A stretch of 64,000 nt of DNA from a virus. The notes below the pieces were generated by a model, which did not search any database, was not told the origin of the DNA, and saw only the letters and a list, made by a program, of their open reading frames with translations. A program made the translations under genes and the position numbers. Positions 1 to 64,000 of this stretch are shown here, piece by piece; the stretch's first letter is position 1, and each line of letters opens with the position of its first letter. The stretch spans positions 1 through 64,000 of the IMG/VR virus record IMGVR_UViG_3300046690_000279; one strand, written 5' to 3'.

Positions 1-545
1 GCAGCGACAGGGGCGAACAGCTCTACCGGTGCAAGGCTGGGCACGTAGCCATCTACGCCCGTGTGCTCGACGAGAAAGTTGAGGCCGAATTCATGACCAG
101 GTTCGGCGGCATGGCTGAGTACGTGGTGCGACTTGAAGGCGGTAACGATCTCAGCGACCAACTGACGGAGGCGGAGGAGCAAGCGAAGCGTCTGTCCAAG
201 CGCATGGCTACCGCTGGTCCGCTGATGCTCGGATCGCTCGAAGAGCTGGGCGCTGAGCTGGAAGCCACGTACGCCGCTCTAAGGGCCGCGCACGACCCTG
301 ACGTACGCGAGGTGCTTGAGCCCACTGGAAGGGCGGTAGGCGACGCGTGGGAGGCCTCCCCGGGGTCGCGTGGCCGCTTGCTCCGGGACCTAGGGCTACA
401 TGTAGTGCTGGCCGCCAACGGGCGGGGACGAATCAGCGCGGAGCGGGTAGGCGAGCGCGTGTCGGTCTCATGGGCCATCGGGGGCGATGATCATGACCTT
501 GCCGAAATGCTCGGCGACCTTGACGCAGAGATGGTGTCCCAGTGA
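1..545 (+). CDS. int: Large serine integrase, C-terminal part
   Basis: The reading frame enters from the left edge, so only about the last 180 residues are present. They match the end of the complete integrase at 39451-40920 almost residue for residue. The part seen is the end of the zinc ribbon (YRCKAGH), the coiled-coil region rich in E, A and K (LTEAEEQAKRLSKRM) that regulates synapsis in large serine recombinases, and the C-terminal strand-rich tail. The catalytic N-terminus lies outside the window. The stop codon overlaps the GTG of the next gene. Confidence 0.93.
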   Translation, partial: SDRGEQLYRCKAGHVAIYARVLDEKVEAEFMTRFGGMAEYVVRLEGGNDLSDQLTEAEEQAKRLSKRMATAGPLMLGSLEELGAELEATYAALRAAHDPDVREVLEPTGRAVGDAWEASPGSRGRLLRDLGLHVVLAANGRGRISAERVGERVSVSWAIGGDDHDLAEMLGDLDAEMVSQ

Positions 546-1045
546 TTCACTGCACGATTTGCCAGCACGACAAACAGCGAAGCGAATTCGCTGACAGCGA
601 GGTGCGGAACGAGACCACCGGTTGGTGTAAGTCCTGCATGGTCCTGTACAGGGAAGCGGTCCGCTTGGGTGTCCGGGACCCCGCGCAGCACGTACGCAAC
701 GCCCTGCCTCCCATTGAGTGCTCTAAGTGCGGCGAGACCAGGCCCACCCGAGAATTCGCCCCGGGCGCGCAGGTAGCCACCTGTGTGGCGTGCTGGGACG
801 GAGGCAAGGGCGAGCGCAGGCGGGAGTCAATGCGCAAGATCCGGGCAGCTACCCCAGCGGAGGACAAGGCGAAGGCACAGGCGGCATTCCGCGCTGGCAT
901 GCGCAAGGACAAGTGCGCCATCTGCGGAAGCCCCATCGAAGGGCACGGCATCTGCGTGCAGTGTGAAGGCCACGTGATGGCGCTGGGCGGGCTCGACGGG
1001 TTGAAGCAAGCCGTTCGCGCTGTGCGGTATCTGCAAAGCGAGTGA
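542..1045 (+). CDS. Zinc-ribbon protein coupled to integrase
   Basis: The 167-residue product starts with GTG inside the integrase stop (GTGA), so it is probably translated by coupling. It carries three pairs of CxxC knuckles: C4/C7 with C29/C32, C59/C62 with C81/C84, and C120/C123 with C136/C139. This suggests three small zinc-binding modules in a basic protein. I do not recognise the family. Its position suggests a DNA-binding accessory to integration or regulation, but the early-region Gp3-like gene is a better candidate for the directionality factor. Unit B has the same gene at 40917. Confidence 0.8.
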   Translation: MIHCTICQHDKQRSEFADSEVRNETTGWCKSCMVLYREAVRLGVRDPAQHVRNALPPIECSKCGETRPTREFAPGAQVATCVACWDGGKGERRRESMRKIRAATPAEDKAKAQAAFRAGMRKDKCAICGSPIEGHGICVQCEGHVMALGGLDGLKQAVRAVRYLQSE

Positions 1046-1069
1046 GCTGGGTCACACTGTTTGGTAACG

Positions 1070-1101
1070 GGGCGATCACGGGCGAGTGCCGGTGGTCGCC
1101 C
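1070..1101 (+). terminator. Hairpin after the integrase operon
   Basis: GGGCGATCAC pairs with GTGGTCGCCC (one wobble or mismatch) around a 12-nt loop, 25 nt after the zinc-ribbon stop. There is no U-tract. The same hairpin follows the gene in unit B at 41445-41476, so it is conserved and may end the int transcript. Confidence 0.5.
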
Positions 1102-1178
1102 TTCGGCGCTACAGCGCACAGGGTCGGTGACGTTTTGTTTTCAGCGCCCAAGATCAAGACCCCCTCTGACCAGCAAGA

Positions 1179-1272
1179 AGTGATGAAGTGACGATTTAGC
1201 CCATGTCTTACCAACACCTATGGGGCTACTAAGGGAAACCGGGGAGGCATGGTCGAGCGTCACTTCGTCACT
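1179..1272. promoter_or_regulatory. Long dyad element (copy 1 of 3)
   Basis: The left arm AGTGATGAAGTGACG (1179-1193) and the right arm CGTCACTTCGTCACT (1258-1272) are inverted with one mismatch around a 64-nt spacer. Each arm is itself a tandem of two AGTGAYG-like heptamers. The same architecture with 64-65 nt spacers recurs at 24775-24868 and 41554-41648. It sits just upstream of a GGTAACCGAC promoter-like element. It fits a site for a regulator that bridges the two arms; function unknown. Confidence 0.6.
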
Positions 1273-1291
1273 CCCCCGGTCCGGTGCCTCT

Positions 1292-1318
1292 GGTAACCGA
1301 CTCGCTAGATATATGGTA
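1292..1318 (+). promoter_or_regulatory. GGTAACCGAC element before tRNA/late region
   Basis: GGTAACCGACTCGCTAG is followed by ATATATGGTATG. This is one of seven copies of the direct repeat in unit A. No CDS starts close by; the tRNA cluster and then the late operon follow. In unit B the matching position has lost the repeat but keeps an AT-rich stretch (CTATATATAGTGTAG) and the following GGTTGTTCCCGCGCA, which suggests that the AT-rich part is the actual -10 region. Confidence 0.5.
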
Positions 1319-1432
1319 TGGGCCGGTTGTTCCCGCGCATCAAGATGCAAGCGCACGGCGGACTGCGGACCCGTCCCATAAACGGCCCCGAGCGCTCCCC
1401 TGCCTCTCTCCCAGGGTTGAGCCCGGGGCTAC

Positions 1433-1508
1433 GCCGCATTAGCTCAGTCTGGCTAGAGCGCCCGCTCGTTGAGGCGGGAGGTCCTCGGTTCAAATCCTGG
1501 ATGCGGCA
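1433..1508 (+). tRNA. tRNA-like element with 8-nt anticodon loop
   Basis: The acceptor stem (GCCGCAT with ATGCGGC), D-arm (GCTC with GAGC) and T-loop (TTCAAAT) are normal. The anticodon stem CCCGC/GCGGG encloses eight nucleotides, TCGTTGAG, with no T at position 33. The T-stem has one C-T mismatch. No CCA is encoded. Unit B has a canonical tRNA-Asp in this place. It is either a decayed tRNA or an unusual one; no amino acid is assigned. Confidence 0.5.
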
Positions 1509-1573
1509 CGGAGCGCGGGACATATGCGGGGCATACACTCCCTAGGCACTGGCAGACAGTGGCTCTCGCGCAA

Positions 1574-1644
1574 CGGCGTATAGCTCAAGGGTAGAGCGTC
1601 CGACAAGGGTCGGAAGACTGTTGGTTCGATTCCAACGGCGTCGA
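1574..1644 (+). tRNA. tRNA-like element with short anticodon arm
   Basis: The D-arm (GCTC/GAGC) and a perfect T-arm (GTTGG TTCGATT CCAAC) are clear. The acceptor is imperfect, with two wobbles and one mismatch. The anticodon arm is only 16 nt, TCCGAC AAGG GTCGGA, which folds as a 6-bp stem with a 4-nt loop in place of 5 bp plus 7 nt. Absent from unit B. Possibly non-functional. Confidence 0.4.
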
Positions 1645-1758
1645 CGTAGGTGCAGGCAGTAGGCCTTGACCGGTCCACGGTATGCACCCTGGGTGAAACC
1701 GGCTCGTACTGGCCAGCTAGTCACTGGTTGCAGCGCGCGGCGAGTAGCCCTAAATCTT
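1645..1758. other. Conserved non-coding spacer in tRNA cluster
   Basis: This stretch is nearly identical to 41898-42013 in unit B (CACCCTGGGTGAAACC and GGTTGCAGCGCGCGGCGAG are shared). I find no ORF or tRNA cloverleaf in it. Its conservation between units that differ in the flanking tRNAs suggests a structured or processing function. Confidence 0.4.
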
Positions 1759-1858
1759 GCTTCGCGTGCGGTGTGCTGGCTATTGGCGCGGCCAGTGGGA
1801 ACACAATTCCCAGCCCGTTAAAGGGCGCCGGTTCGATTCCGGACCATGCGAAGCACTT
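1759..1858 (+). ncRNA. Type-II tRNA-like insert with 10-bp acceptor
   Basis: GCTTCGCGTG at 1759-1768 pairs with CATGCGAAGC at 1845-1854, a 10-bp terminal stem. Inside are a hairpin TGGGA ACACAAT TCCCA, a long variable-arm hairpin GCCC GTTAAA GGGC and a T-arm (CCGG TTCGATT CCGG). The terminal stem is too long for a normal elongator tRNA, and position 33 is C. The element is exactly absent from unit B, where AAATCTT joins GGTAAGG; CTT is present on both sides of the insert here. Confidence 0.45.
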
Positions 1859-1936
1859 GGTAAGGGGCAGCGTCAGCGCTGGAAATGCCACCACCCCCAA
1901 GCATCGGTGCCGCGTAGCGGAATGGCCTGGTGCCAA

Positions 1937-2009
1937 TGACACGTAGCTCAACAGGCAGAGCGCCGGACTGTTAATCCGGAGGTCGCAGGTTCGAGCCCTG
2001 CCGTGCCAG
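1937..2009 (+). tRNA. tRNA-Asn (GTT)
   Basis: It forms a full cloverleaf with D-stem GCTC/GAGC, anticodon arm CCGGA CTGTTAA TCCGG and T-arm GCAGG TTCGAGC CCTGC. The acceptor TGACACG/CGTGCCA has one A-C mismatch. The discriminator is G and no CCA is encoded. The unit B copy is at 42081. Confidence 0.88.
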
Positions 2010-2063
2010 CGGGGGCAGACTGACGCCCCTAAGCGGTGAAACATCCGTGAAGTCAGTCACTAC

Positions 2064-2146
2064 CCGCTGGTGGTGGAACGGTAGACACGCCAGGCTTAGA
2101 CCCTGGTGCCTGTGAGGGTGTGCGCGTTCGAATCGCGCCCAGCGGA
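2064..2146 (+). tRNA. tRNA-Leu (TAG)
   Basis: This is a class II tRNA. The acceptor CCGCTGG/CCAGCGG is perfect, the anticodon arm is CCAGG CTTAGAC CCTGG, a long variable arm follows, and the T-arm is GCGCG TTCGAAT CGCGC. It reads CUA, a codon seen repeatedly in these phage genes (for example in terL, portal and capsid). Discriminator A, no CCA. Confidence 0.9.
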
Positions 2147-2194
2147 CGAGCCCTGTACGGGGCGCCTGGTTAGCACACCATGAACGTGCGAAGC

Positions 2195-2270
2195 GTGGGT
2201 ATGGCCCAGTTGGTAGGGCGCCTGGTTTGGGACCAGGAAGTCACAGGTTCGAGCCCTGTTACCCGCACCA
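2195..2270 (+). tRNA. tRNA-Pro (TGG) with encoded CCA
   Basis: The acceptor GTGGGTA/TACCCGC has one T-G wobble. The anticodon arm is CCTGG TTTGGGA CCAGG and the T-arm ACAGG TTCGAGC CCTGT. The 3' ACCA is present, and its last two bases are also the first two of the palindromic operator variant at 2269-2290. The unit B copy (42402) lacks CCA. Confidence 0.9.
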
Positions 2271-2290
2271 CATACGGATATCCGGAGGTG
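2269..2290 (+). promoter_or_regulatory. Operator variant carrying a Shine-Dalgarno
   Basis: The left half CACATACGGAT is intact. The right half reads ATCCGGAGGTG in place of ATCCGTATGTG. The two changed bases create GGAGG, 6 nt before the GTG of the amidase gene. Same arrangement at 42568 in unit B. Confidence 0.75.
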
Positions 2291-2295
2291 CCCTG

Positions 2296-2793
2296 GTGGG
2301 CGAGCATGTCCCCCAGCCTGGCGACTTCGGCCTATGCCGGATATCCGGGCTCACTGGTGTTGCCGTGTCCGCTGGCCAACGCCTGATCGGCTCCGGTAGC
2401 TATTTCACGCACGCGTTTGTCTATGTCGGCAACGGCGAAGTGGTTCAGGCCCAACCGGGCGGAGCTAAGCGCATGCCGCTGAGCGACGCAGTGAGCAACC
2501 ACAGCCGCGTAGCGTACTCATCCTTTCCGCTGGCCCCTGTTCAGCGTGCTGCCATTTTGGGTGCGGCGACGTACCTGATTGGCACCCCGTACAGCTTTGC
2601 GGATTACGCGGCCATTGGTGCTCGTCGGCTGCTTGGCATTGCTGCGCTAGAACGCTTTGTGCGTGATAGCGGCCACATGATTTGTAGCCAGTTCGTCGAC
2701 GAGTGTTATCGGCGCGCTGGCTTTGAACTTTTCCCCGGGCGAATTCCGGGCGACGTTGCACCGGGCGACCTTGCCAGACTGATTGGAGCGTAG
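2296..2793 (+). CDS. YiiX/NlpC-like permuted papain amidase
   Basis: The 165-residue protein has the permuted order of YiiX-type NlpC/P60 enzymes. A basic-polar GDF start is followed by H39 in SYFTHAFVYV and, much later, C130 in HMICSQFVDECY, which are the likely catalytic His and Cys. Such enzymes cut amide bonds in peptidoglycan or lipid-linked substrates. There is no signal peptide. The GTG start is set by the GGAGG in the operator variant; an upstream extension would run through tRNA-Pro. Its place between the tRNAs and cos, far from the lysis genes, argues against a simple endolysin. Confidence 0.72.
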   Translation: MGEHVPQPGDFGLCRISGLTGVAVSAGQRLIGSGSYFTHAFVYVGNGEVVQAQPGGAKRMPLSDAVSNHSRVAYSSFPLAPVQRAAILGAATYLIGTPYSFADYAAIGARRLLGIAALERFVRDSGHMICSQFVDECYRRAGFELFPGRIPGDVAPGDLARLIGA

Positions 2794-2795
2794 CT

Positions 2796-3098
2796 ATGCC
2801 AGCCTGCGGAGCATGCGGCAGCACTGCGCTTGTCGTCTGGGTAAGGCGCCCTAGCGATGCTGAGCTAGCGGCGATTCCTGCTGAGCATGGCGGAGAATCC
2901 GCGAACGCCGGTAATACCACGGTCGCTGTGTACGCCTGCGGATCACATGCCATTTCCGCTGATCTAGGCGCCCTAGTCCACCAGGCCGCATGCGCTGGTC
3001 CTTCTAGCCCTGCCTTGCCTGACTGCACGTGCACCCCGGAGCCTGCCCCTGTGGCTGTACCGGAGCCTGTGCAGGAGCTACCGGCTGGGTGGCAGTAG
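2796..3098 (+). CDS. Small Cys-rich hypothetical protein
   Basis: 100 residues. The N-terminal CGACG knuckle and later cysteines (YACGSH, AACAG, DCTCTPEP) suggest one zinc site; the C-terminus is a Pro/Ala/Glu tail. The start lies 2 nt after the amidase stop and the stop lies 4 nt before the HNH gene, so the three genes are co-translated. Function unknown. Counterpart at 43096. Confidence 0.7.
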   Translation: MPACGACGSTALVVWVRRPSDAELAAIPAEHGGESANAGNTTVAVYACGSHAISADLGALVHQAACAGPSSPALPDCTCTPEPAPVAVPEPVQELPAGWQ

Positions 3099-3102
3099 GC
3101 CC

Positions 3103-3441
3103 ATGGCTAAGCGTCCCTGCCTGGTGTGCAGGCGTCTGACTACCAACCCTTCCCGCTGTGCTGTATGCCAGGCCAAGTACATGGCAGGGCGTGAGCGGCA
3201 GCGTGGCAGTGCTAGCCAGCGTGGGTACACCAGTGCCTACCGAGTAGTAGCTAAGCAGGTGGTGACAGAGCACAGGGCAAGGCACGGCGGTTGGTGTCCT
3301 GGCTACGGCGTGCCCGATCACAGGACCCACGATCTGACCATTGACCACATCATTCCGCTTGCCCATGGTGGCACGCACGACCGTGCCAATCTTCGTGTGC
3401 TGTGCAGGGGCTGCAATGCCCGCAAGCGTGACTCTCTGTAG
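3103..3441 (+). CDS. HNH endonuclease beside cos/terminase
   Basis: 112 residues. An N-terminal CxxC pair (CLVC, CAVC) is followed by a classical HNH core: LTIDHIIPLAHGG with the metal-binding DH, then RANLRVLCRGCNARK with the asparagine and a CxxC. HNH proteins directly before the terminase genes assist cleavage at cos in HK97-type phages, and the position here fits that role. The unit B copy at 43403 differs by a few residues. Confidence 0.88.
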   Translation: MAKRPCLVCRRLTTNPSRCAVCQAKYMAGRERQRGSASQRGYTSAYRVVAKQVVTEHRARHGGWCPGYGVPDHRTHDLTIDHIIPLAHGGTHDRANLRVLCRGCNARKRDSL

Positions 3442-3680
3442 GGCTATGCCCGCACTCCCCTGCCCCGCTGTGATGGCATAACCATGCATGGTCGTGCCCC
3501 GCGAAGTGCATATGTATGCGATGACGGGGGGTGGGTCAAAGTCCAGCGAAGATCATCCCAGGGACCCGGCTCCCATGGCTGGGGACACCGCTGCGAAATT
3601 AGGGCCCCGGGGGTCTAGCCCAGAAACGCTCTAGAACTGCATAAAAATGCAGAATTCACGTCCGGCAGGGGGTAAAGCGC
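3442..3680. other. Non-coding interval with probable cos site
   Basis: There is no gene between HNH and terS. The right half is strongly conserved with 43742-43977 (ACCCGGCTCCCATGGCT, GCTGCGAAATT, CCCCGGGGGTCTAGCCC, ACGCTCTAGAAC), while the left half is not. A GC palindrome core CCCCGGGGG near 3605-3613 (43902-43910 in B) is a likely nicking site. Position between HNH and terminase is typical of cos; the cut positions cannot be read from sequence. Confidence 0.5.
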
Positions 3681-4148
3681 ATGGCTGTGGGCCGTCCGCC
3701 CGTCCCCACGGAGCGTAAGCGAAAACTGGGAAATCCTGGCGCCCGCCCTTTGCCTGATCCCGCCACTGTCCTTGACACTGCGCCAGTCGCCATGGCTGCA
3801 CCTGCACATTTGGGCCCGTCCGGCGCTGAGCTTTACTCACGGATCGTTACCGGCGCTGCCTGGCTTGCTGACACGGACCGCCCGACGCTGGAATTGCTCT
3901 GCGAAAAGGTCGACCGACGCGAGCAGATGAAGGCCGAGCTAGCGCGCGGCGATTTGGTGCTCTTCACGGATAAGGCTTACGCCTATCCCAACCCGCTCGT
4001 CGGCATGCTCAGCACCATCGAAACCGAGATTGCGAAGCTATTCAGCGCGATGGGTCTGACGCCTACCGACCGCACGCGCATGGGGCTCGCCGAGGTGAAA
4101 GCCCGAAACGCATTCGAAGACTTCCTAGCCAAAAAGGCTGGGGCGTAG
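3681..4148 (+). CDS. terS: Terminase small subunit (P27 family)
   Basis: 155 residues. It begins with the Gly/Pro/Arg-rich segment usual for P27-type small terminases (MAVGRPPVPTERKRKLGNPG). A helical core containing ETEIAKLFSAMGLTPTDRTR and a C-terminal EVKARNAFEDFLAKK follow. It recognises cos DNA and recruits the large subunit. A weak SD (AGGGGG) precedes ATG. First gene of the packaging cluster. Confidence 0.88.
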   Translation: MAVGRPPVPTERKRKLGNPGARPLPDPATVLDTAPVAMAAPAHLGPSGAELYSRIVTGAAWLADTDRPTLELLCEKVDRREQMKAELARGDLVLFTDKAYAYPNPLVGMLSTIETEIAKLFSAMGLTPTDRTRMGLAEVKARNAFEDFLAKKAGA

Positions 4149-4170
4149 CACATACGGATATCCGGAGGTG
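4149..4170 (+). promoter_or_regulatory. Operator variant carrying a Shine-Dalgarno
   Basis: Same two-base variant as at 2269. Its GGAGG lies 7 nt before the GTG at 4176. It starts 1 nt after the terS stop. In unit B the matching element (44523) stands directly before terL. Confidence 0.72.
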
Positions 4171-4175
4171 ATGGC

Positions 4176-4382
4176 GTGCCACGCTGGCTTACGCGGTTCC
4201 TCCATTGGAGCCACATCGTTCGGTCACCTGCGCTGGCTTTCCACGATTCCGTCAAGAACATTGACTGGTCGTCTGTCGCTGAGGGCATGGCCAAGTATGA
4301 GGACGCGTACCGCAAGGAAGACGGCGCACGCATCCTGGCTTGGTATGAGGCGCGCGAGGCTTGGCGTAAGGCGAACGAATGA
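4176..4382 (+). CDS. Small protein inserted between terS and terL
   Basis: 68 residues, basic N-terminus with aromatic residues (MPRWLTRFLHWSH), then a charged helix (KYEDAYRKEDGARILAWYEAREAWRK). The GTG is chosen because the SD of the operator variant sits 5 nt upstream. The stop overlaps the terL ATG (ATGA). Missing in unit B, so it is not needed for packaging. Family not recognised. Confidence 0.65.
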   Translation: MPRWLTRFLHWSHIVRSPALAFHDSVKNIDWSSVAEGMAKYEDAYRKEDGARILAWYEAREAWRKANE

Positions 4383-5896
4383 GTGCCCCCTATCTGCTGA
4401 CCCCGGTCACTAAGGCGGATGTCAAGCGGGGCGATGGCGCTGACTTCGTCGACTTCTCGCAATCCTTCCTGCGGATCACCAAAGACTCTGTCGGTGGGTC
4501 CAGCGGCGAACTGCTTGTCTTCCGGGACTGGCAGTGCCAACTGTTCGGCCGGTTGCTCGCACGGCGCCCTGACGGCCGTTACAAGCATCGCCAGGCACTC
4601 GTGGGCATGCCCCGCAAGAACGGCAAGAGCGCCGTAGGTGCCGCGCTGGCTATCTTCGGCCTGGTGTCCGGTCCCCGTGGTGGTGAGGTCTACTCCATCG
4701 CCGCTGACAAGGAACAAGCGCGAATCGTCTTCGGCACTGCCAAGAAAATGATCGAGATGGCGCCAGAGATGGCGAACTCTTTCAGGGTGTACCGGGACGC
4801 TGTTGAGCTACCGGCAACCGGGTCTGTGTACCGCGTGCTGTCTGCGGAAGCCTTCACCAAAGAGGGACTCAACCCGCATCTGACGATAGCCGACGAAGTC
4901 CACGCACAGCCCACCCGTGAACTCTGGGACGTCATGAGCCTTGCCTCTGGCGCTCGCGTAGAACCCATGATGGTGGGCATCACCACCGCTGGCGTGAAGT
5001 CGGATAGCTCCGGTGGCGACAGCCTGTGTTACGGCATGTACCAGTACGGCGAGAAGATCATTCGGGGCGAGATCAACGACCCCGCTTTCTACTTTGAGTG
5101 GTGGGGGGCGCCGGAAGGTGCCGACCACAAGGACCCAGCGGTATGGGCAGCAGCGAATCCGGGCTTCAACGACATTGTGAGCGAAGAGGATTTCCACTCC
5201 TCCGTGCTGCGGACCCCGGAAGCGGAGTACCGAACCAAGCGGATGAACCAATGGGTGTCGACGGCGCAAGCCTGGCTACCCGCTGGCGCTTGGGACGAGT
5301 GCGCTGGCGACGCTGAGAGCATCGAGCCGGGTACCGAGGTGGTCCTAGGCTTTGACGGCTCGTTCAACAACGACTCAACGGCGCTTGTGGTGGTTACCTG
5401 CCCCCGGGGCGAGGATGACAAGCCCCACATTGACGTCGTGGCAGCGTGGGAAAAGCCTACGGATGCCGGGCAAGACTGGTCAGTCCCCATCTTCGATGTT
5501 GAGGACGAGATACGTAAGGCTTGCCGACGCTGGCAGGTTCGCGAGATTGTCTGTGACCCGTTCCGCTGGGCGCGCACGTATCAGATCCTCGAATCTGAGG
5601 GCCTCCCGATCGTTGAGTTCCCGCAGTCCCCCGCGCGCATGGTTCCGGCGACGCAGCGCTATTACGAAGCCGTCATGAATAAGACGCTGACTCACAGCGG
5701 CGACCCGCGCCTAGCGCGCCATCTCTCGAACTGTGTCCTGCGGACCGATTCGCGCGGCTCGCGCCTGAGTAAGGACGCGAAGGGCTCGCCCCGGAAAATC
5801 GACCTTGCCGTTTCCGCTGTCATGGCGCTGGAACGAGCCTGCCAAGAGGCGGAAGTCATTCCCGAACCCCAGTTCTTCAGTTGGGCGGATCTATAA
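4379..5896 (+). CDS. terL: Terminase large subunit
   Basis: 505 residues. The ATPase domain has a Walker A loop GMPRKNGKS (about 75-83) and a Walker B IADEVH (about 170-175). The C-terminal RNase H-like nuclease begins at LGFDGSFNNDST (about 323) with acidic residues downstream. It pumps DNA into the prohead and cuts concatemers at cos. It starts inside the stop of the preceding ORF, so translation is coupled. Full family length. Confidence 0.96.
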   Translation: MSAPYLLTPVTKADVKRGDGADFVDFSQSFLRITKDSVGGSSGELLVFRDWQCQLFGRLLARRPDGRYKHRQALVGMPRKNGKSAVGAALAIFGLVSGPRGGEVYSIAADKEQARIVFGTAKKMIEMAPEMANSFRVYRDAVELPATGSVYRVLSAEAFTKEGLNPHLTIADEVHAQPTRELWDVMSLASGARVEPMMVGITTAGVKSDSSGGDSLCYGMYQYGEKIIRGEINDPAFYFEWWGAPEGADHKDPAVWAAANPGFNDIVSEEDFHSSVLRTPEAEYRTKRMNQWVSTAQAWLPAGAWDECAGDAESIEPGTEVVLGFDGSFNNDSTALVVVTCPRGEDDKPHIDVVAAWEKPTDAGQDWSVPIFDVEDEIRKACRRWQVREIVCDPFRWARTYQILESEGLPIVEFPQSPARMVPATQRYYEAVMNKTLTHSGDPRLARHLSNCVLRTDSRGSRLSKDAKGSPRKIDLAVSAVMALERACQEAEVIPEPQFFSWADL

Positions 5897-5907
5897 GGAC
5901 GTGACAC

Positions 5908-6060
5908 ATGAAGTTCAGTCGACGCCTGATAGGCGAAATCGCCGATGTCACTGGCATTGGTTGTCTGGTAGGCGCCGGTTGGGCGTTCAACACGATTCTT
6001 GGTCTGGCGCTCGCTGGCGTAGGGCTTATCGTCATTAGCGCTGTGGTGGTGGACAAGTGA
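5908..6060 (+). CDS. Small hydrophobic protein before portal
   Basis: 50 residues. A basic start (MKFSRRLIGE) is followed by about 35 mostly hydrophobic residues rich in Gly, Ala, Val and Ile, enough for one long or two short membrane spans. The stop overlaps the portal GTG (GTGA). Conserved at 46081. Role unknown; small membrane proteins at this position are common in actinophages. Confidence 0.7.
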   Translation: MKFSRRLIGEIADVTGIGCLVGAGWAFNTILGLALAGVGLIVISAVVVDK

Positions 6061-7319
6061 GCCTTGCCCGTAGAGCCGGTAAGGCCATTCGAGAGACCCG
6101 CTTTTATGCGCCCTCTGGCGCCGGTGATCCGTGGTCCATTCCCAGTAACGGCAGTCTCGCCGCGTACACGTCCGCTGGCGTCCCTGTCAACGACGAAACA
6201 GCGATGCAGCTACTTGCCGTGTCTGCCTGCGTTCGTCTGCTGTCTGATGCTGTCAGCGGTCTGCCCTTCGATTCCGTCAAGGCGGATGGTGAGCTGCGGA
6301 AGACCGTCGAGCCACCACCTGTCATCATCGCTGACCCGTTCGGCGGAGGTGCTACGCCCGGTCTGCCTACGCGTCGCCAAGGCTTCGTTCAGATGATGGT
6401 TTCGCTGCTGCTGCGCGGGAACGCCTATTGTCTGGTGCTGTCTAAGGACAGTTACGGGCGCCCCACACGGCTGATGGTGGTTCACCCCGATCGTGTGGAC
6501 TGTGAGTTTGACGGGAGCGGTCGCCGGAAATACGCGATTGACCGTAAGCCCGTGCCCGACGCTGGCGACATTGTCCACATCATGGGAATGGGCTTCCCGG
6601 AGTCTCCCACGGGCCTAAGCGTCATCAGCTACGCACGACAGGCCATCGGCCTAGGCCTTGCCGCTGAAGAGTTCGGCGCACGGTTCTTCGGTGAGGGCGC
6701 CCACATGACGGGTGTCGTCGAGATTGAGGCGGACCTAGACAAGGATCGCGCGCGCACCATTAAGGAGAATTTCTCTGCCTCGCACAGCGGGCTGAAGAAT
6801 TCCCACACGGTGGGCGTGCTGACTGGCGGAGCCAAGTGGAAGCCAATCAGCGTCACGCCCGAAGACGCGCAGTTCCTCGGCACGCGCGCTGCGCAGAATC
6901 TCGATATTGCCATGCTGTTCGGCATCCCGCCACACATGCTGGGGCAGGTCGACAAGACAACCTCTTGGGGCACGGGCATTGAGCAGATGGGCCTAGGGTT
7001 CCTCGCCTACTCGCTGTCCGCGTGGCTGGGCCGTTTCGAAGACGCCTGGTCGACCATGCTGCCCCGCCCGCAAAGCGCCCGTTTCAATGCTGACGCACTT
7101 CTGCGCACTGATACAGCGGGTCGGTATGCGGTTTACTCCGCTGCCCGTTCGGCCGGAATCCTCACCACCAACGAAATACGCGCTCTTGAGAATTACGCGC
7201 CGGTTGATGGTGGCGACGATATCGCGGCGCCGCTGAATTCATCCGCACCGAAGCTGACCAAAGACAACGGCGCTTCGCCGAGTGCACAGAAAGCCGACGC
7301 GTTGGGAGCTGTTCTCTGA
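6057..7319 (+). CDS. Portal protein (HK97 family)
   Basis: 420 residues, typical of HK97-type portals. Landmarks are LLSDAVSGLPFDSVK near the start, the clip and stem region (RLMVVHPDRVDCEFDG), and IPPHMLGQVDKTTSWGTGIE with the tunnel helix after it. It forms the dodecameric DNA channel at one head vertex. The C-terminal 30 residues are low complexity (APKLTKDNGASPSAQ). The GTG start overlaps the previous stop, and its own TGA overlaps the protease ATG. Confidence 0.95.
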   Translation: MSLARRAGKAIRETRFYAPSGAGDPWSIPSNGSLAAYTSAGVPVNDETAMQLLAVSACVRLLSDAVSGLPFDSVKADGELRKTVEPPPVIIADPFGGGATPGLPTRRQGFVQMMVSLLLRGNAYCLVLSKDSYGRPTRLMVVHPDRVDCEFDGSGRRKYAIDRKPVPDAGDIVHIMGMGFPESPTGLSVISYARQAIGLGLAAEEFGARFFGEGAHMTGVVEIEADLDKDRARTIKENFSASHSGLKNSHTVGVLTGGAKWKPISVTPEDAQFLGTRAAQNLDIAMLFGIPPHMLGQVDKTTSWGTGIEQMGLGFLAYSLSAWLGRFEDAWSTMLPRPQSARFNADALLRTDTAGRYAVYSAARSAGILTTNEIRALENYAPVDGGDDIAAPLNSSAPKLTKDNGASPSAQKADALGAVL

Positions 7320-8002
7320 TGACCGATTTTTCAAGCCGTGACTCACGGCGCAATGTCCGCGAGGATCGCAGGCGCCCGTTCGAGGGTATGGAGCTGCGGG
7401 AGCAGTCCAACGGCACGTTGCGCTTTACGGGCTATGCGTCTGTGACTGAGACCCCGTATGACATGCAGGACTTCCTAGGTGACTACACAGAGGTTGTCCG
7501 GCGCGGGGCGTTCAGTAAGACGTTGGCCGAGGGCGCTGATGTCCCGTTCAAGTTGAACCATGACGGCATGACGCTCGCTCGCACGAAGAGCGGCACCATG
7601 CGACTGTCGGAAGACTCCACGGGCCTGCACGTCGAGGCGGACCTAGACCCGGGCAACGGGCAGGTGCGGGATATCCGCTCCGCCATGGACCGGGGCGACC
7701 TTGACGAGATGAGCTTTGCCTTCCGCGTGACTCGCCAGGAGTGGTCACCGGACTGGACGCAGCGCGACATCACCGAAGTGAACCTCAACAAGGGTGACGT
7801 CAGCATCGTGAACTACGGGGCCAACCCGCACACTCAGGGGCTTACCTCGCTGCGTAGTGCGCTGACTGACGGCACGATCACACGTGACCAACTCGAAGCG
7901 CTCCTGCGGTCCGTCAGTGACTCCCCTGCCCCGCCTGAGCCTGTGATCGCCCCTGCGGATCTCTCGCTGTACGAAGCGCGCTTGCGCGCCCTGAATCTCT
8001 AA
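7319..8002 (+). CDS. Prohead protease (HK97 family)
   Basis: 227 residues. The herpesvirus-like serine protease fold is shown by H81 in KLNHDGMTL and S132 in LDEMSFAFRV, then VSIVNYGANPHTQ, all in the usual order. It trims the delta domain of the capsid protein during maturation. Translation is coupled to portal (TGATG). The C-terminal 40 residues are probably a self-cleaved linker. Confidence 0.94.
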   Translation: MTDFSSRDSRRNVREDRRRPFEGMELREQSNGTLRFTGYASVTETPYDMQDFLGDYTEVVRRGAFSKTLAEGADVPFKLNHDGMTLARTKSGTMRLSEDSTGLHVEADLDPGNGQVRDIRSAMDRGDLDEMSFAFRVTRQEWSPDWTQRDITEVNLNKGDVSIVNYGANPHTQGLTSLRSALTDGTITRDQLEALLRSVSDSPAPPEPVIAPADLSLYEARLRALNL

Positions 8003-8015
8003 CTCTCGCGTCGGT

Positions 8016-8037
8016 CACCTACGGATATCCGTATGTG
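8016..8037. promoter_or_regulatory. Palindromic operator before capsid
   Basis: CACCTACGGAT/ATCCGTATGTG: one base (C for A at position 4) breaks perfect symmetry. It lies between the protease stop and the capsid leader. The unit B copy is at 48190. Confidence 0.75.
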
Positions 8038-8108
8038 CCTTCGCTGCCCGCCCGGTTTACGCCGGAGCCTACGCCGGACCCCGCGCAACAAGGGGCACCA
8101 CCTAGGCC

Positions 8109-8134
8109 ACCACCTAACGCAAGTGGTGGGCGAT
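8109..8134 (+). promoter_or_regulatory. Stem-loop in the capsid leader
   Basis: CCACCAC and GTGGTGG form a 7-bp stem around CTAACGCAA. A direct repeat TACGCCGGA lies upstream. The 130-nt leader is conserved almost base for base at 48212-48341. There is no U-tract, so an RNA-stability or processing role for the highly expressed capsid message is more likely than termination. Confidence 0.5.
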
Positions 8135-8166
8135 TCCCAAAGAATCGAACCTAGGAAAGGTCCCAA

Positions 8167-9510
8167 ATGCCTACGCACAAGCGTGCACTTATTGCCGGTC
8201 TGGTCGCTCAGCGCTCTGAGGAGCGTGCGAAGCTAGATGTTCTTCTGGGCGAGGCTCGCTCCGCTGAGGGCGGCATGACCGACGAGCAGCGCGCCGAGTT
8301 TGACAAGGGCGAAGCCGAGATTCGTTCGCTCGACGAGCGGGTTTCCGAGCTAGACGCACAGGTTCGCGCCGACGACGCTGCGGCGGACATGGCCAAGCGC
8401 TATGCGCCGAAGGCTTCGGGTGTCACTGTCACTTCCGAGCCTGAGATCTACCGTTCCGGGCTGAACGGCCAGTCGTACTTCCGTGACATGTGGAATGCGC
8501 GCCAGAACGGCGACCGTGACGCCATGGACCGACTTCAGCGCAACAACAAGGGCCGTGCGGCCGAGCAGCGTGCGCTGACCACGGTTAACGGCGCCGGTGG
8601 TGAGTTCGTTCCTCCCCTGTGGCTAGAGAAGGAGTTCGTCCGCCTGGCTCGCGCGGGTCGCATTACCGGCAACCTGGTCCCGACCAGCGCGCTCCCTGCG
8701 GGCACTGACTCGATCAACGTGCCCAAGGTGAACACCGGCACCGCTGTCGCCGTTCAGGCCACGCAGAACTCTGCGGTTCAGCAGACCGACCTGACCACTA
8801 CGTCGATTTCGTCCACCGTGACGACCATTGCCGGTGGCCAGACTGTGAGCCTTCAGCTCCTAGAGCAGTCGCCGCTGAACGTGGATGACGTCATCCTTGC
8901 TGACCTTGCTGCGGCGTATGCCACTCAGTACAACACCCTGATTCTGAGCGGTTCCGGTTCCGGTGGTAGCCCGACCGGAATTCTGACGCTGTCGGGCACC
9001 AACGCGATCACCTACACGCAGGCCTCCCCGACTGTCGCGCTTCTGTACTCGCAGATCGCGAACGCGATTCAGACCGTCCACACCAACCGGTTCCTGCCGC
9101 CCGACACGATCATCATGCACCCTCGTCGCTGGGCCTACCTGCTTGCGGCGTCTGACACCACGGGTCGCCCGCTGGTCACCCCTTCGGCCAACTCGCCGAT
9201 GAACGCCGTTGGTAACCAGGGTGAGGTGGCCGCACAGGGCTACGTCGGCACGATTCAGGGTCTCCCTGTGTTCGTTGACGCGGTCATCCCGACCACGGTC
9301 GGTGGTACGCAGGACCAGATCATCGTGGCTCGCATGGCCGACCTGATGGCTTGGGAGGGCAACGTCAAGGCGGAGGCCTTCCCGCAGACGTACGCCAACC
9401 AGCTATCCGTGTTCGTGCGGCTGTACAACTACATGTCCTTCCAGCCTGCGCGCTACCCGAAGAGCATTTCGGTTATCTCCGGTACGGGTCTGGTCGCTCC
9501 GACTTTCTAA
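8167..9510 (+). CDS. Major capsid protein (HK97 fold)
   Basis: 447 residues. A charged N-terminal scaffold (delta) region of roughly 110 residues with coiled-coil character precedes the mature shell domain (GGEFVPPLWLEKEFVRLARAG, SINVPKVNTGTAVAVQATQ, and MHPRRWAYLLAASDTTGRPL). The C-terminal FVRLYNYMSFQPARYPKS is the usual end. The protease next door should remove the delta domain. The start is set by AGGAAAGG before ATG. Confidence 0.95.
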   Translation: MPTHKRALIAGLVAQRSEERAKLDVLLGEARSAEGGMTDEQRAEFDKGEAEIRSLDERVSELDAQVRADDAAADMAKRYAPKASGVTVTSEPEIYRSGLNGQSYFRDMWNARQNGDRDAMDRLQRNNKGRAAEQRALTTVNGAGGEFVPPLWLEKEFVRLARAGRITGNLVPTSALPAGTDSINVPKVNTGTAVAVQATQNSAVQQTDLTTTSISSTVTTIAGGQTVSLQLLEQSPLNVDDVILADLAAAYATQYNTLILSGSGSGGSPTGILTLSGTNAITYTQASPTVALLYSQIANAIQTVHTNRFLPPDTIIMHPRRWAYLLAASDTTGRPLVTPSANSPMNAVGNQGEVAAQGYVGTIQGLPVFVDAVIPTTVGGTQDQIIVARMADLMAWEGNVKAEAFPQTYANQLSVFVRLYNYMSFQPARYPKSISVISGTGLVAPTF

Positions 9511-9534
9511 GTCTGACCTAGTGGCGGTGGGGGT

Positions 9535-9556
9535 CACATACGGATATCCGTATGTG
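9535..9556. promoter_or_regulatory. Palindromic operator after capsid
   Basis: A perfect 22-bp palindrome, flanked by GGGGT on the left and CCCC on the right. In RNA it would form a long GC-clamped hairpin between the capsid gene and the connector genes. Counterpart at 49712. Confidence 0.8.
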
Positions 9557-9588
9557 CCCCTGCCCCCTCCCCTACCCGAGAGGAACGC

Positions 9589-9840
9589 ATGAATCCCATC
9601 AACTACGCCAACGGCCTTGTGGTCGAGCTTGGCTTTGCGCAGCAGGACAAGGACAAGGCACACGAAGTGGCCGTTCGCGAGCAACTCGCGTTGGTGTCCG
9701 CTGAGCTAGACAAGGTCAACCCGGAACCCCTCAGCGAAGGCACCCGCGCACTGCTAGCGGAGGCTGTATCCGCTGTTGCCGATGCGCTGGCCAACAAGCC
9801 CAAGCGGGCCGCTAAGCCTGCCGCTGACCCTACGGAGTAG
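9589..9840 (+). CDS. Small head-tail region protein
   Basis: 83 residues. An N-terminal helix with regularly spaced charged residues (VREQLALVSAELDK) gives coiled-coil character, and the tail is KPKRAAKPAADP. SD GAGAGGAA precedes ATG. Present in unit B (49765) with a more diverged N-terminal half. Function unknown. Confidence 0.75.
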   Translation: MNPINYANGLVVELGFAQQDKDKAHEVAVREQLALVSAELDKVNPEPLSEGTRALLAEAVSAVADALANKPKRAAKPAADPTE

Positions 9841-9846
9841 TGACCC

Positions 9847-10737
9847 ATGCCGCTGATCTACTTTGCCGGGCAGGATGTAGCGCTTTCGGCGACCCCGCTC
9901 GATGACAGCGGCAACCCCGTGCAGGGCGCTGTGAGCGTCTCTGTGGCCATCACAGACCCGTCCGGGGGGATTACCCACCCCACCCCGTCAGGGCCCGTTA
10001 GCGGGGCGTACACGGCCGTCGTGCCGTCTGTCAGCGTTAGCGGCGTCTGGCTTGCTCGCTGGACTGCTACCGGCACGGGCGTGGCCTGGTCGTCTGAGAC
10101 TCAGTTTCAGGTGCGCCCCCTCGGCGTCGAACAGCTCGTCGACCTGCCCAGCGTCAAGGCCCATCTGAACATCAATCCTGCGGATACGCGCCAGGATGAC
10201 GAGCTACAGGGCTTCATTCTCGCTGCGGCTGAGATAGCCCGGAACCATTGCGGCCCGTTCATCCCGGAATCCCACACGGAGTATTTCGACGGCGGGGTTT
10301 CACAGATCGTGCCAGCGTTCACACCGGTTTCGAGTGTGCTGAGCATCACGGAGTACTACGGGCTTTCAGCCTTTCCGCTGACTGAGCAAGCCCTAGGCGG
10401 GCAAACCAACGCGTTTGCCTTCACCGTGGACACCAACACGGGGCAGATAACCCGCCGCACGTTCGGGGGCGAGGCTGCAACGTTCGCTTTCGGTGCGAAG
10501 AACATCAAAGTCGTGTACACAGCGGGCCGCGCGGGACAAGTCCCGTGGACTGTTCGCCTAGGCGTGCTTGAGCTGATCCGGCATCTGTGGCAGATGACTC
10601 AGCAAGGCGGAGGGCGGCCGAAGTTCAACTCTGGCGCCTACGACGGTGGCGAAGCCGTTGTTCACACGGGCTTTGCCATTCCCTCGCGCGTCCTCGAACT
10701 CTGGCAGGCCTATTACCGGGGGCCGGGTATCGCATGA
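9847..10737 (+). CDS. Head-tail connector with N-terminal Ig-like domain
   Basis: 296 residues. Residues 1-90 look like a beta-sandwich (DVALSATPLDDSGNPVQG, GAYTAVVPSVSVSGVW). From about 95 the chain matches gp6-type adaptor proteins (VEQLVDLPSVKAHLNI, DELQGFILAAAEIARNHCG), which ring the portal. Typical gp6 proteins are about 100-200 residues, so the first domain is an addition. The stop overlaps the next ATG. Confidence 0.8.
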   Translation: MPLIYFAGQDVALSATPLDDSGNPVQGAVSVSVAITDPSGGITHPTPSGPVSGAYTAVVPSVSVSGVWLARWTATGTGVAWSSETQFQVRPLGVEQLVDLPSVKAHLNINPADTRQDDELQGFILAAAEIARNHCGPFIPESHTEYFDGGVSQIVPAFTPVSSVLSITEYYGLSAFPLTEQALGGQTNAFAFTVDTNTGQITRRTFGGEAATFAFGAKNIKVVYTAGRAGQVPWTVRLGVLELIRHLWQMTQQGGGRPKFNSGAYDGGEAVVHTGFAIPSRVLELWQAYYRGPGIA

Positions 10738-11201
10738 GCATCCCTTCCAGCACAGCGCCAGCGGTCCGACAGTGGCTTTTTGACCAGTGCACCGCTGGGC
10801 TTGCGCCCGACCCTGACAACGTCCGCGCGTCGTTGCTCGTCTGCTTTGACCAACCGGGGCCGAACGAGCCTGATGACATTGTGGCTATCGGCCAGGTGCG
10901 CAGGCATCTGAACGTTGCTTCGATGGTTGGCGGGGGTGGCGCCGGTTGGCTTGACGAGTCGTATTCCGTCGCTGTCGTCGTCGATGTGTTCCGGGGCAGT
11001 GACAGCGGGCAGGTGGCCTACTCGCGCGCCATGGATCTAGCCAACGCCGTCATTGCAATCGTGCGATCGGATATCACGCTGGGTGGCCACGTCATCAAAA
11101 GCGCCCCGACTGGCGATACGGCCGAAGTCGAGTGGGACAGCGAACACGGCGGTAAGCGCGCCTGCGTAACTGTCGAAATTGAATGCGTTACGAGGATCTG
11201 A
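10734..11201 (+). CDS. Probable tail terminator / neck protein
   Basis: 155 residues from an ATG overlapping the preceding stop; longer upstream readings only cover the connector gene. The protein contains a mix of helices and strands ending in ACVTVEIECVTRI. Its place after the connector and before the tail tube is where the tail terminator lies in siphovirus operons. Assigned mainly by position. Confidence 0.65.
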   Translation: MSIPSSTAPAVRQWLFDQCTAGLAPDPDNVRASLLVCFDQPGPNEPDDIVAIGQVRRHLNVASMVGGGGAGWLDESYSVAVVVDVFRGSDSGQVAYSRAMDLANAVIAIVRSDITLGGHVIKSAPTGDTAEVEWDSEHGGKRACVTVEIECVTRI

Positions 11202-11204
11202 CAC

Positions 11205-11426
11205 ATGCCTGAATTCACATACAGCGGCGACGACGAGCGCTATTACCCGTCACTTGCGCTGAACGTCCACCCTGGCGATCGCGTGACGCTCGACGCTGAC
11301 CCTGGGGACGGCCGTTTCGTACCTGCCGATGGCGCCCCCACTCCCCTGCCTGTCTCTGACAGCGCTCCCGATCCTGCGCCAGTCGCTGACTCTGCGCCCA
11401 CTGACACCCCGGAGGTAGGCAACTAA
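11205..11426 (+). CDS. Small acidic Pro/Asp-rich protein
   Basis: 73 residues: a short folded start (YSGDDERYYPSLALNV) then a disordered tail of Asp, Pro and Ala repeats. The unit B version is shorter by six residues within the tail. The stop overlaps the tail tube ATG (TAATG). Unknown function. Confidence 0.72.
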   Translation: MPEFTYSGDDERYYPSLALNVHPGDRVTLDADPGDGRFVPADGAPTPLPVSDSAPDPAPVADSAPTDTPEVGN

Positions 11427-12391
11427 TGCCCAAGGCAACAGCTCTCTCATTCCTCGGTATTGCCAAGGAAGTTACGCCCGGCACGCCGGTTGCGTCGTCG
11501 CAGTACATCCCGGTCACGACCATTACGCCGAAGGACAATCAGCAGCTACTCGACGATAAGGGCTATCGCGGCTCGCTCGTCGACGTCTACGACCAGGTGG
11601 CGGGAGTCCTAAGCGGCTCGCTGGACTTTGACGGGGACGTTTTCCCGGACACGATCGGTTTCCCGCTGGCTGGTGTGCTCGGCGATGTCGTCACGTCCGG
11701 CGCGTCTGCCCCGTTCACTCACACTTTCTCTGTGCTGAACACGGGTTCGGGCCAGCCCAAGACTTACACGCTGAATGACAACTACGTTGCGGGTAACCGG
11801 CAGTACCCCAGCGCGAAGTTTTCTGAGATCGGTTTCAAGTTCACGGCCGATGGCCTGCTGACGTACAGCGCTAAGACCACGACGTTCGGGTCTGTCCCCG
11901 TTGTGGCCCCGACCACGTCCTTTACTGCCATTCCGCCGCTGGTCGGCTGGACGGGTGTCGTGCAGATTGCGGCCGTCACTCAGGCTGGCGTACTTGATGG
12001 CGAAGTCACCATTAAGCGCCCGGTCACCGTGATTAACCCGGTCGATGGTACGCAGGCCCCTTCCACGCTGTGGAGTGGTCCCGTTCAGGTCGACGGTAAG
12101 GCCACGCTCATCATGGAAGATGACACGGCGCTTACGCAGTACCTCACCACGGTAAAGCCTGCGATTGACTTCAATTTCTCGTCTGGCACTGGCGCTACTG
12201 CCGTTCAGCTCAAGCTACACATGAGCAAGTGCAGCATTTCGGCCGCTGATATCACGCGCGGCAAGGACTACATCGAGGTCCCGATTACGTGGACTGCGCT
12301 TGCCAACACCACCGACATTGGCGCGTCGGGCGGGTATTCGCCTATCAAGGTGACCGTTCAGAACGCCGTGACCTCCGGGACGTACAACTGA
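11426..12391 (+). CDS. Major tail (tube) protein
   Basis: 321 residues. A beta-rich protein beginning with a sequence typical of actinophage tube subunits (ALSFLGIAKEVTPGTPVASS) and ending GYSPIKVTVQNAVTSG. It is encoded between the terminator and chaperone genes as expected. It should stack as hexamers along the tail. Coupled on both sides by overlapping stop and start codons. Confidence 0.88.
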   Translation: MPKATALSFLGIAKEVTPGTPVASSQYIPVTTITPKDNQQLLDDKGYRGSLVDVYDQVAGVLSGSLDFDGDVFPDTIGFPLAGVLGDVVTSGASAPFTHTFSVLNTGSGQPKTYTLNDNYVAGNRQYPSAKFSEIGFKFTADGLLTYSAKTTTFGSVPVVAPTTSFTAIPPLVGWTGVVQIAAVTQAGVLDGEVTIKRPVTVINPVDGTQAPSTLWSGPVQVDGKATLIMEDDTALTQYLTTVKPAIDFNFSSGTGATAVQLKLHMSKCSISAADITRGKDYIEVPITWTALANTTDIGASGGYSPIKVTVQNAVTSGTYN

Positions 12392-12822
12392 TGATCCACC
12401 TGACTCTCCCTTCCGGCGCGACCGCTGATCTCCGCGAAGTTGCCGACGTTACCGAGCGCCAGCGCAGGCCCATTAAGCGCATTCAGACGAAGCTAGCGGG
12501 TCTCCCCGCGTTCACTTCGGCCGTTGCTGAGGCGCAGGCGCAGGGCGACGGCATCGACCTAACCCCTGAGCAGCAGCTACGTATCGCGGCGGGCATGGGC
12601 GAGGCTTTCGACCTACTTGAAGAGCTGAACGACGCGCTGGTGGTCGCGCTGGTCGCCGGTTGGTCCTATGGCTTCGGCGTGACTGTGGATGCTGTGCAGG
12701 ATCTTCCGGGGCGTGACCTTGACGCGCTGCGTAAGGCCGTGTCGCCGTACCTGGCGCAGCTAAACCCTGACTTCGAGCCGAACCCTGACCCAGCGTCCCC
12801 TTCCGGAGCCTCCGTCGCCTAA
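12391..12822 (+). CDS. Tail assembly chaperone G
   Basis: 143 residues from an ATG overlapping the tube stop (TGATG). It is helical and charged (ADVTERQRRPIKRIQTKLAG) with an acidic Pro-rich C-terminus. Chaperones of this kind bind the tape measure before tube assembly. A -1 shift near codons 136-137 makes a longer GT form. The match is by gene order and the frameshift, not by strong sequence motifs. Confidence 0.82.
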   Translation: MIHLTLPSGATADLREVADVTERQRRPIKRIQTKLAGLPAFTSAVAEAQAQGDGIDLTPEQQLRIAAGMGEAFDLLEELNDALVVALVAGWSYGFGVTVDAVQDLPGRDLDALRKAVSPYLAQLNPDFEPNPDPASPSGASVA

Positions 12823-13037
12823 CGGAGGCTCTTTCCCACAACGGGCAGGGAAGCACCTACACAGCGGATGAAATCCCGTCCGAGGAGTATCGGGTGTGGC
12901 GACTGTGCACGCTGCTGCGCTGTCGCCCATCCGAACTCAGCGGGGAATCCGCCGTGACCCTGGATTGGCTGCTAGCCGTAGACGACGCCGTTGGCAAGGC
13001 TCGCAAGATAGTTGAGGAGCGGGCCGCTAATGGCTGA
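12789..13037 (+). CDS. Frameshift extension (T part) of tail chaperone
   Basis: An open frame with no start of its own, -1 relative to G. It opens after a TGA at 12786 and closes at 13037. It encodes about 80 residues, including YTADEIPSEEYRVWRLCTL and a helical end (DWLLAVDDAVGKARKIVEE). The same frame is open in unit B to 53194 with conservative changes, so it is translated. The tape measure gene follows one gene later. Confidence 0.8.
   Translation, partial: PSVPFRSLRRLTEALSHNGQGSTYTADEIPSEEYRVWRLCTLLRCRPSELSGESAVTLDWLLAVDDAVGKARKIVEERAANG
12796..12831 (+). promoter_or_regulatory. -1 ribosomal frameshift signal
   Basis: TCC CCT T (slip of the proline codon CCT to CCC) is followed 3 nt later by a 9-bp stem, GAGCCTCCG with CGGAGGCTC, whose 8-nt loop contains the G stop codon TAA. 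Slip site and stem are both conserved at 52953-52987. Confidence 0.72.
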
Positions 13038-13524
13038 TGGTTTCGGCGCGGTAGTCAAGGGTGTTGGCGAGGTTGGCGCCGCCATTGAAAAGATGCAGCT
13101 TGCTTCCGATGAAGCGACCCGCGCAGCGCTGGGCAAGGCAACCGCGTATACCAAGCGGCGAATTAAGGGCGGCATGCGCGGTATGCCCCGCTGGGGTGGC
13201 AAGGGCCCCGACCCTGAATCCGGTTCACCAGCTTTCCGCACCGGTCGCACGCCGGACCACATCCCCCGGTCTGGTGGACCAGGTCAACTAACCGGCGAAC
13301 TACTCCAGTCCATCCGCAAGAGCAAAAGGGCCCGACGTGGGGGCACTGGGGAATGGTCGCAAGTCGTAATGGCGGGCGGACGGGGCGGCTACCAAAACCG
13401 CTACAAAGCTGAAATTGAAGCCCGGTACCCGTACTTCAAACCTGGGGTGGATAAGGCATCGCCCAAGGTTCGCGGCTATTTCGAGGGCGCGTGGGCTGCG
13501 GCCGTCAACGGAAAGAAATTCTAG
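13030..13524 (+). CDS. HK97 gp10-like tail/neck protein
   Basis: 164 residues. An N-terminal helix (VGEVGAAIEKMQLASDEA), a basic middle and the end PYFKPGVDKASPKVRGYFEG resemble gp10-type tail completion proteins. Those usually lie before the tail tube; here the gene sits between chaperones and tape measure. The ATG at 13030 lies within the end of the frameshift ORF, which favours it over the upstream in-frame ATG at 13012. Confidence 0.65.
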   Translation: MADGFGAVVKGVGEVGAAIEKMQLASDEATRAALGKATAYTKRRIKGGMRGMPRWGGKGPDPESGSPAFRTGRTPDHIPRSGGPGQLTGELLQSIRKSKRARRGGTGEWSQVVMAGGRGGYQNRYKAEIEARYPYFKPGVDKASPKVRGYFEGAWAAAVNGKKF

Positions 13525-13539
13525 GGAGGTAGCTTCGCT

Positions 13540-16500
13540 ATGGGTGCTCTGCCTCCCGTATTCATTGAGTTTCTCGGCCGCTCTACGGGCTTTATGACCA
13601 CGGCCAAGGGTGTCAAGACTGAGCTAGCCAGCGTGGAACGCGAGGGTGGCGGCAACATGGCCAAGATGGGCGGTGTGGCCAAGGCTGCATTGCTCGGCAT
13701 TGGCGTAGCCGCTGGCGTGGTCGCAGTCAAGACAGCGCACATGGCCGCTGACTTTCAGACTCAAATGACCCGTGTTCGCACTGGTGCTGGCGAGTCTGCC
13801 AAGAACATGAGCCTGGTCGGCGATGGTGTGCTGGCCATGGCGGGTAAGGTCGGTGAGTCGACCAAGGATCTAACCGCAGGCCTGTACATGGTTGAGTCCG
13901 CTGGCTTCCACGGACAGAACGCGCTCGACGTGCTTCGCGTAAGCGCGCAGGGTGCCAAGGTTGGTGCCGCTGACTTGGCCACGGTTACCGACGCCGTGAC
14001 CACGGCCATGAACGCCTACAACCTGCAAAGCTCGAACGTAGCCAAGAACACGCAGAACACGACCGACGTCATGAACGCGCTGGTCGGCACTGAGGCCGAA
14101 GGCAAGACGAATCTGGAAGCCCTTGCTGGCTCCATGTCCGGCATTCTGCCTGTGGCTGCTGCTGCGCACGTGAAGCTAAACGAAGTGCTCGGGGCCATGG
14201 CCACGATGACTTCGCAGGGTACGGATGCGCGCGTGTCGGCTACCTATCTGCGCCAGACGATTGGGCAGTTGTCCAACCCATCGGCCAAGGCAGCGACGAC
14301 CATGAAGGGGCTGGGGCTTAATGCCAACGCCGTTTCCAAGGAGCTGGGCTCGAAGGGGCTCGCGGCGACGCTGAACACGCTTACGGACGCCATCAAGAAC
14401 AAGATGGGCCCCGGTGGCGATGTCTTCATCAAGACCCTGGAAAAGGCCTCGAAGAGTAGCAAGGACTTTCAGGGCGAACTCAACAAGGCCAGCGGCGCGA
14501 AGAAGACCTATATCGGCGCGCTGTCCACCATGGTCGGCGGAACTAAGTCGATGATGGGTGCGCTGATGCTTACGGGCTCACACATGGACACGTTCAAGAA
14601 GAACGTGGACGGCATCGGCAAGCACGTCAAGGAAGGTGGAAAGTCCGTTGAAGGCTGGGCGGACGTGCAGAAAACATTCAATCAGCGCATGGCCGAATTC
14701 AAGGGCACTGCCGAAGCCATCGGCATCAAGATAGGTCAGTCGCTGCTGCCTGCGTTCACGCAGTTCGTGGGGGCCCTGGTCGATGGTGTCGGGTGGCTGA
14801 CTAAGCACAAGGACGTTGTCATCGCGGTGGGTGGCGCCATCGGCGGTGTGTTGACCTACGGCCTTTACGCGGCGGCAGGTGCAGCGCTGGTATTCGCCGA
14901 TGCGATGCTTATGAACCCAGTGACGTACATCGTTCTTGGCGTGATGGCGCTGGGTGCAGCAATTGCGCTTCTGTTCACGCACTGGAAGTCAGTTTCATCG
15001 TGGCTTTCCGGCGCGTGGCACACGGTAGTGCAGGGGCTTGGTACCGCTTGGCATTGGCTGGCGGACCAGACCATGAGCACTTGGCACACGATCGAGAATC
15101 TCGTAACGGTGGCCTGGCGCGCTGTGGCCAACTTCTTTTCCTCCGCGTGGCACACGGTCACTGACCCAATCGTCAAGGCTTGGCACTGGGTGGCTAACGC
15201 CACGTCCACGGTATGGAACGCCATCGCCGGATTCTTCCGGAAGTGGTGGCCGCTACTGCTGATCATCTTCGCGCCGTTCGTCGCCCTACTCGTCGCCCTC
15301 TGGAATCGCTTCCACACGACCGTTTGGAACAAGGTCAAGTCGACCTGGTCCGCTGTCGCCGGATTCCTAAGCGGCACCTGGGACGGCATCAAGTCGGTAG
15401 CAAAGTCGGTCTGGGCATCCGTACAGCGGAACATTGTCAACCCGGTCATGTCGGTCTGGCACAAGCTAGTCAGCGTTTGGGACGCCGTATCGAGCTACCT
15501 TGGCGGTAAGTGGTCTGACATCAAGGCCGTTGCGCTGATTACGTGGCTGGAAATCAAAAAGTCGATGATTGACCCGATCACCGGCGCTTGGCACACCATC
15601 ACCAAAACGATGGGCGATATCAAGGACACGATTTCCAAGAAACTCAATGACGCCTGGTCCGCTGTCAAGAACATCGGTTCCAAGTTCCTGAGCATCGGTA
15701 CGGCCATCGTTCAGGGCATCATTACCGGCATCAAGAACAAGGTCGGTGATCTGTTCAGTTCGCTCGGCGGGTTGGCCGAAGACGCGCTCGCGCACGCTAA
15801 GGCTGCTTTGCACGTCAACAGCCCGTCAAAGAAGTTCCGGGACCAGGTCGGTAAGGCCATCCCCGAGGGAATCGCCGCAGGTGTTCGGCAGAATGCTGGA
15901 ATGGCTCACGCCGCAGTGCGGGAAACCGCAGGCGACATGGTGACGCACTTCAAGGGCGCACTCGGCATCAACTCCCCCAGCAAGGTGTTCCGGCAGCTAG
16001 GCATTTGGGTCAACCAGGGTCTAGTTGACGGGCTAACCGGCTCGCTGTCGCAGGTAAAGAGCGCGATTAAGAAGACCGAGACTGAGCTGATACAGGCTCG
16101 GAATCGGCTCGCTGACATGCTCGGTACGAAGGCAGGCAAGGGTCACTCGGGGTGGATCAAGGCGCATGAGGCTGCAATCTCGCATCTTGAGTCGTACGTC
16201 AAGCAAGAGGGCGTGCAGCTAGAGAAACTCGCTAAGCAGCGTGACAGCGTCGCAAAGCGGCTGAAGGCAGCGCAGTCCCACCTGAAGGACATTCAGAAGG
16301 AATGGACGTCCGAACGGGACAGCATAGCCAGCGGCATCATGCAGGGCGCTTCGGTGGTCATGCAGGCGCAGGCGGACGGCGCTGTCCTCACTACGGGCGA
16401 CGTGCTGGCGAACATGCAGAACCAAATGCAGGCTGCTGTCCAGTTCGCGAATGAGCTGAAGGAGCTTAAGAAGCGCGGGCTTTCGTCTTCGCTGATTGAG

Positions 16501-17091
16501 CAGCTAGCTTCGGCCGGTGTTGATCAGGGTGGCGCTACAGCGCAGGCCTTGATGGGCGCCAACGGCAGTCAGATAGCGCAGCTCAACAACATGCAGTCGA
16601 CGCTGACCAGTTCGGCAAAGTCCACTGGTGCGGTTGTCGCTGACAGCATGTACGGAGCGGGCATCAACGCCGCAAAGGGACTGGTCCGGGGACTTCAATC
16701 CCAGGAAAAGGCCATCGACAAGCAGATGTTGAAGATAGCGAAGTCGATGGAGACGGCTATCAAGCGCGCGCTGGGCATCAAGTCGCCATCGCGCTTGTTC
16801 CACCAGATTGGCCAGTTCATCACGGCTGGCCTGGTAGGCGGCATCGACAGCGGCAACCGGGACGTGCAGAGCGCTGCGGCGCGCATGTCTGACGCTGTGA
16901 TCCGGGGTTCCGACGCTCCTACGCTGAGTGGCTCGGCTATCGGCTCGACTGCTGCGGGTGTGGTCCACATGGTTCACATTGAAGTCCATGGCTCCGTGCG
17001 AACGGACCAGGACCTACGGGACGTCATCCAGCGGGAAATGTATCGCTTCGGCGGACGCAACTCCCGTACCTGGGTCGAAGCTAAGCGCTAG
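13540..17091 (+). CDS. Tape measure protein
   Basis: 1183 residues, the longest gene. The N-terminal part resembles TP901-type tape measures (TAGLYMVESAGFHGQNALDV, GSMSGILPVAAAAHVKLNEV). Two hydrophobic stretches lie around 425-475. Next is a region of Trp-rich repeats (AWHTV, AWHWL, VWNAI) about 490-690, then helical and coiled-coil segments (about 830-930) and three INSPSK/IKSPSR-type motifs. Length sets tail length. SD GGGAGG precedes ATG. The Trp-repeat and following block differ most from unit B although total length is identical. Confidence 0.94.
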   Translation: MGALPPVFIEFLGRSTGFMTTAKGVKTELASVEREGGGNMAKMGGVAKAALLGIGVAAGVVAVKTAHMAADFQTQMTRVRTGAGESAKNMSLVGDGVLAMAGKVGESTKDLTAGLYMVESAGFHGQNALDVLRVSAQGAKVGAADLATVTDAVTTAMNAYNLQSSNVAKNTQNTTDVMNALVGTEAEGKTNLEALAGSMSGILPVAAAAHVKLNEVLGAMATMTSQGTDARVSATYLRQTIGQLSNPSAKAATTMKGLGLNANAVSKELGSKGLAATLNTLTDAIKNKMGPGGDVFIKTLEKASKSSKDFQGELNKASGAKKTYIGALSTMVGGTKSMMGALMLTGSHMDTFKKNVDGIGKHVKEGGKSVEGWADVQKTFNQRMAEFKGTAEAIGIKIGQSLLPAFTQFVGALVDGVGWLTKHKDVVIAVGGAIGGVLTYGLYAAAGAALVFADAMLMNPVTYIVLGVMALGAAIALLFTHWKSVSSWLSGAWHTVVQGLGTAWHWLADQTMSTWHTIENLVTVAWRAVANFFSSAWHTVTDPIVKAWHWVANATSTVWNAIAGFFRKWWPLLLIIFAPFVALLVALWNRFHTTVWNKVKSTWSAVAGFLSGTWDGIKSVAKSVWASVQRNIVNPVMSVWHKLVSVWDAVSSYLGGKWSDIKAVALITWLEIKKSMIDPITGAWHTITKTMGDIKDTISKKLNDAWSAVKNIGSKFLSIGTAIVQGIITGIKNKVGDLFSSLGGLAEDALAHAKAALHVNSPSKKFRDQVGKAIPEGIAAGVRQNAGMAHAAVRETAGDMVTHFKGALGINSPSKVFRQLGIWVNQGLVDGLTGSLSQVKSAIKKTETELIQARNRLADMLGTKAGKGHSGWIKAHEAAISHLESYVKQEGVQLEKLAKQRDSVAKRLKAAQSHLKDIQKEWTSERDSIASGIMQGASVVMQAQADGAVLTTGDVLANMQNQMQAAVQFANELKELKKRGLSSSLIEQLASAGVDQGGATAQALMGANGSQIAQLNNMQSTLTSSAKSTGAVVADSMYGAGINAAKGLVRGLQSQEKAIDKQMLKIAKSMETAIKRALGIKSPSRLFHQIGQFITAGLVGGIDSGNRDVQSAAARMSDAVIRGSDAPTLSGSAIGSTAAGVVHMVHIEVHGSVRTDQDLRDVIQREMYRFGGRNSRTWVEAKR

Positions 17092-17096
17092 TTACT

Positions 17097-17130
17097 GGGG
17101 AGCACATACGGATATCCGTATGTGCTCCCC
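17097..17130. promoter_or_regulatory. Palindromic operator, 34-bp perfect dyad
   Basis: The 22-bp palindrome (17103-17124) is extended by GGGGAG on the left and CTCCCC on the right, giving a perfect 34-bp dyad between the tape measure and tail-tip genes. As RNA it is a strong hairpin. Identical flanks at 57253. Confidence 0.82.
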
Positions 17131-17147
17131 TCACTGAAGGGTTACCG

Positions 17148-19976
17148 ATGGCACTGAATCCCAACTACCCCGTGATTGAGGAGATTTGGGGGCCCTCGTG
17201 GGGCGCTGCGGGTGCCTCGCTGCCCTCAACCAGACTGGTGAACCTTGTTGACCGCACGCTGTCATCGGCGTCCGCGCGGCGGGGAAAGCAGTACGAACTA
17301 GACCAGATAAACGCTGGCGAGTACGGCGTCACGCTGGGCTCACAGGATGGCGTGCTAGACCCGACCAACACCAGCGGCCCCTACGGCGGGAAGATCCTGC
17401 CGCTTCAGCCCTACCGGCGCCGTGCCCAGTGGCCACCTACGGCCAACATCCTTGACGCTGTGGTGGCAACCGCTGGCGAGGGTTACACCGCTGGCACGGT
17501 CCCCGCATCCTTCAACATGATTTTCCCGACCGGGGCCATTACCAGCACCATTGCAGTGCCGACGGCCGGTTACGCGTGGCAGGGCTCAAACGTCTTCTCG
17601 TTCGCCATTCCGGCAAACCAGGGGGCTAACTCGAACATCTTCAAGACTGAGGCGTACGGCATTCGCCCCGGCAAGAAACTCACGTTCTCTGCGTACATGG
17701 CGAACATAACGCCGAGCACTACGGCGCCGGTAAACCTGTTCATTTCCTGGCTCAACGCCGATGGCTCCGCCGTGTTCGCCAACGGTGTCTCGGTCACCCT
17801 GAACGGCGCCTCTGGCTCCCCTGCCTGGCAGCGCGTCACGGTCACCGCTACGGCCCCCACCACGGGCGCTGTGTATGGCATGCGCATTGGACTCAACGTA
17901 CCTGGCAGTGGCTTCGGCACGTCCGCCGCTACGGTCTACGTCGATGGGCTACAGGCTGAGTGGGCGAGCACGGCGAGCACATGGGTTTCTCCCGGCACTT
18001 GGTACCCGATCTTCAGCGGTTTCACGGAGCGCTGGCCAACCACTTGGGCCGAAGGGGGTACGTACGGCCAGGTGTCCCCTACCGCCGTTGACTCCTTCGC
18101 ACTGCTCTCGCAGGTGCAACTACGGGAAGTGTTCGCCGAGGAAATCGCCGCGCACTCCCCACGGTTCAACTACACCATGGGCGACGCAACCGGGGTCACC
18201 TCATTCGCGGACGCCACAGGCAACATGCCTTCTGCGCCGTTGGTGAACGCCAAGACAGGTTCAGGCAACTGGACTTCCGGCAACGCCGTAACAGCGGCGA
18301 ACCTGGCTACCGGCACATTTACCGGCAGTACGGGCACGGTCACCACCTCTGCGCCGCTGACTCCGGGGGTCAACGGTGCCCCTAACCCTGCAACCATGCT
18401 CGCGCTGAGCGACGCTGGCGTTAAGGGTCCCGCTAGCTCCGCGTGGACGCGAATGATCGCGTTTCGCTACACCGCTGGCAGTAACCCGGCAGATCTTGCC
18501 TACGTCTGGAATTCGCAGACCACGGCCACGCCCGATATTCACGCGGGGCAGATCACGGTCTACATCGAGTCGACCGGGCATCTTCGCATCTCCACGCAGG
18601 CTGTCGGATTCATTACCGGCTCAACGCCGTTCAATGACTCGCAGTCTGTGACTGATGGGAACTGGCACCTGGCCGTGTTCGGGATCAGCGGAACGACCAT
18701 GACCATTTCCCTCGACGGTGTCACCACGACGCAGACCATTTCGTCGTCGCAGATTCCGCCGCTGAATTCCATGTTTGACTACGTCGGCGCTAACTACATG
18801 CCCGGCACGAAGACAGCGAACTGCGTTTACAAGGGTGATCTGGCATTCGTCGCTGAGTTCCCGTCGCTGCTGTCGTCGGCTGACATGGGGCAGCTTTACA
18901 GCACGTGGCGCACCAGCGCTTCGGGCGAGTCCAGTGCAGCGCGGTACGCACGTATCCTGCGCTACTCCGGTTACGGGGGTGCCAGCAACATCGGCACAGG
19001 CTTGACGACGTCCATGGGGCCTGCCAGCGACATCGGCGGGGCGGACGTCATGTCAGCGCTGAACAATGTGGTGACTACCGAGAATGGCGAGCACTTCGTA
19101 ACGGCGGATGGCACGGTGACATTCCGGGGCCGTGGCTACCGGTACAACGCGCTGACTCCGGTCTGGACGTTCGGCGACGGCACGGGCGAATACCCGTACG
19201 AAGATCTCCAGTTGGACTTTGACAGCACGCACCTAAGCAACGTGGTAACGGTCACTCAGCAGAGCACCGGAACCAACCTCGTGGCGCAGGACAGCGCGAG
19301 CATTGCGAGCTATTACACGCGCACCATGACGCGAACTCTCAACGTCACCAGTGGCCTTGAGTGCCAGGATGCCGCCGACTATTTCGTGAGCCGGTACAAG
19401 GACCCGCTTACGCGAGTGCAGAGCATCAAACTGCACCCGTCGGCTGCGCCTGCGCTGTGGCCCCTTCTGCTGGGCCTAGAGCTGGGCACCCGCGTGCGTA
19501 TCAACCGGCGCCCGCCCGGGGCCCCCCTGGTGTCCGTCGACTGCTTTGTTGAGCAAATCCAGTGGGACATGGACAGCTCTAACGAAGCCTTTGTGACGTT
19601 GCAGTGCAGTCCGGTCGACCCGCACGTCTACGGGCAGTTCGGCGCGTTCTATACGACGCTGAACAACTCGCCTTCGGCCGGTGCCACCTCGATCACGCTG
19701 AACGCTGGCGCGGACAACATCAACCCGCTGGCCGCGCAGTTGCCCGCTGGCACTCAGCTAGTGGTGGGGCTCGGCACGGCCAATCAGGAAACGGTGACTC
19801 TGACGGCCGTCGGCGTGACCACTTCAGGGTGGACGACGTCCGCTTGTGGTGTGAGCGCGCTAACTAAGTCGCATGCCGCAGGCGAAACCGTGTGTGAGGT
19901 GCTGCCCGCTGGCGTCAGCGATCCCGTGGCATTCGATGCGCCGCAGAAATTCGACCAGGTTGTTTTCGCCTATTAG
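17148..19976 (+). CDS. Large minor tail protein with LamG-like domain
   Basis: 942 residues. The N-terminal block (YPVIEEIWGPSWGAA) is highly conserved with unit B. Residues about 105-275 form a diverged beta-sandwich resembling a carbohydrate-binding module. A LamG/concanavalin-like jelly roll follows (DGNWHLAVFGISGTTMTISL, about 500-520). The C-terminal third has the features of a distal tail or baseplate component. Probably it contacts the host surface at the tail tip. Confidence 0.8.
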   Translation: MALNPNYPVIEEIWGPSWGAAGASLPSTRLVNLVDRTLSSASARRGKQYELDQINAGEYGVTLGSQDGVLDPTNTSGPYGGKILPLQPYRRRAQWPPTANILDAVVATAGEGYTAGTVPASFNMIFPTGAITSTIAVPTAGYAWQGSNVFSFAIPANQGANSNIFKTEAYGIRPGKKLTFSAYMANITPSTTAPVNLFISWLNADGSAVFANGVSVTLNGASGSPAWQRVTVTATAPTTGAVYGMRIGLNVPGSGFGTSAATVYVDGLQAEWASTASTWVSPGTWYPIFSGFTERWPTTWAEGGTYGQVSPTAVDSFALLSQVQLREVFAEEIAAHSPRFNYTMGDATGVTSFADATGNMPSAPLVNAKTGSGNWTSGNAVTAANLATGTFTGSTGTVTTSAPLTPGVNGAPNPATMLALSDAGVKGPASSAWTRMIAFRYTAGSNPADLAYVWNSQTTATPDIHAGQITVYIESTGHLRISTQAVGFITGSTPFNDSQSVTDGNWHLAVFGISGTTMTISLDGVTTTQTISSSQIPPLNSMFDYVGANYMPGTKTANCVYKGDLAFVAEFPSLLSSADMGQLYSTWRTSASGESSAARYARILRYSGYGGASNIGTGLTTSMGPASDIGGADVMSALNNVVTTENGEHFVTADGTVTFRGRGYRYNALTPVWTFGDGTGEYPYEDLQLDFDSTHLSNVVTVTQQSTGTNLVAQDSASIASYYTRTMTRTLNVTSGLECQDAADYFVSRYKDPLTRVQSIKLHPSAAPALWPLLLGLELGTRVRINRRPPGAPLVSVDCFVEQIQWDMDSSNEAFVTLQCSPVDPHVYGQFGAFYTTLNNSPSAGATSITLNAGADNINPLAAQLPAGTQLVVGLGTANQETVTLTAVGVTTSGWTTSACGVSALTKSHAAGETVCEVLPAGVSDPVAFDAPQKFDQVVFAY

Positions 19977-19991
19977 GAAAGGTGACCCCGT

Positions 19992-20513
19992 ATGGGCACT
20001 GTCCCCACCCCTGCCACGGTCGCAACGGGCAACTTTCTGACGTCCGCGCTGTGGAATGCGCAGGTGCGCGACCCGAATAACTTCCTTTTCGGCGTCCCGG
20101 TATTCCGTGGATTCCAGAACGCAGCGCAGTCATTCGCGTCTAGTTCGTCGTACGCCCCTATTTTGCTGGACTCTGAGAGTTTCGACCCTGAGGGTGGGCA
20201 CAGCACCACCACTAACACGAGCCGGTTTACCGTGCAGACAGCGGGCTATTACTACGTGTCTGTTTTCGCTTCCTTCCTGGGGAGCGCCACTGGTGGCCGA
20301 GCAATTGCCGTGTCAGTCAACGGCACTGCGACTGTTCAGTCACAGCAGGCGCCACCGCCATCTAACTCATGGTCCGGGGGTACCAATTGGCTCGGGTACC
20401 TCAACGTCGGTGACTACGTGGAAGCCACGGCGTGGCAAAACAGCGGCGCCAGCCTGTCTATGACCACAGGGGCGTTCTCCGCTTCACTCTCCCTCTTCTG
20501 GGTCGCTAGGTAA
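19992..20513 (+). CDS. Tail-tip protein, probable receptor-binding
   Basis: 173 residues, beta-rich. After a conserved anchor (TGNFLTSALWNAQVRDP) comes a C1q/TNF-like jelly roll pattern (GGHSTTTNTSRFTVQTAGYY). The unit B counterpart (60135) keeps the anchor and GGHSTTTNTSR but is otherwise very different, as expected for a protein under receptor selection. No enzyme motif. Confidence 0.65.
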   Translation: MGTVPTPATVATGNFLTSALWNAQVRDPNNFLFGVPVFRGFQNAAQSFASSSSYAPILLDSESFDPEGGHSTTTNTSRFTVQTAGYYYVSVFASFLGSATGGRAIAVSVNGTATVQSQQAPPPSNSWSGGTNWLGYLNVGDYVEATAWQNSGASLSMTTGAFSASLSLFWVAR

Positions 20514-20521
20514 GGAATCAC

Positions 20522-20770
20522 ATGCAGACATTCCAAGGTACTGACTACAACATCACGGTCACGGACACCTCGGGTAACCAACTAGCGTTTCTTGACCTGT
20601 CAAGCACGGGTGGCATGACCGACACGGCCGCGCTTGCGCTGGTCGATACGCTTCGCAATTTCGCTTGGCCGTCCGCAATGGCCCCCGTAACTGTCTACGC
20701 GACCAAGTCAGAAAGCAACGTCACAACTACGCAGTGCAGCGCCAGCACCACTCCCCCGACCTTCAGCTAA
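20522..20770 (+). CDS. Small tail-tip associated protein
   Basis: 82 residues. The frame is conserved in unit B (60696) with the same length and the same end (TPPTFS), but the first 60 residues are largely different. It is encoded between the receptor-binding candidate and the lysin. Unknown function. Confidence 0.65.
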   Translation: MQTFQGTDYNITVTDTSGNQLAFLDLSSTGGMTDTAALALVDTLRNFAWPSAMAPVTVYATKSESNVTTTQCSASTTPPTFS

Positions 20771-20780
20771 GGAGCAACAC

Positions 20781-21467
20781 ATGGCAGTTCTAGGCGTAGA
20801 TGTTTCCGGATATCAGGCGGTCGACTTCCCTACCAAGGGTCTGGCGTTTGCCTTCGTCAAGGCCACTGAGGGTACAGGTTACGTGAACCCTCGTTACAGC
20901 GGGCAGGTTGCGCATGCGCGTTCCGCTGGCCTGGTGGTCGGTCACTATCATTTCGGCAAGAATGGCGGTGCCGCTGAGGCCGATTACTTCCTGAGCAAGG
21001 TGCAGCTACACACGGGCGATATTCTCGCGTTCGATTGGGAGACCAGCGGCGTAAGCCAGGCCGAGCGTGATGCCTTTGTGGCGCGCGTGAAGGCTAAGGC
21101 GCCCCATCACAAGGTCGTGCTGTACTGCAACACGGATTACTGGCACAACCGCGATGCCGACAACGGCGGGCCGATGGACGGGCTATGGATCGCCGACCCC
21201 AACCACCCCGCTGGCAAGCCCGGCATCAAGGCGCCGTGGCGCTTCCACCAGTATTCGTGGGCGGGTGGTATCGACCGCAACGTGGCGAACTTCAAGGACG
21301 CTGCTGCGCTTCGCGCTTGGGCCAATCCTCCTGCGGCTAAGCCTCCGGTCGTCACGAAGCCTGCGCCCGTTCCGGCGAAGCCTGCACCCGCCCCTGCGCC
21401 GACGCTGGAATACCGCGTATCCGCTCTTGAGGCCACCGTGAAGGCCATTCAGGCGAAGCTCAAGTAA
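20781..21467 (+). CDS. Endolysin, GH25 muramidase
   Basis: 228 residues. The GH25 fold is shown by GVDVSGYQ at the start, FVKATEGTGYVNPRYSGQ, and the catalytic LAFDWE (D85, E87). It cuts the N-acetylmuramic acid-beta-1,4-N-acetylglucosamine bond. A Lys/Pro/Ala linker (VTKPAPVPAKPAPAPAP) leads to a short coiled-coil end (YRVSALEATVKAIQAKL) in place of a recognised wall-binding domain. There is no signal peptide, so release depends on the holin-like genes downstream. Confidence 0.93.
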   Translation: MAVLGVDVSGYQAVDFPTKGLAFAFVKATEGTGYVNPRYSGQVAHARSAGLVVGHYHFGKNGGAAEADYFLSKVQLHTGDILAFDWETSGVSQAERDAFVARVKAKAPHHKVVLYCNTDYWHNRDADNGGPMDGLWIADPNHPAGKPGIKAPWRFHQYSWAGGIDRNVANFKDAAALRAWANPPAAKPPVVTKPAPVPAKPAPAPAPTLEYRVSALEATVKAIQAKLK

Positions 21468-21541
21468 CCAGGCTGGTATCCGACCCGCTAGCTTCCCAGG
21501 GAAGAGGGCGGGTCGGGCACCCGATCGGCAAGGGCATTCCC

Positions 21542-21850
21542 ATGATTGATGGAGCAAGTATTGCCCCTGGTATGGCGTGGGTCATTGGAGCCATCGGCGC
21601 AAGCCTGGTGACCACTGGCCCCGCTTACTTGGCTGCACGTAAGTCCCGTGGCGCTGCACGTGAAGAAGGAGCGCTCACACGCGATGCAGTCGTGGGCGCT
21701 ATCGGCGAGCTAAACGGGCGCCTCGATGGCCTCAGGGATGACCTGTCAGAAGTACGCGAGTGGCAGGCAGCACACACGACCGAGCACGCCATTTCGGCAT
21801 TTCAGCGAACGGACCCACATCCGCGCCTAGAGCGCAGAAACACGGAGTGA
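21542..21850 (+). CDS. Holin-like membrane protein 1
   Basis: 102 residues. One N-terminal hydrophobic span (MAWVIGAIGASLVTTGPAYL) is followed by a charged coiled coil (GRLDGLRDDLSEVREWQAA). The end is basic. Placed directly after the lysin. Nearly identical at 61711. Holin or lysis co-factor by position and topology. Confidence 0.65.
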   Translation: MIDGASIAPGMAWVIGAIGASLVTTGPAYLAARKSRGAAREEGALTRDAVVGAIGELNGRLDGLRDDLSEVREWQAAHTTEHAISAFQRTDPHPRLERRNTE

Positions 21851-21855
21851 AACGA

Positions 21856-22209
21856 ATGGCCATTTCCGGCAAGGTAACTGCGTCCACCGTTGCGGCGGCA
21901 GGGACCACGATTGTTGCGGGCATCATCGCGCCGCATGTGTTCAGTCACAGCGTGCCCAGTGACGTGCGGGGGCTCATCGAGGGTGGCGTGACCGCCGTTC
22001 TTACCTTCGTGTCTGGCTACCTCGCGAAGCACGGCATTTCTTACGAGCGGCTCGCCGCTGACACTGCCGCTGTGGCCGAGGATCTTGGGGTCCCGTACAT
22101 GGCCCTGCCTGACGTCACTGCGGAGGCTTCGCCGGACGTCGTCGCCGCTGGTGCTGGCTCGGTCGCTGTCGGCGCAGTTGTGACCCGTGAGGCTCAGCCG
22201 CTGGCGTAG
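21856..22209 (+). CDS. Holin-like membrane protein 2
   Basis: 117 residues from ATG with GGAG 8 nt upstream; a GTG at 21847 overlapping the previous stop is also possible. Two hydrophobic spans are visible (STVAAAGTTIVAGIIAPHVF and GVTAVLTFVSGYLA) with a short loop, then an Ala/Val-rich tail. This topology fits a class II holin. Last gene of the late operon, before a strong terminator. Confidence 0.7.
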   Translation: MAISGKVTASTVAAAGTTIVAGIIAPHVFSHSVPSDVRGLIEGGVTAVLTFVSGYLAKHGISYERLAADTAAVAEDLGVPYMALPDVTAEASPDVVAAGAGSVAVGAVVTREAQPLA

Positions 22210-22213
22210 CGCC

Positions 22214-22229
22214 GGTAACCGACTCGCTA
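22214..22229 (+). promoter_or_regulatory. GGTAACCGAC element before dNMP kinase
   Basis: GGTAACCGACTCGCTA lies 38 nt before the kinase GTG and immediately in front of the late-operon terminator. If it drives the kinase gene, transcription must start within or after the terminator stem. Confidence 0.6.
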
Positions 22230-22266
22230 ACCCTCTCCTAGGTAGCCCCTAGGAGAGGGATTTTTT
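22230..22266 (+). terminator. Late operon terminator
   Basis: CCCTCTCCTAGG pairs perfectly with CCTAGGAGAGGG (12 bp) around a 5-nt loop and is followed by ATTTTTT: a textbook intrinsic terminator between the lysis genes and the first early gene. Confidence 0.9.
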
Positions 22267-22267
22267 C

Positions 22268-22828
22268 GTGTACAACATCGCTCTTATCGGTAAGGCCCGT
22301 TCCGGCAAGGACACTGCCGCCGCTTTCCTGGTTCGCGAGCGCGCTTATACCCGCGTGGCGTTCGCCGATCCGCTGAAGGAAATGGCGCTGAGCATTGACC
22401 CGTGGATACCCACCCACCCTTATGGGGATCGGCGCATCCATGTGCGCCTGTCTGCGCTCGTCCGTGACGCTGGCTGGGAATACGCAAAGGACCACTACCC
22501 GGAGGTGCGCCACACACTTCAGCGCATCGGGCAGACACAGCGCGAATTCGACGCCGATTACTGGGTGAACGTCGCAGCGCGGAAGATTGCGGGTGCAGAG
22601 CGCTGGAACCTGCCCGTAGTGGTCACAGATGTGCGCTACCGGAACGAGGCGGACATGTTGCGCGCCCGTGGTTTCCGCATGGTGCGGATCATCCGCCCGT
22701 TCGCTGAGATGCGACAGGGGGCGTCAGCCCAGCACGCCAGCGAGACGGAGCTTGACGACTACCCGGCGGACGTCCTGATCCGCAACGATGGCGACCTGGC
22801 GCAGCTTCAACGCGCGATTCTCTTCTAG
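22268..22828 (+). CDS. Deoxynucleoside monophosphate kinase
   Basis: 186 residues. The P-loop GKARSGKDT (8-16) is followed by VAFADPLKEMA, a signature of phage dNMP kinases, and later VVTDVRYRNEADMLRARGFR with the conserved DVR. It phosphorylates dNMPs for phage DNA synthesis. The GTG start lies right after the terminator U-tract with only a weak SD. The copy in unit B is at 62432. Confidence 0.88.
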   Translation: MYNIALIGKARSGKDTAAAFLVRERAYTRVAFADPLKEMALSIDPWIPTHPYGDRRIHVRLSALVRDAGWEYAKDHYPEVRHTLQRIGQTQREFDADYWVNVAARKIAGAERWNLPVVVTDVRYRNEADMLRARGFRMVRIIRPFAEMRQGASAQHASETELDDYPADVLIRNDGDLAQLQRAILF

Positions 22829-22833
22829 ACCTG

Positions 22834-22874
22834 AGCCCCTGGCTTGCGCTTCCCGCGCAGGTCGGGGGCTTTTC
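22834..22874 (+). terminator. Terminator after dNMP kinase
   Basis: AGCCCC and GGGGCT enclose an inner TGCGC/GCGCA hairpin and are followed by TTTT. The same element follows the kinase at 62995. Confidence 0.72.
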
Positions 22875-22885
22875 TGCGTTCAGGG

Positions 22886-22939
22886 CACATACGGATATCC
22901 GTATGTGGTTTGACAGCGCTAGACGCGCGCCGCTAGTCT
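22886..22939 (+). promoter_or_regulatory. Operator joined to a sigma-70 type promoter
   Basis: The perfect palindrome (22886-22907) is followed 2 nt later by TTGACA (22910-22915), an 18-nt spacer and TAGTCT (22934-22939). A leader with AACAACGAAGGGGC leads to the GTG at 22978. A protein bound at the palindrome would touch the -35 box, so this is the clearest evidence that the palindrome is an operator. Confidence 0.82.
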
Positions 22940-22977
22940 CTGCGATGTAAGTTCAAAACAACGAAGGGGCGGGGACA

Positions 22978-24225
22978 GTGAACGTGGTCAGCGTGAACGG
23001 CGGCAAGGTCCACTCGATGATGTCGGGCATGGATGAGCACCCGTACCCGCTGTGCCGTGGCGGTGGCCAGAACCAAATGGTGACCAAGTTCCGCGCTGTC
23101 GACGCCCCACTGTCCTGCAAGACCTGTCTGACCTATGAAGCGCGGCGCAATGCTGCTGCCGCCAAGGCTGAGGGAGAGACCACCATGACGGACCGTAACG
23201 ACGTGAACACGGACCAGGGCAAGGCCGTAATCGAGCAGGTCGACGCCAACATCGAGCGCGCTGCCTCGCTGATTGCCGACGGAAGCGACACGACGGAAGC
23301 GGTTGCTGAGCTGGACACGGAGACAGAGGCGCTGATTTCCTCGCTCAGCGGCAAGGGCTCCATCGCGATCAAGACTGCGAAGCGCGCCGCGTGGACTGCT
23401 GCTGTCACCACTCCCCCGGAGCCTGCACCGAAGGCAGAGATCGTCAAGTCTGAGGTGGTGGAAGGGGTCGTAGCCCCCAAGACGTGGGACCAGTACGAGG
23501 GCGTGCAGGAACTTGTCACCATGGGCGCCGAAAAGGTCGCCGACGGAGTCAAGGCCCATCTCAAGACGTCCACGCTGGCGAAGGAGGTTGCGGCGATCGG
23601 TCTGGACATGTGGCTCCGCATGCCGAACAAGGCTGGCCAGCCCGATTTGCTGGGCGACACGGACCCCGCGAAGAAAGCGTCTGGTGCGTTGCTGCGCGAG
23701 GCTGGCGAGCACTTCGATGACAACTACGACACGAAGACGGCGCTTAAGAAGCTGATGCGCAGCGTGCAGGACCAGCGCAGCGACGTTCGGGCCGAATGGC
23801 TGCGCTCGCTGGATGAGGACACCCCGATTGCCCTTGAGCGCCGAGCAATCATGGCAAAGGTGCTGGAGGGCAAGCCCGACGACGAGCCTGCCTCTGAGTG
23901 GGTCGCCAACGTCTACGGCACTAGCACGATCGGCCAGACCGAGCGCAAGAGGCTGGAGTACGAGGCCAAGAAGGCACTTTCGGCTAGCGAGAGCACCGGC
24001 GCGGGAAGCGACAGTGACAGCGAAGGAGAGGGCGACGGCGACGGCGCAGAGCAGAGCACCCCGGACGAGCGTGTGAAGCTGGTGGCAAAGAAGATCTATA
24101 CCGACATCAGCAACGCGAGCGTCGACGACTTCGAGAACGCCAGCGAGGAGACCAAGGAAGCCATCAGGACTGAGCTGGAAAACGCGCTTGAAGGCCTGCG
24201 CGCCATGATCAAGGCCACTATCTGA
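22978..24225 (+). CDS. Large early protein with acidic C-terminal region
   Basis: 415 residues. Residues 1-69 form a small Cys-containing module (HPYPLCRGGG, SCKTC) that unit B lacks; there the protein begins at MTDRNDVNTDQGK. The rest is helical, with TWDQYEGVQELVTMGAEK and ALDM/GLDMWLRMPNKAG strongly conserved, an acidic stretch (GSDSDSEGEGDGDG) about 340-355 and a helical end. An ATG at 23185 preceded by GGGAGAG could give the short form. First gene behind the operator-promoter. Family not recognised. Confidence 0.75.
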   Translation: MNVVSVNGGKVHSMMSGMDEHPYPLCRGGGQNQMVTKFRAVDAPLSCKTCLTYEARRNAAAAKAEGETTMTDRNDVNTDQGKAVIEQVDANIERAASLIADGSDTTEAVAELDTETEALISSLSGKGSIAIKTAKRAAWTAAVTTPPEPAPKAEIVKSEVVEGVVAPKTWDQYEGVQELVTMGAEKVADGVKAHLKTSTLAKEVAAIGLDMWLRMPNKAGQPDLLGDTDPAKKASGALLREAGEHFDDNYDTKTALKKLMRSVQDQRSDVRAEWLRSLDEDTPIALERRAIMAKVLEGKPDDEPASEWVANVYGTSTIGQTERKRLEYEAKKALSASESTGAGSDSDSEGEGDGDGAEQSTPDERVKLVAKKIYTDISNASVDDFENASEETKEAIRTELENALEGLRAMIKATI

Positions 24226-24238
24226 CGCACCGTCACAC

Positions 24239-24266
24239 GGGGCCCTGGGAACGATCCTGGGGCCCC
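24239..24266 (+). terminator. GC-rich hairpin after early gene
   Basis: GGGGCCC and GGGCCCC flank a short loop just after the stop codon, followed by TTCCC. No real U-tract; weak or partial terminator. Confidence 0.4.
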
Positions 24267-24285
24267 TTCCCACTCGGAGGGGACC

Positions 24286-24624
24286 ATGGACGAATACACA
24301 CAGGCACGCAACGCGCTGAACGATGCCTCTGAGTCGCTCAACGCACTGATCTACGGCCCGGGGTTCAACTACCTCACGGAAGAGCAGCAGACGGCCGTAC
24401 AGGGCGCCTTTGATGCCCTGGCAGATAACGGCGCCACCGCCGAGCCGCAGGCTGCGCCCGTGGAGTTCACGGAGGTGCGCCCCGAGGTCTGGAAGACAGC
24501 TACGCCAGCGGACGGCGAACGGCTCGACTCGCTGATTGATGACGCGCTGGGCAAGTTCGGTACGTCGCTGGAAGAACTGCGCACCACGGCCGCTGAGCAC
24601 GAGGACGGCCCACAGCGCCCCTAG
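24286..24624 (+). CDS. Hypothetical early protein
   Basis: 112 residues, acidic and helical (ARNALNDASESLNALIYG; LDSLIDDALGKFGTSLEEL). SD GGAGGGG before ATG. No family recognised. Followed by a terminator and a partial duplicate of its own coding sequence. Confidence 0.7.
   Translation: MDEYTQARNALNDASESLNALIYGPGFNYLTEEQQTAVQGAFDALADNGATAEPQAAPVEFTEVRPEVWKTATPADGERLDSLIDDALGKFGTSLEELRTTAAEHEDGPQRP
24386..24405 (+). repeat. 20-bp direct repeat, copy inside gene
   Basis: AGCAGACGGCCGTACAGGGC within 24286-24624 recurs exactly at 24689-24708 in the following intergenic region. Confidence 0.75.
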
Positions 24625-24645
24625 CTGCCCGCGTAGCGCCCTTAC

Positions 24646-24682
24646 AGCCCTGGTAGGCCTCCCTGGTCCGCCAGGGCTTTTT
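24646..24682 (+). terminator. Intrinsic terminator
   Basis: AGCCCTGG pairs with CCAGGGCT, with an alternative inner stem CCCTGG TCCG CCAGGG, followed by TTTTTC. Confidence 0.78.
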
Positions 24683-24688
24683 CATGCC

Positions 24689-24708
24689 AGCAGACGGCCG
24701 TACAGGGC
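24689..24708 (+). repeat. 20-bp direct repeat, intergenic copy
   Basis: Exact copy of 24386-24405, followed by a weakly similar GGGCCGCAGG. It may be the remnant of a local duplication that brought in the terminator and dyad element. The rest of 24625-24923 holds the dyad and promoter listed next. Confidence 0.6.
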
Positions 24709-24774
24709 TTCGGGCCGCAGGCGTGACGGACAGCGCGAAGGCAAACAGCGCAAGAACCTCTCTGACCTGCAAGA

Positions 24775-24868
24775 AGTGATGAAGTGACGATTTAGACCAC
24801 ACTCCAGTAATCCCTAAGGAGTTCTATAGGGATTCTGAGACTGCCCTCCAAATCGTCACTCCGTCACT
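24775..24868. promoter_or_regulatory. Long dyad element (copy 2 of 3)
   Basis: The arms AGTGATGAAGTGACG and CGTCACTCCGTCACT are inverted around a 64-nt spacer. The spacer carries its own dyad AATCCCTA...TAGGGATT. The right arm abuts the GGTAACCGAC element at 24869 without a gap. Confidence 0.62.
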
Positions 24869-24885
24869 GGTAACCGACCCGCTAG
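24869..24885 (+). promoter_or_regulatory. GGTAACCGAC element before RecB-like gene
   Basis: GGTAACCGACCCGCTAG ends 38 nt before the GTG at 24924, the same distance as at the dNMP kinase gene. Confidence 0.65.
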
Positions 24886-24923
24886 CCCCTCTTCGACAGA
24901 GAAATCAACTGAAGGGGGCCACA

Positions 24924-25766
24924 GTGGCCATCCGCACTGTCCACAAGACTGGCGGGCGTTTCTACTTCAACGAGGATTTCCCGGATATCAAGTACCCGGG
25001 CGTTACCTCCGTTGTCGGCATGGTGCCCAAACCCTTTCTCGCGTACTGGCAGGCGAAGGAAGCGGCCGAACTGGCTGTCGACTCCATCGACTTCATTAAG
25101 GACATGGCCGCGCGGGATCGGCAGGGCGCTGTCGACTACGTCAAGGGTGCCGCGAACCGCTACACGAAGCGACGCAGTCAGGTTGGCAGCGACGCGCACG
25201 ATCTGTTCGAGCGGATGATCAGGGGCCAGCGCGTAGGCCGTGTCCACCCCGACATGGTCCCGTACCAGCGCAACTTTGCTGAGTTCCTCGACGGCGTGCA
25301 GCCTGAGCTAGTCCGCGCCGAAGATGTCGCCTGGTCCGACGAGCACCAGTACGCGGGCAGCTTCGACGGCATTCTGCGCCTGCGCCTCGACGAGCACGGC
25401 AAGCCTGCGAAGCATGGCGAGCCCTCCCTTGTGATGGCCGACTGGAAGACAAGCAAGGCCACCTACCCGGACGTGGCGCTTCAGATGAGCGCTTACGCAC
25501 ACGCTGAGCACATCATCAGCCCGGACGGAACCCGCACGGACATGCCCGACTTTGATGGGGCTGTGGTCCTGCACATCACCCCGGATCAGGCGGCGTTCAA
25601 GCCCGTGCGCATCGCCGATGAGAACGGCCAGCCTGATGTGTTCGCACACTTCCTGAGCCTTCGGCACACGTTCGAGTGGGTCAACAAGGTGTCCAAGACC
25701 GTACTCGGGGACCCGATTTGGTCGACCGATGGCGCCCTGGTTACCGGCACTCAGCGAAGGGCGTAG
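24924..25766 (+). CDS. RecB-like PD-(D/E)XK exonuclease
   Basis: 280 residues. The nuclease core is visible as AGSFDGILRLRL (Asp near 147), then LVMADWKTSKATYPDVALQM with the D-x-K pair near 173-175, and QMSAYAHAEHI. This order is that of RecB/Cas4-family nucleases found beside phage replication genes. Probably it processes DNA ends in recombination or degrades host DNA. It heads a run of small genes behind the dyad and promoter element. Confidence 0.82.
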   Translation: MAIRTVHKTGGRFYFNEDFPDIKYPGVTSVVGMVPKPFLAYWQAKEAAELAVDSIDFIKDMAARDRQGAVDYVKGAANRYTKRRSQVGSDAHDLFERMIRGQRVGRVHPDMVPYQRNFAEFLDGVQPELVRAEDVAWSDEHQYAGSFDGILRLRLDEHGKPAKHGEPSLVMADWKTSKATYPDVALQMSAYAHAEHIISPDGTRTDMPDFDGAVVLHITPDQAAFKPVRIADENGQPDVFAHFLSLRHTFEWVNKVSKTVLGDPIWSTDGALVTGTQRRA

Positions 25767-25769
25767 CCC

Positions 25770-25850
25770 GTGGCACACAAGCACACCGGCCAGTGCTGCG
25801 GGCATGGGTACTGCGCGTGCGGGAAGTCCTGCAAGGTGGCGAAGCCGTGA
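25770..25850 (+). CDS. 26-residue Cys/His-rich micropeptide
   Basis: GTG start 3 nt after the nuclease stop. The product MAHKHTGQCCGHGYCACGKS plus CKVAKP has five Cys and three His, enough for a metal site. The stop overlaps the next start (GTGA), giving a coupled chain. Too short for family recognition; real by its density of metal ligands and by its packing. Confidence 0.5.
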   Translation: MAHKHTGQCCGHGYCACGKSCKVAKP

Positions 25851-25951
25851 CGCTCATGAATGTGCTGTCTAGCCCCTGGTTTTGGGCCTTCGCGCCCCTG
25901 TGGCTGATTGCCGTTGTCCTGTTCGCTGCCTGGCTCGACGGCGACTGGTAA
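25847..25951 (+). CDS. 34-residue single-span membrane peptide
   Basis: GTG overlaps the previous stop; an ATG at 25856 is an alternative. The chain is almost wholly hydrophobic (SSPWFWAFAPLWLIAVVLFA) and ends in AWLDGDW. Its stop codon TAA lies inside the next GGTAACCGAC element. Confidence 0.5.
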   Translation: MTLMNVLSSPWFWAFAPLWLIAVVLFAAWLDGDW

Positions 25952-25963
25952 CCGACCCGCTAG
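25947..25963 (+). promoter_or_regulatory. GGTAACCGAC element before RDF gene
   Basis: GGTAACCGACCCGCTAG, 141 nt before the ATG at 26105, the longest spacing of the set. The intervening sequence has no convincing ORF. Confidence 0.55.
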
Positions 25964-26104
25964 GACCACTTCGAAGGGGGACGGGCGGCAGGCTACGCCG
26001 AACTAGCGACCCTGCATGGGTTGCACGTAAGCGATGCGCCCCGCCCGTTCCCGTTCCACATTCACAGCCTGCGCGCGAGCGCTTCACAGATACGGCGGTA
26101 ACCC

Positions 26105-26833
26105 ATGGCCCTGCGCATTTTCGACACCGACCCTGACGCAAAGCCGAAGCCTCGCACGGCGAAGGTTGAGTACGAGCGGCCCGTGTTTCAGTTCCGATCC
26201 GGCATGCAGGTGCGCAACCCTGACACGCGCCGCATGGAGCCTGTCAGCCTCTCCAACTGGCGTGTCCTGACGGACGATCCGACTGTGGCCGAGAGCATCG
26301 CCGAACTTCTGGGCGGCAGCGCTGAGGAGCACGACCCGACGAAGGCGATGCACCTTCAGGTACTCACTGAGACTCCCTCGGTTGAGATCGTCATTGCGGG
26401 CTCGCGCGCCATTGAGGACAAGCTCATCCTGTGGGGCATCGGCGGACCCGCCCACGAGTGCGACGGCGAGTATTCGCTACTGCCCGACGACAAGGGCGAG
26501 CCGTGTGGTTGCCCGCGCACCATGGCCGAGCGCAAGGACCTGGCGAAGCGCCGTCCGCCCAAGGGTCCGTCCCCGTCCATCAACGTGACTTTCCGGCTCG
26601 CTGGGCTGGGCTACGAGCTGGGCGCTGGACGCCTGATAGCTACCGCCTGGTCGCTGGCCGAGGTCATCCACGAAGTGAAGGATGCGCTAGACCAGGTCGA
26701 CGGAGAAGCCCTTTGCCGACTGGAGCTTGAGCACGTCCAGTACACCAACAAGGCGGGCATTGACGTCAGCTATCGCAAGCCGGTTATCACGGTGCTCGGG
26801 TCCTACAACGACGCCATCGGCGAAGAGCGGTAG
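26105..26833 (+). CDS. Gp3-like recombination directionality factor
   Basis: 242 residues, close to the length of phiC31 gp3. The start LRIFDTDPDAKPKPRTAKVE and the block VFQFRSGMQVRN/LSNWRVLTDDPTVAESIAEL fit the Gp3-like family, which switches phiC31-type integrases from integration to excision. A Cys/His cluster (AHECDGE, GEPCGCPRTM) sits near 120-138. It is an early gene away from int, as in phiC31. Assignment is from memory of the family, without alignment. Confidence 0.7.
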   Translation: MALRIFDTDPDAKPKPRTAKVEYERPVFQFRSGMQVRNPDTRRMEPVSLSNWRVLTDDPTVAESIAELLGGSAEEHDPTKAMHLQVLTETPSVEIVIAGSRAIEDKLILWGIGGPAHECDGEYSLLPDDKGEPCGCPRTMAERKDLAKRRPPKGPSPSINVTFRLAGLGYELGAGRLIATAWSLAEVIHEVKDALDQVDGEALCRLELEHVQYTNKAGIDVSYRKPVITVLGSYNDAIGEER

Positions 26834-26840
26834 GCAAGCC

Positions 26841-27026
26841 GTGCCGCTGAACGAAACTCAGCGGGTGAACGTGGTGGCTGTGCTGGCTCGCGCATCAGAT
26901 GAGTACCTGGCCCAGCCACTCTGGAACTTCCACCCGTACTACGCGCCGTTCGTGCTGTCTGCGCGAGCGCGCCGCAATGTCCTGCAACACGACCCTGAGC
27001 CTTCGGGCGATCCCGAATACAGCTAG
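26841..27026 (+). CDS. Small hypothetical protein
   Basis: 61 residues from GTG, 7 nt after the RDF stop. Helical start (NETQRVNVVAVLARASDEYL) and aromatic middle (WNFHPYYAPFVL). No family recognised. Confidence 0.62.
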   Translation: MPLNETQRVNVVAVLARASDEYLAQPLWNFHPYYAPFVLSARARRNVLQHDPEPSGDPEYS

Positions 27027-27039
27027 GAGAGCGAAGCAC

Positions 27040-27309
27040 ATGGCCCTTTACGAGGTTATCCGCACCGACGACGTTGCCCCCGGTGAGTTCGTCTCTGCGT
27101 TCGTCATCGCTGGCGGTGCGGCGCAGGCACGTAACGCTGTGGCGCACCTGGCGGGCGTGGTGGCTACCGGCAAGCGGACGAACATTCTCGCTGCCAAGGT
27201 CGACACCACGAAGCGAGTCCAGATCATCAGCATTTACGACGACGAGCGCGCTCCTGACGCTGCCGCCGACCACATCACGGCGTTCCCTGAGGCTCACGAA
27301 GCCTGGTAG
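27040..27309 (+). CDS. Small hypothetical protein
   Basis: 89 residues; SD TAGGAGAG before ATG. An alpha-beta pattern with VSAFVIAGGAAQARNAVAHL and VQIISIYDDERAPDAA, which could be a single small folded domain. Unknown. Ends before a terminator. Confidence 0.65.
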   Translation: MALYEVIRTDDVAPGEFVSAFVIAGGAAQARNAVAHLAGVVATGKRTNILAAKVDTTKRVQIISIYDDERAPDAAADHITAFPEAHEAW

Positions 27310-27316
27310 GCCGATT

Positions 27317-27354
27317 GCCCGGAGCTTCCGCACTGCGCGGAGGTTCCGGGCTTT
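27317..27354 (+). terminator. Terminator-like hairpin
   Basis: GCCCGGA and TCCGGGC enclose an inner TTCCGC/GCGGA stem, followed by TTT. Confidence 0.68.
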
Positions 27355-27388
27355 AGGCAGTAGCGAAGCAAGGAGAGAGGCTACGCCG

Positions 27389-27745
27389 ATGGCTTTCATC
27401 TTTACGTCCGAACGTGACCCGAGGAGAGAAAACGTGGCTGCTTTCAAGGCTGGCGACAAAGTCAAGTACCGGGGCATGGTGATGCCCGCTGAGGTGCTGT
27501 CCGGCCCGCACCAGTCCAACGGCCGTAACCGCTACCTGATTACCAAGGCCGACGGCAACGTCTCGCTGGTGCCTGTCACCGACCTTGAGCGAGTGGTCCC
27601 CCGACTCGACCAGGTGGCGGGAACGCTGTCCGTGGTCCTTTACGGGCGCGCGTTCGTGTCGCTCCCGCGCCACACTCAGTTGCAGTTGGCGCAGGCCGCT
27701 TCCCGCGTAATCGCCATCGCTGATGACACGAAGGGCCAGGCGTAG
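27389..27745 (+). CDS. Hypothetical early protein with SH3-like start
   Basis: 118 residues from ATG 27389 (AGGAGAGAGG upstream); a GTG at 27434 with its own GGAGAG gives a 103-residue form. FKAGDKVKYRGMVMPAEVLSG looks like a small beta-barrel, and the end is helical (HTQLQLAQAASRVIAIADD). Unknown role. Confidence 0.65.
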   Translation: MAFIFTSERDPRRENVAAFKAGDKVKYRGMVMPAEVLSGPHQSNGRNRYLITKADGNVSLVPVTDLERVVPRLDQVAGTLSVVLYGRAFVSLPRHTQLQLAQAASRVIAIADDTKGQA

Positions 27746-27748
27746 CGC

Positions 27749-28039
27749 ATGGGAAAGCGCGGAGTAGTCACCGACTACGCAGGCGAGGAACTCTACGCTG
27801 GCGACCTGATCACGTTCGCTACACGGCACGCTAACCGGGTCCGCATGTCCGATGCGGTGGTCCTGGATGTGACCACAAAGTCTGTTGGTGGCCGCCTGGT
27901 GCCCACGCTGATGGTTCAGCCCACGGGCAGGGACAGCGGATGGGGGCTGGGCGCTCGCAAGACGCTTCGGCCGGTTGAGGTCAGCGCGGAGCATGTGCGC
28001 CTGGTCACGCCCGATTTCGCTGTGCAGGACCGCAAGTAA
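27749..28039 (+). CDS. Hypothetical early protein
   Basis: 96 residues, beta-rich (GVVTDYAGEELYAGDLITFA) and basic. Possibly another small barrel protein like its neighbour. No SD of note; 3 nt after the previous stop. Confidence 0.65.
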   Translation: MGKRGVVTDYAGEELYAGDLITFATRHANRVRMSDAVVLDVTTKSVGGRLVPTLMVQPTGRDSGWGLGARKTLRPVEVSAEHVRLVTPDFAVQDRK

Positions 28040-28046
28040 CAGAAGG

Positions 28047-28084
28047 GGGGTCAGTGTTGCGCTCTGCGCTCGCTGGCCCCTTTT
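28047..28084 (+). terminator. Intrinsic terminator
   Basis: GGGGTCAG pairs with CTGGCCCC (one wobble), followed by TTTT. Confidence 0.75.
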
Positions 28085-28094
28085 CGTGTCGGAC

Positions 28095-28116
28095 CACATA
28101 CGGATATCCGGAGGTG
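28095..28116 (+). promoter_or_regulatory. Operator variant carrying a Shine-Dalgarno
   Basis: Same two-base variant as at 2269, here in the early region. GGAGG is 7 nt before the GTG at 28123. Confidence 0.72.
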
Positions 28117-28122
28117 ACCCCT

Positions 28123-28293
28123 GTGACTATCTCGGGGACGGCTGCACCCGCGCTGGGTGATGTGCGGGCAGCAGCGTACGGAGAAACCATCTGGCTTAAG
28201 CCAGGTGCAACGAAGCGTAAGGACTGGCCCCGGTACATGGACGCGCTCACTGTGGCGCTGACTCGGGGCGTTGACGTTAGGTGGGTCCGATGA
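28123..28293 (+). CDS. Small hypothetical protein
   Basis: 56 residues; GTG set by the SD within the operator variant. Contains AYGETIWLKPGATKRKDWPR, basic and aromatic. Its stop overlaps the next ATG. Function unknown. Confidence 0.6.
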   Translation: MTISGTAAPALGDVRAAAYGETIWLKPGATKRKDWPRYMDALTVALTRGVDVRWVR

Positions 28294-28355
28294 CAACGCT
28301 GAATGCTCTTTGCTGGGGCCTGCTACTCGGGTACCTGATTTGGGGGAAGCGGTGA
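28290..28355 (+). CDS. 21-residue hydrophobic peptide
   Basis: MTTLNALCWGLLLGYLIWGK plus R: one membrane span. ATGA overlap upstream and GTGA overlap downstream, so it is the middle of a coupled three-gene chain. It could serve mainly to couple translation. Confidence 0.4.
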   Translation: MTTLNALCWGLLLGYLIWGKR

Positions 28356-28774
28356 AGGTCTGCCGACTATGCGGGCGGGGAAAGCCCGCCGAACAGTTCC
28401 TCGCTGGCAAGGCCCAGAAGCCGTCTTCGACGTGTAGCACATGCCGCCGCAAGGCCCAGCAGCAACACATCAAGAATTTCTACCGCCGGTTGCCGCCAGA
28501 CAAGCGCCATGAGCTAACCCACAAGCGGCGCGCGGAGTCCTACGGCGTCGAGCATGCCCCTTACAGCCGTACGGCCATCCTCGCTCGCTGGAAGCACAAG
28601 TGTGCCTACTGCAACCGTGTTGCCACGCACCTTGACCACGTCCACCCGCTGAGCAAGGGCGGGGCAGATGCAGAGCACAACATCGTTCCGGCATGTGCCC
28701 CGTGCAATCTGAGTAAGGGGGCTAAGACGCTGGCCGAGTGGGCGCTCACCTTCACATACGAGCCACCCTTCTGA
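28352..28774 (+). CDS. HNH endonuclease
   Basis: 140 residues. The GTG with GGGGGA 5 nt upstream is preferred to longer upstream readings. N-terminal CRLCGRGKPA and STCRRK knuckles are followed by CAYCNRVATHLDHVHPLSKG and VPACAPCNLSKG, the full HNH core with DH and zinc cysteines. Its C-terminal half is similar to the protein at 34800-35114. Likely a homing-type or restriction-like nuclease. A GGTAACCGAC element follows directly. Confidence 0.85.
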   Translation: MKVCRLCGRGKPAEQFLAGKAQKPSSTCSTCRRKAQQQHIKNFYRRLPPDKRHELTHKRRAESYGVEHAPYSRTAILARWKHKCAYCNRVATHLDHVHPLSKGGADAEHNIVPACAPCNLSKGAKTLAEWALTFTYEPPF

Positions 28775-28779
28775 GCGCT

Positions 28780-28795
28780 GGTAACCGACTCGCTA
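28780..28795 (+). promoter_or_regulatory. GGTAACCGAC element before primase-helicase
   Basis: GGTAACCGACTCGCTA lies 5 nt after the HNH stop and 32 nt before the ATG at 28828. Confidence 0.65.
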
Positions 28796-28827
28796 TACCC
28801 CCGTGAACGACAGAGAGGATGCTGCAC

Positions 28828-31272
28828 ATGCAGTTCACTGAAATGCTCGACCGCTTCACGGGGGTCAGCGAACAGGATGACGGCGGGTACCTGGCGCACT
28901 GCCCAGCGCACGCCGACAGTAAGCCTAGCCTTCGGCTGTGGCGGGGCGACGACAACAAGGTTCGGATCACATGCCGCGCGGGGTGTTCAACGGGCGCTGT
29001 GATACAGGCAGTTGGGCTCACATGGTCCGATCTGTTCAACGCCGAGGGCGACGGCGCCACCGTTCCGAAGGAGCGCCCTGCCATGGTCGGCATAGCCCAC
29101 ATCGCTGGCCTTCAGAGCTACGTCGACATTGCCGGGCAGAACTTGCGCGGTAGCGGGTCACGCAACGCAGACCATGCAGCGCGCTATGCGGCACACAGGT
29201 TCGGCATCACCCCAGCCATGTTCGAGGATCTTGAGCTTGGGCTCAGCGACGACGACACACGGGCCACGTTCCCGTACCTGAGTCGTGCGTTCCTGGCGTT
29301 CCCTCGCCTGGTTGTCCCCCTGTGTGACTTTGACGGGACCGTGCGCGGGTTGCAGGGACGTGACCTTACCGGCGAATGCCCAGGGCGCTGGGTATCGCTG
29401 AGCAACCCTCAGGGCCACCGTTGGGCGCCGTACGGCGTCTTTCGCGGGCAGGGTGGCTACGGGGTCACGCTCATCACTGAGGGCCCCGGAGACGGGCTTA
29501 CAGCGGTTGCGGTGGGCTACGACGTCGTCATGGTCCGGGGCGCTGCGCTCGCTGGCTCACCCGAGTTGCTGGCAGAGATTGCCGAAGGGGTGCGCGGTAC
29601 CCAGGTAATCGCCTGCGGTGACGCTGACAAGTCAGGGCAGGACTTCAATCAGAAGTTGGCCGATGGCCTGAAGGCCCATGGCATTGAGGTCTACGCGCTG
29701 CCCCTGCCTACCTCGCTGCCCAATAAGGGCGACCTTACTGACTGGCGCGCGCTCGACCCTGACGCGTTCCCGTGGGCAATCCACAACGCCATCAAGGCCG
29801 CTCGACCCGTGGCCAAGCCTGAAGAGGCACGGCGCGAAGCTGTCAGTGTTGAGCTGAACGAAGCCACCGGCGCGGACACAGTCAGCCGTGACCAGGGCAG
29901 TGAAGCGGGCCGCATCCTGGCTTCGGTCATGGAACGCTACGGCGAGTCTGATGCGATGAACGCTCACGCACTGGTCGCTTGGACGGACGGCCGCATCAAG
30001 TACGCCCCGGGGCTTGGCTTCTATGTGTGGAACGGCCGCACGTGGGAGCGCAGCGAAGTCAAGGTTCGCCAAGAGATTCACCGTATGGGCGCCGCCCTGG
30101 TGCTCGCTGGCAAGCTGCAAGAGTCCAAGGGTTTCACCATGACGACGCGTATAGACGCGCTCATGACGGAGCTGCGCAGTGTGCCCAGCGTGTACGTGGC
30201 GGTGCAGGATTTCGACAACCGGCCCGACCTGCTGAGCTTCCGTAACGGCACCGTCGAGCTACGCACGGGCCACCTGCGGCCACATGCAAAGCAAGACATG
30301 CTCACGTATTGCCTGGCGCTGGACTACGACGCTGCCGCGCAAGCTCCGCGCTGGGAAGCGTTCCTACAAGAAATCATGCCTGGCATGCCTGAGATGCCTG
30401 CCTACCTGCAACGCCTCATTGGCTACGGCGTCACCGGCAACACGGATGAGCAGTGTTTCGCCGTGCTGTGGGGTAAGGGCGCCAACGGCAAATCTGTCCT
30501 CACCGAGACGCTATCCAGCGTGTTCGGCAACGTCACGAAAACGACACCCTTTGCAACCTTCGAAGAAAAGCAGTCAGGCGGCATTCCGAACGATATTGCT
30601 GCGCTGCGCGGTGCGCGTCTGGTCATGGCTTCGGAGGGCGAGTCGGGCAAGCCCATGAGTGAGGCTGTGCTAAAGCGGGTCACCGGTAAGGACATGGTCA
30701 GCGCACGATTCCTGCGCCAAGAGTTCTTTGAGTTCCGGCCGTCCTTTCTGCTGATGCTGGCCACCAACCACAAGCCGAAGTTTCGCGGGCAGGATGACGG
30801 GCTTTGGCGACGGGTCAAGATGATCCCGTTCAAGCGGTTCTTTGCGCCCCATGAGCGTGATTACGACCTTGACAGCAAGCTGCGGGCAGAGGCGCAGGGC
30901 ATCGCAGCGTGGGCGGTCCGGGGCGCTGTCGAGTGGTACTCCAACGGCTTGCAGGACCCCAGCGTCATCACAGCGGCTAGCCGCGAGTACCGCGAAACGT
31001 CTGACGCGCTGGTCGGTTTCTTCCCCGGAGTCTTCGAGCGGGACGAGTCGCACAGCGTGCCCGGGGCGGACGCATACAACGCCTACCGCGAGTGGTGTGA
31101 GGCCGAGGGACTCCCGTCCAAGGAAATCTGGACGCGTCGCAGCTTCTATGACGCGATGGAAGAGCGGCAGGTGTCGCGAAAGAAGACGAACAAGGGAATC
31201 ACGCTGGTGGGTATCCGCCCCGCCGACGCTGCCACGAAGGCAACGGGTCCGGGCATCTTCGGGAAGGACTAA
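28828..31272 (+). CDS. Primase-helicase (D5-like)
   Basis: 814 residues. The N-terminal zinc module (AHCPAHADSKPSLRLWRG, TCRAGCSTG) and a Toprim-like part (VTLITEGPGDGLTAVAVGYD) suit a primase. The C-terminal half has the D5_N block (YCLALDYD, MPAYLQRLIGYGVTG) and a superfamily 3 helicase with Walker A GKGANGKS near 549-556 and MLATNHKPKFRGQDDGLWRR. ATG 28828 is chosen because AGAGAGGA sits at the right distance; ATG 28819 is too close. Likely starts replication with the polymerase next door. Confidence 0.92.
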   Translation: MQFTEMLDRFTGVSEQDDGGYLAHCPAHADSKPSLRLWRGDDNKVRITCRAGCSTGAVIQAVGLTWSDLFNAEGDGATVPKERPAMVGIAHIAGLQSYVDIAGQNLRGSGSRNADHAARYAAHRFGITPAMFEDLELGLSDDDTRATFPYLSRAFLAFPRLVVPLCDFDGTVRGLQGRDLTGECPGRWVSLSNPQGHRWAPYGVFRGQGGYGVTLITEGPGDGLTAVAVGYDVVMVRGAALAGSPELLAEIAEGVRGTQVIACGDADKSGQDFNQKLADGLKAHGIEVYALPLPTSLPNKGDLTDWRALDPDAFPWAIHNAIKAARPVAKPEEARREAVSVELNEATGADTVSRDQGSEAGRILASVMERYGESDAMNAHALVAWTDGRIKYAPGLGFYVWNGRTWERSEVKVRQEIHRMGAALVLAGKLQESKGFTMTTRIDALMTELRSVPSVYVAVQDFDNRPDLLSFRNGTVELRTGHLRPHAKQDMLTYCLALDYDAAAQAPRWEAFLQEIMPGMPEMPAYLQRLIGYGVTGNTDEQCFAVLWGKGANGKSVLTETLSSVFGNVTKTTPFATFEEKQSGGIPNDIAALRGARLVMASEGESGKPMSEAVLKRVTGKDMVSARFLRQEFFEFRPSFLLMLATNHKPKFRGQDDGLWRRVKMIPFKRFFAPHERDYDLDSKLRAEAQGIAAWAVRGAVEWYSNGLQDPSVITAASREYRETSDALVGFFPGVFERDESHSVPGADAYNAYREWCEAEGLPSKEIWTRRSFYDAMEERQVSRKKTNKGITLVGIRPADAATKATGPGIFGKD

Positions 31273-31314
31273 GGCTGGCGCCAACGGCGACCAGTGACAC
31301 AAAGCATGCCCGAG

Positions 31315-31346
31315 GGGGTCACCTACGGATATCCGTATGTGACCCC
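31315..31346. promoter_or_regulatory. Palindromic operator between primase and polymerase
   Basis: CACCTACGGAT/ATCCGTATGTG (31320-31341) with GGGGT and ACCCC flanks forms a 32-bp dyad with one mismatch. Confidence 0.78.
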
Positions 31347-31372
31347 TTCGCGCTGAACAGAGGGGCTTCGCA

Positions 31373-33229
31373 GTGAAGATCTACCCGTACGAGATTGCTG
31401 GCGAGCCGGTTACCGTCAAGGTTCCGGAGACGCGCGAGGATCTAAGCGAGTTCCAAGAGTGGTTTATGCGCGCCAACTCTGCGGGACCGATCGCGCTGGA
31501 TACCGAAACCACCGGCCTCGACATCTACTCCCACGGATACCGCCTGCGCACCATTCAGTTCGGCGATCGGCGCACAGCGTGGGTCGTCCTGTACGAGCTG
31601 GGCGGGCATTTCGTCGCTGCTGCGCTGTGGGCCCTGCGCCGTGGTCGGAAGTTCCAGATTCACAACGCGCCCTTTGACTGGGCCGTCATCGACCGCCATG
31701 CAGGCGTCAGCATTGAGTCGCTCGCCCCGCGAACCATTGACACTCGCCTAAAGGCTGGCCTGGTTGATCCGCGCCAGCCGCAGGAAGGTGGGCGAGGCAC
31801 GGCCCTTAAGCCCCTCAGCGCGTACTACGTCGACCCCGCAGCGCCGGATACTCAGGGCGACCTGACAGCAGTCTTCCGCTCGCTGAAACTGACGAAGGCA
31901 ACGGGCTGGGCCGGTATTCCGCTGGACCACCCCACTTACCTTCTGTACGCGGGTCTCGATGTGCTGCTCACGGCGCGTCTTGATGTGGAACTGGACCGTG
32001 AACTCAGCGCGCTTGATGTGCGTCCGCGCCTGGTCCAGTACGAGCACGAGATAGCGCGCATATGTGCGGTCATGCAGCGCAAGGGCATGGTCCTTGACGT
32101 CGACTACACGCGCACGCTCGACGAGTCGCTACAGGCTGAGGCCGCTGAGTTTGAGTTGAAGGCCCAGCGCTACGGCGTGACCAACGTCAACGCTCCCGCA
32201 CAGTTGCGCGAGGCACTCTTCGCCATGGGTGAAACCTGGCTGTCTGACGAGCGCACAGCTTCCGGCGCACTGAAGGTAGACAAGGCGGTCTTGCACCGCT
32301 TTGCAGACCTTGACCAGAACAGCGGGGCACCCCTCGGCACGCGCAGGCCCAACCCGCTGGCCGAAGCCATCATTCGCAGTAAGCGGGCGGGGAAATGGCG
32401 CAGTGCCTACACACAGACGTTCCTCGACACCATGGACGCTGAGGGCAGGGTGCACAGCTTCATCAACAGCATGCAGGCACGCACCGGCCGTATGTCCATC
32501 ACTCGTCCGGCGCTGCAAACCCTGCCGTCCGGTGATGCCATGGTCCGGCGCGCGCTACTCGCTGATGAAGGCGAGGTGATCGTGTCCACTGACTTCGCTG
32601 CCGTTGAACTGCGCGTGCTCGCTGCGCTGGGTGATGTGAAGCGTATGAAGGAAGCCATCACGAAGGGCGAAGACCTGCACTCCTTCACTGCCCGACTCGT
32701 CTTCGGCGAAGGCTTCACAGCGAAGCACCGGAAGATCTCTAAGGGGATTGCCTTCGGCAAGGTCTATGGGGGTGGCGCTGCAACCATCAGCCGACAGACC
32801 GGAGCACCGATCGAGGATGTTCGCCGCGCGATGGCCGCCTATGACCGGGTCTACCCGGAGGTGCGGCGCATGTCGAACGCGTGGCAGCGCGAAGCGTACG
32901 AGACGGGCATGGTGCATGTGTCTGTGACCGGGCGCAGGCTTCCGCTGGACCGTGATCGGACGTACGCCGTTGTGAACTACGGGGTGCAGAGCGCTGCCCG
33001 TGACTGCCTGGGGCAGAGTCTCATCAACCTTGAAGAGGCTGGCGTGCTTGATGCGCTCCGCTTGCCGATTCATGACGAGGTGCTGGCGAGTGTGCCGCGC
33101 GCTGAGGCCAGCGACTACGCGAAGATCATTCAGGACTGTATGACGTTCGACCTGTACGGGGTCCCGATCGAGGCAGAGGCAGAGATAGGCGGGCGGTCCT
33201 GGGGCTCGCTCTACGGCGCTGACTTCTAG
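31373..33229 (+). CDS. DNA polymerase I family (phage PolA)
   Basis: 618 residues. 3'-5' exonuclease domain with ALDTETTGLD (D43, E45). Polymerase domain: motif A STDFAAVELRVLAALG (about 404-419), motif B KISKGIAFGKVYGGG, motif C LPIHDEVLA (HDE near 567-569). There is no 5'-3' exonuclease domain, as usual in phages. It replicates phage DNA with the primase-helicase. GTG start after GAACAGAGGGG. Confidence 0.96.
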   Translation: MKIYPYEIAGEPVTVKVPETREDLSEFQEWFMRANSAGPIALDTETTGLDIYSHGYRLRTIQFGDRRTAWVVLYELGGHFVAAALWALRRGRKFQIHNAPFDWAVIDRHAGVSIESLAPRTIDTRLKAGLVDPRQPQEGGRGTALKPLSAYYVDPAAPDTQGDLTAVFRSLKLTKATGWAGIPLDHPTYLLYAGLDVLLTARLDVELDRELSALDVRPRLVQYEHEIARICAVMQRKGMVLDVDYTRTLDESLQAEAAEFELKAQRYGVTNVNAPAQLREALFAMGETWLSDERTASGALKVDKAVLHRFADLDQNSGAPLGTRRPNPLAEAIIRSKRAGKWRSAYTQTFLDTMDAEGRVHSFINSMQARTGRMSITRPALQTLPSGDAMVRRALLADEGEVIVSTDFAAVELRVLAALGDVKRMKEAITKGEDLHSFTARLVFGEGFTAKHRKISKGIAFGKVYGGGAATISRQTGAPIEDVRRAMAAYDRVYPEVRRMSNAWQREAYETGMVHVSVTGRRLPLDRDRTYAVVNYGVQSAARDCLGQSLINLEEAGVLDALRLPIHDEVLASVPRAEASDYAKIIQDCMTFDLYGVPIEAEAEIGGRSWGSLYGADF

Positions 33230-33253
33230 TTACCAACCCGTACGGTGAGGGTG

Positions 33254-33286
33254 AGGCCATGTTCCGGTTGCGGAGCGTGGCCTTTT
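33254..33286 (+). terminator. Terminator after polymerase
   Basis: AGGCCA pairs with TGGCCT followed by TTTT, 25 nt after the polymerase stop. Confidence 0.6.
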
Positions 33287-33622
33287 CCTACTTTTTACCA
33301 AATCCGTTGAACGCTGGTCACGCCTTCAAATCTGTGTGCGCCACATGTGAAGGAACCGTGTCTTCCGATCATTCCAAGGGATGAACCCCGGTCTCGCCTT
33401 CGAAACCGCTACAACGATCTTGCCTAGTAGCAGGTCTAACGGGTGCTCAGCGCAGAAAAGATCGTTGACCACCTACGAAAAACGGCGTTGAGTGCACACA
33501 GCAACGACGAGTGATCCGGCCGGACACTCGTCCACGCAGACACCCCACCGAGTGGGAGTCGTCTGGTACCCCGCGCCGCCCTCACATGCTTTGAGTTGCG
33601 CAAATCCGGCCGAACTCCGCTT
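33287..33622. other. Long non-coding gap with two dyads
   Basis: No supported gene. CAACGATCTT (33412-33421) and AAGATCGTTG (33458-33467) are a perfect inverted repeat 36 nt apart. GACGAGTG (33506-33513) and CACTCGTC (33525-33532) form a hairpin with the self-complementary TCCGGCCGGA in its loop. The longest non-coding stretch of the early region; candidate control region or origin of replication. Confidence 0.5.
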
Positions 33623-33639
33623 GGTAACCGACTCGCTAG
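33623..33639 (+). promoter_or_regulatory. GGTAACCGAC element before sigma-like gene
   Basis: GGTAACCGACTCGCTAG ends 33 nt before the ATG at 33673. If the gene product recognises this element, the gene activates itself. Confidence 0.65.
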
Positions 33640-33672
33640 GGCCCCTAGCAAGCCAACCGAACGGAGTCCCCC

Positions 33673-34803
33673 ATGTCTCTCACCATCGAGCACATTCGCG
33701 CCGCGCAGGACAACGACCTTGCCGCCATCACGGCAGTCATCGCCGACATGGACGAGCGCATATCCCGGCTCGCTGCGCAGGCTGCACGACGACTGAACGG
33801 CGACCACCGCGAAGACTTCGAGCAGGACGCACGCGAGGCACTCTTCAGGGCGCTCCCGCGCTTCGACGCTGACACCGTGGACGCGTTCCACGGGTTCATG
33901 TTCAGCAGCATTCAGGACGCACTGAAGGACAAGGTTCGCTCTGCGCGATACGTCGGTGTGGACAAGGACGCAGTGAAGGTCTTCATGTCGATGCTGGGCG
34001 ACGCTGAGGGCGACCCGTACCGCGCTGAGCAGATGGCGCAGACCGTTCCCGCTAAGGGGCTCCGACTCAGCGCCGACCGTGCCCACGCTGCGCGGCTCGC
34101 ATGGCAGGGCATCGTGTCTGTGGACCAGGTGGCCGGTTCGGGTGGCACACAGCACGGGAACGGGTTCGCAGGTAACGGCACGATTGCCGACACGCTGGCC
34201 GTGACTGACGAACTCCCCCAGGTTCAGCCGAAGGTTGGTCACGGTGCCGCTCTGGAAGCGCTGGCCGTGCTCAACCGGTACGTGTGCGTGGGTGTCCGGC
34301 GCATGACTCCGGGCGAGTTTTCTGCCAACCTGCCCGCGCTGGTCGAGGCGCTGGAAGACACCGTGCGGGTGCCCAGTGACCCGACGATTCGCCGCTATGT
34401 GCTGGACGCGATGGCCATCCTGCGTTCCGCTGTGTCGACTGCTTCCGATGGCGACCTTGCCGATGAACTGCGGGATGTGTCCGACGATCGGCGCGACGAG
34501 CGGGTAGCCAAGATCGAAATGATTCGCAATGCGCTGGGCAGGGTGAGCGCGCAGCAGTACACCATCTTGGTTCACTCGTTCGGCATCGGCGGCGCGGAAG
34601 ACTTCGGGTGGGGCGATGGCTCCGACCTTGACGGGCTTGCCAAGTTCCTCGGCACGACACCTGGCAACGTCAAGAAGCAGCGCTCGGCCGGACGGCTGGC
34701 GTTTACGAAGCACTTCATAGCCTTGGCGGTGCACACCCTCGAAGCTGCGATGGCGTGGGAAGCTGCCGCCGCTGAGATGCGCAAGCCTGCTGGCCGCAAG
34801 TGA
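33673..34803 (+). CDS. Sigma-70-like regulator
   Basis: 376 residues. Residues about 45-88 (DFEQDAREALFRALPRF, then AFHGFMFSSIQDALKDK) follow the sigma region 2 pattern, in which an acidic helix and FD precede an aromatic, -10 binding helix. Residues about 286-350 (LGRVSAQQYTILVHSFGIGG, LAKFLGTTPGNVKKQRSAGR) follow region 4 with its helix-turn-helix. The middle is unlike region 3. It may be a phage sigma factor for the GGTAACCGAC elements. Its place after the polymerase is where I recall the phiC31 repressor gene, so a DNA-binding regulator without polymerase contact is the alternative. SD CGGAGT. Confidence 0.68.
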   Translation: MSLTIEHIRAAQDNDLAAITAVIADMDERISRLAAQAARRLNGDHREDFEQDAREALFRALPRFDADTVDAFHGFMFSSIQDALKDKVRSARYVGVDKDAVKVFMSMLGDAEGDPYRAEQMAQTVPAKGLRLSADRAHAARLAWQGIVSVDQVAGSGGTQHGNGFAGNGTIADTLAVTDELPQVQPKVGHGAALEALAVLNRYVCVGVRRMTPGEFSANLPALVEALEDTVRVPSDPTIRRYVLDAMAILRSAVSTASDGDLADELRDVSDDRRDERVAKIEMIRNALGRVSAQQYTILVHSFGIGGAEDFGWGDGSDLDGLAKFLGTTPGNVKKQRSAGRLAFTKHFIALAVHTLEAAMAWEAAAAEMRKPAGRK

Positions 34804-35114
34804 CCGACGAATGTTGTGAGTGCGGAGGGGCTAAGCGTCCCTCCGCCTCTCGTCGTCCGCGCGCGACCCAGCCCCCTGACATGACGGCGCTGTACATGCG
34901 CACTCGGAGGCGCAGGAAGGCCCCTTACAGGCGCGCGGATGTGTTCGCCCACTGGGGAGGGCGCTGTGTGTACTGCGGGGCGCCAGCGGAGCATCTAGAC
35001 CACGTGCAGCCGCTATCGCGCGGTGGCCGAGACATCTTGTCGAACGTGGTCCCCGCATGTGCCGACTGCAACCTATCCAAGGCAGCGCTCACCCTCGCTG
35101 AGTGGCTGGCGTAG
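34800..35114 (+). CDS. HNH endonuclease (paralogue)
   Basis: 104 residues; GTG overlaps the sigma-like stop. CCECGGAKRP at the start, then CVYCGAPAEHLDHVQPLSRG and VPACADCNLSKAALTLAEWL, nearly the same core as the protein at 28352. Like that gene it is followed within 5 nt by a GGTAACCGAC element. Confidence 0.83.
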   Translation: MTDECCECGGAKRPSASRRPRATQPPDMTALYMRTRRRRKAPYRRADVFAHWGGRCVYCGAPAEHLDHVQPLSRGGRDILSNVVPACADCNLSKAALTLAEWLA

Positions 35115-35118
35115 CCCT

Positions 35119-35135
35119 GGTAACCGACTCGCTAG
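35119..35135 (+). promoter_or_regulatory. GGTAACCGAC element
   Basis: GGTAACCGACTCGCTAG, 35 nt before the ATG at 35171. Confidence 0.63.
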
Positions 35136-35170
35136 GCCCCAAGCACAGAACGAGAAATGGAGAGATTCTC

Positions 35171-35335
35171 ATGACCTACAACCTGCGCAACGGTTACAGC
35201 GTGGTCACTCGCAAGGCTGAGGGCGGGACGGAGTTTGAGACCCGTAACCCGCAGGGCGCCACCATCAGTACTGTGACGCTGCCCTACGTCGAGGCGAACG
35301 CGCTGGTGCGCAAGCTGTATCTGGGCCGTGTCTGA
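35171..35335 (+). CDS. Small hypothetical protein
   Basis: 54 residues with GGAGAG before ATG. Short beta-hairpin pattern (YNLRNGYSVVTRKAEGGTEF) and a helix (VEANALVRKLYLG). TGATG overlap with the next gene. Unknown. Confidence 0.6.
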   Translation: MTYNLRNGYSVVTRKAEGGTEFETRNPQGATISTVTLPYVEANALVRKLYLGRV

Positions 35336-35508
35336 TGGCGCACGTTGATGGTTCGCTGAACGACCCGACTCCCACCAGCGGACTAGCGGGGCGAGCGGAT
35401 GTGTACCGGATTGCTGCCGCATTGATCAAACAGGTCGGATTGGTCGCAGAGGCCACCGCCGATGATGTGCTGCGGCTGGCCGAGTTTCTTGCAGGCGGCG
35501 ACTTTTAG
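35335..35508 (+). CDS. Small hypothetical protein
   Basis: 57 residues coupled to the preceding gene. Helical (VYRIAAALIKQVGLVAEATA, VLRLAEFLAGG). Ends 8 nt before a palindromic operator. Unknown. Confidence 0.6.
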   Translation: MAHVDGSLNDPTPTSGLAGRADVYRIAAALIKQVGLVAEATADDVLRLAEFLAGGDF

Positions 35509-35516
35509 TTGGGAGG

Positions 35517-35538
35517 CACATACGGATATCCGTATGTG
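35517..35538. promoter_or_regulatory. Palindromic operator
   Basis: A perfect 22-bp palindrome flanked by GGGAGG and CTCCC, so it can form a clamped hairpin with one bulge. Confidence 0.78.
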
Positions 35539-35564
35539 CTCCCATCATCCCTAAGGCGGAGAGA

Positions 35565-35921
35565 GTGACACGCATCACAACAGACCCGCGTGAAGAGCGC
35601 TTGCCTAAGTGGGCGCAAGAGGAACTGCGGAGCCTGCGCATGCGAGTGCGCGTTGCGGAATCCAAGATCGAAGATCTAAAGGGCAACACCCCCGAGACGG
35701 ACACGTACCTACTCGATTACGGCTCGCTGGATAACTTCCCGCTTCCGAAGGGTGCGCGCGTTGCGTACCACCTGACTCCCCCGGGCTTTGAGCGGAAAGT
35801 GCGCCAGGCAATTCAGGTCTATATCAGCGATAGCGCGTTGCACATTCAGGGTGATACCTCGCTGGTTATCTACCCGCAAGCGTCAAGTTCCCTTAATATC
35901 GAATTGGAGCGTTACCGCTAA
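35565..35921 (+). CDS. Hypothetical actinophage protein
   Basis: 118 residues. Begins with a Thr/Asp start then ERLPKWAQEELRSLRMRVRV, a motif seen in many short actinophage proteins of unknown role. A coiled-coil start is followed by a beta-rich C-terminal half (YISDSALHIQGDTSLVIYPQ). GTG with GGAGAG upstream. The stop abuts the next ATG. Confidence 0.7.
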   Translation: MTRITTDPREERLPKWAQEELRSLRMRVRVAESKIEDLKGNTPETDTYLLDYGSLDNFPLPKGARVAYHLTPPGFERKVRQAIQVYISDSALHIQGDTSLVIYPQASSSLNIELERYR

Positions 35922-36134
35922 ATGCGCAGGCTCGTAATCCTCGCCATTCCCGCAGTGCTCGCCCTCAGCGCATGCGGGGCCGACCCGTATAACACAGGAG
36001 ACTGCGGCACGGTAGTGCACCACCACGTGATTCATCACACAGGCACACACCGTGTAGTTACACGCCACCAGCGGGTTACCATCAAGTCCGCTCGACGGCA
36101 TGTGTCGCTGAGCAAGTCAACCCGGAAGAGGTAA
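35922..36134 (+). CDS. Small His-rich lipoprotein
   Basis: 70 residues. A basic, hydrophobic signal (MRRLVILAIPAVLALSAC) ends in lipobox LSAC, so the mature chain would be lipid-anchored outside the membrane at C18. The mature part is His-rich (VVHHHVIHHTGTHR) and then strongly basic. Possibly a surface protein active in lysogeny or early infection. Confidence 0.7.
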   Translation: MRRLVILAIPAVLALSACGADPYNTGDCGTVVHHHVIHHTGTHRVVTRHQRVTIKSARRHVSLSKSTRKR

Positions 36135-36138
36135 AAAG

Positions 36139-36333
36139 ATGAGAGTCCTGGCCATCCTGTTCGGCACGGTGGCGCTGACAGTGGGTGCTCCCGCGTACGC
36201 GTCCGATGCCCCGCACCCTCCGACTCCTCCGCAGGCGCACGCTCCGCACACGGTGCATCTGCCGTCCGGTGCCCCGCGCTGGGTCAAGTGCCCGGGTAAC
36301 CCGCGCATCTTGATGGCCTGCTTCACGCACTAA
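36139..36333 (+). CDS. Small secreted protein
   Basis: 64 residues. Signal peptide MRVLAILFGTVALTVGAPAY with cleavage near AYA-SD. The mature part is Pro/His-rich with two Cys (KCPGN, ACFTH) that could form a disulfide. Adjacent to the lipoprotein gene and before a terminator; the two probably act together. Function unknown. Confidence 0.65.
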   Translation: MRVLAILFGTVALTVGAPAYASDAPHPPTPPQAHAPHTVHLPSGAPRWVKCPGNPRILMACFTH

Positions 36334-36344
36334 GGCTCAGCGAG

Positions 36345-36377
36345 AAACCCCCTGGTCAGCGCGACCGGGGGGTTTTT
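36345..36377 (+). terminator. Intrinsic terminator
   Basis: CCCCC-GGTC pairs with GACC-GGGGG around AGCGC with a bulge, followed by TTTTT. A similar terminator follows the extra gene in unit B (63405). Confidence 0.85.
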
Positions 36378-36390
36378 CTATGCCTCGGAT

Positions 36391-36444
36391 CACATACGGA
36401 TATCCGTATGTGGGTTGCGCGAGTGCCCCACATGCCCCTAGGTT
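36391..36444 (+). promoter_or_regulatory. Operator joined to a sigma-70 type promoter
   Basis: A perfect palindrome (36391-36412), then TTGCGC (36415-36420), an 18-nt spacer and TAGGTT (36439-36444). The leader contains ACAACAGCAACGAAGGGGC as at 22978. Same geometry as 22886. Confidence 0.8.
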
Positions 36445-36480
36445 GAGACCACAACAACAGCAACGAAGGGGCAGGACACG

Positions 36481-36846
36481 ATGGAGATCACGGTTCGAGT
36501 CAGCGGCGGAATGTACTGCGCACAGGTCCGCGACGGCCGCAAGCTCGTGCACTGCACCCAGCGTTTCTACACGGAAGGCATGGCGCTCGCAGACGCGAAG
36601 TGCTGGGTGGCGTTCCACGGAGAGGGAGAGATCATGAACGACCTGGTCAAGCCTGGTGACAAGTTCGAGGCGCACCGGAAGGTTACGGGTGAGCTGCGCC
36701 CGGTCGGCGCTGGTGAGATGCTGCGGCTGATCGCTGAGGCTAAGTCGTTCGGGCTGGAAGTCGTCGAAAAGATGGGCACGGAGCGGGCTTACATCGAGAT
36801 TGGCCGGAACGGAAGCTCTTACGGCCAGTACTTCCGCGTGGCCTAG
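36481..36846 (+). CDS. Hypothetical early protein
   Basis: 121 residues. Two parts: a first half with three Cys (MYCAQV, VHCTQRF, AKCWVAF) and a second half beginning near MNDLVKPGDKFEAH. An internal ATG at 36634 could give the second half alone. Driven by the operator-promoter upstream. Unknown function. Confidence 0.68.
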   Translation: MEITVRVSGGMYCAQVRDGRKLVHCTQRFYTEGMALADAKCWVAFHGEGEIMNDLVKPGDKFEAHRKVTGELRPVGAGEMLRLIAEAKSFGLEVVEKMGTERAYIEIGRNGSSYGQYFRVA

Positions 36847-36861
36847 TCGCATCAGCAGAAT

Positions 36862-36889
36862 GCCCGGGGCCGTAGCTGCGACCCCGGGC
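36862..36889 (+). terminator. GC hairpin between early genes
   Basis: GCCCGGGG pairs with CCCCGGGC around 12 nt; no U-tract, so termination is uncertain. Confidence 0.4.
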
Positions 36890-36902
36890 TGGGGAGGGAA
36901 CC

Positions 36903-37148
36903 ATGTTCGTTCACACTGAGAACATCAAGCGCGTGGTGGCTGTGACGACCGAGACGGGCGAGGATGGCAACTTTGTTCTCTGCCTCGAAGTGCAGACCAC
37001 CGGGAATGTGCGCAAGGTGCTTCGCGTGCCGCACTACTTCGCTGACTTTCTTCGGGCATCGCTGGAAAGCGAATTTGATATGATGCCCGAAGATGAGCGC
37101 AAGCGCAGTTTTCAAGCCAGCATGGCCAGCGTCCGTAAGGGGAAGTAG
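36903..37148 (+). CDS. Small hypothetical protein
   Basis: 81 residues, GGAGGG before ATG. Beta-rich start (IKRVVAVTTETGEDGNFVLC) and helical end (ADFLRASLESEFDMMPEDER). Unknown. Confidence 0.65.
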   Translation: MFVHTENIKRVVAVTTETGEDGNFVLCLEVQTTGNVRKVLRVPHYFADFLRASLESEFDMMPEDERKRSFQASMASVRKGK

Positions 37149-37149
37149 C

Positions 37150-37347
37150 GTGCCGCAAATCAAGCTCGATATCCTGGAAATCACGGGCTTCGAAGAGTTC
37201 GCCGATCGCAGCGTTGATATTCAGGTGGTCGACCGGGTCCGGGGGCCGGTTGTCCTCCGCATGCAGGAAGATACGGCGCGCTGGCTGTTCGCTCTGGGTA
37301 CGGATAAGCTCACTTCGTGGCGCAAGGCTGATGGAGAGGACGACTGA
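37150..37347 (+). CDS. Small hypothetical protein
   Basis: 65 residues from GTG just after the previous stop. Similar size and strand-helix pattern to its left neighbour (RVRGPVVLRMQEDTARWLFA); the two may be distant relatives. Confidence 0.6.
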   Translation: MPQIKLDILEITGFEEFADRSVDIQVVDRVRGPVVLRMQEDTARWLFALGTDKLTSWRKADGEDD

Positions 37348-37348
37348 C

Positions 37349-37519
37349 ATGGAATACCAGACGCGAGAGTTCCGGGCGGACATGACGTGCGAGTACTCCA
37401 CGCGGGATCGCTGGGACGGAGTCAGGGCGGTAACGCTGATTGATTGCGGGCCAGTGGTCGGCATGGTGGCAGCGTGCCAGGAGTGCGCGGACATGTACGA
37501 GCGCCTGCAAGCGAAGTAA
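37349..37519 (+). CDS. Small Cys-containing protein
   Basis: 56 residues. Cysteines in ADMTCEYST, LIDCGPVV and ACQECADMY could bind one metal ion. Last gene before a strong terminator. Unknown. Confidence 0.58.
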   Translation: MEYQTREFRADMTCEYSTRDRWDGVRAVTLIDCGPVVGMVAACQECADMYERLQAK

Positions 37520-37524
37520 GGAAC

Positions 37525-37550
37525 GGGGCCCCTTCGGGGGCCCTTTCTTT
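37525..37550 (+). terminator. Strong intrinsic terminator
   Basis: GGGCCCC TTCG GGGGCCC with a UUCG tetraloop and TTTCTTTT. Ends the early operon and separates it from the right-end genes. Confidence 0.92.
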
Positions 37551-37560
37551 TGGCCTCAAT

Positions 37561-37632
37561 AAGGTTGCTTGACTCAATTAATGAACACAACATGAATGTA
37601 ATGTACAGGTTTGGCAAACCATACGGCGTATG
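37561..37632 (+). promoter_or_regulatory. AT-rich control region with contracted operator
   Basis: AT-rich island in GC-rich DNA. TTGACT (near 37569) could be a -35 box with ATGAAT or a nearby hexamer as -10. Downstream, CATACGGCGTATG (37620-37632) has both operator ends with a one-base centre. The gene at 37703 follows. Confidence 0.45.
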
Positions 37633-37702
37633 TCGGAGTATTTGATTCCGGAACCTTTACGCTTCCTGTGAGCCCCCCACCCGTCGCCCCTAGTTAGCGA
37701 TC

Positions 37703-38110
37703 ATGACTTGTATTGAGCCGACCCCCACGACAGACCTTTATTTGTTCATACCCGGACCGCTGGGCCACGGTTCCTGGGCATGGTCCGAACACCCGCGCTG
37801 GCCTGGTGTGCTGGCCTCTGACTTCGCTTACAGCGCCCGTGAAGCCTCAGCGCTCGTACGGGCCTACGCAACGACCGTGGCGCGCCTGATAGCCCCCCGC
37901 GAAGCCAACCGGTTCATAGTGCTCGGGCGTGGCCGAGTGACTGGCCTGGTGCTCGCCCGGGACGAGTGGGAGTGGCACCAGCGGGATAGGGAGTACGCGC
38001 CGACCGACGACGAGCCTTGGAACACGTGGCGTACTGCCGCCCGCGCCTACTACGAAATCACGGGCAAGTTGATCGAGCGTCAGAAGTTCAGACCTAGGCT
38101 GGACGTGTAG
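37703..38110 (+). CDS. Hypothetical right-end protein
   Basis: 135 residues from ATG with no SD; TAGTTA 6 nt upstream would suit a leaderless transcript. Trp-rich (GHGSWAWSEHPRWPG; DEWEWHQRDRE), with a helical stretch (EASALVRAYATTVARLIAPR). No DNA-binding motif is evident, although the contracted operator in front makes it a candidate for lysogenic expression. Confidence 0.65.
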   Translation: MTCIEPTPTTDLYLFIPGPLGHGSWAWSEHPRWPGVLASDFAYSAREASALVRAYATTVARLIAPREANRFIVLGRGRVTGLVLARDEWEWHQRDREYAPTDDEPWNTWRTAARAYYEITGKLIERQKFRPRLDV

Positions 38111-38133
38111 CACGCACCGGTACGCTCGCCTGC

Positions 38134-38352
38134 ATGAACGACGAGACGAACGGGATCACCCCGCCCAAGATCAAGACCTACCGCAGCGTCCCCGAGCTAC
38201 TCGCCAAGCTTGAGGGGCGTGCAGCCATGTGGGAGCGCGTATCGCGGGAGAACAAGGAACGGGCGGAAGACTTCGAGCGCGCTGCCCAAGAGATCAGGAA
38301 CGGTGCAGCAAGCGTTGTCGTAGGGCGTACAACGTACGTGCTAGGGGAGTAG
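38134..38352 (+). CDS. Small coiled-coil protein
   Basis: 72 residues. The central helix is charged (PELLAKLEGRAAMWERVSRE, then AEDFERAAQEIRNG) and likely forms a coiled coil. No clear SD; TACGCT lies 7 nt before ATG as a possible leaderless -10. Unknown. Confidence 0.62.
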   Translation: MNDETNGITPPKIKTYRSVPELLAKLEGRAAMWERVSRENKERAEDFERAAQEIRNGAASVVVGRTTYVLGE

Positions 38353-38410
38353 CCTGATTCAACTAGTCCGGTAACGGGCCGGGCGTGGTGGTGAGTTAGG
38401 ACAACCGAAG

Positions 38411-38635
38411 ATGACCCAAGCGGACAGCGTGCAAGCGCTGCGAATGTCGCTTGACTCGGAGCCTGCGGGTGCCGGGCAAGCGAAGATCGTTTTCCCGGAG
38501 TCGTGGGCTCTCTGCGTTCTGTGCGGCGGGCCGACTGAAGTCCTGGTGGTGATCGCTTACTTTGAGTCTGCGTCGAACTCTGGCGCACTCAAGGGGTGCG
38601 GGTACTGCGCTGACCTACTCGGGGTGGCGGCATGA
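38411..38635 (+). CDS. Small zinc-ribbon-like protein
   Basis: 74 residues with CVLC at 35-38 and CGYC at 63-66, a likely single zinc ribbon. ATGA overlap with the next gene. Unknown. Confidence 0.62.
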   Translation: MTQADSVQALRMSLDSEPAGAGQAKIVFPESWALCVLCGGPTEVLVVIAYFESASNSGALKGCGYCADLLGVAA

Positions 38636-38844
38636 GCGAGGGAACGGGGCCCACGGTCCCACAAGAGGGCTACCAGGCAGCGTGGGCGGCGTACGTAGAC
38701 CACGTACACCCCAGGGACGGAGAGACCCCGCCGTGCCCCGTCTGTGTCAGTTCCAAGGGGCCGAGCCTGGGTTGCGAAGAGGGCCAGAGGCTTCACGGTA
38801 ACTACCGGCTCGCGAGGATCGGCAAGCCCATAACGGCTGGCTAG
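38632..38844 (+). CDS. Small zinc-ribbon-like protein
   Basis: 70 residues, coupled to the previous gene. CPVC near 36-39 and one later Cys (LGCEEGQRLHG) suggest an HNH-less zinc knuckle; the N-terminus is acidic and helical (EGYQAAWAAYVDHVHP). Unknown. Confidence 0.62.
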   Translation: MSEGTGPTVPQEGYQAAWAAYVDHVHPRDGETPPCPVCVSSKGPSLGCEEGQRLHGNYRLARIGKPITAG

Positions 38845-38858
38845 CCTCAAACAGAAAA

Positions 38859-38890
38859 AGACCCGTCCGGGCGGCATCCCGGACGGGTCT
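38859..38890. terminator. Bidirectional terminator
   Basis: A perfect 13-bp stem, AGACCCGTCCGGG with CCCGGACGGGTCT, around CGGCAT. An A-tract on the left and TTCT on the right let it stop transcripts in both directions. Confidence 0.88.
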
Positions 38891-38897
38891 TCTGTGT

Positions 38898-39092
38898 CTA
38901 GTAAGGGGGCGCAGGTACCCGCCAAAGGGCCCACCCCTGCCCATACGTGCGGAGCGCGCAGCGAAACGGCATTTGCAGCCTGGTGTACAACTGTGCGGTT
39001 TCATGCCAGCGGACGAGCGAGTCATGCCGACTGAGACAACCCGATATCTGAACGGCGCCCGGGGGAAGCGGCGCACCCTTGCTCTTTCCCAT
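38898..39092 (-). CDS. Possible leftward 64-residue ORF
   Basis: The only minus-strand ORF with supporting signals. It ends 8 nt from the bidirectional terminator, and its ATG lies 6 nt after TACAGT on the minus strand, which would suit a leaderless message. Its sequence (LSRHDSLVRWHETAQLYTRL) resembles nothing I know and no good -35 is visible. The rest of 38891-39173 holds nothing else I can support. Confidence 0.25.
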   Translation of the reverse strand: MGKSKGAPLPPGAVQISGCLSRHDSLVRWHETAQLYTRLQMPFRCALRTYGQGWALWRVPAPPY

Positions 39093-39173
39093 GCCTCAAC
39101 TGTACGAATTCCGGCCCGTTACCGAATCGGCCTGCGGTATGGGAAAGGGGTCACACCAGGGTCACGGCGCCCA

Positions 39174-39179
39174 TATGAT
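39174..39179 (+). promoter_or_regulatory. -10 box for a leaderless gene
   Basis: A perfect TATGAT, 7 nt before the ATG at 39187. No SD precedes that ATG, so transcription from this box would start at or next to the codon. The -35 region is poor. Confidence 0.45.
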
Positions 39180-39186
39180 CATGGGC

Positions 39187-39396
39187 ATGAATCGCAGATA
39201 CGTAATCAGGCGTTCCCCGGGCGGTTGGGGAATACGCGACCTAGTGGCACCAGGCCTCTGCACGCTGCAAGACGACCAGGGCGCCACAGTGCCGCTTGAG
39301 TGGGACGACCCCACAGGGGCCGAAGAGTGGCTGTACCGGTGCCGCGTAGCTTGGGGCGCTGGCCTGGTCACAGCGCCGGACGGCTGGCGCGGATAG
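39187..39396 (+). CDS. Small protein at the right end of unit A
   Basis: 69 residues from ATG 39187; ATGs at 39175 and 39181 are in frame. Basic start (MNRRYVIRRSPGGWGIRDLV), then acidic (LEWDDPTGAEEWLYRC). Its stop lies 2 nt before the att dyad, so it is the last gene of the prophage. Unknown. Confidence 0.55.
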   Translation: MNRRYVIRRSPGGWGIRDLVAPGLCTLQDDQGATVPLEWDDPTGAEEWLYRCRVAWGAGLVTAPDGWRG

Positions 39397-39397
39397 G

Positions 39398-39455
39398 TCC
39401 ATGTACTCAAGGGTGTGCATGTGACCCCTGACGTGTGTAGCCTTGAGTACATGGA
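39398..39455. other. attP: Probable attachment site at the prophage junction
   Basis: Two 15-bp arms, TCCATGTACTCAAGG and CCTTGAGTACATGGA, are perfectly inverted around 28 nt, and inside them symmetry continues partially. Total 58 bp with CC at the centre, similar in size and form to serine integrase attP sites, which often lie just before int. The right arm contains the int ATG. A P-P' site between two units would be expected for a tandem repeat. An integrase autoregulatory operator is the alternative. Confidence 0.55.
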
Positions 39456-40920
39456 TCAGAAAACGTTGAACGTCGCGCTGTACCTGCGCCTGAGCCGGGA
39501 CGCCGAAGGCAGCGCCAGCATCGAGACCCAGCGTGCTGCGGCCCTTGCCTGGCTGGCCGCGAACGGGATCACTGACTACGTGCTCACTGAGTACCTAGAC
39601 GCTGGCGTGTCCGGCGCGAAACCCCTGGAAGCCCGTAAGGGCATGGCCCAGCTCATGACCGACGTACAGGAGCGTGTCACGGCCGCAGGGCGGAACGGGC
39701 CGGGAGAGACGATTGTCATAGCGTGGAAGCTGGACCGGTACGCGCGCAGCGTGAGTGAGTTCCTCCGCCTGGTCGCGTGGGGCCAGCCTCGCAATGTGCG
39801 GTTGGCCACGACAGACAACACGATCAACACCACCACCGCCACGGGCCGCATGGTCGCAACGTTCCTTGCAGCGCTGGCCGAGTGGGAACGCGACCTGATC
39901 AAATCGCGCATCACCGAGGGGCAGGCCACTCGACGGACGCAGGGCCGATGGGGCGCCGGAAACCCCCCGTACGGGTACCGAATCGTGTTTCGGGACGGCG
40001 CTGCGTATCTCGAAATACACGAAGAGCAAGCGGCCGTAATCCGGAAAGCCGTCGACGAGCTGTTGAACAATGAAGACAGTTCGGTAGCGAGCACAGCGCT
40101 GATGGTGGACGTGTCAGAGGCCCAATGGCGCCGGTTGCTCAAAGCGCCGACGCTGAAAGGCCAGCGCACGCACCATGGCCAACTTGTCGTTGCCGATGAT
40201 GGAATTACGCCCGTGCAATTCGCTGAGCCGATCATCGGCGCCGCTGAATTCAAAAAGATTCAAGCCAGGCTGGCGAGGCTGTCCACTGGGGCGCAGCAGA
40301 CGCCTAGGGCGGGGGCTAACCTCTGCGCCGGTATGTCCTGGTGCGCTGTCTGCAACGGGCGACTGAACGGCGGACGCAGCGACAGGGGCGAACAGCTCTA
40401 CCGGTGCAAGGCTGGGCACGTAGCCATCTACGCCCGTGTGCTCGACGAGAAAGTTGAGGCCGAATTCATGACCAGGTTCGGCGGCATGGCCGAGTACGTG
40501 GTGCGACTCGAAGGCGGTAACGACCTCAGCGACCAACTGACAGAAGCGGAGGAGCAAGCGAAGCGTCTGTCCAAGCGCATGGCTACCGCTGGCCCGCTGA
40601 TGCTCGGATCGCTCGAAGAGCTGGGCGCTGAGCTAGAAGCCACGTACGCCGCTCTAAGGGCCGCGCACGACCCTGACGTACGCGAGGTACTCGAACCCAC
40701 TGGAAGGACGGTAGGCGAAGCGTGGGAGGCCTCCCCGGGGTCGCGTGGCCGCTTGCTCAGGGACCTAGGGCTGCATGTAGTGCTGGCCGCCAACGGGCGG
40801 GGGCGAATCAGCGCGGAGCGGGTAGGCGAGCGCGTGTCGGTCTCATGGGCCGTCGGGGGCGATGATCATGACCTGGCCGAGATGCTCGGCGACCTTGACG
40901 CAGAGAGGGTTTCCCAGTGA
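39451..40920 (+). CDS. int: Large serine integrase
   Basis: 489 residues. Resolvase domain with VALYLRLSRD (nucleophile S15), then LDAGVSGAKPLEARKGMAQL, WKLDRYARSVSEFLRL and LAEWERDLIKSRITEGQATR with the E helix. Recombinase domain from about 165 (WGAGNPPYGYRIV). Zinc ribbon with C292, C298, C301 and C319; coiled coil about 350-400. Shorter than phiC31 Int (605). No SD; the start lies in the att dyad, so translation may be leaderless. Confidence 0.95.
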   Translation: MDQKTLNVALYLRLSRDAEGSASIETQRAAALAWLAANGITDYVLTEYLDAGVSGAKPLEARKGMAQLMTDVQERVTAAGRNGPGETIVIAWKLDRYARSVSEFLRLVAWGQPRNVRLATTDNTINTTTATGRMVATFLAALAEWERDLIKSRITEGQATRRTQGRWGAGNPPYGYRIVFRDGAAYLEIHEEQAAVIRKAVDELLNNEDSSVASTALMVDVSEAQWRRLLKAPTLKGQRTHHGQLVVADDGITPVQFAEPIIGAAEFKKIQARLARLSTGAQQTPRAGANLCAGMSWCAVCNGRLNGGRSDRGEQLYRCKAGHVAIYARVLDEKVEAEFMTRFGGMAEYVVRLEGGNDLSDQLTEAEEQAKRLSKRMATAGPLMLGSLEELGAELEATYAALRAAHDPDVREVLEPTGRTVGEAWEASPGSRGRLLRDLGLHVVLAANGRGRISAERVGERVSVSWAVGGDDHDLAEMLGDLDAERVSQ

Positions 40921-41420
40921 TTCACTGCACGATTTGCCAGCACGACAAGCCGCGTAGCGAGTTCGCTGACAGCGAGGTGCGGAACGAGACCACCGGTTGG
41001 TGTAGGTCCTGCATGGTCCTGTACAGGGAAGCGGGGCGCTTGGGTGTGCGTGACCCCGCGCAGCACGTACGTAACGCCCTGCCACCCATTGAGTGCTCTA
41101 AGTGCGGTGAGACCAGGCCCACCCGAGAGTTCGCCCCGGGCGCGCCGGTAGCCACCTGTGTGGCGTGCTGGGACGGAGGCAAGGGCGAGCGCAGACGGGA
41201 GTCAATGCGCAAGCTCAGGTCGGAGACTCCGCTAGAAGAGTTGGCAGCCAAACAGGCGGCCTACCGCGCGGGCATGCGCAAGGACAAGTGCGCCATCTGC
41301 GGCGGGCCCATCGAAGGGCAGGGCATCTGCATGCGCTGCGAAGGCCACGTGATGGCGCTGGGCGGGCTGGAGGGGCTGAAGCAGGCCGTTCGCGCTGTGC
41401 GGTATCTGGAAGGACAGTGA
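40917..41420 (+). CDS. Zinc-ribbon protein coupled to integrase (unit B)
   Basis: 167 residues, GTGA overlap with int as at 542. All CxxC pairs are kept. Residues 93-112 between the second and third zinc modules are the most changed (SETPLEELAAKQAAYR versus AATPAEDKAKAQAAFR), which marks a linker. Confidence 0.8.
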   Translation: MIHCTICQHDKPRSEFADSEVRNETTGWCRSCMVLYREAGRLGVRDPAQHVRNALPPIECSKCGETRPTREFAPGAPVATCVACWDGGKGERRRESMRKLRSETPLEELAAKQAAYRAGMRKDKCAICGGPIEGQGICMRCEGHVMALGGLEGLKQAVRAVRYLEGQ

Positions 41421-41444
41421 CCTAGGTCACACTGTTTGGTCACG

Positions 41445-41476
41445 GGGCGATCACGGGCGAGTGCCGGTGGTCGCCC
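41445..41476 (+). terminator. Hairpin after the integrase operon (unit B)
   Basis: Same stem as at 1070 (GGGCGATCAC with GTGGTCGCCC). Confidence 0.5.
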
Positions 41477-41553
41477 TTCGGCGTTACAGCGCACAGGGTC
41501 GGTGACGTTTCTTTTTCAGCGCCCAAGATCAACATGCCATCTGACCTGCAACA

Positions 41554-41648
41554 AGTGATGAAGTGACGTTTTACCCCTACTTCTCAGAATCACATAAGAA
41601 AACCTATAGGGATTACAGAAGTGCCATCCATATCGTCACTTCGTCACC
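41554..41648. promoter_or_regulatory. Long dyad element (copy 3 of 3)
   Basis: AGTGATGAAGTGACG and CGTCACTTCGTCACC around 65 nt. The spacer contains CCTATAGG followed by GATT, as in copy 2, but little else is shared with copy 1, so selection acts on arms and spacing. Confidence 0.6.
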
Positions 41649-41687
41649 ACGGCGCCGTTACCCACCTGTGGCCGCCCGGGGCCTTTC

Positions 41688-41720
41688 ACCCGATCTATAT
41701 ATAGTGTAGGGCGGTTGTTC
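41688..41720 (+). promoter_or_regulatory. AT-rich promoter-like region before tRNAs
   Basis: CCCGATCTATATATAGTGTAGGGCGG-type sequence replaces the GGTAACCGAC version seen at 1292, with the downstream GGTTGTTCCCGCGCA shared. Together with the dyad and the hairpin it fills the gene-free 41421-41823. Confidence 0.4.
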
Positions 41721-41823
41721 CCGCGCACTGAGGAACGATGACCCGGCGGTCTGAGGACCCACCCTACAAAGCGGCCCTGTGTGCTCCCGTGCCTCTCTCC
41801 CACGGTCTGAGCACCAGGGCTAC

Positions 41824-41897
41824 GCCCCCTTAGCTCAGTGGTCTAGAGCGTCCGCTTGTCGTGCGGAGGGTCACCGGTTCGAATCCGGTAGGGGGCG
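41824..41897 (+). tRNA. tRNA-Asp (GTC)
   Basis: Complete cloverleaf: acceptor GCCCCCT/AGGGGGC, D-stem GCTC/GAGC, anticodon arm TCCGC TTGTCGT GCGGA, T-arm ACCGG TTCGAAT CCGGT, discriminator G, no CCA. It occupies the place of the abnormal element at 1433 in unit A. Confidence 0.92.
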
Positions 41898-42080
41898 CGC
41901 AGGTGCAGACAATAGGCCGTGACTGGCGCGACGATATGCACCCTGGGTGAAACCGGCGCAGACTGGCCAGCTTGTCACTGGTTGCAGCGCGCGGCGAGTA
42001 ACCCTAAATCTTGGTAAGGGGCAGCGTTAGCGCTGGAAACGCCACCACCCCCATGCAGCGGTGAACTGGTCCGCTGCCAA

Positions 42081-42153
42081 TGGCGTGTAGCTCAATCGGT
42101 AGAGCGCCGGACTGTTAATCCGGGGGTTGCTGGTTCGAATCCAGCCGTGCCAG
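42081..42153 (+). tRNA. tRNA-Asn (GTT) (unit B)
   Basis: Anticodon arm CCGGA CTGTTAA TCCGG; acceptor TGGCGTG/CGTGCCA fully paired with two wobbles; T-arm GCTGG TTCGAAT CCAGC. Confidence 0.9.
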
Positions 42154-42272
42154 CTCGCTTCGCGACAGTCACTGAGATTGGTCCCGGCCGTACTCCGGGC
42201 AAGTGCAACGGCGAAGCGCACCGTTCCCCAGCGTCAAAAGAGTGAGACGGCCCGCAAGGGTGCTGGGGCTAA

Positions 42273-42353
42273 CCGCTGATGGTGTAACGGTAGCCACGCC
42301 AGGCTTAGGCCCTGGTGCCTTCGGGCGTGGGGGTTCGAATCCCTCTCAGCGGA
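42273..42353 (+). tRNA. tRNA-Leu (TAG) (unit B)
   Basis: Class II tRNA: acceptor CCGCTGA/TCAGCGG, anticodon arm CCAGG CTTAGGC CCTGG, variable arm TGCCTTCGGGCG with a UUCG loop. Position 37 is G, against A in unit A. Confidence 0.92.
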
Positions 42354-42401
42354 CGAGCCCTGTACGGGGCGCCTGGTTAGCACACCATGAACGTGCGAAG
42401 C

Positions 42402-42475
42402 GTGGGTATGGTCCAGTTGGTTAGGGCGCCTGGTTTGGGACCAGGAAGTCACAGGTTCGAATCCTGTTACCCGCA
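42402..42475 (+). tRNA. tRNA-Pro (TGG) (unit B)
   Basis: Acceptor GTGGGTA/TACCCGC, anticodon arm CCTGG TTTGGGA CCAGG, T-arm ACAGG TTCGAAT CCTGT. It is followed by CGGG and not CCA; another tRNA-like element has been inserted between it and the operator. Confidence 0.9.
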
Positions 42476-42492
42476 CGGGTCCGATCGGACCA

Positions 42493-42566
42493 GGGCAGGG
42501 GCAGACGTGCCCATTAGGTTGAAGTGCCGCCAAGGCACGAGGGGTTCAAATCCCGCCTGCCCGCCA
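42493..42566 (+). tRNA. tRNA-like element with encoded CCA
   Basis: Acceptor GGGCAGG/CCTGCCC is perfect, followed by G and CCA. The T-loop TTCAAAT has a stem of only three or four pairs. The anticodon hairpin is GTGCC GCCAA GGCAC, two loop nucleotides short (or a 4-bp stem and CGCCAAG, which would expose CCA, Trp). The D-arm is not convincing. Absent from unit A. Confidence 0.4.
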
Positions 42567-42567
42567 C

Positions 42568-42589
42568 CACATACGGATATCCGGAGGTG
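42568..42589 (+). promoter_or_regulatory. Operator variant carrying a Shine-Dalgarno (unit B)
   Basis: Same two-base variant; GGAGG ends 6 nt before the TTG start at 42595. It follows the CCA of the tRNA-like element directly. Confidence 0.75.
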
Positions 42590-42594
42590 CCCCG

Positions 42595-43092
42595 TTGGGC
42601 GAGCATGTCCCCCAGCCTGGTGACTTCGGCCTATGCCGGATATCCGGGCTCACTGGCGCTGCTGTGTCCGCTGGCCAACGCCTGATCGGTTCCGGTAGCT
42701 ACTTCACGCACGCGTTCATCTACCTCGGCGACGGCGAAGTGATTCAGGCCCAACCGGGCGGAGCTAAGCGCATGCTGCTGAGTGACGCCGTGAGCGACCA
42801 CAGCCGCGTAGCGTACTCGTCCTTCCCGCTGGCCCCTATTCAGCGCGCTGCCATTCTGGGCGCAGCGACGTACCTGATTGGCACCCCGTACAGCTTCGCG
42901 GATTACGCGGCCATTGGTGCCCGTCGACTGCTTGGCGTTGCCACGCTGGAACGATTTGTGCGCGATAGCGGCCACATGATTTGTAGTCAGTTCGTCGATG
43001 AGTGTTATCGGCGCGCTGGCTTTGAGCTTTTCCCCGGGCGAATTCCGGGCGATGTTGCCCCTGGCGACCTTGCCAACCTGATTGGAGCGTAG
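42595..43092 (+). CDS. YiiX/NlpC-like amidase (unit B)
   Basis: 165 residues from a TTG start, where unit A uses GTG. The His (SYFTHAFIYL) and Cys (HMICSQFVDECY) motifs are unchanged; most differences are conservative. The weak start codon behind a strong SD suggests that output is held low. Confidence 0.72.
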   Translation: MGEHVPQPGDFGLCRISGLTGAAVSAGQRLIGSGSYFTHAFIYLGDGEVIQAQPGGAKRMLLSDAVSDHSRVAYSSFPLAPIQRAAILGAATYLIGTPYSFADYAAIGARRLLGVATLERFVRDSGHMICSQFVDECYRRAGFELFPGRIPGDVAPGDLANLIGA

Positions 43093-43095
43093 CTA

Positions 43096-43398
43096 ATGCC
43101 AGCCTGCGGAGCATGCGGCAGCACTGCGCTTGTGGTCTGGGTAAGGCGCCCTAGCGAGGCTGAGCTAGCGGCGATTCCCGCTGAGCACGGTGGCGATAGC
43201 GCGGACGCCACTAATACCACGGTCGCTGTATATGCCTGCGGATCACATGCTATTTCCGCTGATCTAGGCGCCCTAGTCCATCAGGCCCTATGTGCTGGCC
43301 CCTCTAGCCCTGCCCTGCCTGACTGCACCTGCACCCCTGAGCCTGCCCCTGTGGCTGTGCCTGAGCCTGTGCAGGAGCTACCGGCAGGGTGGCAGTAG
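43096..43398 (+). CDS. Small Cys-rich hypothetical protein (unit B)
   Basis: 100 residues with all cysteines kept except one (QALCAG for QAACAG keeps the Cys and changes Ala). ATG 3 nt after the amidase stop. Confidence 0.7.
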   Translation: MPACGACGSTALVVWVRRPSEAELAAIPAEHGGDSADATNTTVAVYACGSHAISADLGALVHQALCAGPSSPALPDCTCTPEPAPVAVPEPVQELPAGWQ

Positions 43399-43402
43399 GC
43401 CC

Positions 43403-43741
43403 ATGGCTAAGCGTCCCTGCCTGGTGTGCAGGCGTCTGACTACCAACCCTTCTCGCTGTGCTGCATGCCAAGCCAAGTACATGGCAGAGCGTGAGCGGCA
43501 GCGTGGCAGTGCTAGCCAGCGTGGGTACACCAGTGCCTACCGAGTAGTGGCTAAGCAGGTAGTGGCAGAGCACAGAGCAAGGCACGGTGGTTGGTGTCCT
43601 GGTTACGGCGTGCCCGACCACAGGACCCACGATCTGACTGTGGACCACATCATCCCGCTTGCCCATGGTGGTACGCACGACCGTGCCAATCTGCGCGTTC
43701 TGTGTCGGGGCTGCAACTCGCGCAAGCGTGACTCCCTGTAG
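43403..43741 (+). CDS. HNH endonuclease beside cos (unit B)
   Basis: 112 residues from the ATG at 43403; longer readings upstream only cover the Cys-rich gene. The core LTVDHIIPLAHGG and CRGCNSRK is intact. Confidence 0.88.
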   Translation: MAKRPCLVCRRLTTNPSRCAACQAKYMAERERQRGSASQRGYTSAYRVVAKQVVAEHRARHGGWCPGYGVPDHRTHDLTVDHIIPLAHGGTHDRANLRVLCRGCNSRKRDSL

Positions 43742-43977
43742 GTGTTAGCGCTGGGCCCTGCCTCGCTGTGTTGTGTGCCAGCCACCCTTGGGAACCGTGC
43801 CAATTCGGACATGTATGCCATAGGGGGGCAGGTCAATCTATAGCGGTGCATACCCAAAAGACCCGGCTCCCATGGCTCTGCGCATCGCTGCGAAATTCTG
43901 ACCCCGGGGGTCTAGCCCAAAAACGCTCTAGAACCGCTAAACAGCGCGGAATTCACGTCCGGCAGGGGGTAAATCGC
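43742..43977. other. Probable cos interval (unit B)
   Basis: Counterpart of 3442-3680. The conserved blocks start at ACCCGGCTCCCATGGCT; the CCCCGGGGG core is at about 43902-43910. Confidence 0.5.
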
Positions 43978-44448
43978 ATGGCCGTTGGCCGTCCCCCGGT
44001 CCCCGCTGAGCGTAAGCGAAAACTGGGAAATCCTGGCGCCCGCCCGTTGCCTGACCCCGCCGCTGTCCATGACGCTGCACCGGTCACCATGGCTGCGCCT
44101 GCGCATTTGGGCCCGTCCGGCGCTGAGCTTTACTCACGCATTGTCACTGGTGCTGCCTGGCTCGCGGAGACGGACCGCCCGACGCTGGAATTGCTGTGCG
44201 AAAAGGTCGACCGGCGAGCGCTGATGAAAGCACAGCTAGATCACAGCGAAATGGTGCTCTTCACGGACAAGGCTTATGCCTATCCCAATCCCCTGGTCGG
44301 CATGCTCAGCACCATCGAAACCGAGATTGCGAAGCTATTCGGCGCGCTGGGTCTGACGCCTACCGATCGCACGCGTATGGGGCTCGCTGAGGTGAAGGCG
44401 CGCAACGCGTTTGAAGACTTCCTAGCGAAGAAAGCGGGGCCAGCGTGA
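43978..44448 (+). CDS. terS: Terminase small subunit (unit B)
   Basis: 156 residues. The most changed part is residues 80-92 (RALMKAQLDHSEMVLF against REQMKAELARGDLVLF). The ATG at 43978 is preceded by AGGGGG as in unit A; the longer upstream reading crosses the cos interval and is unlikely. Confidence 0.88.
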   Translation: MAVGRPPVPAERKRKLGNPGARPLPDPAAVHDAAPVTMAAPAHLGPSGAELYSRIVTGAAWLAETDRPTLELLCEKVDRRALMKAQLDHSEMVLFTDKAYAYPNPLVGMLSTIETEIAKLFGALGLTPTDRTRMGLAEVKARNAFEDFLAKKAGPA

Positions 44449-44522
44449 GCCGGTGGGGTGAACTGATTCCGCACGACGAAGACGCAGGCACCGCATGTCT
44501 CTGTGGCTGCAACGACGAGTAG
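44445..44522 (+). CDS. 25-residue micropeptide between terS and terL
   Basis: GTG overlaps the terS stop. It encodes MSRWGELIPHDEDAGTACLC plus GCNDE with three Cys. It ends just before the operator variant of terL. Where unit A carries a 68-residue ORF after the operator, unit B has this ORF before it. Coding status uncertain. Confidence 0.35.
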   Translation: MSRWGELIPHDEDAGTACLCGCNDE

Positions 44523-44544
44523 CACATACGGATATCCGGAGGTG
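44523..44544 (+). promoter_or_regulatory. Operator variant carrying the terL Shine-Dalgarno
   Basis: Same two-base variant; GGAGG lies 7 nt before the terL GTG. Confidence 0.75.
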
Positions 44545-44549
44545 ACCTA

Positions 44550-46070
44550 GTGGGCAGCACGCCTTATCTGCTGACCCCGGTCACGAAGGCGGACGTTAAG
44601 CGGGGCGACGGAGGAGACTTCGTCGACTTCTCGCAGAGCTTCCTGCGGATCACCAAAGACTCTGTCGGCGGGTCCAGCGGCGAACTGCTTGTCTTCCGGG
44701 ACTGGCAGCGCCAACTGTTCGGCCGGTTGCTCGCACGGCGCCCTGACGGCCGTTACAAGCATCGCCAGGCACTCGTGGGCATGCCCCGCAAGAACGGCAA
44801 GAGCGCTGTCGGCGCAGCCTTGGCTATCTTCGGCCTGGTGTCCGGTCCCCGTGGTGGTGAGGTCTACTCCATCGCCGCTGACAAGGAACAAGCGCGCATC
44901 GTTTTCGGCACTGCCAAGAAAATGATTGAGATGGCGCCAGAGATGGCGAACAGCTTTCGCGTGTACCGGGACGCTGTGGAGCTACCGGCGACCGGGTCTG
45001 TGTATCGCGTGCTGTCCGCTGAGGCGTTCACGAAGGAGGGACTTAACCCTCACCTGACGATCGCCGACGAAGTCCACGCGCAGCCCACCCGTGAACTCTG
45101 GGACGTCATGAGCCTCGCCTCTGGCGCCCGTGTTGAACCCATGATGGTGGGCATCACTACCGCTGGCGTGAAGTCGGATAGCTCCGGTGGCGACAGCCTG
45201 TGTTACGGCATGTATCAGTACGGCGAGAAAATCATTCGGGGCGAAATCAAGGACCCCGCCTTTTACTTTGAGTGGTGGGGAGCGCCGGAAGGTGCCGACC
45301 ACAAGGACCCAGCGGTATGGGCTGCCGCTAACCCGGGCTTCAACGACATTGTCAGCGAAGAAGACTTCCACTCCTCCGTACTGCGTACCCCGGAAGCGGA
45401 GTACCGCACTAAGCGGATGAACCAATGGGTATCGACGGCGCAGGCCTGGCTACCCGCTGGCGCTTGGGACGAGTGCGCTGGCGACGCTGAGAGCATCGAG
45501 CCGGGTACCGAGGTGGTCCTAGGCTTTGATGGCTCGTTCAACAACGACTCAACGGCGCTTGTGGTGGTCACCTGCCCGCAGGGTGAGGATGACAAGCCAC
45601 ACATCGACGTAGTCGCAGCGTGGGAAAAGCCTACGGATGCCGGGCAGGACTGGTCGGTACCCATCTTCGACGTTGAGGACGAGATACGTAAGGCCTGCCG
45701 ACGCTGGCAGGTTCGCGAAATCGTCTGCGACCCGTTCCGCTGGGCGCGCACGTATCAAATCCTCGAATCTGAAGGCCTCCCGATCGTGGAGTTCCCGCAG
45801 TCTCCCGCGCGCATGGTTCCGGCGACGCAGCGCTATTACGAAGCCGTCATGAACAAGACTCTGACTCATAGCGGTGACCCTCGCCTAGCGCGCCATCTCT
45901 CGAACTGCATTCTTCGCACGGATTCGCGCGGCTCGCGCCTGAGTAAGGACGCTAAGGGTTCGCCCCGGAAAATCGACCTTGCCGTTTCCGCTGTCATGGC
46001 GCTGGAACGAGCCTGCCAAGAAGCGGAAGTTATCCCCGAACCCCAGTTCTTTAGTTGGGCGGATCTATAA
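44550..46070 (+). CDS. terL: Terminase large subunit (unit B)
   Basis: 506 residues from GTG. Apart from the first five residues and a few substitutions (CQLFG to RQLFG, DGADF to DGGDF) it matches unit A; Walker A GMPRKNGKS and the nuclease Asp in LGFDGS are unchanged. Here translation starts from its own SD inside the operator variant and is not coupled to an upstream ORF. Confidence 0.96.
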   Translation: MGSTPYLLTPVTKADVKRGDGGDFVDFSQSFLRITKDSVGGSSGELLVFRDWQRQLFGRLLARRPDGRYKHRQALVGMPRKNGKSAVGAALAIFGLVSGPRGGEVYSIAADKEQARIVFGTAKKMIEMAPEMANSFRVYRDAVELPATGSVYRVLSAEAFTKEGLNPHLTIADEVHAQPTRELWDVMSLASGARVEPMMVGITTAGVKSDSSGGDSLCYGMYQYGEKIIRGEIKDPAFYFEWWGAPEGADHKDPAVWAAANPGFNDIVSEEDFHSSVLRTPEAEYRTKRMNQWVSTAQAWLPAGAWDECAGDAESIEPGTEVVLGFDGSFNNDSTALVVVTCPQGEDDKPHIDVVAAWEKPTDAGQDWSVPIFDVEDEIRKACRRWQVREIVCDPFRWARTYQILESEGLPIVEFPQSPARMVPATQRYYEAVMNKTLTHSGDPRLARHLSNCILRTDSRGSRLSKDAKGSPRKIDLAVSAVMALERACQEAEVIPEPQFFSWADL

Positions 46071-46080
46071 GGACGGACAT

Positions 46081-46233
46081 ATGAAGTTCAGGCGGCGCCT
46101 GGTAGGCGAAATTGCTGACGTCACTGGCATTGGTTGCCTGGTCGGCGCTGGTTGGGCATTCAACACGATTCTGGGTCTGGCGCTGGCTGGCGTCGGGCTT
46201 ATCGTCATTAGCGCTGTGGTGGTGGACAAGTGA
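46081..46233 (+). CDS. Small hydrophobic protein before portal (unit B)
   Basis: 50 residues, two substitutions near the basic start (KFRRRLVGE). GTGA overlap with portal kept. Confidence 0.7.
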   Translation: MKFRRRLVGEIADVTGIGCLVGAGWAFNTILGLALAGVGLIVISAVVVDK

Positions 46234-47492
46234 GCCTAGCTCGCAGAGCCGGTAAGGCTATTCGAGAGACCCGCTTTTACGCCCCTTCTGGCGCCGGTGA
46301 TCCCTGGTCTATCCCCAGTAATGGCAGTCTCGCCGCGTACACATCCGCTGGCGTTGCCGTCAACGATGAAACGGCCATGCAGCTACTCGCTGTGTCCGCC
46401 TGTGTCCGCCTGTTGTCTGATGCTGTCAGCGGCCTGCCCTTCGATTCCGTCAAGGCTGACGGCGAACTGCGCAAGACTGTTGAGCCCCCGCCTGCGATCG
46501 TTGCTGACCCGTTTGGCGGAGGTGCTACGCCCGGTCTGCCTACGCGGCGCCAGGGCTTCGTGCAGATGATGGTTTCGCTGCTGCTGCGCGGGAACGCCTA
46601 CTGCCTGGTGCTGTCTAAGGACAGCTACGGCCGTCCAACGCGCCTGATGGTGATTCACCCCGATCGCGTTGACTGTGAGTTTGACGGGAGCGGGCGCCGG
46701 AAGTACGCGATTGACCGTAAGCCCGTGCCCGACGCTGGCGACATTGTCCACATCATGGGAATGGGTTTCCCCGAGTCCCCCACGGGCCTAAGCGTCATCA
46801 GCTACGCACGGCAGGCCATCGGCCTAGGCCTGGCCGCTGAAGAGTTCGGCGCACGGTTCTTCGGCGAAGGCGCCCACATGACGGGTGTCGTCGAGATTGA
46901 GGCGGACCTAGACAAGGATCGCGCGCGCACCATTAAGGAGAATTTCTCTGCCTCGCATAGCGGGTTGAAGAATTCCCACACGGTTGGTGTGCTGACTGGC
47001 GGAGCTAAGTGGAAGCCAATCAGCGTCACGCCCGAAGATGCGCAGTTCCTCGGCACCCGCGCGGCGCAGAATCTCGACATTGCCATGTTGTTCGGCATCC
47101 CGCCGCACATGCTGGGGCAGGTCGACAAAACCACGTCGTGGGGCACGGGCATTGAACAGATGGGCCTAGGCTTTCTCGCCTATTCGCTGTCTGCATGGCT
47201 GGGCCGTTTTGAAGACGCCTGGTCGACCATGCTGCCCCGCCCGCAAAGCGCCCGTTTCAATGCTGACGCGCTGCTACGCACTGATACAGCGGGCCGGTAT
47301 GCGGTTTATTCCGCTGCCCGTTCGGCCGGAATCCTCACCACCAACGAAATCCGCGCCCTTGAGAATTACGGGCCCGTGGACGGTGGCGACGATATCGCGG
47401 CCCCGCTGAATTCATCCACGCCGAGCCTTACCAAAGACAACGGCGCTTCACCGAGTGCGCAGAAAGCTGACGCGTTGGGAGCAGTCCTCTAA
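46230..47492 (+). CDS. Portal protein (unit B)
   Basis: 420 residues, same length as in unit A, with about ten substitutions mostly near the ends. TAATG overlap with the protease. Confidence 0.95.
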   Translation: MSLARRAGKAIRETRFYAPSGAGDPWSIPSNGSLAAYTSAGVAVNDETAMQLLAVSACVRLLSDAVSGLPFDSVKADGELRKTVEPPPAIVADPFGGGATPGLPTRRQGFVQMMVSLLLRGNAYCLVLSKDSYGRPTRLMVIHPDRVDCEFDGSGRRKYAIDRKPVPDAGDIVHIMGMGFPESPTGLSVISYARQAIGLGLAAEEFGARFFGEGAHMTGVVEIEADLDKDRARTIKENFSASHSGLKNSHTVGVLTGGAKWKPISVTPEDAQFLGTRAAQNLDIAMLFGIPPHMLGQVDKTTSWGTGIEQMGLGFLAYSLSAWLGRFEDAWSTMLPRPQSARFNADALLRTDTAGRYAVYSAARSAGILTTNEIRALENYGPVDGGDDIAAPLNSSTPSLTKDNGASPSAQKADALGAVL

Positions 47493-48175
47493 TGACCGAC
47501 TTTTCAAGCCGTGACTCACGGCGCAATGTCCGCGAGGACCGCAGGCGCCCCTTTGAGGGTATGGAGCTGCGCGAGGCACCTAACGGCACGCTTCGTTTCA
47601 CTGGCTACGCGTCTGTGACTGAGACCCCATATGAGATGCAGGACTTTCTCGGCGATTACACAGAGGTCGTCCGGCGCGGTGCGTTCAGTAAGACGTTGGC
47701 CGAGGGCGCTGACGTCCCGTTCAAGTTGAACCATGACGGTATGACGCTGGCGCGGACTAAGTCCGGGACCATGCGACTGTCGGAAGACTCTACGGGCCTG
47801 CATGTTGAGGCTGACCTAGACCCCGGCAACGGGCAGGTGCGCGACATTCGCTCAGCGATGGAGCGGGGCGACCTTGACGAGATGAGCTTTGCGTTTCGCG
47901 TGACTCGTCAGGAGTGGTCGCCGGATTGGACGCAGCGCGATATCACTGAGGTGAACCTCAACAAGGGTGACGTCAGCATCGTGAACTATGGCGCCAACCC
48001 GCACACGCAGGGGCTTACCTCGCTGCGTAGCGCGCTGACTGACGGCACGATCACACGGGACCAGTTGGAAGCGCTCTTGCGGTCCGTGAGTGACTCCCCT
48101 GCCCCGCCTGACCCTGTTATCGCCCCTTCGGATTTCGCGCTGTATGAGGCGCGCCTCCGCGCCCTGAATCTCTAA
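47492..48175 (+). CDS. Prohead protease (unit B)
   Basis: 227 residues; catalytic His (KLNHDGMTL) and Ser (DEMSFAFRV) kept. Changes cluster in the C-terminal linker. Confidence 0.94.
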   Translation: MTDFSSRDSRRNVREDRRRPFEGMELREAPNGTLRFTGYASVTETPYEMQDFLGDYTEVVRRGAFSKTLAEGADVPFKLNHDGMTLARTKSGTMRLSEDSTGLHVEADLDPGNGQVRDIRSAMERGDLDEMSFAFRVTRQEWSPDWTQRDITEVNLNKGDVSIVNYGANPHTQGLTSLRSALTDGTITRDQLEALLRSVSDSPAPPDPVIAPSDFALYEARLRALNL

Positions 48176-48189
48176 CTCTCGCGACTGAG

Positions 48190-48211
48190 CACATACGGAT
48201 ATCCGTACGTG
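48190..48211. promoter_or_regulatory. Palindromic operator before capsid (unit B)
   Basis: CACATACGGAT/ATCCGTACGTG, one mismatch in the right arm, where the unit A copy has its mismatch in the left arm. Confidence 0.75.
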
Positions 48212-48341
48212 CCTTTCGCTGCCCGCCCGGTTTACGCCGGAGCCTACGCCGGACCCCACGCAACAAGGGGCACCACCTGGGCCACCACCTAACGCAAGTG
48301 GTGGGCGATTCCCAAAGAATCGAACCTAGGAAAGGTCCCTA

Positions 48342-49682
48342 ATGGACAAGCGTTCCCTTATTTCTGACCTGGTTGCCAAGCGCAGCGCCGAGCGTACGAA
48401 GCTAGATGCCCTTCTGGGCGAGGCTCGCTCCGCTGAGGCTGCGGACCTTACCGACGAGCAGCGCTCCGCTTTCGACGCTGGCGAGACTGAGATTCGGGCG
48501 CTGGACGACCGCATCAAGGAGCTTGACGAGCAGGTTCGCGCCGACGACGCTGCGGCTGACATGGCCAAGCGTTATGCGCCGAAGCCTTCGGGTGTTCAGG
48601 TCGTTTCCGAGCCTGAGATCTACCGTTCCGGTCTGAACGGCCAGTCGTACTTCCGCGACATGTGGAATGCGCGCCAGAACGGCGACGCTTCCGCCATGGA
48701 CCGACTTCAGCGCAACAACCGGGGCCGTGCGGCTGAGCAGCGTGCGCTGACCACGGTTAACGGCGCTGGTGGCGAGTTCGTTCCGCCCCTGTGGCTGGAG
48801 AAGGAGTTCGTCCGCCTGGCTCGCGCGGGTCGCATTACCGGCAACCTGGTCCCGACCAGCGCGCTTCCTGCGGGTACCGACTCGATCAACGTGCCGAAGG
48901 TGAACACCGGTACGGCCGTTGCTGTGCAGGCGACTCAGAACACGGGCGTTCAGCAGACCGACCTGACCACCACGTCGATTTCGTCCACCGTGACGACCAT
49001 CGCCGGTGGCCAGACCGTTTCGCTTCAGCTCCTAGAGCAGTCGCCGCTGAACGTGGATGACGTCATCCTTGCTGACCTCGCTGCGGCGTACGCCACTCAG
49101 TACAACACCCTGATTCTGAGCGGCTCTGGTTCCGGTGGTAACCCCACCGGCATCTTCACTCTGGCGGGCACCAACGCAGTTGCGACGAACGCTGCGACCA
49201 CGGCCGGTATGTACGCGGCTGTTGCCAACGCCATTCAGCAGGTTCACACGAACCGGTTCCTTCCGCCTGACACGATCATCATGCACCCTCGCCGCTGGGC
49301 TGCGCTGCTAGCTGCGTCTGACACCACGGGTCGCCCGCTGGTGACTCCGTCCGCGAACGCGCCGATGAACGCGCTGGCCAACCAGGATGGCGTTAACTCT
49401 CAGGGTTACGTCGGCACGATTCAGGGTCTGCCGGTTTACGTTGACGCGCTGATTCCGACCAACGTCGGCGCTGGCACTAACCAGGACCGCATCATCGTGG
49501 CTCGCATGGCCGACCTGATGGCTTGGGAGGGCAACGTCAAGGCGGAGGCCTTCCCGCAGACGTACGCCAACCAGCTATCCGTGTTCGTGCGGCTGTACAA
49601 CTACATGTCGTTCCAGCCTGCGCGCTACCCGAAGTCGATTTCGGTCGTCGACGGTACCGCCCTGGTGACTCCGTCCTTCTAG
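48342..49682 (+). CDS. Major capsid protein (unit B)
   Basis: 446 residues. The shell core is nearly identical to unit A; the first 90 residues (delta domain) and two surface segments (FTLAGTNAVATNAATTAGMY and NALANQDGVNSQGYVG) differ, which suggests exposed loops. Confidence 0.95.
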   Translation: MDKRSLISDLVAKRSAERTKLDALLGEARSAEAADLTDEQRSAFDAGETEIRALDDRIKELDEQVRADDAAADMAKRYAPKPSGVQVVSEPEIYRSGLNGQSYFRDMWNARQNGDASAMDRLQRNNRGRAAEQRALTTVNGAGGEFVPPLWLEKEFVRLARAGRITGNLVPTSALPAGTDSINVPKVNTGTAVAVQATQNTGVQQTDLTTTSISSTVTTIAGGQTVSLQLLEQSPLNVDDVILADLAAAYATQYNTLILSGSGSGGNPTGIFTLAGTNAVATNAATTAGMYAAVANAIQQVHTNRFLPPDTIIMHPRRWAALLAASDTTGRPLVTPSANAPMNALANQDGVNSQGYVGTIQGLPVYVDALIPTNVGAGTNQDRIIVARMADLMAWEGNVKAEAFPQTYANQLSVFVRLYNYMSFQPARYPKSISVVDGTALVTPSF

Positions 49683-49711
49683 TCCAGTGACCCCGTAGCG
49701 GTGGGGGTTGG

Positions 49712-49733
49712 CACCTACGGATATCCGTATGTG
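49712..49733. promoter_or_regulatory. Palindromic operator after capsid (unit B)
   Basis: CACCTACGGAT/ATCCGTATGTG with GGTTGG and GTGGCC flanks; the clamp is weaker than at 9535. Confidence 0.76.
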
Positions 49734-49764
49734 GTGGCCCCCGCCGTTTGGCTGAGAGGAATTC

Positions 49765-50013
49765 ATGAATCCCATCAACTACGCGCGTGGCCTGGTCGAC
49801 GAGCTTGAAGGGTGCCTGCGGACCGCTGACAAGGTGCGGGAAGCCACCGTGCGCGAACAGCTCGCTTGGGTCTCTGGTGAGCTGGACAAGGTCGTTCCGG
49901 AGGGTCTCAGCGACACCGTGCGCGCCCTGTACGACGAAGCCAAGGCAGCTACGGCCGATGCGCTGGCAAGCAAGCCAAAGAGGGCAGCGAAGGCGCCCGC
50001 TCCAACTGAGTAG
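49765..50013 (+). CDS. Small head-tail region protein (unit B)
   Basis: 82 residues; N-terminal half diverged (ARGLVDELEGCLRTADKVRE) but the VREQLAWVSGELDK helix and the KPKRAAK end are shared. Confidence 0.75.
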   Translation: MNPINYARGLVDELEGCLRTADKVREATVREQLAWVSGELDKVVPEGLSDTVRALYDEAKAATADALASKPKRAAKAPAPTE

Positions 50014-50021
50014 GGGTTGAT

Positions 50022-50912
50022 ATGCCGCTGATCTACTTTGCCGGGCAGGATGTAGCGCTTACGGCGAACCCGCTCGACGACAGCGGCAGCCCCGTGCAGG
50101 GCGCTGTGAGCGTCTCTGTGACCATCACAGACCCGTCCGGGGGGATTACCCATCCCACCCCGTCAGGGCCCGTCAGCGGGGCGTACACGGCCGTTGTGCC
50201 GTCCGTAGGACTGCCCGGGGTATGGCTTGCCCGCTGGACTGCTACCGGCACGGGTGTTGCCTGGTCGTCAGAGACTCAATTTCAGGTGCGCCCCCTCGGC
50301 GTCGAACAGCTCGTCGACCTGCCCAGCGTCAAGGCCCATCTGAACATCCCGCCCAACGACACGCGCCAGGATGACGAACTACAGGGCTTCATTCTCGCTG
50401 CGGCAGAGATAGCCCGGAACCATTGCGGCCCGTTCATCCCGGAATCCCACACGGAGTATTTCGACGGCGGGGTTTCACAGATCGTGCCAGCGTTCACGCC
50501 GGTTGCGAGCGTGCTGAGCATCACGGAGTACTACGGGCTTTCAGCCTTTCCGCTGACTGAACAGCCGCTAAGCGGGCAGGTAAACGCATTCGGTTTCACC
50601 GTGGACTACAACACGGGGCAGATCACGCGCCGCACGTTCGGGGGCGAGGCTGCAACGTTCGCTTTCGGCGCGAAGAACATCAAGGTCGTGTACACGGCGG
50701 GGCGCGCTGGTGCGGTGCCTTGGACCGTGCGCCTGGGCGTGCTTGAGCTGATCCGGCATCTGTGGCAGATGACGCAACAGGGTGGCGGACGGCCGAAATT
50801 CAACTCTGGCGCCTACGACGGTGGCGAAGCCATTGTCCACACGGGCTTTGCCATTCCCTCGCGCGTCCTCGAACTCTGGCAGGCCTACTACAGGGGGCCG
50901 GGTATCGCATGA
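50022..50912 (+). CDS. Head-tail connector with Ig-like domain (unit B)
   Basis: 296 residues with the same two-domain build as at 9847. The differences lie mainly in the beta-sandwich and in a loop about 180-200 (LTEQPLSGQVNAFGF). Confidence 0.8.
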   Translation: MPLIYFAGQDVALTANPLDDSGSPVQGAVSVSVTITDPSGGITHPTPSGPVSGAYTAVVPSVGLPGVWLARWTATGTGVAWSSETQFQVRPLGVEQLVDLPSVKAHLNIPPNDTRQDDELQGFILAAAEIARNHCGPFIPESHTEYFDGGVSQIVPAFTPVASVLSITEYYGLSAFPLTEQPLSGQVNAFGFTVDYNTGQITRRTFGGEAATFAFGAKNIKVVYTAGRAGAVPWTVRLGVLELIRHLWQMTQQGGGRPKFNSGAYDGGEAIVHTGFAIPSRVLELWQAYYRGPGIA

Positions 50913-51376
50913 GCATCCCTTCCAGCACAGCGCCAGCGGTCCGACAGTGGCTTTTCGACCAGTGCACCGCTGGGCTCGCGCCCGACCCAAACAATGTCCG
51001 CGCGTCGTTGCTTGTGTGCTTTGACCAACCGGGGCCGAACGAGCCTGATGACATTGTGGCCATCGGCCAGGTGCGCAGGCATCTGAACGTTGCCTCGATG
51101 GTTGGTGGGGGTGGCGCCGGTTGGCTCGACGAGTCGTACTCAGTCTCTGTCGTAGTCGACGTGTTCCGGGGCAGCGACAGCGGGCAGGTGGCCTACTCGC
51201 GGGCCATGGACCTAGCCAACGCCGTCATTGCCATCGTGCGGACGGATATCACGCTGGGCGGCCACGTCATTAAGAGCGCCCCGACTGGCGATACGGCCGA
51301 AGTCGAGTGGGACAGCGAACACGGCGGTAAGCGCGCGTGCGTGACTGTCGAAATCGAATGCGTTACGAGGATCTGA
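50909..51376 (+). CDS. Probable tail terminator (unit B)
   Basis: 155 residues, only three or four conservative changes. ATG overlaps the connector stop. Confidence 0.65.
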   Translation: MSIPSSTAPAVRQWLFDQCTAGLAPDPNNVRASLLVCFDQPGPNEPDDIVAIGQVRRHLNVASMVGGGGAGWLDESYSVSVVVDVFRGSDSGQVAYSRAMDLANAVIAIVRTDITLGGHVIKSAPTGDTAEVEWDSEHGGKRACVTVEIECVTRI

Positions 51377-51379
51377 CAC

Positions 51380-51583
51380 ATGCCTGAATTCACATACAGC
51401 GGCGACGACGAGCGCTATTACCCGTCGCTTGCGCTGGACGTCCGCCCGGGTGACCGAGTGACGCTCGACGCTGACCCCGGGGACGGCCGTTTCGCACCTG
51501 CCGAAGGCGCCCCCACTCCCCTGCCTGTCTCTGACAGCGCCCCCGACCCTGAGCCCGCTGATATCCCGGAGGTTGGCAACTAA
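51380..51583 (+). CDS. Small acidic protein (unit B)
   Basis: 67 residues; it lacks one Asp/Pro repeat of the tail compared with 11205-11426, as expected of a disordered segment. Confidence 0.72.
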   Translation: MPEFTYSGDDERYYPSLALDVRPGDRVTLDADPGDGRFAPAEGAPTPLPVSDSAPDPEPADIPEVGN

Positions 51584-52548
51584 TGCCCAAGGCAACAGCT
51601 CTTTCATTCCTCGGTATTGCCAAGGAAACCACGCCCGGCACGCCCGTTGCGTCTACGCAGTACATCCCGGTCACGACTATCACGCCGAAGGACAATCAGC
51701 AGCTACTTGACGACAAGGGCTATCGCGGCTCGCTCGTCGAGGTCTACGACCAGGTGGCGGGTGTCCTAAGCGGCTCGCTGGATTTCGACGGGGACGTTTT
51801 CCCGGACACGATCGGTTTCCCGCTGGCGGGTGTGCTCGGCGATGTTGTTACGTCCGGCGCTTCGGCCCCGTTCACTCACACTTTCTCGGTTCTGAACACG
51901 GGCTCGGGCCAGCCGAAGACGTACACCCTGAATGACAACTACGTTGCCGGTAACCGGCAGTACCCCAGCGCCAAGTTTTCTGAGGTCGGTTTCAAGTTCA
52001 CGGCCGATGGACTGCTGACGTACAGCGCGAAGACTACGACGTTCGGGTCTGTCACCGCTTCCGCGCCGACCACGTCCTTTACTGCCATTCCTCCGCTGGT
52101 TGGCTGGACTGGTGTCGTGCAGATTGCGGGTGTCACTCAGGCGGGTGTGCTCGATGGTGAGGTCACCATTAAGCGCCCGGTCACCGTGATTAACCCGGTC
52201 GACGGTACGCAGGCGCCTTCCACCCTGTGGAGTGGTCCCGTGCAGGTAGACGGTAAGGCCACCCTCATCATGGAAGATGACACGGCGCTTACGCAGTACC
52301 TCACCACGGTAAAGCCTGCGATTGACTTCACTTTCTCGGCTGGTGCTGGCGCTGCGGCCGTTCAGCTAAAGCTGCACATGACTAAGTGCAGCATTTCTGC
52401 CGCTGATATCACGCGCGGCAAGGACTACATAGAGGTGCCGATCACGTGGACGGCCCTTGCCAACACCACCGACATTGGCGCGTCGGGCGGGTATTCGCCG
52501 ATCAAGGTGACCGTTCAGAACGCCGTGACCTCCGGGACGTACAACTAA
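51583..52548 (+). CDS. Major tail protein (unit B)
   Basis: 321 residues, nearly identical to 11426; changes at TASAPTTSFT and AGAGAAAVQL. Confidence 0.88.
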   Translation: MPKATALSFLGIAKETTPGTPVASTQYIPVTTITPKDNQQLLDDKGYRGSLVEVYDQVAGVLSGSLDFDGDVFPDTIGFPLAGVLGDVVTSGASAPFTHTFSVLNTGSGQPKTYTLNDNYVAGNRQYPSAKFSEVGFKFTADGLLTYSAKTTTFGSVTASAPTTSFTAIPPLVGWTGVVQIAGVTQAGVLDGEVTIKRPVTVINPVDGTQAPSTLWSGPVQVDGKATLIMEDDTALTQYLTTVKPAIDFTFSAGAGAAAVQLKLHMTKCSISAADITRGKDYIEVPITWTALANTTDIGASGGYSPIKVTVQNAVTSGTYN

Positions 52549-52979
52549 TGATCCACCTGACTCTCCCCTCTGGCGCTACCGCTGATCTTCGCGAAGTTGC
52601 CGACGTTACCGAGCGCCAGCGCAGGCCCATCAAGCGCATTCAGACGAAGCTAGCGGGTCTGCCTGCGTTCACTTCGGCCGTTGCTGAGGCGCAGGCACAG
52701 GGCGACGGCGCGGAGCTATCGCCTGAGCAGCAGCTACGTATCGCGGCGGGCATGGGCGAGGCTTTCGACCTGCTAGAGGAGCTAAACGACTCCCTGGTGG
52801 TCGCGCTCGTCGCCGGTTGGTCCTATGGCTTCGCGGTGAACGTTGATGCGGTGCAGGATCTCCCCGGGCGTGACCTTGACGCGCTGCGTAAGGCTGTGGC
52901 GCCGTACCTCGGCCAGCTAAACCCTGACTTCGAGCCGAGCCCGGATGCAGCGTCCCCTACCGAAGCCTCCGTCGCCTAA
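52548..52979 (+). CDS. Tail assembly chaperone G (unit B)
   Basis: 143 residues, same length as in unit A. TAATG overlap with the tube gene. Confidence 0.82.
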   Translation: MIHLTLPSGATADLREVADVTERQRRPIKRIQTKLAGLPAFTSAVAEAQAQGDGAELSPEQQLRIAAGMGEAFDLLEELNDSLVVALVAGWSYGFAVNVDAVQDLPGRDLDALRKAVAPYLGQLNPDFEPSPDAASPTEASVA

Positions 52980-53194
52980 CGGAGGCTCTTTCCCACAACG
53001 GGGCAGGGAGCAACTACTCAGCGGACGAAATCCCGTCAGAGGAGTATCGGACGTGGCGCCTGTGCACATTGCTGCGCTGTCGCCCGTCCGAACTCGACGC
53101 CGAATCCGCTGTAACCCTGGATTGGCTACTCGCCGTTGATGACGCCGTTGGCAAGGCGCGCAAGATAGTTGAGGGGCGTGCCGCCAATGGCTGA
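52928..53194 (+). CDS. Frameshift extension of tail chaperone (unit B)
   Basis: The -1 frame opens after TGA at 52925 and runs to 53194. The slip TCC CCT (52953-52958) and stem AGCCTCCG/CGGAGGCT (52964-52987) match unit A. A compensating pair of indels (GGGGCAGGG for GGGCAGGGA) keeps the frame, which is strong evidence for translation. Confidence 0.8.
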   Translation, partial: LRAEPGCSVPYRSLRRLTEALSHNGAGSNYSADEIPSEEYRTWRLCTLLRCRPSELDAESAVTLDWLLAVDDAVGKARKIVEGRAANG

Positions 53195-53681
53195 TGAATT
53201 CATGGCGGTAGTCAAGGGTGTTGGTGAAGTTCGCACCGCCATTGAGAAGATGCAGCTTGCTTCGGACGAGGCGACCCGCGTAGCGCTGGGCAAGGCAACC
53301 GCGTACACGAAGCGACGAATTAAGGGCGGCATGCGTGGCGCCCCTCGCTGGGCTAGCAAGGGCGACGACCCTGAGTCGGGCTCGCCTGCTTTCAGTCTCG
53401 GTCGCAAGCCTAACCACATCCCCCGGTCTGGCGGACCAGGTCAGCTAACCGGTGAGCTATATCAGTCCATCCGCAAGAGCAAAAAGGCTCGTCGCGGAGG
53501 CACGGGGGAATGGTCGCAAGTCGTTATGGCTGGCGGGCGGGGCGGATACCAAAACCGCTACAAAGCAGAAATTGAAGCCCGGTACCCGTACTTCAAACCA
53601 GGGGTGGACAAGGCATCGCCCAAGGTTCGTGGTTATTTCGAGGGCGCGTGGGCTGCGGCTGTAAACGGAAAGAAATTCTAG
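53187..53681 (+). CDS. HK97 gp10-like protein (unit B)
   Basis: 164 residues from the ATG inside the end of the frameshift ORF. The last 75 residues are almost identical to unit A. Confidence 0.65.
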   Translation: MADEFMAVVKGVGEVRTAIEKMQLASDEATRVALGKATAYTKRRIKGGMRGAPRWASKGDDPESGSPAFSLGRKPNHIPRSGGPGQLTGELYQSIRKSKKARRGGTGEWSQVVMAGGRGGYQNRYKAEIEARYPYFKPGVDKASPKVRGYFEGAWAAAVNGKKF

Positions 53682-53696
53682 GGAGGTAGCTTCGCT

Positions 53697-56600
53697 ATGG
53701 GTGCTCTGCCTCCCGTATTTATTGAGTTTCTAGGTCGCTCTACTGGCTTTATGACCACGGCCAGGGGTGTCAAGACCGAGCTAGCCACCGTGGAACGCCA
53801 GGGCGGCAAGAGCATGGCCAAACTGGGCGCCGTGTCCAAGGCTGCGCTGCTTGGTGTTGGTGTTGCTGCTGCTGTCGCTGCGGTGAAAACCGCCCACATG
53901 GCCGCTGATTTTCAGACTCAGATGACCCGCGTGCGCACTGGTGCTGGCGAGTCGGCGCAGAATATGAAACTCGTCGGTGATGGCGTGCTGTCGATGGCGG
54001 GCAAGGTTGGTGAGTCGACTAAGGATCTCACCGCAGGCTTGTACATGGTCGAATCAGCGGGTTTCCACGGCCAGAAAGCCCTTGACGTGCTTCGCATAAG
54101 TGCGCAGGGTGCCAAGGTTGGTGCCGCTGACCTGGCCACGGTGACTGACGCTGTGACCACGGCAATGAACGCCTACAACCTGCAATCCTCCAATGTGGCC
54201 ACCAACACTCAGAACACGACCGACGTGATGAACGCGCTGGTTGGTACTGAGGCCGAGGGTAAAACCAACCTTGAAGCGCTCGCGGGCTCTATGTCCGGCA
54301 TTCTCCCTGTGGCCGCTGCTGCGCACGTGAAGCTAAACGAAGTGCTCGGGGCCATGGCCACGATGACGTCACAGGGTACGGATGCGCGCGTTTCGGCAAC
54401 CTATCTGCGGCAGACGATCGGGCAGTTGTCCAACCCCTCGGCCAAGGCAGCGACCACCATGAAGGGGCTGGGGCTTAACGCCAACGCCGTTTCTAAGGAG
54501 CTGGGCTCGAAGGGTCTCGCGGCGACGCTGAACACCCTTACGGATGCCATCAAGAACAAGATGGGCCCCGGCGGGGACGTCTTCATTAAGACGCTGGAAA
54601 AGGCATCGAAGAGCAGCAAGGACTTTGAAGGCGCGCTCAACAAGGCCAGCGGCTCGAAGAAGACGTATATCGGCGCGCTGTCCACCATGGTCGGCGGTAC
54701 TAAATCCATGATGGGCGCCCTGATGCTTACGGGCCAGCACATGGACACGTTCAAAAAGAACGTGGACGGCATCGGTAAACACGTCAAGGACGGCGGCAAG
54801 AACATTGAGGGCTGGTCGGACGTTCAGAAGACGTTCAATCAGCGCATGGCCGAATTCAAGGGCACCGCTGAGGCCATCGGCATCAAAATAGGCCAGTCCC
54901 TTCTTCCGGCGTTCACGCAGTTTGTCGGGGCCCTGGTCGACGGCGTGGGGTGGCTGACAAAGCACAAAGACGTACTCATTGCGGTGGGTGGCGCCATTGG
55001 CGGTGTGCTGACCTACGGGCTTTACGCGGCGGCAGGTGCAGCGTGGACGTTTACAGCGGCGATGCTCGCCAACCCTGTCACGTACATCGTTCTCGGCGTG
55101 ATGGCGCTGGGCGCGGCGATTGCGCTCCTGTTCACGCACTGGAAGTCAGTTTCAGCGTGGCTATCCGGCGCCTGGCACACGGTCGTGCAGGGGCTCGGGG
55201 ATGCCTGGCATTGGCTAGAGAACAAGACGCTGAGTGTATGGCACTCCATTGAGGGCGGCCTAAAGACAGCGTGGCACTCCGTGGCCAACTTCTTTTCCTC
55301 GGCCTGGCACACGGTCACTGACCCGATCGTCAAGGCTTGGAACTGGGTAGCTAACGCCACATCAACAGTGTGGAACGCCATCGCCGGGTTCTTCAAAAAG
55401 TGGTGGCCCCTACTGCTGCTCATTTTCGCGCCCTGGCTAGTCGGGCTTATATACCTGTGGAATCACTTCCACACGACGGTATGGAACAAGGTCAAGTCGG
55501 TCTGGTCCACTGTCTCTGGCTTCCTGGTCGGCACATGGCACGGCATAAAGTCTGTGGCAAAGTCGGTTTGGTCATCCGTCCAGCGGAACATTGTCGACCC
55601 GATCATGGGCGTCTGGCACAAGCTAGTCAGCATTTGGGACAGCGTATCGAGCTACCTGAGTGGCAAGTGGTCTGACCTAAAGGCCGTAGCGCTGATCACG
55701 TGGCTTGAGATCAAAAAGTCAATGATTGACCCGATCACGGGCGCCTGGCACACCATCACCAAAACGATGGGCGATATCAAGGACGCGATATCCAAGAAAT
55801 TGGATGATGCGTGGACCGCTGTAAAGAACATCGGCACCAAGTTTGCGACCATCGGTAAGGCAGTCGTTGACGGCATCGTTACCGGCATCACAAACGCGGC
55901 CAGCGGACTAATGGACAAGGTTGGGGGTCTGGCTAACGACGCACTTGCCGCTGCTAAGCACGCGATCGGCATCAAGAGCCCCTCTCGCGCGTTCCGGGAC
56001 CAGGTGGGTAAGTGGATACCGCTCGGCATCGCCGAAGGCGTCAGGGCGCACGCCAGCCACGCTCACGACTCCGTCCGGGAAACCGCTACGGGCATGGTGA
56101 GCACTTTCTCTAACGCGCTGGGCATCGCCTCCCCCAGCAAGGTGTTTCGGCAGCTTGGCATCTGGGTCCATCAGGGACTAGTCGACGGGCTAACCGGCTC
56201 GCTGTCGCAGGTGAAGAGCGCGATTAAGAAGACTGAGACTGAGCTGATACAGGCTCGGAATCGGCTCGCTGACATGCTCGGCACGAAGGCTGGCAAGGGG
56301 CACTCTGGCTACATCAAGTCGCACATGGCTGCAATCTCGCACCTTGAGTCGTACGTCAAGCAAGAGGGCGTGCAGCTAGAGAAGCTCGCTAAGCAGCGTG
56401 ACAACGTCGCAAAGCGGCTGAAGGCAGCGCAGTCCCACCTGAAGGATCTTCAGAAGTCTTGGGCATCTGAACGGGACAGCATCGCCAGCGGCATCATGCA
56501 GGGCGCTTCTGTGGTCATGCAGTCGCAGGCGGACGGTGTCGCCGTTACCGCTGGTGACGTGCTGGCGAACATGCAGAGTCAGGTGCAGGCTGCGACGCAG

Positions 56601-57248
56601 TTCGCGAATGAGCTGACGGCGCTTAAGAAGCGTGGGCTATCGTCCGCGCTGATTGAGCAGATTGCATCGGCGGGTGTCGACCAGGGGGGCGCTACCGCGC
56701 AAGCCTTGATGGGCGCCAACAGCGATCAGCTTAAGCAACTCAACGCCATGCAGACGCAGCTAACCGGTTCGGCGAAGTCCACTGGCGCGGTTGTCGCTGA
56801 CAGCATGTACGGGACTGGCATCGACGCTGCGAAGGGACTGGTTAAGGGGCTGCAAAGCCAGGAAAAGGCCATCGACAAGCAGATGTTGAAAATTGCGAAG
56901 TCGATGGAGACCGCTATTAAGCGCGCGCTGGGCATTAAGTCGCCCTCGCGCCTGTTCCATCAGATCGGCCAGTTCATTACGGCTGGCCTGGTCGGCGGAA
57001 TCGACAGCGGAAACCGGGACGTTCAGAGCGCTGCGGCGCGCATGTCTGACGCTGTGATCCGGGGAACTGACGCCCCCACGCTGAGTGGTTCGGCGATCGG
57101 CTCGACTGCTGCGGGTGTGGTCCACATGGTTCACATTGAGGTGCACGGCTCTGTGCGCACGGACCAGGACCTACGGGACGTCATCCAGCGGGAAATGTAT
57201 CGCTTCGGCGGGCGCAACTCCCGCACGTGGCAGGAAGCAAAGCGCTAG
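53697..57248 (+). CDS. Tape measure protein (unit B)
   Basis: 1183 residues, exactly the length of the unit A protein, so tails should be equally long. The ends are near identical; the Trp-repeat block and about 730-800 (IVTGITNAASGLMDKVGGL) carry most differences. Confidence 0.94.
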   Translation: MGALPPVFIEFLGRSTGFMTTARGVKTELATVERQGGKSMAKLGAVSKAALLGVGVAAAVAAVKTAHMAADFQTQMTRVRTGAGESAQNMKLVGDGVLSMAGKVGESTKDLTAGLYMVESAGFHGQKALDVLRISAQGAKVGAADLATVTDAVTTAMNAYNLQSSNVATNTQNTTDVMNALVGTEAEGKTNLEALAGSMSGILPVAAAAHVKLNEVLGAMATMTSQGTDARVSATYLRQTIGQLSNPSAKAATTMKGLGLNANAVSKELGSKGLAATLNTLTDAIKNKMGPGGDVFIKTLEKASKSSKDFEGALNKASGSKKTYIGALSTMVGGTKSMMGALMLTGQHMDTFKKNVDGIGKHVKDGGKNIEGWSDVQKTFNQRMAEFKGTAEAIGIKIGQSLLPAFTQFVGALVDGVGWLTKHKDVLIAVGGAIGGVLTYGLYAAAGAAWTFTAAMLANPVTYIVLGVMALGAAIALLFTHWKSVSAWLSGAWHTVVQGLGDAWHWLENKTLSVWHSIEGGLKTAWHSVANFFSSAWHTVTDPIVKAWNWVANATSTVWNAIAGFFKKWWPLLLLIFAPWLVGLIYLWNHFHTTVWNKVKSVWSTVSGFLVGTWHGIKSVAKSVWSSVQRNIVDPIMGVWHKLVSIWDSVSSYLSGKWSDLKAVALITWLEIKKSMIDPITGAWHTITKTMGDIKDAISKKLDDAWTAVKNIGTKFATIGKAVVDGIVTGITNAASGLMDKVGGLANDALAAAKHAIGIKSPSRAFRDQVGKWIPLGIAEGVRAHASHAHDSVRETATGMVSTFSNALGIASPSKVFRQLGIWVHQGLVDGLTGSLSQVKSAIKKTETELIQARNRLADMLGTKAGKGHSGYIKSHMAAISHLESYVKQEGVQLEKLAKQRDNVAKRLKAAQSHLKDLQKSWASERDSIASGIMQGASVVMQSQADGVAVTAGDVLANMQSQVQAATQFANELTALKKRGLSSALIEQIASAGVDQGGATAQALMGANSDQLKQLNAMQTQLTGSAKSTGAVVADSMYGTGIDAAKGLVKGLQSQEKAIDKQMLKIAKSMETAIKRALGIKSPSRLFHQIGQFITAGLVGGIDSGNRDVQSAAARMSDAVIRGTDAPTLSGSAIGSTAAGVVHMVHIEVHGSVRTDQDLRDVIQREMYRFGGRNSRTWQEAKR

Positions 57249-57252
57249 CACT

Positions 57253-57286
57253 GGGGAGCACATACGGATATCCGTATGTGCTCCCC
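57253..57286. promoter_or_regulatory. Palindromic operator, 34-bp dyad (unit B)
   Basis: The same perfect dyad as at 17097, including the GGGGAG/CTCCCC flanks. Confidence 0.82.
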
Positions 57287-57303
57287 TCTTCGGAGGGTTA
57301 CCA

Positions 57304-60126
57304 ATGGCACTGAATCCCAACTACCCCGTGATTGAGGAAATTTGGGGCCCATCGTGGAACGCTGCGGGTGCCTCGCTGCCCTCGGCCAGACTGGTGAACC
57401 TTGTTGACCGGACACTGTCGCAGGCCAGCGCTCGGCGCGGTAAGCAGTATGAGCTAGATCAGATCAACGCTGGCGAATACAGCGTCACGCTGGGCTCGCA
57501 GGATGGCGTGCTGGACCCGACGAACACCAGCGGCCCCTACGGCGGGAAGATCCTGCCCCTACAGCCTTACCGGCGCCGTGCCCAGTGGCCACCTACGGCC
57601 AACCTCCTAGACGCGCCTATCGCGACCGGGGGCGAGGGTTTCACCGCTGGGTCGTTTCCCGCGTCTTTCAACCTGACGGTGCCCAGCGGAGGCGTTACGG
57701 GCTCGGTCGCTGTGCTCGGCGCTGGTAACGCATGGCAGGGGGCGAACGTCTTCAGTTTCGCCATCGCCAATGGCACAACGGTTAACTCTGGAATCGTGCG
57801 CACGGACACCGTGGCCATTCGCCCCGGTAAGCAGTTCACGTTCTCGGTCTACCTCGCGAACACTACGGCCAGCACATCGACTAACGTTATTGCCTACGTT
57901 TCGTTCCTGAACGCTGATGGCTCGAACACTTTCGGCTCGGGCTCCAATGTCACCCTTGTTGGTGCCTCTGGTACCCCTGCGTGGCAGCGTCTCAGCGTCA
58001 CGGTGACTGCCCCGACTACCGGATCTGTCTACGGCCTGCGTGTTGGCTTGAACGTGGGTGCGACGACTACAGCGGCAAGCACGATCGTTGCAGATGGCTT
58101 CCAGGGTGAGTGGGGCGCTGCCGCAACTACCTGGGTTTCCCCGGGCACTTGGTACCCGATCTTCAGCGGTTTCACGGAGCGCTGGCCGACCACTTGGGCC
58201 GAGGGCGGCACGTACGGGCAGGTGTCCCCCACCGCCGTTGACTCCTTCGCGCTGCTGTCACAGGTGCAGTTGAAGGAAGTGTTTACGGAGGAAATCGACT
58301 CGCACTCCCCGCGATTCAGTTACACCCTCGGCGATGCCGCTGGGGCTACCTCCTTTGCAGACGACACGGGCAACATGCCTGCGGCGCCACTGGTGAACAC
58401 CAAGACAGGTTCGGGCAACTGGACTTCCGGCAACGCCGTTACGGCCGCGAACCTACCGTCGGGCACGTTTACCGGCAGCACGGGGACAGTCGTCACCTCC
58501 GCGCCGCTGACGCCTGGGGTTAACGGTGCACCCAACCCTGCAACGATGCTGGCACTCAGCGACGCAGGCGTTAAGGGCCCCGGTAGCGCAAGCTGGACGC
58601 GAATGATTGCGTTCCGCTACACCGCTGGAAGCAACCCGACCGACCTTGCATATCTCTGGAATTCGTCGACCACGTCAACGCCCGACATTCACGACGGACA
58701 CGTCACGGTGTATATCGAGTCGACCGGCCATCTGCGCATCAGCACGCAGGCCGTTGGGGTAATCACGGGCTCGCAGCCGTTCAATGACTCGCAGTCCGTG
58801 ACTGATGGGAATTGGCACCTGGCCGTGTTCGGCATCAGCGGGACGACCATGACGCTTTCGCTCGATGGCGTCACATCGTCGCAGACCATTTCTGCCTCGC
58901 AGACTCCGCCCCTGAACGCCATGTACGACCATATCGGCGCGCTGTACCAGCCCGGAACCAAGACTGCTACCTGCGTTTACAAGGGCGACATTGCGTTCGT
59001 CGCTGAGTTCCCGTCGCTGCTCTCGTCTGCGGACATGGGGCAGCTTTATAGCACGTGGCGCGCGAGCGCTTCGGGCGAGACCAGCGCGGCACGTTATGCG
59101 CGCATCCTGCGGTATTCCGGGTATACGGGCGCCAGCAACATCGGTACGGGCCTGACGACGTCTATGGGCCCCGCCAGTGACTTCAGCGGGTCCGATGTCA
59201 TGACGGCGCTGAACAACGTGGTGACCACCGAGAATGGCGAGCACTTCGTAACAGCGGATGGCACGGTGACATTCCGGGGCCGTGGCTACCGGTACAACGC
59301 TCTGACTCCGGTATGGACGTTCGGCGACGGCGCAGGCGAATTCCCGTACGAAGATCTACAACTCGACTTCGACAGTACGCACCTAAGCAACGTGGTGACG
59401 GTCACTCAGCAGAGCACCGGAACCAACCTCGTTGCGCAGGACAGCGCGAGCATCGCGAGCTACTACACGCGCACCATGACGCGCACGGTAAACACGGCCA
59501 GCGCGCTAGAGGCGCAGGATGCAGCCGACTACTTCGTGAGCCGTTACAAGGACCCGCTGACCCGCGTACAGAGCGTCAAACTGCACCCGTCGGCTGCACC
59601 CGCGCTGTGGCCCGTGTTGCTGGGCCTAGAGCTGGGCACCCGCGTGCGTATCAACCGGCGACCCCCGGGCGCTCCCCTGATCTCTGTCGACTGCTTTGTT
59701 GAACAGATCCAGTGGGACATGGACAGCGCGAACGAAGCGTTCGTGACGTTGCAGTGCAGCCCGGTCGACCCGCGCGTCTACGGCCAGTTCGGCGCGTTCT
59801 ACACGACGCTGAACAACTCGCCCTCGGCTGGCGCTACCTCGATCACTCTGAACGCTGGCGCGGACAACACCAACCCGCTCGCGGCGCAACTGCCAGTAGG
59901 CACTCAGCTAGTGGTGGGGCTCGGCACGGCCAACCAGGAAACGGTGACTCTGACGGCCGTCGGCGTGACCACTTCAGGGTGGACGACGTCCGCTTGTGGC
60001 GTTAGCGCGCTGGCTAAGTCTCACAGCGCCGGTGTGACCGTGTGCGAAGTGCTTCCCAGCGGTGTCAGCGATCCCGTGGCGTTCGATGCGCCGCAGAAAT
60101 TCGACCAGGTTGTTTACGCCTACTAG
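57304..60126 (+). CDS. Large minor tail protein (unit B)
   Basis: 940 residues from the ATG at 57304 (GAGGG upstream); longer readings cover the tape measure end. Residues about 105-275 are strongly diverged from unit A, the rest closely similar, with the LamG-like motif NWHLAVFGISGTTM kept. Confidence 0.8.
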   Translation: MALNPNYPVIEEIWGPSWNAAGASLPSARLVNLVDRTLSQASARRGKQYELDQINAGEYSVTLGSQDGVLDPTNTSGPYGGKILPLQPYRRRAQWPPTANLLDAPIATGGEGFTAGSFPASFNLTVPSGGVTGSVAVLGAGNAWQGANVFSFAIANGTTVNSGIVRTDTVAIRPGKQFTFSVYLANTTASTSTNVIAYVSFLNADGSNTFGSGSNVTLVGASGTPAWQRLSVTVTAPTTGSVYGLRVGLNVGATTTAASTIVADGFQGEWGAAATTWVSPGTWYPIFSGFTERWPTTWAEGGTYGQVSPTAVDSFALLSQVQLKEVFTEEIDSHSPRFSYTLGDAAGATSFADDTGNMPAAPLVNTKTGSGNWTSGNAVTAANLPSGTFTGSTGTVVTSAPLTPGVNGAPNPATMLALSDAGVKGPGSASWTRMIAFRYTAGSNPTDLAYLWNSSTTSTPDIHDGHVTVYIESTGHLRISTQAVGVITGSQPFNDSQSVTDGNWHLAVFGISGTTMTLSLDGVTSSQTISASQTPPLNAMYDHIGALYQPGTKTATCVYKGDIAFVAEFPSLLSSADMGQLYSTWRASASGETSAARYARILRYSGYTGASNIGTGLTTSMGPASDFSGSDVMTALNNVVTTENGEHFVTADGTVTFRGRGYRYNALTPVWTFGDGAGEFPYEDLQLDFDSTHLSNVVTVTQQSTGTNLVAQDSASIASYYTRTMTRTVNTASALEAQDAADYFVSRYKDPLTRVQSVKLHPSAAPALWPVLLGLELGTRVRINRRPPGAPLISVDCFVEQIQWDMDSANEAFVTLQCSPVDPRVYGQFGAFYTTLNNSPSAGATSITLNAGADNTNPLAAQLPVGTQLVVGLGTANQETVTLTAVGVTTSGWTTSACGVSALAKSHSAGVTVCEVLPSGVSDPVAFDAPQKFDQVVYAY

Positions 60127-60134
60127 GAGCGACA

Positions 60135-60680
60135 TTGCCTCTCGTCCCACCCGTGCCGTTTACGGCGACTACGGGCAACTTTCTGACGTCCGCAGTGTGG
60201 AACACGCAGGTTCGCGACGCTTCCGCATTCTTCGCTGGCGTGCCTACATTCATCGGCTATCAGACCGTGGCGCAGTCCGTTCCCAACGGCAACGCGTGGA
60301 CCGTAATCACCATGGATTCCGAGCAGGTCGACAACTACGGCGGGCACTCCACCACAACCAACACATCCCGCTACACCGCACAGATACCCGGCACGTACGC
60401 CGTGTTCGGAAGCGTTGCGTGGCAGCAGAGCGCGACGGGTGACAGGCGAGTGCAGATAACCCTGAACGGCAACCCAGTTATCGGTTCCGCAAACTCTATG
60501 GACCCGACGCAGTCTGTGTTGATGGCGCAACAGGCGGTTGGGTTTGTGCCGATGGTTGCAGGCGATTACGTGGAAGTTCAGGGCTGTCACACATCATCCG
60601 CAGCGCTGAGCACAAACAACGGAAGCGGCGTTAGCGCCATGTTCACGTCTAGCCTTCGTGTTGTGTGGCTCAGCAGCTAA
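60135..60680 (+). CDS. Tail-tip protein, probable receptor-binding (unit B)
   Basis: 181 residues from TTG with AGGAG 6 nt upstream. Shares TTGNFLTSAVWNTQVRD and GGHSTTTNTSRYT with 19992-20513; elsewhere the two have little in common. It is the most diverged of the structural proteins. Confidence 0.65.
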   Translation: MPLVPPVPFTATTGNFLTSAVWNTQVRDASAFFAGVPTFIGYQTVAQSVPNGNAWTVITMDSEQVDNYGGHSTTTNTSRYTAQIPGTYAVFGSVAWQQSATGDRRVQITLNGNPVIGSANSMDPTQSVLMAQQAVGFVPMVAGDYVEVQGCHTSSAALSTNNGSGVSAMFTSSLRVVWLSS

Positions 60681-60695
60681 CCGAATAGAGGAAGC

Positions 60696-60944
60696 ATGCA
60701 GACCTACTCCAGCACCGACTACCAACTATTCGTCCAAACCGGCGGCGGGGACGTCGTCTTCAATATGGGCCTGTCGAGTAACCACGGAATGGACGACGAA
60801 ACATGCGCGGCCCTGGTGCAGACGCTCCGGGATTTCCCGTGGCCAACTGCCATGCAGCCGGTAGGCATTTCGGCCGGTAAGACGTCCAACACGGCCGACA
60901 ACTACACGTGCGCTGTTAACGCCACTCCCCCGACCTTCAGCTAA
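60696..60944 (+). CDS. Small tail-tip associated protein (unit B)
   Basis: 82 residues. Only the pattern of the C-terminal part (LVQTLRDFPWPTAMQPVGI) and the end TPPTFS match unit A. Confidence 0.65.
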   Translation: MQTYSSTDYQLFVQTGGGDVVFNMGLSSNHGMDDETCAALVQTLRDFPWPTAMQPVGISAGKTSNTADNYTCAVNATPPTFS

Positions 60945-60954
60945 GGAGCAACAC

Positions 60955-61641
60955 ATGGCAGTTCTAGGCGTAGATGTTTCCGGATATCAGGCGGTCGACT
61001 TCCCTACCAAGGGTCTGGCGTTCGCTTTCGTCAAGGCCACTGAGGGCACTGGCTACACCAACCCTCGTTACAGCGGGCAGGTGGCGCATGCGCGTTCCGC
61101 TGGCCTGGTCGTCGGTCACTACCATTTCGGCAAGAATGGCGGTGCCGCTGAGGCCGATTACTTCCTGAGCAAGGTGCAGCTACACACGGGCGATATTCTC
61201 GCGTTCGATTGGGAGACCAGCGGCGTAAGCCAGGCCGAGCGTGATGCGTTCGTGTCCCGCGTGAAGGCTAAGGCGCCCCATCACAAGGTGGTCCTGTACT
61301 GCAACACGGATTACTGGCACAACCGCGATGCCGACAACGGCGGGCCGATGGACGGGCTATGGATCGCGGACCCGAACCACCCCGCTGGCAAGCCTGGTAT
61401 CAAGGCGCCGTGGCGCTTCCATCAGTACTCGTGGGCGGGTGGCATCGACCGCAACGTTGCGAACTTCAAGGACGCTGCTGCGCTTCGCGCTTGGGCCAAT
61501 CCGCCTGCGGCGAAGCCTCCGGTAGTCACTAAGCCTGCGCCCGTTCCGGCGAAGCCTGCACCCGCCCCTGCGCCGACGCTGGAATACCGCGTAGCGGCTC
61601 TTGAGGCGTCCGTGAAGGCGCTACAGGCAAAGCTCAAGTAA
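60955..61641 (+). CDS. Endolysin, GH25 muramidase (unit B)
   Basis: 228 residues, catalytic LAFDWE kept; only a handful of changes, mostly in the C-terminal helix (ALEASVKALQAKL). A sharp contrast to the diverged gene just upstream. Confidence 0.93.
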   Translation: MAVLGVDVSGYQAVDFPTKGLAFAFVKATEGTGYTNPRYSGQVAHARSAGLVVGHYHFGKNGGAAEADYFLSKVQLHTGDILAFDWETSGVSQAERDAFVSRVKAKAPHHKVVLYCNTDYWHNRDADNGGPMDGLWIADPNHPAGKPGIKAPWRFHQYSWAGGIDRNVANFKDAAALRAWANPPAAKPPVVTKPAPVPAKPAPAPAPTLEYRVAALEASVKALQAKLK

Positions 61642-61710
61642 CCCATAGGCCGTTCACCCGATCCACTCTCAGCGGAGGGGTGAACGGCCCCCACACAAGG
61701 GCATTCCCAC

Positions 61711-62019
61711 ATGATTGATGGAACGAGTATTGCCCCTGGTATGGCGTGGGTTATTGGGGCCATCGGCGCAAGCCTGGTGACCACTGGCCCCGCTTACTTG
61801 GCTGCACGTAAGTCCCGTGGCGCTGCACGTGAAGAAGGAGCGCTCACACGCGATGCAGTCGTGGGCGCTATCGGCGAGCTGAACGGGCGCCTCGATGGCC
61901 TCAGGGATGACCTGTCAGAGGTACGCGAGTGGCAGGCAGCACACACGACCGAGCACGCCATTTCGGCATTTCAGCGAACGGACCCACATCCGCGCCTTGA
62001 GCGCAGAAACACGGAGTGA
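61711..62019 (+). CDS. Holin-like membrane protein 1 (unit B)
   Basis: 102 residues, one substitution (A to T near the start). Confidence 0.65.
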   Translation: MIDGTSIAPGMAWVIGAIGASLVTTGPAYLAARKSRGAAREEGALTRDAVVGAIGELNGRLDGLRDDLSEVREWQAAHTTEHAISAFQRTDPHPRLERRNTE

Positions 62020-62024
62020 AACGA

Positions 62025-62363
62025 ATGGCCATTTCTGGCAAGGTAACGGCGTCCACGGTTGCGGCCACTGGCGCCACGATCGTTGCGGGCATCATCGCGC
62101 CGCATGTGTTCAGCCACAGCGTGCCCAGCGACGTGCGGGGGCTCATTGAGGGCGGCGTGACTGCCGTTGTCACCTTCGTGTCTGGCTATCTCGCGCGGCA
62201 CGGCATTTCTTACGAGAAGCTCGCCGCTGACACTGCTGCGGTGGCCGAGGATCTTGGGGTCCCGTACATGGCGCTGTCTGATGTCACTGCGGAGCCTGCG
62301 CCTTCGGCACCCGTGGTCGACGCTGCCCCGGCCATCACTGGCGAGGCTCAGCCGCTCGCGTAG
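62025..62363 (+). CDS. Holin-like membrane protein 2 (unit B)
   Basis: 112 residues; the two membrane spans are kept and the Ala/Pro-rich tail is shorter. Confidence 0.7.
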   Translation: MAISGKVTASTVAATGATIVAGIIAPHVFSHSVPSDVRGLIEGGVTAVVTFVSGYLARHGISYEKLAADTAAVAEDLGVPYMALSDVTAEPAPSAPVVDAAPAITGEAQPLA

Positions 62364-62370
62364 TTCTACT

Positions 62371-62408
62371 GCCCCTCTTCCTGGCCAGCGCTGGGAAGGG
62401 GGGCGTTT
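62371..62408 (+). terminator. Late operon terminator (unit B)
   Basis: GCCCCTCTTCC pairs imperfectly with GGGAAGGGGGGC, followed by GTTTCGTT. Weaker than and unrelated in sequence to 22230; the GGTAACCGAC element is also missing here. Confidence 0.6.
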
Positions 62409-62431
62409 CGTTAACCCACAGAGGAGAGACT

Positions 62432-62989
62432 GTGTACAACATTGCACTTATCGGTAAGGCCCGTTCCGGCAAGGACACTGCCGCTGGTTTCCTGGTGCGT
62501 GAGCGCGCTTATACCCGCGTGGCGTTCGCCGATCCGCTGAAAGAGATGGCGCTGAGCATTGACCCGTTGATACCCGCGCGGGAGCGACTCATCCACGTAC
62601 GCCTGTCAGCGCTCATCCGTGACGTTGGGTGGGAATACGCGAAGGATCACTACCCCGAAGTGCGCCGCATCTTGCAGAGCATCGGGCAGACGCAACGCGA
62701 ATTCGACGCCGATTACTGGGTAAACGTCGCAGCGCGGAAGATAGCGGGCGCAGAGGCTTGGAACCTGCCCGTGGTCGTGACCGATGTCCGTTACCTGAAC
62801 GAGGCCGTAATGTTGCGCGCCCGTGGTTTCAAAATGATTCGGATCATGCGGCCCCGGATTGGCGTGACCATGAAGGAGGCTCGCGCTGCGATGCACGCCA
62901 GCGAAAACGAGCTGAACGACTACCCGACAGACGCAGTCATCTACAACGATGGCGACCTAGACCAGCTTCGCAACGCGATTCTTGGCTAG
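62432..62989 (+). CDS. Deoxynucleoside monophosphate kinase (unit B)
   Basis: 185 residues from GTG with AGAGGAGAGA upstream, a much better SD than in unit A. P-loop GKARSGKDT and VVTDVRYLNEA are kept; the C-terminal third differs. Confidence 0.88.
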   Translation: MYNIALIGKARSGKDTAAGFLVRERAYTRVAFADPLKEMALSIDPLIPARERLIHVRLSALIRDVGWEYAKDHYPEVRRILQSIGQTQREFDADYWVNVAARKIAGAEAWNLPVVVTDVRYLNEAVMLRARGFKMIRIMRPRIGVTMKEARAAMHASENELNDYPTDAVIYNDGDLDQLRNAILG

Positions 62990-62994
62990 ACCTG

Positions 62995-63035
62995 AGCCCC
63001 TGGCTTGCGCTTCCCGCGCAGGTCGGGGGCTTTTC
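62995..63035 (+). terminator. Terminator after dNMP kinase (unit B)
   Basis: Identical to 22834: AGCCCC/GGGGCT with an inner TGCGC/GCGCA stem and TTTT. Confidence 0.72.
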
Positions 63036-63046
63036 TGCGTCCGGGG

Positions 63047-63100
63047 CACATACGGATATCCGTAGGTGGGTTGCGCCAGCCGTGCCGCAGCGCTTTACTG
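63047..63100 (+). promoter_or_regulatory. Operator-promoter of the extra gene
   Basis: CACATACGGAT/ATCCGTAGGTG (63047-63068) has one of the two changes that create the SD variant. TTGCGC (63071-63076), an 18-nt spacer and TTACTG (63095-63100) follow. The leader has CACAACGAAGGGACG. Confidence 0.7.
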
Positions 63101-63128
63101 GCACTCCGCACAACGAAGGGACGAAACG

Positions 63129-63401
63129 ATGACCAGACAGCGACCGATCGAACACACCCCCAAGACACGCCAGCCGCGCATGCTCAAGGTGGGAGACCGG
63201 GTCGTGCACAAGACAGATCTTGCCGACGCTGGCACGGTCGTTGAGCTTGTGGACCACACGGGATACGGGCCGGGCTACGGGCAGGGGAACGCCGGTGGCC
63301 CCGGGGCACGGCGCACGGTCACGAACTACCGCGTTCGCTGGGATGCCTCTGGCGAGGTGCCAGCGTCCAAGTACTTCCGTTCGGAACTGAAAGCAATCTA
63401 A
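63129..63401 (+). CDS. Extra small barrel-like protein (unit B only)
   Basis: 90 residues. MLKVGDRVVHKTDLADAGTV and TVTNYRVRWDASGEVPASKY suggest an SH3/KOW-like barrel with a Gly-rich loop (GYGPGYGQGNAGGPG). Inserted with its own operator, promoter and terminator between the kinase and the large early gene; absent at this place in unit A. A moron-like module. Confidence 0.7.
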   Translation: MTRQRPIEHTPKTRQPRMLKVGDRVVHKTDLADAGTVVELVDHTGYGPGYGQGNAGGPGARRTVTNYRVRWDASGEVPASKYFRSELKAI

Positions 63402-63404
63402 GCG

Positions 63405-63438
63405 AAACCCCCTGGTCACTCCGGTGGCTGGGGGGTTT
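63405..63438 (+). terminator. Terminator of the extra gene
   Basis: AAACCCCC pairs with GGGGGTTT around 17-18 nt, ending in TTTC. Confidence 0.72.
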
Positions 63439-63450
63439 CTGCGCGCCGAG

Positions 63451-63504
63451 CACCTACGGATATCCGTATGTGGTTTGACAGCGCCGAGCGCCAGCCGCTA
63501 GGTT
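63451..63504 (+). promoter_or_regulatory. Operator-promoter of the large early gene (unit B)
   Basis: CACCTACGGAT/ATCCGTATGTG (63451-63472), TTGACA (63475-63480), an 18-nt spacer and TAGGTT (63499-63504), then AAACAACGAAGGGGC. Same geometry as 22886. Confidence 0.82.
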
Positions 63505-63542
63505 CATCCATGTAAGTCGAAAACAACGAAGGGGCAGACACC

Positions 63543-64000
63543 ATGACCGACCGTAACGACGTGAACACGGACCAGGGCAAGACTGCGATTGACCAGGCTG
63601 AGGCCAACATCGAGCGCGCTGCCGCCCTGGTCGCGGACGGGAGTGACACCACGGAGCTGGTAGCGGAGCTGCACACGGAGACAGAGGCGCTGATCTCATC
63701 CCTCAGCGGCAAGGGCTCCATCGCCGTTAAGAAGCAACTGCGCGACGCGTGGACCGATGTAACCTCCGCTCCAGCGCCGAAGGCAGAGATCGTGAAGTCT
63801 GAGGTCACGGAAGGGGTCGTAGTCGCCAAAACGTGGGACCAGTACGAAGGCGTGCAGGAACTCGTCACCATGGGTGCCGAGAAGATCGCGGACGGCGTCA
63901 AGGCCCATCTGAAGACTTCCACGCTGGCGAAGGACGTTGCGGCGTTGGCGCTGGACATGTGGCTGCGCATGCCGAACAAGGCTGGGGCGCCGGACTTGCT
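63543..64000 (+). CDS. Large early protein, N-terminal part (unit B)
   Basis: 152 residues are visible before the window edge. It starts at MTDRNDVNTDQGKTAIDQAE, equal to residue 70 of the unit A protein, behind its own SD GAAGGGGC. TWDQYEGVQELVTMGAEKIA is conserved. The Cys-containing N-terminal module of unit A is missing. Confidence 0.78.
   Translation, partial: MTDRNDVNTDQGKTAIDQAEANIERAAALVADGSDTTELVAELHTETEALISSLSGKGSIAVKKQLRDAWTDVTSAPAPKAEIVKSEVTEGVVVAKTWDQYEGVQELVTMGAEKIADGVKAHLKTSTLAKDVAALALDMWLRMPNKAGAPDL

Follow-up and report, generated by a model that had tools for sequence, protein, structure and literature searches.

The IMG/VR record IMGVR_UViG_3300046690_000279 is 81.7 kb long, and its first 64,000 nucleotides (the window, which is the whole stretch analysed here; features are given on the + strand) contain two phiC31-like phage genomes arranged end to end with an offset of about 40.2 kb. 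The two genomes are ~90% identical overall, with identities of 81–98% in aligned 300-nt stretches. The DNA polymerase, the gene order and the repressor place them among the phiC31-like Streptomyces phages, with Rowa as the nearest sequenced relative. The presence of two such genomes in one record could reflect prophages in tandem or the joining of co-occurring phages during assembly.

A 22-bp palindrome, CACATACGGATATCCGTATGTG, is dispersed over both genomes. In the window, 17 full-length copies (22-mers) deviate from the palindrome at no more than two positions, and its core CGGATATCCG (≤ 1 mismatch) has 22 matches compared to 1.5 expected, a count reached in none of 100 shuffled sequences. 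There are 21 sites in the complete record, six of them with the right arm GAGGTG. Five of these six (2269..2290, 4149..4170, 28095..28116, 42568..42589 and 44523..44544) are located in the window and are the only ones among its 17 sites that read CACATACGGATATCCGGAGGTG, as stated in a preliminary description of this DNA, which had been drawn to the site at 28095; the sixth is at 68668. This arm, which differs from TATGTG by two base changes, contains a Shine–Dalgarno (SD) sequence, and each of the five sites is followed by a start codon 5–6 nt further on, also as initially described: GTG at 2296 (+5), GTG at 4176 (+5), GTG at 28123 (+6), TTG at 42595 (+5) and GTG at 44550 (+5). The two genomes are homologous, and the five sites therefore represent three independent loci.

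At the first locus, the operator at 2269 overlaps with its first two nucleotides the 3′ end of a tRNA-Pro gene (2195–2270), compared to a distance of 91 nt between the tRNA-Pro gene and the corresponding operator in the second genome. The gene that follows (2296..2793, 165 aa) is assigned to C92/NlpC-like permuted peptidases through the Pfam match of its second-genome counterpart (42595..43092, 165 aa), a match that lies below the cut-off. At the second locus, the operator, SD arm and start codon precede the terminase large subunit in genome 2 (44550..46070, 506 aa), where the operator lies immediately 3′ of an upstream TAG stop codon, and a 68-codon ORF (4176..4382) in genome 1. The stop codon of this ORF overlaps the start of the genome 1 terminase (ATGA at 4379), which couples the two genes translationally; the terminase itself (4379..5896) was recognized by its correspondence with 44550–46070 (direct repeat D4). 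The ORF between operator and terminase occurs in genome 1 only, and a search for a family match to it returned none. The third locus carries a homologue of phiC31 gp5 (28123..28293, 56 aa; phrog_15072, E = 7e-28).

The presumed binding protein is encoded at 22978..24225, where a c-type repressor gene (Pfam PF25746, Phage_Repressor_c, E = 6e-78) is located between the dNMP kinase and exonuclease genes, in the same order as in phiC31. Its product shares 55% identity with the Rowa immunity repressor and 31% with BT1 c, and genome 2 carries a repressor gene of its own at 63567. Both repressor genes are preceded by an operator with TTGACA next to it (22886..22907 and 63451..63472), the promoters being assigned here by pattern match. 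Phages phiC31, BT1, Vash, Samora, Shawty, TG1, AbbeyMikolon, Sebastisaurus, Shady and Rowa each possess an operator palindrome of their own in 12–24 copies, while no clear operator set was found in Dubu in the same scan of relatives. Sequence comparison makes it very likely that a phiC31-type c repressor has this palindrome as its operator.

To relate the form of the arms to their surroundings, we used 56 distinct sites with the same palindrome from IMG/VR contigs, oriented by transcription. All 15 distinct sites with the right arm GAGGTG are located 0–6 nt before a start codon with an ORF, and this arm is absent from the other 41; the 15 sites represent three loci in closely related phages, and since sites in the sample are phylogenetically related, the p-values given here are inflated and only indicative. 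Within one genome alone, the association between the GAGGTG arm and a start is 3 of 3 compared with 0 of 7 (exact p = 1/120, or 0.008). All eight distinct TAGGTG right arms have a TTGCGC/TTGACA-like (–35-like) hexamer at +2, and TAGGTG arms are for this reason assigned to a promoter class, to which they are restricted (8 of its 11 sites). Neither TAGGTG nor GAGGTG occurs at the 30 other intergenic sites, which carry TATGTG, TACGTG or, once, CACGTG, and are usually enclosed in longer inverted repeats; the pairing extends outward by a median of 6 bp at these sites compared to 0–2 bp at the SD sites (Mann–Whitney p = 3e-7). The form of the arm thus tracks its context in three classes, namely promoter, intergenic and ribosome-binding site. 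Exceptions exist at the level of single arms: Rowa-type phages also have GAGGTG arms without a start codon, so that a GAGGTG arm alone does not prove its use as an SD, and one relative of the gp5 locus (L074) has TAGGTG at the coupled site.

The remaining sites of the window can be assigned to the other two classes. Operators 22886 and 36391..36412 (both perfect palindromes), 63047..63068 (right arm TAGGTG) and 63451 stand directly before TTGACA or TTGCGC, and three of them have TAGGTT or TAGTCT 18 nt later (TTGCGC followed by TAGGTT at 36391, TTGACA followed by TAGGTT at 63451). These four are likely repressed early promoters, a class common to the relatives. The site at 63047 had been described as an intermediate on the way to the SD form; one of the two changes is indeed present there, yet TTGCGC follows and the surroundings are those of a promoter. 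The intergenic class comprises 8016..8037, 9535..9556, 17103..17124, 31320..31341 (upstream of the DNA polymerase gene) and 35517..35538, together with 48190..48211 (right arm TACGTG), 49712..49733 and 57259..57280 in genome 2. Six of these (9535, 17103, 31320, 35517, 49712 and 57259) have complementary flanks that place them in longer inverted repeats, such as ggggag-operator-ctcccc at 17103, with strong predicted RNA hairpins. Hairpin-flanked operators are likewise found at 34781 in phiC31 and 27027 in BT1, there with T-rich sequence after them, which gives the appearance of an operator fused to a terminator. A scan for terminator-like structures between 22 and 40 kb of the window found no excess over shuffled sequences (12 compared to 10.7), and we therefore do not call these operators terminators.

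The operators at the three loci are better conserved than their surroundings, as measured by ungapped comparison with the immediate 22-nt flanks, which understates similarity where indels are present. The identity is 100% in the operator compared to 36% in the upstream and 75% in the downstream flank at the C92 locus, 100% compared to 53% and 65% at the terminase locus, and 97% compared to 55% and 35% at the gp5 locus. At loci of the 4149 type the operator is 100% identical, with flanks at 96% upstream and 77% downstream, and a different ORF follows the same SD operator. The left half and core are identical in 14 of the 15 distinct SD sites in spite of the diverging flanks. The claim that these parts are never altered is correct for the five SD sites of the window but not in general, as four other window sites have the left arm CACCTA, and the same left arm stands beside an SD arm in one related contig (L035). 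In all but 2 of the 56 sites CACATA is kept in at least one arm; the two sites with both arms non-consensus compare to about 9 expected (Fisher p = 4e-5, or 0.002 without the SD sites), as would be expected if protein binding is maintained. The proposal that both functions are under selection is borne out insofar as the two fused elements, a palindrome of the repressor type and a ribosome site, are each conserved.

On the side of the ribosome, predicted energies of pairing between the arm and the 3′ end of the 16S rRNA, which carries the anti-SD, are about –3.6 kcal/mol for TATGTG, –8.3 for TAGGTG and –15.2 for GAGGTG. In Rowa, the three genes with an operator-borne SD rank 1, 2 and 5 among 61 CDS in SD strength. 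The same two changes affect the predicted folding of the transcript: the hairpin of the 22-mer weakens from –12.6 kcal/mol in the perfect palindrome to –5.7 kcal/mol in the SD form, and the predicted probability that the arm is unpaired is 0.16–0.56 in the SD form compared to 0–0.22 in the perfect palindrome. The suggestion that the core could fold against the SD is not supported by these predictions, as an opened arm is the opposite of what sequestration as the main effect would require.

Comparisons among relatives indicate that the coupling of operator and start is older than its present form. Seven of eight relatives, namely phiC31, BT1, Vash, Samora, Shawty, Sebastisaurus and Rowa, have an operator that ends 5–7 nt before gp5, and TG1 is the only one of the eight with a separate SD at this gene. 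Because the coupling is retained in relatives with other operator sequences, it predates the GGAGG form and, as the sequences read, has outlived a change of the operator sequence itself. In phiC31 and phiBT1, the repressor is syntenic and of the same Pfam family, and the operators of c (conserved inverted repeats, CIBs) are likewise 15–16 dispersed near-perfect palindromes, located between genes and at promoters, with one directly before gp5. Their sequence is different (CCTACTCACGTGAGTAGG) and the arms have not been turned into GGAGG, hence the weak SD at gp5, which has a predicted energy of –6.9 kcal/mol for the coupled arm in phiC31 with the start position taken from the annotation. The original reports on the phiC31 operator are Ingham 1994 (NAR) and Smith 1999 (NAR).

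In Rowa, the annotated genes gp37, gp50 and gp62 start 5–6 nt after an operator with the right arm GGAGGTG, as in the window; the Rowa operator differs by its asymmetric core and by having GAGGTG as a normal half-site, also away from starts. The corresponding half-site CACCTCCG, of which the SD arm CGGAGGTG is the reverse complement, makes up 9 of 17 left arms and 9 of 17 right arms in Rowa, and Rowa-type contigs are alike in this respect. As Rowa uses CACCTCCG on both arms, the SD arm of the window may be a tolerated rather than a lost half-site, and the initial term half-operator is not warranted.

These results lead us to propose, with a probability of about 0.72, that the 22-bp palindromes are dispersed operators (of the stoperator or CIB type) of a phiC31-type c repressor, and that three loci double as ribosome-binding sites by means of a tuned arm. 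At these loci, where the operator abuts the start codon, the gene-proximal arm would have been tuned from CACATACG to CACCTCCG within the tolerance of the repressor, which would still bind it, and on the mRNA this arm would act as the strong Shine–Dalgarno sequence GGAGGTG. With the repressor bound in a lysogen, RNA polymerase would be halted at the gene or ahead of it, whereas in lytic growth the free arm would recruit ribosomes. According to the folding predictions, the same two changes would also break the hairpin that a perfect palindrome would lay over the ribosome site. It is also possible, though we regard it as improbable, that repressor specificity and ribosome binding co-evolved: the half-site would have moved toward CACCTCC, the anti-SD of the 16S rRNA, so that any operator before a start serves as a ribosome site, with three context-tuned forms (promoter, intergenic hairpin and ribosome-binding site).

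The near-optimal SD created by the two changes could also mean that the right arm is a plain ribosome site, with repressor binding lost or irrelevant and the left half and core persisting as remnants of an older operator. This is unlikely given that the left half and core of the SD sites resist the divergence of their flanks, that Rowa uses the changed arm as a regular half-site, and that the coupling at gp5 persists in phages whose operator is quite different. Alternatively, the palindrome could act mainly in RNA, with the core hairpin gating the SD as a translational switch or thermosensor, and a residual hairpin of 3+3 bp can indeed form in the SD variant; the L035 site is predicted to form a hairpin of –10.1 kcal/mol. 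We consider such a role very unlikely, as the hairpin becomes weaker and the SD arm more open with the two changes, the promoter-class sites indicate a role in DNA, and a DNA site explains the conserved outer bases.

Recombination between gene modules might likewise produce identical operators amid unrelated flanks if the operator were conserved as the joint, and both the upstream sequences at the C92 locus, which are nearly unrelated (36%) in phages whose operators are identical, and the different ORFs after the operator at the terminase locus fit this notion. It leaves the link between arm type and start or promoter unexplained and is equally improbable as the main cause, but could act alongside the dual use of the operator proposed above. 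Least probable of all is binding by a different protein, such as a partition or host factor. Against it stand the synteny of the family, the repressor gene with an operator directly upstream at a TTGACA hexamer, and the precedent of phiC31 (PMC4557955).

With operators that probably double as ribosome sites, the window holds a conserved variant of the known phiC31-type switch system rather than a switch of a new kind. The preliminary description regarded the combination as new, which is fair in its details but less so in its elements. Dispersed repressor sites are known from the phiC31 and L5 genomes, which contain 18–30 of them (PMC4557955), and the stoperators of L5/Cluster A and R4 are likewise numerous genome-wide repressor sites that silence transcription (PMC4557955, PMC10276819). 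Unlike the palindromic sites of the window, L5 stoperators are short, asymmetric, oriented with transcription and bound by a monomer of a different protein family; R4, whose repressor is annotated as L5 gp71-like, was set aside as a relative. Repeats containing an SD are known from Cluster K, where SAS/ESAS elements lie 3–7 bp from the start and half of them occur together with inverted repeats, which may be protein-binding (PMC3203893). These SAS are start-adjacent like the sites described here, but they are separate, non-palindromic 13-bp sequences, GGGATAGGAGCCC, and their inverted repeats lie upstream and are themselves devoid of an SD (PMC3203893). The window repeat CACATACGGATATCCGGAGGTG is not the 13-bp GGGATAGGAGCCC and does not belong to the SAS.

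A phage in need of many repressor sites, but with only very short gaps between its genes, could in this way use one stretch of DNA for both purposes, as operator and as ribosome site. If the repressor does bind the SD form, silencing in the lysogen and translation in lytic growth would be wired through the same bases. The natural series TATGTG, TAGGTG and GAGGTG could also serve as a gauge of the operator positions at which a phiC31-type repressor tolerates change.

An additional exact copy of the core CGGATATCCG within the C92 gene (2338 and 42637), 63 bp from the SD operator, was considered as a paired operator six helical turns away and rejected; it lies in coding sequence, its arms mismatch, the core is lost in one relative (L022), and it is probably a coincidence. 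Matches to the palindrome are also present in Streptomyces chromosomes. The repressor family was found in none of seven Streptomyces genomes with such matches, in a search whose built-in control remained unmatched but whose query did find both copies in the record; the chromosomal palindromes are for this reason probably due to chance or unrelated. Among these chromosomal matches, L047, L048 and L049 carry CACCTACGGATATCCGTAGGTG with complementary flanks that make it part of a longer palindrome, perfect or nearly so, which seems to have no relation to the phage.
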